Origin: a virus
DNA: 21,143 nucleotides
Strand: one strand, 5' to 3'
Virus record (IMG/VR): IMGVR_UViG_3300020172_002281
Span: 1-21,143 of that record
The notes beneath the pieces were generated by a model, which was not told where the DNA came from, did no database searches, and saw nothing but the letters and a program-made list of their open reading frames with translations. Positions within the stretch are counted from its first letter, which is position 1, and each line of letters begins with the position of its first letter. Positions 1 to 21,143 of this stretch are shown here, one piece after another. The position numbers and the translations under genes were made by a program.

Positions 1-96
1 GAAATATTCTATGTGTATTTTGTGCCATTTATCTGTTGTGTTTGGATAACCAAGACCGATATGTGTATCGCCTATTAAAAATATTTTTTTACTCAT
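1..96 (-). CDS. Metallophosphoesterase N-terminus (SbcD/Mre11/T4 gp47-like), partial
   Basis: The 32 visible residues begin MSKKIFLIGDTHIGLG and run off the left edge. The GDTHIG segment matches the first metal-binding motif (D-x-H) of calcineurin-like phosphoesterases, placed right at the N-terminus as in SbcD/Mre11 and the T4 recombination nuclease subunit gp47. In T4-like phages gp47 works with the gp46 ATPase to resect DNA ends for recombination-dependent replication. The start ATG (complement of 94-96) follows an AT-rich leader. The gene diverges from the LAGLIDADG gene at 165. A different metallophosphatase, such as a Ser/Thr phosphatase, cannot be excluded from 32 residues. Confidence 0.6.
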   Translation of the reverse strand, partial: MSKKIFLIGDTHIGLGYPNTTDKWHKIHIEYF

Positions 97-119
97 GTGT
101 AAAAGGACGGATAGTTTTT

Positions 120-139
120 TAATATATAAATATATAATG
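120..139 (+). promoter_or_regulatory. TATA-rich late-promoter-like box
   Basis: TAATATATAAATATATAATG lies about 30 nt before the LAGLIDADG start at 165. It resembles the TAATATATA boxes found ahead of most genes in the window. The functional role is inferred from recurrence. Confidence 0.4.
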
Positions 140-164
140 TTATATTAAAAAATTAGAGATAGTT

Positions 165-1160
165 ATGAATTATGATATAAATTTTACATATTTTTTAGGA
201 TTTTTATGGTCAGACGGATATGTAGAAAGATATAGAACTATATTGGAAATATTGGAAGATGATGCATTAGAAATAGTTGATAATATTAAATCTATTGATT
301 TTTTAAATATACATACTTCTAGAAGAGCTAGAAAAAATAGAAGACCTCAAATTTCAATTTATTTTTGTGATTCGAAATTTTATGATAATTATCAATCAAA
401 ATACTTTTTAAATAAAAGTGTAAAATCACCTATTGATTTAATAAACGATATACCAAAATATTTGCTTAGATATTTTTATCTCGGATTAATTGATGGTGAT
501 GGTTGTTTTTACTTTAATTTAAAAAATAAATCTAGACAATTTTATCTATCATCTACATATGATCAAGATTGGTCTCATATGGTAAATCTATTTAATTTTT
601 TGAGTATATCTCAATATGAAATAAGAAGAATTGTTGCTAAAAATGGTAATAAATCATCTTATATAAGAATTAAGAAACATAGTGAAATACAATTATTGTA
701 TAATTATTTATATCCTAATGGTTATGAGCTTGGTTTAAAGAGAAAATATAATAAATGTAGTGAGATAGTTGATAACCCACCTAAGAATAGTTCAAATAAA
801 TCTAAAATAGATTTGAAAGAATTGAAAATGAATATTGAATCTGGTATGAAAATACTAGAATTGTCTAAAATATATGAGTGTTCTTGGCGAAAAATTTACG
901 ATTGTTGTAGAAATAATAATATAAAATATGATAAGGGATTCTTTTTGGGTACATATGAGAAAAAAATAAAAATTGAAAAGAAAAGTAAGTTTTTATCATT
1001 CGATGATGCCAAATCATATATGTCCAATCTATCTCTTAAAACACAAAAAGATTGGAATTTGTTCTCTAAAACAATAAGACCTAAGAATATACCAAGTAAT
1101 CCGCAAAAAATATACAAAGATTTTGGATGGATATCTTTGAGTGATTGGTTAGGATATTGA
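165..1160 (+). CDS. Free-standing LAGLIDADG homing endonuclease with C-terminal GW-DWLG repeat
   Basis: This 331-aa protein has two LAGLIDADG-type helices: YFLGFLWSDGYV (residues 9-20, metal-binding Asp17) and YLGLIDGDGCF (105-115, Asp112). It should fold as a monomeric two-motif homing endonuclease that cuts a long asymmetric DNA site and spreads its own gene. Residues about 215-258 look like a helix-turn-helix or recognition-helix segment. The C-terminal 54 residues (278-331), ending GWISLSDWLGY with an IPSNP motif, resemble the repeat unit known from phage integrases and algal proteins (PHINT_rpt-type), probably another DNA-binding module. The gene is visibly more AT-rich than the structural genes around it, as expected for a recent mobile insertion. 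No intein or intron halves flank it, so it appears free-standing between the phosphoesterase and tail tube genes. Confidence 0.85.
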   Translation: MNYDINFTYFLGFLWSDGYVERYRTILEILEDDALEIVDNIKSIDFLNIHTSRRARKNRRPQISIYFCDSKFYDNYQSKYFLNKSVKSPIDLINDIPKYLLRYFYLGLIDGDGCFYFNLKNKSRQFYLSSTYDQDWSHMVNLFNFLSISQYEIRRIVAKNGNKSSYIRIKKHSEIQLLYNYLYPNGYELGLKRKYNKCSEIVDNPPKNSSNKSKIDLKELKMNIESGMKILELSKIYECSWRKIYDCCRNNNIKYDKGFFLGTYEKKIKIEKKSKFLSFDDAKSYMSNLSLKTQKDWNLFSKTIRPKNIPSNPQKIYKDFGWISLSDWLGY

Positions 1161-1255
1161 AAATGGAAAAAATTTGCTTTTTTAATATAATATATACATT
1201 ATAGTTAAGCCTTTTAAAAAAAACAGAAGGTAAAAAACAGTAGAGAAAAAACTGT

Positions 1256-1265
1256 TAATATATAC
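1256..1265 (+). promoter_or_regulatory. TAATATATAC late-promoter-like box for tail tube
   Basis: This TAATATATA-type box is 43 nt upstream of the tail tube ATG. A second box, TAATATAATATATAC, lies at 1183-1197. Together with a 13-nt palindrome at 1272-1284, these fill the 148-nt gap after the LAGLIDADG gene. Confidence 0.4.
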
Positions 1266-1308
1266 TTTATGATTGCCCGGCAATTACAAAAAAAAATAAT
1301 AAAAAAGC

Positions 1309-1932
1309 ATGCCATTACCACATTATACACAGATAAGTAACGTTGGTACACCAGGTGGACCAGGTACATTACCAGAAGAGGTAGTATACACAAATTTATT
1401 TGAAATTACTTTCGTACTGCCGGTCATTTTGACAGCACAGAGTAGATCCCCACTTCTTCTTTTAGAGAATGCAACGAAAGTTGATTTCAGTAACCTTACA
1501 TCTTTTGATATTTCAACTAAAGAACAAAGGTTCAAGTATTCAACCAGGGTTTTTCAAACTACACCGACTAAGACCAGTGGTGAGATTGTGATACCTTTCC
1601 AGGTAAACGTTAACAACGCGGGTTCTATGGATGTATGGAACACATTGAAAGCTTGGTATGACCTCGTTTTCAACTCACAAAATGGAACATTGCATTATAA
1701 GAGTGATTTGATTGGAACTATAATGGTCAATCAACATGATAAAAAAGGTGTTGTTATTAGAAGGGTTACTTTCCAAAACTGTCAGATGTCAAAACTTGGT
1801 GGTTACTCATTAGACTGGGCTTCTAATGATATCGTCAATAGTGTTGATGCAACTTTCTTATACGATTACTTCGTAGATGAATACATTGATCAAGGTTTCG
1901 GATTGAACAGTCCAGTTGTCAAAGGATACTAA
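1309..1932 (+). CDS. Tail tube protein (T4 gp19 family)
   Basis: This 207-aa protein resembles the T4 gp19 family of contractile-tail tube subunits, which stack as hexameric rings from the baseplate and form the DNA channel inside the sheath. Visible family features are a beta-rich N-terminal half, a central W-x3-KAWYDLVF helix (about 110-122), a G-x-L-x-YKSDLIG strand, a basic GVVIRRVTFQNCQ strand, and a C-terminal hydrophobic DATFLYDYF strand. Length is close to gp19 (about 160 aa) plus a short N-terminal extension. The ATG follows an A-rich leader with no Shine-Dalgarno sequence. A strong hairpin terminator follows at once. In T4 the tube gene sits directly after the sheath gene; here the sheath is 2 kb away on the other strand. 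Confidence 0.82.
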   Translation: MPLPHYTQISNVGTPGGPGTLPEEVVYTNLFEITFVLPVILTAQSRSPLLLLENATKVDFSNLTSFDISTKEQRFKYSTRVFQTTPTKTSGEIVIPFQVNVNNAGSMDVWNTLKAWYDLVFNSQNGTLHYKSDLIGTIMVNQHDKKGVVIRRVTFQNCQMSKLGGYSLDWASNDIVNSVDATFLYDYFVDEYIDQGFGLNSPVVKGY

Positions 1933-1937
1933 AAATA

Positions 1938-1965
1938 AAAAAGAGGCGAATCGCCTCTTTTTTTT
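1938..1965 (+). terminator. Intrinsic terminator after tail tube gene
   Basis: A perfect GAGGCG/CGCCTC stem extended by A/T pairs, with loop AAT, is followed by eight T. It begins six bases after the tail tube stop. The A-tract on the other side could also let it work leftward. Confidence 0.85.
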
Positions 1966-1973
1966 GTAACAAT

Positions 1974-2001
1974 AAAAAAAACCGACTTTTGTCGGTTTTT
2001 T
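1974..2001 (-). terminator. Bidirectional terminator between tail tube and hsp20
   Basis: The stem AACCGAC/GTCGGTT with loop TTTT is flanked by A7 on the left and T7 on the right. It lies just past the leftward Hsp20 stop, so it probably ends that transcript and backs up the tail tube terminator. Confidence 0.75.
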
Positions 2002-2014
2002 ATTTTAAAACATA

Positions 2015-2488
2015 TTAGTTTACTTTGATTGTTCTGTAGTTAGAGTTTGTAGTACTCTTTGGAACGATTACTGTAAGAATTCCGTTATCATACTTAGCTC
2101 TTGAATCGTTTGTGTTTACGTTTAATGGAAGGTTGAACTCTCTTGTGAAGTTAGAGTAGTTGAACTCTCTGTAAGAATAAGTAGAAGGTCTTTCGTACGT
2201 AGTCTCGTTAGCTCTGATAGTCAATGTGTTGTTGTTGTATGCAACCTCAAATGAATCGTTAGTGTAACCAGGTGCAGCCAATTCGAAAACGTAAGAATCT
2301 GTGTTTTCGTATGCGTTAACTGCCGGTGTGCTAGGAGTTGTACTTGTTAAAGTAGTTACTGCACTATTGAACGGTAAGTTTGAGAAAGGTGCAACATTCC
2401 ATGCGTTGAATGGGTTGTTGTTTGACCATAAAGACCAATTAGTCTCAGGTGTGTTCCAAAGTTTGTTTGTGTTGTTTGTGTTTGTCAT
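2015..2488 (-). CDS. hsp20: Small heat shock protein, Hsp20/alpha-crystallin family
   Basis: The 157-aa product has a low-complexity Asn/Thr/Trp-rich N-terminal arm (1-58) and an alpha-crystallin domain from about residue 60. Visible landmarks are YVFELAAPGY (strand with the usual PG turn), LTIRAN, YREFNYSNFTREFNLP, and the signature A-x3-NGILTVIVPK (131-144). Small heat shock proteins are ATP-independent holdases. T4-like cyanophages and other large phages often carry one, presumably to protect virion or host proteins during infection. It is a single leftward gene between two rightward structural genes, with its own A-rich leader and a terminator behind it. The C-terminal I-x-V sequence is close to the I-x-I anchor used in sHsp oligomers. 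Confidence 0.9.
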   Translation of the reverse strand: MTNTNNTNKLWNTPETNWSLWSNNNPFNAWNVAPFSNLPFNSAVTTLTSTTPSTPAVNAYENTDSYVFELAAPGYTNDSFEVAYNNNTLTIRANETTYERPSTYSYREFNYSNFTREFNLPLNVNTNDSRAKYDNGILTVIVPKSTTNSNYRTIKVN

Positions 2489-2586
2489 TTTTCTTTCGAT
2501 TTATTTTTATTTTATATCGTTTGTGTAAAACAAAGTTTATTAAAAATCATAAAAAATAATAAGTTATTGGGGAGCAATAGCCACCC

Positions 2587-2596
2587 TAATATATAT
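2587..2596 (+). promoter_or_regulatory. TAATATATAT late-promoter-like box for gp26-like gene
   Basis: This box lies 19 nt before the ATG at 2616, followed by an A-rich leader. It is part of the recurrent set of TAATATATA boxes. Confidence 0.45.
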
Positions 2597-2615
2597 CAAA
2601 AAATAAACGAATAAA

Positions 2616-3575
2616 ATGTCAGACAATAATCAAATGAACGACGAAGATTACCTGAGAAGACATCTCGAGGATCTCGAGCAGAACAAAAGGTCACAGGAGG
2701 TGGAACCAGTTGTGCATAGTGATATTCCCTTCGCTGCAAAAGAGAGTTATGCAGAAAACACAAAGGTGAGTGATCTACAGTTCTTTAACTTCGACATAAA
2801 AGAGTTGCCATGTGGTCAATTCTATCCACAGGGTTCCGTTATTATGATAAGACCTGCTCAAGTAAGAGAGATCCAGGCATATTCTATGGTGGATGATAAT
2901 AACTTCTACGACATCGTAGAAAAGATGAACGATATGTTACAATCGTGTATTCGTATAAAATATTCTGATGGTAAGATAGGATCATATCTTGATATCAAGG
3001 ATCAAGATAGACTTTACCTTATATTTACCATAAGGGAACTTACGTTTCAACAGGGTAACTCATTGAATGTGAATGTTAGATGTAATTGTGGTCAAGAACT
3101 TCAGTTAGAATTGACACGTAAAAACTTTAGTTTCCATGAAATTGATGAGAAACTTTTGAAGTTTTATAACAAAAATACTGGATCATATAAATTTACTACC
3201 ATTAATGGTAAAACTTTTGAATTGACACCACCTAACATTGGTCTTCAGAAAGCTTTCACTGATTATATAATCAAAGAAAATAATGATAAGAAGGCACCTA
3301 ACCTTGCGTTTTTAAAGATAATACCTTTTATGCTCTCTGGTCGATCAAGTATAACGTATGAAGGTATAAAAGCCAAATTGAAGGATTTTGAGGATATGGA
3401 TGAAGTTTCTTTTCAGTTTCTAAACGCGGCTGTCGGTAAGATGACATTTGGTATCAAAGAATTGAAGAAAGATTGTGTGTGTGGTGAGGAGATCCACGCA
3501 GATATGCAGTTTCCCAACGGAGCGTCAGGTATTTTCGTTATTCATGATGCCTTTGAAGCATATATTAAAGAATAA
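2616..3575 (+). CDS. Baseplate hub protein, T4 gp26-like (T4_baseplate family)
   Basis: The protein is 319 aa. A polar, probably disordered N-terminus (1-50) precedes a domain that opens with an ELPCGQFYP segment. Two Cys-x-Cys pairs, RCNCGQE (156/158) and DCVCGEE (287/289), could together bind one zinc ion. The pattern YLDIKDQDRLYLIFTIRELTFQ followed by a CxCG strand is what I recall from T4 gp26-type baseplate proteins of marine and Bacteroidetes myoviruses. gp26 takes part in building the hub of the tail baseplate. It is followed after 4 nt by a short acidic gene, as expected for a gp26/gp51-type assembly pair. Zinc binding is inferred, and the family assignment comes from memory of patterns rather than an alignment. 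Confidence 0.6.
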   Translation: MSDNNQMNDEDYLRRHLEDLEQNKRSQEVEPVVHSDIPFAAKESYAENTKVSDLQFFNFDIKELPCGQFYPQGSVIMIRPAQVREIQAYSMVDDNNFYDIVEKMNDMLQSCIRIKYSDGKIGSYLDIKDQDRLYLIFTIRELTFQQGNSLNVNVRCNCGQELQLELTRKNFSFHEIDEKLLKFYNKNTGSYKFTTINGKTFELTPPNIGLQKAFTDYIIKENNDKKAPNLAFLKIIPFMLSGRSSITYEGIKAKLKDFEDMDEVSFQFLNAAVGKMTFGIKELKKDCVCGEEIHADMQFPNGASGIFVIHDAFEAYIKE

Positions 3576-3579
3576 ATTG

Positions 3580-3792
3580 ATGTTACAGAAACACTTTCAT
3601 ACTCAGGAAGAGTCTATGGATCGGTGGCCGTTTTGGATGTTTGAGGAAAACATAAAGATAGTTAATGAGATAGCAGAGGAGGAGGAAAAACAAAAGAAAC
3701 AAGATGAACAAGGGCAGAGCGCTAGTATGCCAGACACAAACTCGATGATGCGTAATGCTTCGAATATGACAAATAATATTCCTAAGTTTTAA
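3580..3792 (+). CDS. Small acidic protein, candidate baseplate assembly factor (gp51-like position)
   Basis: A 70-aa protein starts at ATG 3580, 4 nt after the gp26-like stop and in the +1 frame. An earlier in-frame Met at 3475 would lie inside the gp26-like gene and give unlikely Cys/Arg-rich sequence, so the later start is preferred. The sequence has a conserved-looking RWPFWMFEENIK segment, then a charged helix (EEEEKQKK) and a Ser/Asn/Met-rich tail. Short proteins with an aromatic 'mPyye'-like core often follow the gp26-type gene as tail or hub assembly chaperones. The role here rests mainly on position. Translation is probably coupled to the upstream gene. A terminator follows directly. 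Confidence 0.6.
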   Translation: MLQKHFHTQEESMDRWPFWMFEENIKIVNEIAEEEEKQKKQDEQGQSASMPDTNSMMRNASNMTNNIPKF

Positions 3793-3793
3793 T

Positions 3794-3824
3794 AAAAACC
3801 CATTCAATTTGAATGGGTTTTTTG
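3794..3824 (+). terminator. Terminator after gp26/gp51-like genes
   Basis: The inverted repeat AACCCATTCAA/TTGAATGGGTT, almost without a loop, is followed by T6 GTTT just past the stop at 3792. Confidence 0.85.
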
Positions 3825-3843
3825 TTTGTATAAATTACTTAAT

Positions 3844-3877
3844 AAAAAAAAGAGACCATTTGGTCTCTTTTTTTTTT
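3844..3877 (-). terminator. Terminator after sheath gene (bidirectional)
   Basis: The stem AGAGACCA/TGGTCTCT, with long A tracts on the left and T tracts on the right, lies 15 nt past the leftward sheath stop. Read leftward it ends in a U-run. Confidence 0.8.
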
Positions 3878-3891
3878 AGTTTTATGTCTTA

Positions 3892-6800
3892 TTATAAGAA
3901 TCCACCTGCCGCAATAGCTCCAGTTCTTAATATAGTCACATTGTTGACAATGATACCCATACCTTTTATTGGTTCTACATAAGTATCCAATACACCTATT
4001 TGGTTATCGATAATTTCTGATGTGTTGTTCTCTTCATCCATTTTGTTGAAGTAGTTGTAGAGACCATTTCTTCCTACGTAAGTTTCACAAATAACGTCAG
4101 CTCTGAGTTTGATTTCTGCTCTGATGTCTGATGTGTTGAATCTCCATTGGAAGTCTAACAACATTCTCGATAATTCTCTTTCGAGTTCAATAAGCACCTC
4201 TCTTACGTGAATGAAAGATAATGCCGATTTGTAAAGTGTTTGTGCAGTGTTTTCAGTTTCGATAATGTGTCCTCTGTTTCTTTTGAAAACGAGTGGATTT
4301 ATCTGTGCACCATTCAACCATTCGATGTCTGTTGGGTTGAAGTCAGCTTCGAGTCCGTTTATACCGATTATTCTACCATTTGTCACACCCGCTGCGATTG
4401 TCCATGGTGTTATACCACCCACGTTTGATGTGTGTTTTCTCATATATGTCGTTGCAACGAATGATGCAGGTGGGAAATCTAACGGTCTACCGTTATCGTT
4501 CACTTTTACATATGGTAAGAAGTATCCAGTACATGTTGTTCCAGCTCCATCTCCGAATGAGTATAAGAATGCAGGGTTACTTGTAGGATCTGCTCCTTTT
4601 GCGATATATTCTGCTTGAAGAACTCCTTCACCGTTCACGAATGATGGTGAGCTTGAGTTTTTGAACGCTTTTATTGAAGGCATATTGATGAATCCGAATG
4701 CATCAAGTCTTTCTCCACATATATCAACTAATTGTTGTTTAGATCTCTCTGTAAGACCATTACCAAATGAGTCAATCAAATATCTGAAGTCAATTGCTTC
4801 TTTATTTGTTACTGCTTTGAACAATGGTGTTCCTTTTGCAACAACATTTAGTATTTGGTTTTGTCTAACTTCTGTTCCGTCAGGCATAGATGCTTGTCTT
4901 ACTCTGAAACCTTTCAATGAAATGGCTTTATAAGTTTCTACATAGTCTTCTACCTTCTTATATCTCATAGTCTGGTATGCTGCACCTGTATAGATTTTCT
5001 TAATTTTAGCATCACATGTAATCTCAGCAAGTGCTGTATTTCCAGCGTATTGTGTTTTATTCACAACTCTTGTTAACTTTCTAGGTGCTTCACCGAATGC
5101 GAGTGTAGTTTCGTCGTATTCTGCCTCTAAGAAGTCTCCTTTTATAATTTCAGTATATCTTGCAGCGTCTACAATTATTTTGTTTGGTTGCTCTACGTAT
5201 CCTGTAGGAATTTCAATTTCTATAGTTTGTTTGAAATTAGAGTCTGCTGAATTTACGTATATCTTACTATTCGACTTAACTCCTTTTGCAGGTGATTCAT
5301 AGTCCCATAGTTCTGTGTCGAATTCAACATTCAGTTTATCACCATCAAATGACATCGTTAGGTTGTGAACTTTGTCGTTAATATCGTATATTCTGTCTAC
5401 TGAAATAAGTTTTTCGTATGTAGTGTTCTCATTTACTTGGTATACGTGATCATCTGAAGATGATCCACCAAACAAAGTATTGTTCTGTCTACCTGATACG
5501 ATTGTGAAAGTTCCTGAGTTCAATGATGAACCTGGTATTTGTATAACATCGTTTAGGTTGAAATCTGGATCTTTTGATTTACTATTACTAGTGAATACGA
5601 TGTAATCATTTCCTGCAAAACTGGATGTTACTCCTGTTCCACTGAATCCAGAGATAGTAGAACTTAATTCTCCAGGAACAAAAGTTACACTATATGTTGC
5701 AAATACATTCAAACTTGCGTTATACCTTATCCTATTGTTGTAGAAGAAGTCACCTGAGTTTATCTGACCGTCGTAGAACTTGTTATATAATTCAGAGTAT
5801 TTAGCCACACTTCCTGTTAGACCACTCGTAATAAGTGTGGAATCAGAAGTAACAAGTCTTTTAGTTCCAAGTATTTGCTCGTTGTCTGTTGAATAGAATA
5901 CTAAGAATTCGTTGTTTATTATGTTGTATAGTTTTGAATTTGTAGTACCATCATAACCATTACTTCCGTATAATCCTGTATCAATTACGAATGATTTTTC
6001 TTTTGTTTCAGATGTTTCAATTGACTCTATTCTTGCATTTTCGAGTGAAAATTTGGCACCGTTTGGAGTTAATAACATTGTCATTTTTGTCCTGTTTGTG
6101 CTATCTAATAAACCTACAAGTCTGTTGAACATTTTGAATCTTCTATATGTTTCATAGTCTTTTTTGTCTGGTGTTTTATTAGTACCTTTGAAAGTAATTC
6201 TAATTTTACCACTAAATTCTCCTTGACCAACAAGTCCTTGCCATGGTAAATTCCATCCCCATCCGTTTGGATCCCATGCAAAGTTAGATGATACGTTTAT
6301 CCCTTCTACAACGTAATCGGTTCCAGGTGACATATGTTTGAACTTCGGCGCTACAGCATTACTATATTCTACGGTAACGTTGGTGTGATTAGGTACTACT
6401 GCGAATCCTTGTTGTAGAATTGAGTATGTTGCGAATCCTAATACGACGTCTGTTGCTGCAGGGGTTGGTGCTTCTTCAGATTTACTACTTGTTAGAACTT
6501 TGAAGTTACCAGTTGAATCCATAACGTATGCAGATGTCATAATCTGAACTTTTGAACTAGTTGCGAAACTTAGTGAAGATACTGAGAAAGTTACCGTCTG
6601 TGGTGTCAATGTTAATAGATTGTCTCCAACGACAGCGTATGCGTTAGGATCTATTGTGTATGCAACCGACATAGTTCCAACTCCAATTGATGCTGATGAT
6701 GTTGCGGTAAGACGTACGTTCCTTACGAACTCTTCTGAATAGAAACTTGTTCTAGTTGCGTTTACTTGTACACCACTTGTAGCAGGAATGTTACCGGCTG

Positions 6801-7914
6801 CAAATGCGTGAGATTTAGAATCGATTGTCATATCACCTGCGGATAATGAAGCAACGTTTCCAACTAATGCAGTAACGTTTCCTGGTAAATCTAAAGGATT
6901 TGCAGCGAATTCAACCTCACTCATTATTGTTTCGCTGTATGAAAGGAAATCTATTGATTTTTTGTTTGTTCCAGCGATTGTTTGTCCGATTATATCGAGT
7001 TTACCATTATAGTAGTCTTCTTCTACAATCTCACTATTGTATGCACAGAATATACCGGTTTTGTCAGTATCTCTGTTGATTGTAGTCTCAATGAAAACAT
7101 TTCTTCCGTTTGCATCTCTAAAGTAAGGAATCAATGAAAGTCCTTCGTAGTATGCTAAAGCAGTAACGTTTCTATCACTTGCGAAGTTTCTTACCTCTTC
7201 TTTTCTTAATCCACTTGCGTTGAAGTATGCACTCCATCTTGGATCAATTGATAGTGATTTGTAGTCTGACCAGTCACCCGCCACAATTACTACATCAACC
7301 ATATAATCAGATGCGTAGTCATTTGCGTTTACGTATGGTGGTAATTTCTCTACGGAACCATACCACTCAATAAGTGTTCTGTCGAATCCAGATACCTGAG
7401 AGTTGAACACGAAAACGGTTGCATATCTGTCAGATAAGTTTGTTAAACTGAATGCTCTATCATCATAACCACTATTGTTTTTAGTCAGGTTTATGAATGC
7501 ATCAGTATCTCTTTTCCAGAATCCTGTTGTGTTGTGGAATCTTCTGTAAGCACCGAGTCTTTCGATGTCATTAGATGAGTTAGATGATGTGGATATAGAT
7601 TTGTATTCGATAGTGTCTAATGCGTCGTCTGTTACGAGTAGGTTCATTGCGAATACCGGTGCAGATTCTAGCATTTTGGATACGGTTCTGTGAAAGAACG
7701 ATCCTTTTCTCTCTAATCCTCTGTCTAAAGTTCCGAAAATCGACTCTAAATCGTTGACCGATGTTATCCTCACTGGAGTGTTAACCGGTCCTTTTTTGGA
7801 GACACCGATTACGAGGTTGGTAAGTCCCTCTACGACAGGAGTTGCTATGACCGAGTTGTCATACTCTTCCAAGAAGATACCAGGCCTCTTGTATTTTCCA
7901 ATTTGAATTGCCAT
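3892..7914 (-). CDS. Tail sheath protein (T4 gp18-like), double length
   Basis: This 1340-aa contractile-tail sheath protein polymerises around the tail tube and contracts at injection. The N-terminus (RPGIFLEEYD, then a VEGLTNLVIGVSKKGP strand and an RITSVNDLESIFG motif) is typical of sheath proteins. The C-terminal part, from about residue 1035, has the conserved hydrolase-resistant core: SKQQLVDICGERLDAFGFIN, TPWTIAAGV, GRIIGINGLEADFNP, and helices HVREVLIELERELSRMLLDF. T4 gp18 is 659 aa. The extra length lies between about 340 and 1010 and is Ser/Thr/Val-rich, beta-type sequence, probably one or more surface domains inserted in the loop region. It has its own TATA box and is followed, not overlapped, by a terminator. 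No frame disruption is visible. Confidence 0.9.
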   Translation of the reverse strand: MAIQIGKYKRPGIFLEEYDNSVIATPVVEGLTNLVIGVSKKGPVNTPVRITSVNDLESIFGTLDRGLERKGSFFHRTVSKMLESAPVFAMNLLVTDDALDTIEYKSISTSSNSSNDIERLGAYRRFHNTTGFWKRDTDAFINLTKNNSGYDDRAFSLTNLSDRYATVFVFNSQVSGFDRTLIEWYGSVEKLPPYVNANDYASDYMVDVVIVAGDWSDYKSLSIDPRWSAYFNASGLRKEEVRNFASDRNVTALAYYEGLSLIPYFRDANGRNVFIETTINRDTDKTGIFCAYNSEIVEEDYYNGKLDIIGQTIAGTNKKSIDFLSYSETIMSEVEFAANPLDLPGNVTALVGNVASLSAGDMTIDSKSHAFAAGNIPATSGVQVNATRTSFYSEEFVRNVRLTATSSASIGVGTMSVAYTIDPNAYAVVGDNLLTLTPQTVTFSVSSLSFATSSKVQIMTSAYVMDSTGNFKVLTSSKSEEAPTPAATDVVLGFATYSILQQGFAVVPNHTNVTVEYSNAVAPKFKHMSPGTDYVVEGINVSSNFAWDPNGWGWNLPWQGLVGQGEFSGKIRITFKGTNKTPDKKDYETYRRFKMFNRLVGLLDSTNRTKMTMLLTPNGAKFSLENARIESIETSETKEKSFVIDTGLYGSNGYDGTTNSKLYNIINNEFLVFYSTDNEQILGTKRLVTSDSTLITSGLTGSVAKYSELYNKFYDGQINSGDFFYNNRIRYNASLNVFATYSVTFVPGELSSTISGFSGTGVTSSFAGNDYIVFTSNSKSKDPDFNLNDVIQIPGSSLNSGTFTIVSGRQNNTLFGGSSSDDHVYQVNENTTYEKLISVDRIYDINDKVHNLTMSFDGDKLNVEFDTELWDYESPAKGVKSNSKIYVNSADSNFKQTIEIEIPTGYVEQPNKIIVDAARYTEIIKGDFLEAEYDETTLAFGEAPRKLTRVVNKTQYAGNTALAEITCDAKIKKIYTGAAYQTMRYKKVEDYVETYKAISLKGFRVRQASMPDGTEVRQNQILNVVAKGTPLFKAVTNKEAIDFRYLIDSFGNGLTERSKQQLVDICGERLDAFGFINMPSIKAFKNSSSPSFVNGEGVLQAEYIAKGADPTSNPAFLYSFGDGAGTTCTGYFLPYVKVNDNGRPLDFPPASFVATTYMRKHTSNVGGITPWTIAAGVTNGRIIGINGLEADFNPTDIEWLNGAQINPLVFKRNRGHIIETENTAQTLYKSALSFIHVREVLIELERELSRMLLDFQWRFNTSDIRAEIKLRADVICETYVGRNGLYNYFNKMDEENNTSEIIDNQIGVLDTYVEPIKGMGIIVNNVTILRTGAIAAGGFL

Positions 7915-7940
7915 ATTTTTGTCTTAATTTTTTTTGTATG

Positions 7941-7950
7941 TTATATATAA
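7941..7950 (-). promoter_or_regulatory. TTATATATAA late-promoter-like box for sheath
   Basis: This palindromic box is 26 nt upstream of the sheath ATG on the minus strand, followed by a purine/A-rich leader. Confidence 0.45.
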
Positions 7951-7971
7951 AACCCGAAAAGCCATTTTTTC

Positions 7972-8658
7972 TCATTTTGGTGTTATACCTTTGGCCTCTT
8001 GTTCGGAATTTTTAAGTTCTTGATCCAGTTTTTTTTTATTTTTGTTGAACTTGGTCTCTGCATCAGTTATCTTTCTGGAGAGATCTGCTATTTTTGCGAC
8101 GGTTCCGGATAAATCGTTTTTAACTTCTCCTTCAATCTTCTTTATGTCTTCCGGTGGTTTTCCGACAGCTTCTATTTCTCCTATTTCTCTGGCTTTCAGA
8201 GTGTCAATCCTTTTTCCGACAGCTTCTTTCTTTAACTTTTGTTTTTTCAGTTCTCTTTCTAAAGAGAGTGAGGTTATAAGGTCTTTCAGAATATCGTTAC
8301 CTGGGTTTTTCTTTAATATCTCGTCTAAGTTTTTTTTGACATCTTCGTCATTTTGAGCTAAATTTCCTTCGGCATCGGTGGACGTAAATATTCTTTCCAA
8401 GTCACCCTTAAGTTTAGTTGCTGCCGATATTTTGTCCTTTATTGACTTTGATCCATCTACCGCAATCTTTTTAATGGTATCTTTTAGTATTCCATTTGGA
8501 TCGTTTGGATTTGTGACCTTTGTTTTATCAACTGCGTTAGTTAATTTATCTTTGGCGACATCTTTGATAGCATCTTTTGCATTTGGTGCTATTACTTTCG
8601 CAGCATTCGCTAATAAACTTAGGTTTTCGAGAAATTTCTCGTAGCTTTTGATTATCAT
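7972..8658 (-). CDS. Coiled-coil hypothetical protein, likely virion-associated
   Basis: I do not recognise this 228-aa, Lys/Asp/Glu-rich, almost entirely helical protein. Residues about 135-225 (LERELKKQKLKKEA, then KIADLSRKITDAETKFNKN) predict a long coiled coil. There is no signal peptide or membrane segment. It begins MIIKSYEKFLENL, which resembles the short 'MK-x-Y-x-x-F' leader of the 952-aa neighbour and of the gene at 20701. Its ATG overlaps the neighbour's stop by 4 nt (ATGA), so the two are translationally coupled. The sheath gene lies 57 nt downstream with its own promoter-like box. A structural or assembly role is inferred from that company. Confidence 0.75.
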   Translation of the reverse strand: MIIKSYEKFLENLSLLANAAKVIAPNAKDAIKDVAKDKLTNAVDKTKVTNPNDPNGILKDTIKKIAVDGSKSIKDKISAATKLKGDLERIFTSTDAEGNLAQNDEDVKKNLDEILKKNPGNDILKDLITSLSLERELKKQKLKKEAVGKRIDTLKAREIGEIEAVGKPPEDIKKIEGEVKNDLSGTVAKIADLSRKITDAETKFNKNKKKLDQELKNSEQEAKGITPK

Positions 8659-11513
8659 CTCGTTACATCTATTTTGAGTCTATTGTTCGATGTTAGTGTC
8701 GCAGCTACATTCTCTGCTGCCACTAAAGGAGATCCAGATCCGTATTGTGTGCGTATCTTTTTATAAGATTCTGGTTTTATATTGAGTTCGAAAGGTTTAA
8801 ACTTTTTGTCTTCCCCTATTAATCCTAACCAAAATATTTCCTTTATTTTGAATGATTTGGTGTTGTCTACATCTTTATTCGCGCCAGTGTTGTATGTTAT
8901 TGTGAGTTTGTTATCCTTTTTGAAAATCTGATCTAGTGCTTTTTTATCTTTTGTGTATCTCATCTCAAATTTGTCGGTTCCCTGTGCTCTTTCTTCCATT
9001 TTTGCGATGTCTCCTTTTTCGACTTTCCATTTTCTACCATCCATTGCATCTGCGTTTTCGGATTTGGTTATTAGTTTGTCAAAGAAGAACATAGTTTTGC
9101 TAAATGATACTGAATTAGGTCCCTCAATCATGAAGTATCTTGTTGCATCGACTGCCTTTCCATCCTTATCAGTCTCTGTTGTTAATGCTGCAAAAATCAT
9201 TCCCTTCTTCCAAGGTGCATTTACTATCTGGTTCCTTGTAAATTTGGCGATTTGTGTTGATGCTGTAACCGCAGTTGATGTTCCTGCATTTATAACTGCA
9301 TCATTAGATCCAGGTATTGTTGGATCTTTGACATCGCCGTCCTTAAGTTCACCAAAATACTTTTCTATAAATCTCTTCTGTGCACCTTGTGTAGTTCCAT
9401 CTTTGTAAAGTTCGTCACCATCCAACATATCGTTCATAAAGGTTCTTAGTCTTGCACCGGCACCTTCTCTGAATTCGTAGTCTTCTTGTTTAACCGGATT
9501 GGGTACTTTTGGAATTCTTAGTTTAGTTTTTGGAGTAAATATAAACTCAAATTTTCTGTTACCCATTATAGAGAGAACTGCATTTTCCCATAAGTTGAAT
9601 ATCTTATTATTTCTGAATGGTCCAGCCCATCCGTTTAGACTATCACCTCCTGAACTTCTACCACCAAAAGATGTGTAATCCTTATACACACTCGGAGATA
9701 CCTTTCCACCAGTTCTTTTTGATATGGTTGGTACGGTGTGTAATTTATAAGCTCTATTGAATAGTCGAACTATTTGTATAATAGGATCCATTCCTGGTAT
9801 TATAAATGTGTCTTTTTTCTGTTCGGTTATTTTATCGAAGTTCTCACATATTTTTATTATTTCGGCTTTATCCATAATATATGTCCTTACAGTTTTACAG
9901 TTTTTATCAAAGAATTCTTTTATTCTTTCTGATACGGTTCCTGTTGCCACTGCATTTGTTTCGGTCTGTGTCGTCTGACTTTGTGCCTGACCTGATGCAG
10001 TTGCACCTGTTTGTGCACCTGTAGTAGTATCATCACCATCAGCTTCACGTATCAACTTGAAACCAATATAGTCTAATAATCTACTTTCCTTTTTAGGTTC
10101 TATTATTTTGTTGTTTAGTTGCTTGAGTGTATTTACAAAGAGCCGGGTTGGTTCAGATACTGCACTCAATACATCATAAAGTTCTGCGTCATTTACTTGG
10201 TATGCTCTGAGTGCAAATTTGGATATTTTCCATGCCATATCAGAAACATAATATTTCTTACCATCCACCTCTATAATTTCTGACGATCCAGCACCGAGTG
10301 TATCACCTACCTGTTTTTTGGTTAGGTCCTCTGCCTCCATAAGTTTGTCTGGTGTATAGTTTAGTGTTGCCTTCTTTTTACCGACCATATACTCTCTTAC
10401 TTCCCTGTATAAAACGGATATGTTCTTTGTATATTTCTCTTTATCATTGAGCATATCCTTTATTAAATCAATCGTTACTGGCATTTTGTTGTTATCACTA
10501 AGAGCTTTTATACTATCTCTATATTTTGAGAGTGCATTTAGTGTGTTTTTCTTGGTTGTACTTTCATCACTACCCTTACCAACCATTCTGAGTATTCTCT
10601 CTTTTAGTTTCTTAATGAAGTCTTCGAATCCCTTTGTTGGATCAGTTGGTAACATATTGGTCTCTACCTCCTCTGTTAGTAGAGTTATTTGTTTACCTTC
10701 TTTATCTTTTGTTGGAAGTGCGTCGTTTGGTTTATAATTTGTCATCCAAGTGTTTTTAGACTTTAGTGTTTCTATGTCTATTCCTGTTTCTTGACTAATT
10801 TTTTGAATAGTATCTCCCTGATTGATGGTTCTCTTTACATCTTTGGTAGTTTCACTTTTACCTGCGGCAATTGCGAGTTCGAAACTCGTCATACCTTCTA
10901 ATATACCTTTTAGTGCCATCAGGTTACTTATTTCGAGTCCGTCTGCTTCCTCTTCTTCTTCTTCTTCTTCCTCTTCTGACTCTTTTCCACCTTCATCATC
11001 TTTAAATTGTTCGAGAAATTTTTTGAAATCTTCTAATTCCTTTTTTGGAACTTCAAGTTTCATCTCTTTACCTACTGGTTTTTCTAACAATTCATTGGTT
11101 AGACTTAGTGCGGAGTCAGTTGCAAACTTAATTTCACCAACGTTACCTTCGTTATCTACGAGTATAACGAGTGCTTGGTATAGTGCACTTATTTGTACTC
11201 TATAAATATCAATTCTTTCTTCGTCGGTCTCTAAGTTTTCTACGATTCCCTCTATTGCTAGTCTGTTGAACTCGTGTTCTAATCTTCTTATTACTGGTCT
11301 TATACTTACGAGGTTGGCCATTATTCCGATTTTTCGTATCACGTGTGAGAAAATTCTTCCGAGTGCGGTGTCGTAGAACGCATCTTCGTTATAAAAAGGT
11401 CCACCGGTTCCTGTGCCTTCGTTTAGTGGATAGACTTCTTTTAGTATATCGGTCTTTGACTCTATGAGTTTCGTGCTTCTTAGGAAGTCTTCTCTTCTGG
11501 TAAGGTACTTCAT
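8655..11513 (-). CDS. Large LysM-containing putative virion protein
   Basis: The protein is 952 aa, of unknown overall family. Visible parts are a helical N-terminal region (1-145); an acidic hinge with ten consecutive Glu (180-189); a LysM-like domain at about 227-280 (INQGDTIQKISQETGIDIETLKSKN), a fold that usually binds peptidoglycan or chitin; a Thr/Gln/Ala-rich linker at about 491-525; and a C-terminal region with an aromatic, glycine-rich patch (GGRSSGGDSLNGWAGPF). Candidate prohead-protease-type sites (L/I-x-E before a small residue) occur at LIE-S (16-18) and IRE-A (488-490), the latter at the linker edge. The gene is coupled by ATGA to the 228-aa gene and diverges from 11610. A tail, neck or injected protein that contacts the cell wall is plausible but unproven. 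Confidence 0.75.
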   Translation of the reverse strand: MKYLTRREDFLRSTKLIESKTDILKEVYPLNEGTGTGGPFYNEDAFYDTALGRIFSHVIRKIGIMANLVSIRPVIRRLEHEFNRLAIEGIVENLETDEERIDIYRVQISALYQALVILVDNEGNVGEIKFATDSALSLTNELLEKPVGKEMKLEVPKKELEDFKKFLEQFKDDEGGKESEEEEEEEEEEADGLEISNLMALKGILEGMTSFELAIAAGKSETTKDVKRTINQGDTIQKISQETGIDIETLKSKNTWMTNYKPNDALPTKDKEGKQITLLTEEVETNMLPTDPTKGFEDFIKKLKERILRMVGKGSDESTTKKNTLNALSKYRDSIKALSDNNKMPVTIDLIKDMLNDKEKYTKNISVLYREVREYMVGKKKATLNYTPDKLMEAEDLTKKQVGDTLGAGSSEIIEVDGKKYYVSDMAWKISKFALRAYQVNDAELYDVLSAVSEPTRLFVNTLKQLNNKIIEPKKESRLLDYIGFKLIREADGDDTTTGAQTGATASGQAQSQTTQTETNAVATGTVSERIKEFFDKNCKTVRTYIMDKAEIIKICENFDKITEQKKDTFIIPGMDPIIQIVRLFNRAYKLHTVPTISKRTGGKVSPSVYKDYTSFGGRSSGGDSLNGWAGPFRNNKIFNLWENAVLSIMGNRKFEFIFTPKTKLRIPKVPNPVKQEDYEFREGAGARLRTFMNDMLDGDELYKDGTTQGAQKRFIEKYFGELKDGDVKDPTIPGSNDAVINAGTSTAVTASTQIAKFTRNQIVNAPWKKGMIFAALTTETDKDGKAVDATRYFMIEGPNSVSFSKTMFFFDKLITKSENADAMDGRKWKVEKGDIAKMEERAQGTDKFEMRYTKDKKALDQIFKKDNKLTITYNTGANKDVDNTKSFKIKEIFWLGLIGEDKKFKPFELNIKPESYKKIRTQYGSGSPLVAAENVAATLTSNNRLKIDVTR
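10951..10980 (-). repeat. GAA/GAG trinucleotide run encoding poly-Glu
   Basis: Ten consecutive Glu codons (mostly GAA) make up the acidic hinge of the 952-aa protein. The run is a microsatellite prone to slippage. Confidence 0.8.
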
Positions 11514-11536
11514 TGTGGTATTATTAAAGTTTTGTG

Positions 11537-11547
11537 TATATATAATA
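11537..11547 (-). promoter_or_regulatory. TATTATATATA late-promoter-like box for LysM gene
   Basis: On the minus strand this box is 23 nt before the ATG at 11513. The same intergenic region carries, on the plus strand, TATATTTG (11587-11594) with TTG 19 nt upstream (11565-11567). That pair fits the Bacteroidetes housekeeping promoter pattern and could serve the gene at 11610. Confidence 0.45.
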
Positions 11548-11609
11548 TTTCAGTCCTTTAAAAATTGTGTATTTGGATATTTTCTGTATATTTGTTGAAA
11601 GTAAAAGAT

Positions 11610-12188
11610 ATGACGCCATTTGACATCGACCGTATTATATGTTTGAACGTTAGGCAACACAGCCTTACACAACTTTTTACCATAAGTAGAAAGTATGATA
11701 TCGATTTCCCTACACTCGTTCAATTGAAAAATGAGTCAGGTGATGGTCCTTGTTCAAAAACTGGTAAGGTTTGGGTTGATTTGAATCTTCTTGAGGTGAT
11801 TGCGTATGAATCTTTGGGAATGTTCTATGAATATGAGAATAAAGGTGCTTCACAAAAAAAATATTATCCTAAAAAATTCACGTTGTTGGTTGAGGATTAT
11901 GATGCGTTGGGTTATTATGATGAGATAAAGTCATTGAAACCAATTTCTACACCTAAACTTGGGAAATCTGATGAGAACCTCATATATTATACTTATTATA
12001 AAGGTAAGGGTTATGACCTTGTTGTTGAATCTTTTGATAGAGTGGTGAGTGGTGAGCAAAAACCTAAAAAAGAAAGACACACCGTAGAATCATTGACTAT
12101 TGAGATGTTAGAGGCGGTTGATCGAGAGGATTATGAACATGCTGCAAAATTGAGAGACAAAATTCGCTCGATGAATACAGGAAAGTAG
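11610..12188 (+). CDS. UVR-motif protein of unknown function
   Basis: The 192-aa product starts at ATG 11610. An upstream in-frame ATG at 11565 would run through the promoter region and give a hydrophobic leader unlike the rest, so it was rejected. Residues about 1-140 are not recognised and contain several Tyr-rich stretches (YYPKKF, NLIYYTYYKGKGY). The C-terminal 30 residues (LTIEMLEAVDREDYEHAAKLRDKI) match the UvrB/UvrC (UVR) motif, a helical hairpin used for protein-protein contact in nucleotide excision repair and also found in bacterial ClpC-related and kinase-regulator proteins. It could dock onto host UvrB/C- or Clp-type partners. It opens a rightward run of small genes, with a terminator behind it. 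Confidence 0.75.
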   Translation: MTPFDIDRIICLNVRQHSLTQLFTISRKYDIDFPTLVQLKNESGDGPCSKTGKVWVDLNLLEVIAYESLGMFYEYENKGASQKKYYPKKFTLLVEDYDALGYYDEIKSLKPISTPKLGKSDENLIYYTYYKGKGYDLVVESFDRVVSGEQKPKKERHTVESLTIEMLEAVDREDYEHAAKLRDKIRSMNTGK

Positions 12189-12197
12189 AAAATAAAA

Positions 12198-12234
12198 AAT
12201 CTGGTCGGGTAAAAAACCGGCCAGATTTGTTTTT
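12198..12234 (+). terminator. Terminator after UVR-motif gene
   Basis: A 12-bp stem AAATCTGGTCGG/CCGGCCAGATTT (one G-U pair) with an A-rich loop is followed by TTTGTTTTT. It starts about 10 nt past the stop. Confidence 0.85.
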
Positions 12235-12258
12235 GGTTAAATAGTCGCTGTTGATCCA

Positions 12259-12268
12259 TAATATATAT
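12259..12268 (+). promoter_or_regulatory. TAATATATAT late-promoter-like box
   Basis: This box is 21 nt before ATG 12290. It would restart transcription after the terminator at 12198-12234. Confidence 0.45.
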
Positions 12269-12289
12269 GTCAAATATATTTCACACGTG

Positions 12290-12568
12290 ATGGGGAATAG
12301 TAGATACTTAGAACTTCGTGTTGGTAAAAAAACCTACACAAACCAAAGGGAGATATCCAATCTCCTTATATCCAAAGGATTTTCGTGGATTGTAAACTCT
12401 ACAATTGAGGATGCAGTCTTAGAAATAAGAAGGGAAACACTTATATGGCATTCAGGCTTATTCCTTGAGGGGGATTGGCACTATGGTATATTCAAAGATG
12501 GTAGATTCTGTGGAAACTGGATTGCCGGTGTTTTCGAAGCAGGTGTGTTTGATGTGACACAAACCTGA
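12290..12568 (+). CDS. Small protein with G-x-F/W tandem repeats
   Basis: The protein is 92 aa from ATG 12290. A TTG start at 12251 would place the promoter box inside the gene and is not favoured. The C-terminal half, residues about 57-88, repeats a short aromatic-glycine unit: SGLFLEGDW, YGIFKDGRF, GNWIAGVF, EAGVF. That is a MORN-like or beta-solenoid type repeat with an aromatic residue at every second or third position next to Gly. Similar short repeat proteins occur in T4-like marine phages with no assigned role. It precedes the 151-aa gene by 23 nt and is probably co-transcribed with it. Confidence 0.7.
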   Translation: MGNSRYLELRVGKKTYTNQREISNLLISKGFSWIVNSTIEDAVLEIRRETLIWHSGLFLEGDWHYGIFKDGRFCGNWIAGVFEAGVFDVTQT

Positions 12569-12591
12569 TTCCAAAAAATAATCATAAGTGT

Positions 12592-13047
12592 ATGAGAAGG
12601 AGAAAAGTCGACCTTCAGGTTCGTGGCAACTGTTCGGTTTTCGATGATGGTATTTTGAAGATTAGTAAAGAGGTAAGTAATTATTATTTTGAGATTGGTG
12701 GTGAGGTAACGTTTGACGTTGCAGAAGCAGTGGCCATAATGATGAGGGTTATTGATTGGTCGTCACCTGTTTGGACAATAGGTATTTCCGATATAGACAC
12801 ATCTAAGATGTCACCTGAAAGGGCACTTTATTGGCTTAGTGGTGGTAACACTGAATGGAAAAGTCTTGATAATTATGACAGACCATGGTGTGAGTGTTAT
12901 CTCGATTTCCAAGAGGAGTTTGGTGGTTTGGTTTATAATATAATTACGAATTCTTCAAATATGATGGATATTCGAAACGCATATGTTGATAAACTTGGAC
13001 TTACTACACTTTATGAGTTTGCGTTGAGTAAGAATTTTGTTAAATGA
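12592..13047 (+). CDS. Hypothetical protein
   Basis: A 151-aa protein I do not recognise. It begins with a basic MRRRKVDLQVRG strand and has a mixed alpha/beta composition with many Trp residues (DWSSPVWTIG, YWLSGG, EWKS, RPWCECYLDFQEEF). There is no signal peptide or transmembrane helix, so it is probably cytoplasmic. It lies 23 nt after the G-x-F/W repeat gene and is closed by a hairpin terminator, so these two form a small unit. Confidence 0.72.
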   Translation: MRRRKVDLQVRGNCSVFDDGILKISKEVSNYYFEIGGEVTFDVAEAVAIMMRVIDWSSPVWTIGISDIDTSKMSPERALYWLSGGNTEWKSLDNYDRPWCECYLDFQEEFGGLVYNIITNSSNMMDIRNAYVDKLGLTTLYEFALSKNFVK

Positions 13048-13064
13048 TTTTACATAAATTATAT

Positions 13065-13096
13065 AAAACCCGTTGAAAGACGGGTTTTTTGTTTTT
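13065..13096 (+). terminator. Terminator after 151-aa gene
   Basis: The stem AAACCCGT/ACGGGTTT with loop TGAAAG is followed by TTTTGTTTTT. Confidence 0.85.
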
Positions 13097-13105
13097 AATA
13101 TATAA
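13096..13105 (+). promoter_or_regulatory. TAATATATAA box just before ATG
   Basis: This box ends 3 nt before ATG 13109 and overlaps the end of the terminator T-tract. If it is a -10 element, transcription would start at about the start codon and give a leaderless mRNA. Confidence 0.35.
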
Positions 13106-13108
13106 GTA

Positions 13109-13321
13109 ATGGAAAAGGTTATTAGAGTTTGTAGAAAGCCATTTTGTAAAGCACATTTCGAAGTTGATAAGATTGATTCAGAAGAAATTTCCTATCCTGA
13201 ATTTTGTCCAAAGTGTGTAGGTAATGAGAGAAACGTTTCCTGGGAAGATAAAAAATATGAAGGGGAAAGGTGGGATGGAACTCCACATGAATTTTCCTAT
13301 AAAATAAAGAAGTATTACTGA
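13109..13321 (+). CDS. Small zinc-ribbon-like protein
   Basis: The 70-aa product carries C-x4-C-x2-H near the N-terminus (VCRKPFCKAHF) and a C-x2-C knuckle (FCPKCVG), enough ligands for one zinc ion. The remainder is charged and aromatic (WEDKKYEGERWDG). The function is unknown; small zinc proteins of this kind in phages often contact RNA polymerase or nucleic acids, but nothing here proves that. Its TGA shares one base with the ATG of the HAD-like gene, so the two are translationally coupled. Confidence 0.72.
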   Translation: MEKVIRVCRKPFCKAHFEVDKIDSEEISYPEFCPKCVGNERNVSWEDKKYEGERWDGTPHEFSYKIKKYY

Positions 13322-14166
13322 TGAATGCACATTTCTTCGATATTGATACAATTATAAAGGATGGTGCAATGATTTGGATCGTTTCTCGTTCAAAACCATC
13401 TGAGTGTATTCTTAAGGTTAGTCAATCTGATTACAACCTTATGAAGAAGGGTATTTTTAGATCACATGGAAATTTGATACGATTTGGTGGTGTTGATTAT
13501 TACCTACCTGATAATATAATGACTGATCTTGTAGTCCGTTGTAAAAAAGGTAATGTTGATACTTCTGATTTGGCATTTTCGATGCGAGAGTTTATGGATC
13601 CTGAGTTGGTTGATACCTCAGTTAAGTCAATAGATCTTGGTGTGATGAGACATCTTAATAACACCGAGGATGATGTATACATCATCTGTTCAAGGAAGAT
13701 AAAGAATTCATATGAGGTTCTTATACGTAAGTTAGAAGATAAATTAGAAGACTTTGGTATAAAACCAGACTATTATTATGTTGGTGAAACTCTTTATGAT
13801 CGTGATGAGGATGAGGTGTCTTTTGATAAAGTAAGACTGTTGGTACAACATTTAGTTGGTTTGAAGACAGAGGGTCGCAATTTTACAGATGATGTGGTTA
13901 AGAGATATGATAAGATATATTTTTATGATGAGGATGATAGTGCGACAAAACTCGCGTGTTCGATATCTTCTATACTTACATTACTTGTTCAGAATAGTGC
14001 GGCGAGTGCAAAGGATTCGATTAGGAGTGTGGTAAAGGATAATTCACCAGTTCTTGTTGTGAATTCGGTTACTCCGAATTTGGCAAATCGTTTTGTAACA
14101 AAGGAAATTAAACTTGAATATTCTTCTCTTATAAAGTCTTTTGAGTCATATAGGTATTTAGGTTAG
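13321..14166 (+). CDS. HAD-like protein (probable degenerate phosphatase fold)
   Basis: The protein is 281 aa. The order of motifs suggests a haloacid dehalogenase-type fold. FFDIDT at 5-10 gives the D-x-D nucleophile pair (D7, D9). YIICSRK at about 120-126 gives the Ser/Thr of motif II. A Lys near 170 could serve as motif III. IYFYDEDDSA at about 199-208 gives an acidic motif IV. The similarity is weaker than for the HAD gene at 19161, and I cannot tell whether it is active. The C-terminal about 70 residues are Ser/Val-rich and unrecognised. It is coupled to the zinc-ribbon gene (1-nt overlap) and converges on the small terminase gene with a 4-nt stop-codon overlap. Confidence 0.65.
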   Translation: MNAHFFDIDTIIKDGAMIWIVSRSKPSECILKVSQSDYNLMKKGIFRSHGNLIRFGGVDYYLPDNIMTDLVVRCKKGNVDTSDLAFSMREFMDPELVDTSVKSIDLGVMRHLNNTEDDVYIICSRKIKNSYEVLIRKLEDKLEDFGIKPDYYYVGETLYDRDEDEVSFDKVRLLVQHLVGLKTEGRNFTDDVVKRYDKIYFYDEDDSATKLACSISSILTLLVQNSAASAKDSIRSVVKDNSPVLVVNSVTPNLANRFVTKEIKLEYSSLIKSFESYRYLG

Positions 14167-14795
14167 TCTTTTTTACCTCTATCCTCTTCTCTTTTCATCA
14201 TTGCGGTTTTTATCAATTCATTCATATCGCGACTATTCATAATTTGTCCATCAGTTTTTTCCGGATTTTCATCCTCGAATTTATTTTGGTTTGCGTTCTC
14301 TATTTCACCACCACCCATATCTTTTCTTAGGTTCTTCCAGAATTCCTCTAATTTTGTTTTCTGACCTGATAGAAACTTTGCGTTCTCTCTTATTTGTCCA
14401 ACTGTTTGGTTTAAAACTTCATGCATTCTGGCCGAACCATCACCATTGTCAACTTGTCTCATCTGTGTTAGGAAGTTCTTTCTGGTCATTCTTGTTAAGA
14501 AGAGTGCCTCTGCATATACCATAGCATCTTCTTTCATTTTGTTCTTTATGTATGGGTGTTCCTTCAATCTAGGTACGTCACCTATGTACAAATCAACTAA
14601 TGATTCTAATACCTCCATTGCTTGTTGTGTAGAGACGGTTAAATCCGAGTCATAGTCATAAATTTCAATCTCTCCTAAATCCGGAAGGTCTTCTGGTCTT
14701 GCTAGGTGCGTTGAGAAGTCATATTCGGTTCCTTCTGATTGTATCTGTTCGAACTCATCGTGTATTCTATTTCTTTCGTTGTTCTGCTTCGACAT
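14163..14795 (-). CDS. Probable terminase small subunit (T4 gp16-like)
   Basis: The protein is 210 aa from the ATG at complement 14793-14795. The longer start at 14834 lies within the shared promoter region and was rejected. It has an acidic N-terminal region (DLPDLGEIEIYDYDSD, compare the DLPGIDGEEIKVYEP segment of T4 gp16 from memory), a central helical part (LESLVDLYIGDVPRLKEH; AMVYAEALFLTRMTRKNF), then SARMHEVLNQTVGQIRENAKF and a helix EEFWKNLRKDMGG, ending in a polar tail. That matches the gp16 plan of central coiled-coil helices with disordered ends. gp16 rings recognise replicated DNA and stimulate the gp17 packaging motor. Divergent placement 53 nt from the large subunit gene supports the call. 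Unusually, it is on the opposite strand rather than upstream in the same operon. Confidence 0.65.
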   Translation of the reverse strand: MSKQNNERNRIHDEFEQIQSEGTEYDFSTHLARPEDLPDLGEIEIYDYDSDLTVSTQQAMEVLESLVDLYIGDVPRLKEHPYIKNKMKEDAMVYAEALFLTRMTRKNFLTQMRQVDNGDGSARMHEVLNQTVGQIRENAKFLSGQKTKLEEFWKNLRKDMGGGEIENANQNKFEDENPEKTDGQIMNSRDMNELIKTAMMKREEDRGKKD

Positions 14796-14812
14796 CTGTA
14801 GGGATGTTTTTT

Positions 14813-14825
14813 CGATATATATAAA
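14813..14825. promoter_or_regulatory. Shared divergent TATA box between small and large terminase
   Basis: The self-complementary TATATATA core reads TATATATAAA rightward (23 nt before the TerL ATG) and TTTATATATATCGA leftward (18 nt before the small terminase ATG). One site could fire in both directions and match the dose of the two terminase subunits. Confidence 0.5.
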
Positions 14826-14848
14826 GCAAAACACGTTTCTCCTGTTAT

Positions 14849-15394
14849 ATGGCCGAAAAAAAGAAAGAAGAAGTTCGTCAGATGGTATTCACCACAAAAA
14901 TCGTGGATGAATCAACTGAGAAAATAAATGATGGTATACAACTAAAAAAGTTTCAGAATCCTTGGTTAAAGAGTGAGGTTGGCTTGAAGAGGTCTGGTGT
15001 AGTTTTCCGACTTTCTGCGGAAGAACAACAGGAATACATACGTTGTGCGGTTGATATACATTATTTCACTGAAAAGTATTGTAAGACTAAAAGAGAGGAT
15101 GGATCCGTAGGTTCTATACTTCTTAGGGACTACCAGAGTGAGATTCTCGATAACTTTATGAACAACAGATTCAACATACTAATGGCTAGTAGGCAGGTGG
15201 GTAAGTGCTTTTATTTCAACACTTTATGTAGTATTGAGATTGATGGTATTGAAATTGAGATGAGAGTTGGAAGTCTTTATTATTATATGCTTTCTAAGAT
15301 TAGGAAGTTGACTTTGTTGGAGAAGATAAAGATAAAATTGTACGATATTTTATTCCATTTTGAAACCGTTTCCCGAGTTGAGGGGAAGCCATAA
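14849..15394 (+). CDS. Terminase large subunit, N-terminal fragment fused to split-intein N-fragment
   Basis: The protein is 181 aa. Residues 1-119 are the start of a T4 gp17-type packaging ATPase: LLRDYQSEILDNFMNNRFN leads into the P-loop ASRQVGK, ending on the Walker A lysine K119. The next residue, C120, starts an intein. CFYFNTLCSIEIDGIEIEM is intein block A, with Cys1 as the splicing nucleophile. About 40 further helical residues (KLTLLEKIKIKLYDIL) follow before a stop at 15394. Alone this piece cannot bind ATP. It must be joined in trans to the C-terminal piece encoded from 16392, whose intein half ends HN before the Walker A Thr. The product would be about 714 aa, against 610 for T4 gp17. 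It has its own TATA box and no Shine-Dalgarno sequence. Confidence 0.9.
   Translation: MAEKKKEEVRQMVFTTKIVDESTEKINDGIQLKKFQNPWLKSEVGLKRSGVVFRLSAEEQQEYIRCAVDIHYFTEKYCKTKREDGSVGSILLRDYQSEILDNFMNNRFNILMASRQVGKCFYFNTLCSIEIDGIEIEMRVGSLYYYMLSKIRKLTLLEKIKIKLYDILFHFETVSRVEGKP
15206..15391 (+). other. Intein N-fragment (IntN, 62 aa)
   Basis: It begins at TGC (Cys1) directly after the AAG of the P-loop lysine and ends at the TAA at 15392. It contains block A only. Block B lies on the other fragment, so the split is earlier than the common split position between the endonuclease-flanking blocks. Confidence 0.88.
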
Positions 15395-15397
15395 AAA

Positions 15398-15410
15398 TTA
15401 TATATATTAA
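15398..15410 (+). promoter_or_regulatory. TTATATATATTAA box before endonuclease gene
   Basis: This box lies in the 29-nt gap between the IntN stop and the endonuclease ATG, about 13 nt before it. It could give the endonuclease its own transcript. Confidence 0.4.
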
Positions 15411-15423
15411 AAAAATAAATTTT

Positions 15424-16416
15424 ATGGTTATTAATGATAATAAAGAATCGGTGACGTGTAGAATATGTGGTGAGCAATGTAAACGAATTTATGGTAGACA
15501 TCTTAAACATTCACATAATAATATGTCCACTGATGAGTATAAGAGGTTATTTCCAGGTGCACCAATAACAACACTATCTGATAAAGAGAAAACGAGTAAG
15601 AATTCTGGTTTACATATGAAGGACGAAAAGTATAAAAAGATGTTCTCTGAGATGTTTAAGGGTGATAAAAATCCAAATCATATTTCTAATACTACTGACG
15701 AGCAGAGAAGAAGTAGAAGTCCATTTTCAAAATCATTTGTTGGATATTATATGATTGAGGATAAAGAGGAACATATAAGTAAATTTGTCAAAGATGCAAT
15801 AAAGGATCGAGTATCTGATACTACTTTACGATATTATCTCAATCGTGGTTACACAGTAGAAGTTGCCAAACAGATGTTAAGTGAGAGACAAACTACCTTT
15901 TCATTAGAGAAGTGTATTGAGAAGTATGGTGATGAAATAGGTCATAAACGTTGGTTAGATAGACAGAATAAGTGGCAGACATCATTATTAGAAAATGGAA
16001 ACATTAAGTGTGGATTTTCTAAGATTTCACAGGAATTATTTTTTGAGATACTTAAAAGATATAATACCGAAGATATATCTGAGGTTTATTATGCGACAAA
16101 AAATAAAGAGTATTACATATCTATAAAAGATGTTGGTTTTTTTGCATATGATTTTACTGATTTGAAGAGAAAATTGATTATTGAATATAACGGTGATTTA
16201 TATCATGCAAATCCTGATATATATGAATCAACAGATTATCCACATCCTTATTATAAAGAAGATGGTCCTACTGCTGGTGAAATATGGAGTAGAGATAATA
16301 ATAAGATAGATGTTGCACGAGAAAAGGGATTTGATGTTCTGACTATATGGGATTCTGAATATAAGTCAGATAAAAATAAAACAATTAATAAGTGTTTAGA
16401 TTTTTTGGGAATATAG
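15424..16416 (+). CDS. Free-standing Vsr-like (EDxHD/I-Bth0305I-type) homing endonuclease inside fractured terL
   Basis: The protein is 330 aa. The N-terminus has a Ros/MucR-like zinc finger (C12, C15, then H26/H29 and H31; RHLKHSH followed by DEYKRLFPGAP). Residues 66-101 look like a NUMOD-type DNA-contact region with GDKNPNH. A KCIEKYGDEIGHKRWLDRQ segment (163-181) is typical of large phage homing endonucleases. The catalytic domain near the C-terminus shows AYDF (D243) and IEYNGDLYHANP (E254, D258, H261), the Vsr/PD-(D/E)xK-like EDxHD site. Such enzymes cut the uninterrupted allele of their host gene and spread by recombination. It lies between the two intein halves of terL, so mobility would carry the split-intein cassette into intact terminase genes. 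Its end overlaps the earliest possible start of the next gene by 25 nt. Confidence 0.85.
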   Translation: MVINDNKESVTCRICGEQCKRIYGRHLKHSHNNMSTDEYKRLFPGAPITTLSDKEKTSKNSGLHMKDEKYKKMFSEMFKGDKNPNHISNTTDEQRRSRSPFSKSFVGYYMIEDKEEHISKFVKDAIKDRVSDTTLRYYLNRGYTVEVAKQMLSERQTTFSLEKCIEKYGDEIGHKRWLDRQNKWQTSLLENGNIKCGFSKISQELFFEILKRYNTEDISEVYYATKNKEYYISIKDVGFFAYDFTDLKRKLIIEYNGDLYHANPDIYESTDYPHPYYKEDGPTAGEIWSRDNNKIDVAREKGFDVLTIWDSEYKSDKNKTINKCLDFLGI

Positions 16417-18626
16417 TTATATGTTTTTTGCGGGTATTGATTGGTGTTATTGAGTCTTATGAATATCGTAAGTTGGAACTCGATCAGGATGATGCCTCTA
16501 AAAAGATACTTAACTCTCTGTCAGTTATGAATATGCGAGTTAAAACGGATACTGGTTATGAACCGGTTACTGATATTCATATTACACAGCCATATAATCA
16601 TTACATAGTAAATACTTCCGATTATTCATTGTGTTGTGCTGACAATCACATATTATTTGATGATTTATTTGGTGAAGTTTTTGTTAGTGATTTGGGTGTA
16701 GGTGATTTTATACAAACTGAGTCAGGACCACAGTGTGTTGTTAGTATACGAAGGGAATTTGGTAAATCCTCTATGTTTGATATGACGGTAGATCATCCAA
16801 ACCATAGATTTTATACTAATGGTATTCTTTCACACAATACAGTATCTTCTGCAATATTCATATTACATACAATACTTTTCAACAATGATAAGAACTGTAT
16901 GATTGTTGCCAACAAAGGAGACACTGCCATCGAGATCGTTGATAAAGTTAAATCAATATACACACTTCTGCCATTCTTTCTTAAACCTGGTATAAAGACT
17001 TGGAACCAGAAGTCACTCACCTTCGATAATGGTTGTAGAATAAAAACTTCTGCTAGGTCAAAAACACCTGCGATTGGTTTTACCATTGACGTTCTCTACC
17101 TCGATGAGTTTGCACACATTCCGTCCAATATTATAGAACCATACTATACTGCGGCATTCCCGACCGTTTCTGCGGTTCAGAATTCAAAGATAATCATAAC
17201 GTCTACGCCGAATGGTATGAACCTTTTTCATAAGTTGTTGACTGATGCTGAAAGACCTGATGGTGATCCGTTGAAGAATAACTATAAGCCGATGCGTGTT
17301 TATTGGTATCAGGTACCGGGTAGGTTTGTTACTTATCTAAGATTGAATCCACATATGCTTCTTCGACATGGTGTTACAAATGATGATATATTCCGTGTTT
17401 TTAATGAACGTTTTGGTGAAATTACTAATGTTAAAATGGAGTTTAACATCGACTTACAGAAGGATGTTATACACATTTTCAACAATGATAAATGTTCTGA
17501 TGAGATGGTTAGGTCAATGTCATTCATTGATTCGAGAGGTTATGAGACTTCTATACTTTCTATGGCAGAGGTTACGACATGGAAAGATGAGGCTGTAAAA
17601 GATATTGGTGGTGAAGATGCGTTCAATCAGGAATATGGACTCCGTTTCATAAACTCGAGTAAATCTTTACTCAATGAAGCCATAATAGATGAGTTACTTA
17701 AATCTAAGAGAAACTACGTACACAGTGAGTTGGATGAGTTCTCTCGACTTAAGTTCTCTTATGATGAGTTGAAATGGATAGATGATGATGATGTTTATAT
17801 TCCAATGAAGCGTAAGGATTATAAAATTGTTGTCTCTGTTGATATATCTGAGGGACTTGGTCAGGATTATTCCGTTATAAACATATTCCGTGTATCTGAG
17901 AAGTCACGTGAAGTGATTGATGTACAGAAGGCTATGTATAAGTCGGTTGTGGATTTCTTTCGACTTGAGCAAATAGGTATATTTAGAAACAATTTTGTAT
18001 CTGTGAAACAATTGGCAGAGGTTTTATACTTACTTGTTTTTGAATACTTCAATCCGGATAATGTCAAAGTAGTTCTCGAACTTAACAACTATGGTAATAC
18101 CTTACTGGCAGAGATGCCACACGTTTTTGATGGTAACAACAATTATGGATCTTCTGTTTTTGTAAGGTATAAACACCGAGCCGATGCAACAGAGGAGAGA
18201 GTTGGACTTAAAGTAGGTGAGAACAAAAATCTTTTAGTTAAGGACTACCAGGATCTAATGTATTCAAAGTCTTTTGTCATTACTAATGAGGATAACATAC
18301 GAGAGATTACGACTTTTGTCAAACACATAACTATTGCTGGTAACATAAGATATGCTGCCGATGTTGGTCATGATGATACTGTTATGACTATTGTTAATGC
18401 ATCCTCTATATTTTCTAAAAACGAGTTTCGTGAGATGATTGAGGAGTGGAGTAAGATGTTCAGTCCAAAAGAATTTATGGATTATGTGAATGAAGAGCTT
18501 AAAAGATTGGATTTCGTTGAGGGTGTTGATTATGGACAGGTTCTACGTGCACGTAAGATGAATAGACCGAAGAATAATATTTGGAATAACGATAGTAATA
18601 TAAACTGGTTTGGGACGAAGAACTAA
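16392..18626 (+). CDS. Split-intein C-fragment fused to terminase large subunit C-terminal part
   Basis: Intein blocks come first. Block B is LCCADNHILFDD with VSDLGVGDFI. Blocks F/G are DMTVDHPNHRFYTNGILSHN, ending at 16838. The extein resumes with T (codon 16839) and SSAIFILHTILF, completing Walker A. Then come Walker B LYLDEF (Asp/Glu codons at 17103/17106), the coupling motif IITSTPNG, and the RNase H-like nuclease: VSVDISEGLGQDY (Asp codon 17841), VVLELNNYGN, and DVGHDDTVM (18360-18383). This is the motor and headful nuclease that packages DNA through the portal. The start is uncertain: GTG 16392 (A-rich leader, overlaps the endonuclease), TTG 16428 or 16437, or ATG 16527 (giving a 104-aa IntC). 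Upstream in-frame residues IESYEYRKLELD look intein-derived, so an early start is preferred. An extra segment of about 100 aa sits between the ATPase and nuclease parts compared with T4. Confidence 0.88.
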   Translation: MFRFFGNIVICFLRVLIGVIESYEYRKLELDQDDASKKILNSLSVMNMRVKTDTGYEPVTDIHITQPYNHYIVNTSDYSLCCADNHILFDDLFGEVFVSDLGVGDFIQTESGPQCVVSIRREFGKSSMFDMTVDHPNHRFYTNGILSHNTVSSAIFILHTILFNNDKNCMIVANKGDTAIEIVDKVKSIYTLLPFFLKPGIKTWNQKSLTFDNGCRIKTSARSKTPAIGFTIDVLYLDEFAHIPSNIIEPYYTAAFPTVSAVQNSKIIITSTPNGMNLFHKLLTDAERPDGDPLKNNYKPMRVYWYQVPGRFVTYLRLNPHMLLRHGVTNDDIFRVFNERFGEITNVKMEFNIDLQKDVIHIFNNDKCSDEMVRSMSFIDSRGYETSILSMAEVTTWKDEAVKDIGGEDAFNQEYGLRFINSSKSLLNEAIIDELLKSKRNYVHSELDEFSRLKFSYDELKWIDDDDVYIPMKRKDYKIVVSVDISEGLGQDYSVINIFRVSEKSREVIDVQKAMYKSVVDFFRLEQIGIFRNNFVSVKQLAEVLYLLVFEYFNPDNVKVVLELNNYGNTLLAEMPHVFDGNNNYGSSVFVRYKHRADATEERVGLKVGENKNLLVKDYQDLMYSKSFVITNEDNIREITTFVKHITIAGNIRYAADVGHDDTVMTIVNASSIFSKNEFREMIEEWSKMFSPKEFMDYVNEELKRLDFVEGVDYGQVLRARKMNRPKNNIWNNDSNINWFGTKN
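16527..16838 (+). other. Intein C-fragment core (IntC)
   Basis: From the internal ATG this is 104 residues: block B (His41 of C-A-D-N-H), block F with NHRFYTNG, and the terminal SHN whose Asn cyclises. Thr follows as the +1 nucleophile. The Thr usually found in block B (T-x-x-H) is Ala here. Confidence 0.85.
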
Positions 18627-18862
18627 TCTTCGTCCGGTATCAGTTCACCTAAATTTACAGTCCTAAGTATATGTCTCGCTAATCTGATTGCATCCTCGTT
18701 CGAAATTACACCTCCTGCGTAGCCGTGTTTGCCCCATTCTGTCCCGATACTGAACCCTTTTTTTCCACCACACTGCCAGGTGCATGAATTACTTATACGT
18801 AGGTTTCCTGCACCGATTACTTCGTAGTCGACGTAGTCGTTATCCCTTTTCTGTATACACAT
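18623..18862 (-). CDS. Small hypothetical protein
   Basis: A 79-aa protein I do not recognise. It has a Gly-rich centre (GGKKGFSIGTEWGKHGYAGG), two Cys residues (SCTWQC), and a C-terminal amphipathic helix SNEDAIRLARHILRTVN with an acidic end. There is no signal peptide or membrane helix. It is the last gene of a leftward HAD-ClpS-unknown unit. Its ATG shares one base with the ClpS TGA (TGATG), implying coupled translation. Its stop overlaps the terL stop by 4 nt in convergent orientation, with no terminator between them. Confidence 0.68.
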   Translation of the reverse strand: MCIQKRDNDYVDYEVIGAGNLRISNSCTWQCGGKKGFSIGTEWGKHGYAGGVISNEDAIRLARHILRTVNLGELIPDED

Positions 18863-19140
18863 CAGTTTGCCTCCATAGTTACGGAAAGACCAGCACCTTT
18901 TAGTTTATCTTTCATTTCTGAAATTAAATCATAGTCTCCGTATTTTACATCACAAATACCTTTGTGGTGTACTATGTGTGCACATTGGTTGGCTTGTTCG
19001 TACTCATGTTTACATACCTTCATTAGACATGTGATGACCCAATCGAAACTATTGAAGTCGTCGTTATGAAGATCTAATCTATAAGGTTTTGATAAAATCT
19101 CTTCTACCTTAGACTCTACTTGTTCTTTAACTTTTCCCAT
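18862..19140 (-). CDS. clpS: ClpS-like Clp protease adaptor
   Basis: This 92-aa protein is a clear ClpS. YRLDLHNDDFNSFDWV (20-35) holds the N-D-D amino-terminus pocket residues (N26, D27, D28). AHIVHHKG (54-61) holds the conserved His (H58, equivalent to E. coli H66). ClpS delivers N-end-rule substrates, with Leu/Phe/Trp/Tyr at the N-terminus, to ClpAP or ClpCP. At the E. coli Met40 gate position there is Phe32, and the QANQCAHIVHHKG-DVK-G sequence resembles Bacteroidetes ClpS, pointing to acquisition from the host. The N-terminal extension (1-18) that normally docks and regulates the unfoldase is charged and helical here. It sits between the HAD gene (20 nt upstream) and a coupled 79-aa gene. 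Confidence 0.9.
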   Translation of the reverse strand: MGKVKEQVESKVEEILSKPYRLDLHNDDFNSFDWVITCLMKVCKHEYEQANQCAHIVHHKGICDVKYGDYDLISEMKDKLKGAGLSVTMEAN

Positions 19141-19160
19141 ATTTTTTTATTAGTTTTTAT

Positions 19161-19697
19161 TTAGAAAGGATTGAATGTTTTTAATGTTTTGTTAACTACG
19201 TCCACGACGGTTATATTCATATTTCTGTTGTTTGCTTCTATCTCTGCCCACTCTTCAAAATGAGGTAGGTGTTCCTGTCGATCATCAAACATTATGAATT
19301 CATCGTATTTTTGTTCGTCTAATTTCTGTCCAAAAAGTTTCTTTTTGAAGTCAAGTGTATCTCCTCCCCAGTTTAGGTGAACTTCGTGGAATGTTAAATC
19401 ATTCTTTTCGAATATTTTGTCAATATTCTCTCTCATACCCTTTACTTTATTCAACCTTCCGGTTGCCACTATTACTTTTGTTTCTGGATCCTCTGTGTGT
19501 TCAAAATACTTTTCTTTTACCCATTCATTCATTGGTATTTCGAATATGTCGGTGTCGAGTGTTTCGTGTTTACCCCACCATCCTATGTATGGCCATTCCT
19601 TACCTGTGGCTTCTTGCCAAATATTTTTCCCTTCTTCGGGACCAGGTGTATGAAACAACGTGTCGTCGAAGTCGAAGCAGACTAATTTTTTTGTCAT
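19161..19697 (-). CDS. HAD-superfamily phosphatase, Swiss-Army-Knife RNA-repair type domain
   Basis: The protein is 178 aa with all four HAD motifs: FDFDDTLF (D9 nucleophile, D11), VIVATGR (Thr79), DFKKK (Lys about 118), and IMFDDRQEH (D138, D139). The Trp-rich insert after motif I (EWPYIGWWGKHETL, then IPMNEWV) is like the HAD domain associated with 'Swiss Army Knife' RNA repair proteins. A 5' or 3' nucleotide or RNA-end phosphatase is plausible, parallel to T4 polynucleotide kinase-phosphatase, but no kinase domain is fused. It is the first gene of a leftward unit with ClpS, preceded by TATA-like sequences and a long A-rich leader. It is divergent from the gene at 19760. Confidence 0.82.
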   Translation of the reverse strand: MTKKLVCFDFDDTLFHTPGPEEGKNIWQEATGKEWPYIGWWGKHETLDTDIFEIPMNEWVKEKYFEHTEDPETKVIVATGRLNKVKGMRENIDKIFEKNDLTFHEVHLNWGGDTLDFKKKLFGQKLDEQKYDEFIMFDDRQEHLPHFEEWAEIEANNRNMNITVVDVVNKTLKTFNPF

Positions 19698-19730
19698 TAT
19701 TGTTTTTATTTTATATGTACAAATATACGG

Positions 19731-19741
19731 ATTATATATAA
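19731..19741. promoter_or_regulatory. Divergent TTATATATAA box
   Basis: This palindromic box is 18 nt before the ATG at 19760 on the plus strand and about 33 nt before the ATG at 19697 on the minus strand. The minus strand also has TATATTTG and TATAAAAT closer in. Confidence 0.42.
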
Positions 19742-19759
19742 CGAAAATTTACACAGTTT

Positions 19760-20152
19760 ATGAAAAAAGATAAATATTTCTTCATCTATGTTATTCTGTT
19801 TCTTTTTGTAGTTTCTGCTTTTTATAACTATCGTGGTTGTGAAAAAAATACATCTACGGTTGATGCTGTCTATATTAGAAGGATAGATTCATTAAATTTT
19901 GCTAACGTATATCTTCAAAGAAGGTTAGATGAGATTATATATGAGACTAAAAGAAGTGATAGTTTGGTCGATGTTCTACGTGAAAGAATTGATTTATTAG
20001 ATTCACAATTAATTTCAGCAAGAGCTGACGTTAAAAGAATGCGTCTGGCACGTGCTAATAACGATAAGAAAATAAAGTCTGTTATGGATTCTAAGGTTGA
20101 TTTGAGCGATGAGGATATGTTGGACTACTTTAAAACAAAATTACCAAAATAA
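19760..20152 (+). CDS. Membrane-anchored coiled-coil protein, i-spanin-like
   Basis: The 130-aa product starts MKKDKYFFIYVILFLFVVSAF, a basic N-terminus plus one membrane helix (about 6-23) in N-in orientation. About 100 charged residues follow with heptad-like Leu/Ile spacing (LQRRLDEIIYE; VLRERIDLLDSQLIS) that predict a periplasmic coiled coil. This is the plan of an inner-membrane spanin (Rz-like), which spans the periplasm at lysis. The next gene begins 1 nt after its stop and encodes an exported coiled-coil protein, fitting a two-gene lysis unit. No lysin or holin lies in the window, and a structural or DNA-ejection role cannot be excluded. Confidence 0.68.
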   Translation: MKKDKYFFIYVILFLFVVSAFYNYRGCEKNTSTVDAVYIRRIDSLNFANVYLQRRLDEIIYETKRSDSLVDVLRERIDLLDSQLISARADVKRMRLARANNDKKIKSVMDSKVDLSDEDMLDYFKTKLPK

Positions 20153-20153
20153 T

Positions 20154-20642
20154 ATGAGGAATGTTTTTATTTTTATGACTTTTTTATTTTCTACACTTTT
20201 GTCCTTTTCACAGGAATCTCCCACTGTAATAACTAAAGATGGTAAAAAGTGGTTCTGTTTTGACAGAAAACACGCAGAATATTTATATAAACTCGTTCAA
20301 GTTAATGAGGTTATTAATAGAGATAGAATGGAGTGTGATACACTCGTTCTTTCTTTGGATAAGGAAAACTCATTGTTACGTAATCGTGTTGTGGTTTCTG
20401 ATAGTGTTATTTATGTTCTTAGGAAAGGATCTGTTTTGAGGGATAGTGCTATTGCAAATCAGGCTGAACAGATACGTAATATGAGTTCTGCTATAAAAAT
20501 TCATTCAGATAAAGTCGGTGAGTTAGAGAAAGAGACTCATGACCTGGATGAGAAGTTGAGAAAAGAGAGACCCAAAAAGTTTTGGATGGGTTTTGGAGGG
20601 TTTGTTGTTGGTGTATGTACTGTTTTGGTATTTGTACTCTAA
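20154..20642 (+). CDS. Exported coiled-coil protein with C-terminal membrane helix, spanin-like partner
   Basis: The 162-aa product starts at ATG 20154, 1 nt after the previous stop. A start at 20109 would be internal to the previous gene and spoil the signal peptide. Residues 1-19 (MRNVFIFMTFLFSTLLSFS) form a signal sequence with likely cleavage near SFSQ-E. There is no lipobox Cys. The middle (about 60-140) is a coiled coil. Residues 143-162 (FWMGFGGFVVGVCTVLVFVL) form a C-terminal transmembrane helix preceded by KERPKK. The combination of cleaved N-terminus and C-terminal anchor resembles unimolecular spanins without the lipid anchor. It is co-transcribed with the 130-aa gene. Function is inferred from topology only. 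Confidence 0.7.
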   Translation: MRNVFIFMTFLFSTLLSFSQESPTVITKDGKKWFCFDRKHAEYLYKLVQVNEVINRDRMECDTLVLSLDKENSLLRNRVVVSDSVIYVLRKGSVLRDSAIANQAEQIRNMSSAIKIHSDKVGELEKETHDLDEKLRKERPKKFWMGFGGFVVGVCTVLVFVL

Positions 20643-20645
20643 ATG

Positions 20646-20663
20646 ATAAAAAGGCGTTTTTAT
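20646..20663 (+). terminator. Weak A/T hairpin after spanin-like genes
   Basis: ATAAAAAGGCGTTTTTAT forms a 7-bp A/T stem with a GGCG loop 4 nt past the stop. It has no strong GC stem, so termination is doubtful. Confidence 0.3.
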
Positions 20664-20667
20664 AACG

Positions 20668-20678
20668 TAATATATAAT
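20668..20678 (+). promoter_or_regulatory. TAATATATAAT late-promoter-like box
   Basis: This box is 22 nt before ATG 20701, with an A-rich leader. Confidence 0.45.
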
Positions 20679-20700
20679 ATTATAAAAAAAATTAAAAGAA

Positions 20701-21143
20701 ATGAAATACATCAGAACATTTGACTCTTACAAAGATGTAAAGAAGAAATTGACATCTGTTGATCCAGAGATTTTTACACAGGCTATGAATGAGTCTGTAT
20801 TGCAAGTTGGTGACCTTTATAAGGTTAGATCTATGGTCGATATACCGCAATCACTTATAAACTCTTATATTAAGAAAGTTAAGGACACTACTGGTAAGAA
20901 CCTTCGTCAGTTCTTCGGTGACGTTGAAATTGCAGAAGAACTTTTAAAGTTCATCACAATATCAAATCTTGACGTTGAGAAAATACCAGGTAACGCATTG
21001 ATGGGTGGTTCACAAGCACAAGCACAAGGTACACAAGTACAGGTAGATGTTGCACAGACTACAACTGATGAAGTACCTGCTGCTCAAACTACTGAGGCAC
21101 CTGCTGCTCAAACTACTGAGGCACCTGTTGCACAACCTGCATC
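20701..21143 (+). CDS. Repeat-rich protein with MKY-type leader, partial
   Basis: An open reading frame of 147 residues continues off the right edge. It starts MKYIRTFDSYKDVKKKL, resembling the leaders of the 952-aa and 228-aa virion-region proteins. A helical domain to about residue 100 follows. A Gln/Ala/Thr/Pro-rich segment (SQAQAQGTQVQVDVAQTTT) then enters octapeptide repeats (A/V)PAAQTTE. This composition matches the Thr/Gln/Ala linker inside the 952-aa protein, which suggests related virion proteins with flexible linkers. The function is unknown; T4-type internal head proteins also carry short MK-type targeting leaders, which is only an analogy here. Confidence 0.72.
   Translation, partial: MKYIRTFDSYKDVKKKLTSVDPEIFTQAMNESVLQVGDLYKVRSMVDIPQSLINSYIKKVKDTTGKNLRQFFGDVEIAEELLKFITISNLDVEKIPGNALMGGSQAQAQGTQVQVDVAQTTTDEVPAAQTTEAPAAQTTEAPVAQPA
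21073..21143 (+). repeat. 24-nt tandem repeat encoding (A/V)PAAQTTE
   Basis: Two complete units (21073-21096, 21097-21120) differ at one base, and a third diverging unit runs to the window end. Confidence 0.9.

Follow-up and report, generated by a model that had tools for sequence, protein, structure and literature searches.

The gene for the large terminase (TerL) is fractured in the 21-kb metagenome window examined here (the whole stretch of DNA analysed, 21,143 nucleotides), and its halves are very probably rejoined by split-intein protein trans-splicing, with the interrupting cassette probably spread by homing that is driven by a homing endonuclease gene (HEG) lying between them. ORF analysis places the locus at 14849-18626, as in the initial annotation, with three genes arranged head to tail on the forward strand. 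The N-half ORF (14849..15394, 181 aa) encodes the TerL N-extein (14849..15205, 119 aa), which ends with the P-loop residues ASRQVGK and runs directly into an intein-N fragment (IntN; 15206..15391, 62 aa) made up of Cys1, block A and a helical tail; with a slash marking the junction, it reads ...NILMASRQVGK/CFYFNTLCSIEIDG...EGKP and stops at 15392-15394. The free-standing HEG follows (15424..16416, 330 aa). The C-half ORF (16392..18626, 744 aa, GTG start) opens with the intein-C fragment (IntC; 16392..16838, 149 aa), consisting of an N-terminal helix, block B with His86, block F and block G, and resumes at the P-loop Thr as the TerL C-extein (16839..18626, 595 aa; coding 16839-18623, then the stop codon), its sequence being VFRFFGN...TNGILSHN/TVSSAIF.... 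The 5' end of this ORF overlaps the 3' end of the HEG by 25 bases; its GTG start is supported by an in-frame TAA directly upstream and by the ATG or GTG that relatives show at the corresponding alignment position. The 'TATA box' of the initial annotation corresponds to an AT-rich run at 15398-15420, a putative element read from the sequence. That annotation had also described an insertion in the Walker A motif, with RQVGK leading into Cys1 and the intein closing with SHN before the P-loop Thr, and a joined product of about 714 aa; each of these points was confirmed, as the exteins add up to 119 + 595 = 714 aa and joining them would restore GK/T. Since the three ORFs occupy three different frames, readthrough is unable to join the halves.

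The C-extein matches Terminase_6N in Pfam (E 4.7e-14) as well as PHROG terminase families, and comparison with the uninterrupted TerL of a related contig, L006, gave identities of 98% for the N-extein and 97.5% for the C-extein. For the intein, a profile built on IntC found VidaL (E 5e-12), gp41-1 (3e-10) and also CatC in the PDB; the AlphaFold model of IntC is confident (pLDDT 88.8), and Foldseek again returned VidaL as its best match (E 1.2e-8, rmsd 1.1 A), with other inteins ranking next. The Pfam intein profile scored the window IntC at E 0.004, below the cut-off, and an NCBIfam search gave no matches. The short IntN was assigned from Cys1, from alignment and from continuous relatives, with no database match behind it. 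It corresponds to the first part of the continuous inteins of L172 and L179, and comparison with these one-piece inteins places the split between two helices, at about intein residue 50-60. The window carries the class 1 residues Cys1, His86, His148-Asn149 and Thr+1; among aligned relatives His86 is invariant, the terminal Asn is kept in 14 of 15 and the penultimate His in 13 of 15, and the intein C-terminus is non-canonical in LR756501 and LR756500 (NLN and SSQ). The proposed intein nature and split state of the two fragments are thus upheld by their relation to the Hint fold in sequence and structure, by the key residues of a class 1 split intein and by their location on two separate polypeptides. 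No consistent pattern was seen when charge complementarity between IntN and IntC was examined.

The gene between the halves had been called Vsr-like, and structure bears this out: while sequence comparison of the HEG with the PDB yielded nothing convincing, its AlphaFold model (pLDDT 84) was matched by Foldseek to I-Bth0305I (3r3p; probability 1.00, weak E of 0.027) and to Vsr (1vsr; probability 0.96, weak E of 0.083). It is probably a homing endonuclease of the Vsr/EDxHD type, as predicted from this fold, with the nuclease in its C-terminal part. Its N-terminal part resembles a zinc-finger region in Pfam below threshold, the two Pfam matches of the protein, ROS_MUCR and DUF559, both being sub-threshold. 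Residues D243, E254, G257 and H261 are invariant in 27 HEGs and are candidate active-site residues.

The fracture is not peculiar to the window. It recurs in L002, L003, L005, L007, L018, L024, L034, L038, L058, L084, L094 and L098, and in the independent contigs L002, L005, L007, L018, L038, L058, L084 and many more all three genes are arranged as in the window, which is far beyond chance. A survey with the IntC profile added further loci, with both halves present as separate ORFs in 68 of the 78 so found (some contigs repeat), 55 of them with a HEG between the halves and 13 without; the same TerL occurs with no intein at 71 loci, again with some contigs repeating. Four states of the gap can be distinguished: a forward-strand HEG of the window type; a version of it whose nuclease end is different (L005, L007); a homing endonuclease of about 575 aa that is unrelated and lies on the reverse strand (L003, L024); and no HEG at all (the 13 loci above, plus L094). 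As the HEG is of three kinds or absent, the fracture outlives its HEG, and in L154 an IntN tail that resembles a HEG C-terminus is likely, from its sequence, to be a deletion scar. LR756501, a 735-kb phage and the largest known at the time of its report in 2020, shares the fracture too; 12.4 kb separates its halves (L100:17866-18411 and 3227-5494, minus strand), an interval that holds about a dozen genes, some of them on the opposite strand. In LR756500 the terL halves flank a related HEG. In another contig (L034:6520-9365) the TerL halves are about 2.8 kb apart with no HEG and with other phage genes between, including a relative of the window ORF at 13321-14166.

These relatives bear directly on two other explanations of the locus. 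A group I or II RNA intron carrying a HEG might interrupt a continuous intein-containing terL and be removed by RNA splicing before translation; phage introns are known to carry HEGs of such a kind (PMC12350094), and both the N-half stop and the HEG lie between the halves. This is nevertheless very improbable, as the C-half retains a start codon of its own, the gaps of HEG-less relatives (about -34 to 285 nt, some below 100 nt) are mostly too small for an intron, and in LR756501 genes on both strands fill the 12.4 kb between the halves. Membership in the group I and group II introns was rejected in its own right, as no match to known intron RNA models in Rfam was obtained even at a relaxed threshold. 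Neither RNA splicing nor readthrough can account for a series whose gaps range from about -34 nt to 12.4 kb, and the only mechanism that would fit every case is protein trans-splicing. The joining of two loci by faulty assembly or binning comes to mind because the window is a metagenome contig known without read data, but it can be practically discounted: the order, the split points and the HEG are the same across samples in many contigs whose HEGs are 55-96% identical, so that recurrence in independent contigs excludes it, and the cultured phage Atu_ph07 is itself annotated with two terminase genes.

A decayed intein is a further candidate, in which the halves no longer splice and packaging relies on another terminase or on the unspliced fragments. 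In its favour, some fractured relatives carry truncated TerL paralogs (L101:855-2027(-), L028:5052-5867 and L098:5035-5991); these, however, lack the Walker A Lys (GIT, GIS, GYS). The initial annotation had named a continuous terL elsewhere in the genome as evidence against its reading, and none was found in the one fractured relative searched whole, a 597-kb contig with the two halves and no other TerL, whose completeness is unproven as no terminal repeat was found; the window's own genome, of which the window is a fragment, could in principle hold a second terL. The window and nearly all relatives retain the catalytic residues. Between fractured copies dN/dS was about 0.04-0.45 for IntN, with about 0.04-0.2 in comparable pairs, and 0.06-0.43 for IntC, setting aside a single saturated outlier pair whose IntN types are dissimilar; it is also well below 1 in the exteins. 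Judged by these ratios both intein halves are under purifying selection, which would not be expected of fragments without function. Decay is accordingly very unlikely.

Under trans-splicing, the N-extein-IntN and IntC-C-extein polypeptides would be translated separately and brought together by their intein parts. Once reassembled, the class 1 intein would act through attack by Cys1, transfer to Thr+1 and cyclisation of Asn149, aided by the penultimate His, and so leave an unbroken 714-aa terminase with Walker A GK/T intact. The HEG probably cuts intein-less terL at the insertion site, and repair would copy IntN, HEG and IntC together as one cassette. We infer the splicing chemistry, the cutting by the HEG and the dependence of packaging on splicing from these features.

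The mobility of the cassette can be followed in close relatives. Between the window and L018 the exteins share 74-75% nucleotide identity, compared with 95-96% for IntN, the HEG region and IntC. L006 is an intein-less near-twin of the window that is without exactly the IntN-HEG-IntC cassette; the flanks of the two are mostly 92-100% identical, with a few blocks at 87-90% and one 60-nt block at 80% located directly before the insertion. Over the last 45 nt before the intein the window is matched by L003 at 45/45 and by L018 at 44/45 positions, but by L006 at only 34/45, whereas in the preceding 45 nt it matches L006 at 45/45. This tract of about 45 nt is, on its sequence, the footprint expected of homing with co-conversion, and these comparisons indicate that the cassette was recently transferred between phages in that manner. 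At the sequence level, the window/L006 pair and its footprint thus speak for a split intein and its HEG homing together as one unit. The pieces are also shuffled, since IntN of the window and of L003 are 98% identical and their IntC only 62%.

Each ingredient is already known on its own: fractured genes, split inteins of TerL, and P-loop TerL inteins. The fractured genes of Dassa et al. 2009 reportedly bear split inteins on their broken ends with free-standing Vsr-like HEGs between, and the window shows the same arrangement, as had been proposed: a host gene in two pieces, broken at a split intein, with a Vsr-like HEG between them. It differs from those cases in the gene (TerL), in the site (Walker A GK/T) and in the position of the split, which lies between two extra helices in the early part of the intein; its family further documents near-twins that have no intein, a footprint of homing and descendants that lack the HEG. 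AceL-TerL and GOS-TerL are likewise naturally split TerL inteins with a short IntN and a long IntC, atypically split with an IntN of 25 and 37 aa and a +1 Cys (PMC11766414, PMC13014065); the window has an IntN of 62 aa (50-62 in aligned relatives), an IntC of 149 aa and a +1 Thr, and its membership in the AceL/GOS-TerL group was rejected on the published figures (IntN 25-37 aa, +1 Cys). VidaL (PDB 6vgv), the closest solved structure to the window IntC, is split at a different position, after strand beta-2, with an IntN of 16 aa (PMC13014065). The mycobacteriophage TerL1-a intein is a continuous P-loop TerL intein (PMC5050341) and shares the GK/T insertion point with the window, as do inteins of Ackermannviridae (Klebsiella phage Magnus, Serratia phage phiMAM1), whose sequence is related to that of the window; all of these are single polypeptides with no fracture and no HEG between halves. 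MIJ3, also a jumbo phage with an essential gene fractured and a HEG between, has a split PolB intein with an HNH HEG between the genes and a split between blocks N4 and F (PMC6892783), so that gene, intein and HEG class differ and its split falls later in the intein.

The split position, the breadth across phages and the evolutionary series appear to be new. None of the papers searched, Dassa et al. 2009 and supplements aside, reported this combination of features, this split position, the +1 Thr, such a range of gap states or the evidence for homing; the word 'intein' is absent from the main text of the paper on 634-735 kb huge phages (PMC7162821) and from that of the Atu_ph07 paper. Here an essential motor protein seems to come into being only when two gene products are joined at its ATP site. 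Taken together, the relatives make up a natural series (no intein, continuous intein, fractured with a HEG, fractured without a HEG, halves far apart), so that how fractured genes arise and what becomes of them can be tested directly. TerL is a standard marker for phage trees, and unrecognised halves may therefore distort them; the inteins of this family may also serve as tools. A broader reading, somewhat favoured by the data, is that trans-spliced TerL is widespread and long-lived in huge phages, entering as a homing cassette whose HEGs are later swapped or lost and whose halves drift apart (12 kb in the 735-kb phage, three genes over the 440-kb genome of SCTP-2), which would leave packaging dependent on splicing and possibly subject to a control of timing.

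For experiments, two phages are available in culture, Atu_ph07 and SCTP-2. Agrobacterium phage Atu_ph07 has adjacent genes (L185:3609-3980 and 3992-5800), both annotated as terminase large subunit and separated by an 11-nt gap with no HEG; the first extein ends with GRQLGK, followed by Ser1, and the sequence resumes as ...SHN/TTVAAAY, so that its TerL looks to be split by an intein in like manner. In Salicola phage SCTP-2, the candidate TerL genes are L198:860-1252(-), L186:3980-4873(+) and L199:1497-3623(-), located near 429, 256 and 216 kb of the ~440-kb genome. Read from sequence, TerL in this phage appears to be encoded in three pieces far apart, which two split inteins would join, the third piece also carrying a continuous intein. 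Elsewhere, a second, continuous intein is seen in the TerL nuclease domain of L019:7551-8638 (GxDD/C...), and in the C-half ORF of L163 such a nuclease-domain continuous intein occurs together with the split P-loop intein.

The Bacteroidetes setting that had been suggested for the locus held up, and it places the window among relatives of the huge phages. Close uninterrupted terminases occur in 634- and 642-kb phage genomes, whose clade is predicted to replicate in Bacteroidetes (PMC7162821), and a scan of GTDB genomes gave a single relative, on a Bacteroidales MAG contig. Within the window itself, a conserved gene of 223 aa at 14163-14834 (-), divergent from terL in many relatives, possibly encodes the small terminase subunit, though this is a guess. 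An unusually long tail sheath protein of 1340 aa is encoded at 3892-7914 (-), with the PHROG tail sheath match located in its C-terminal part.
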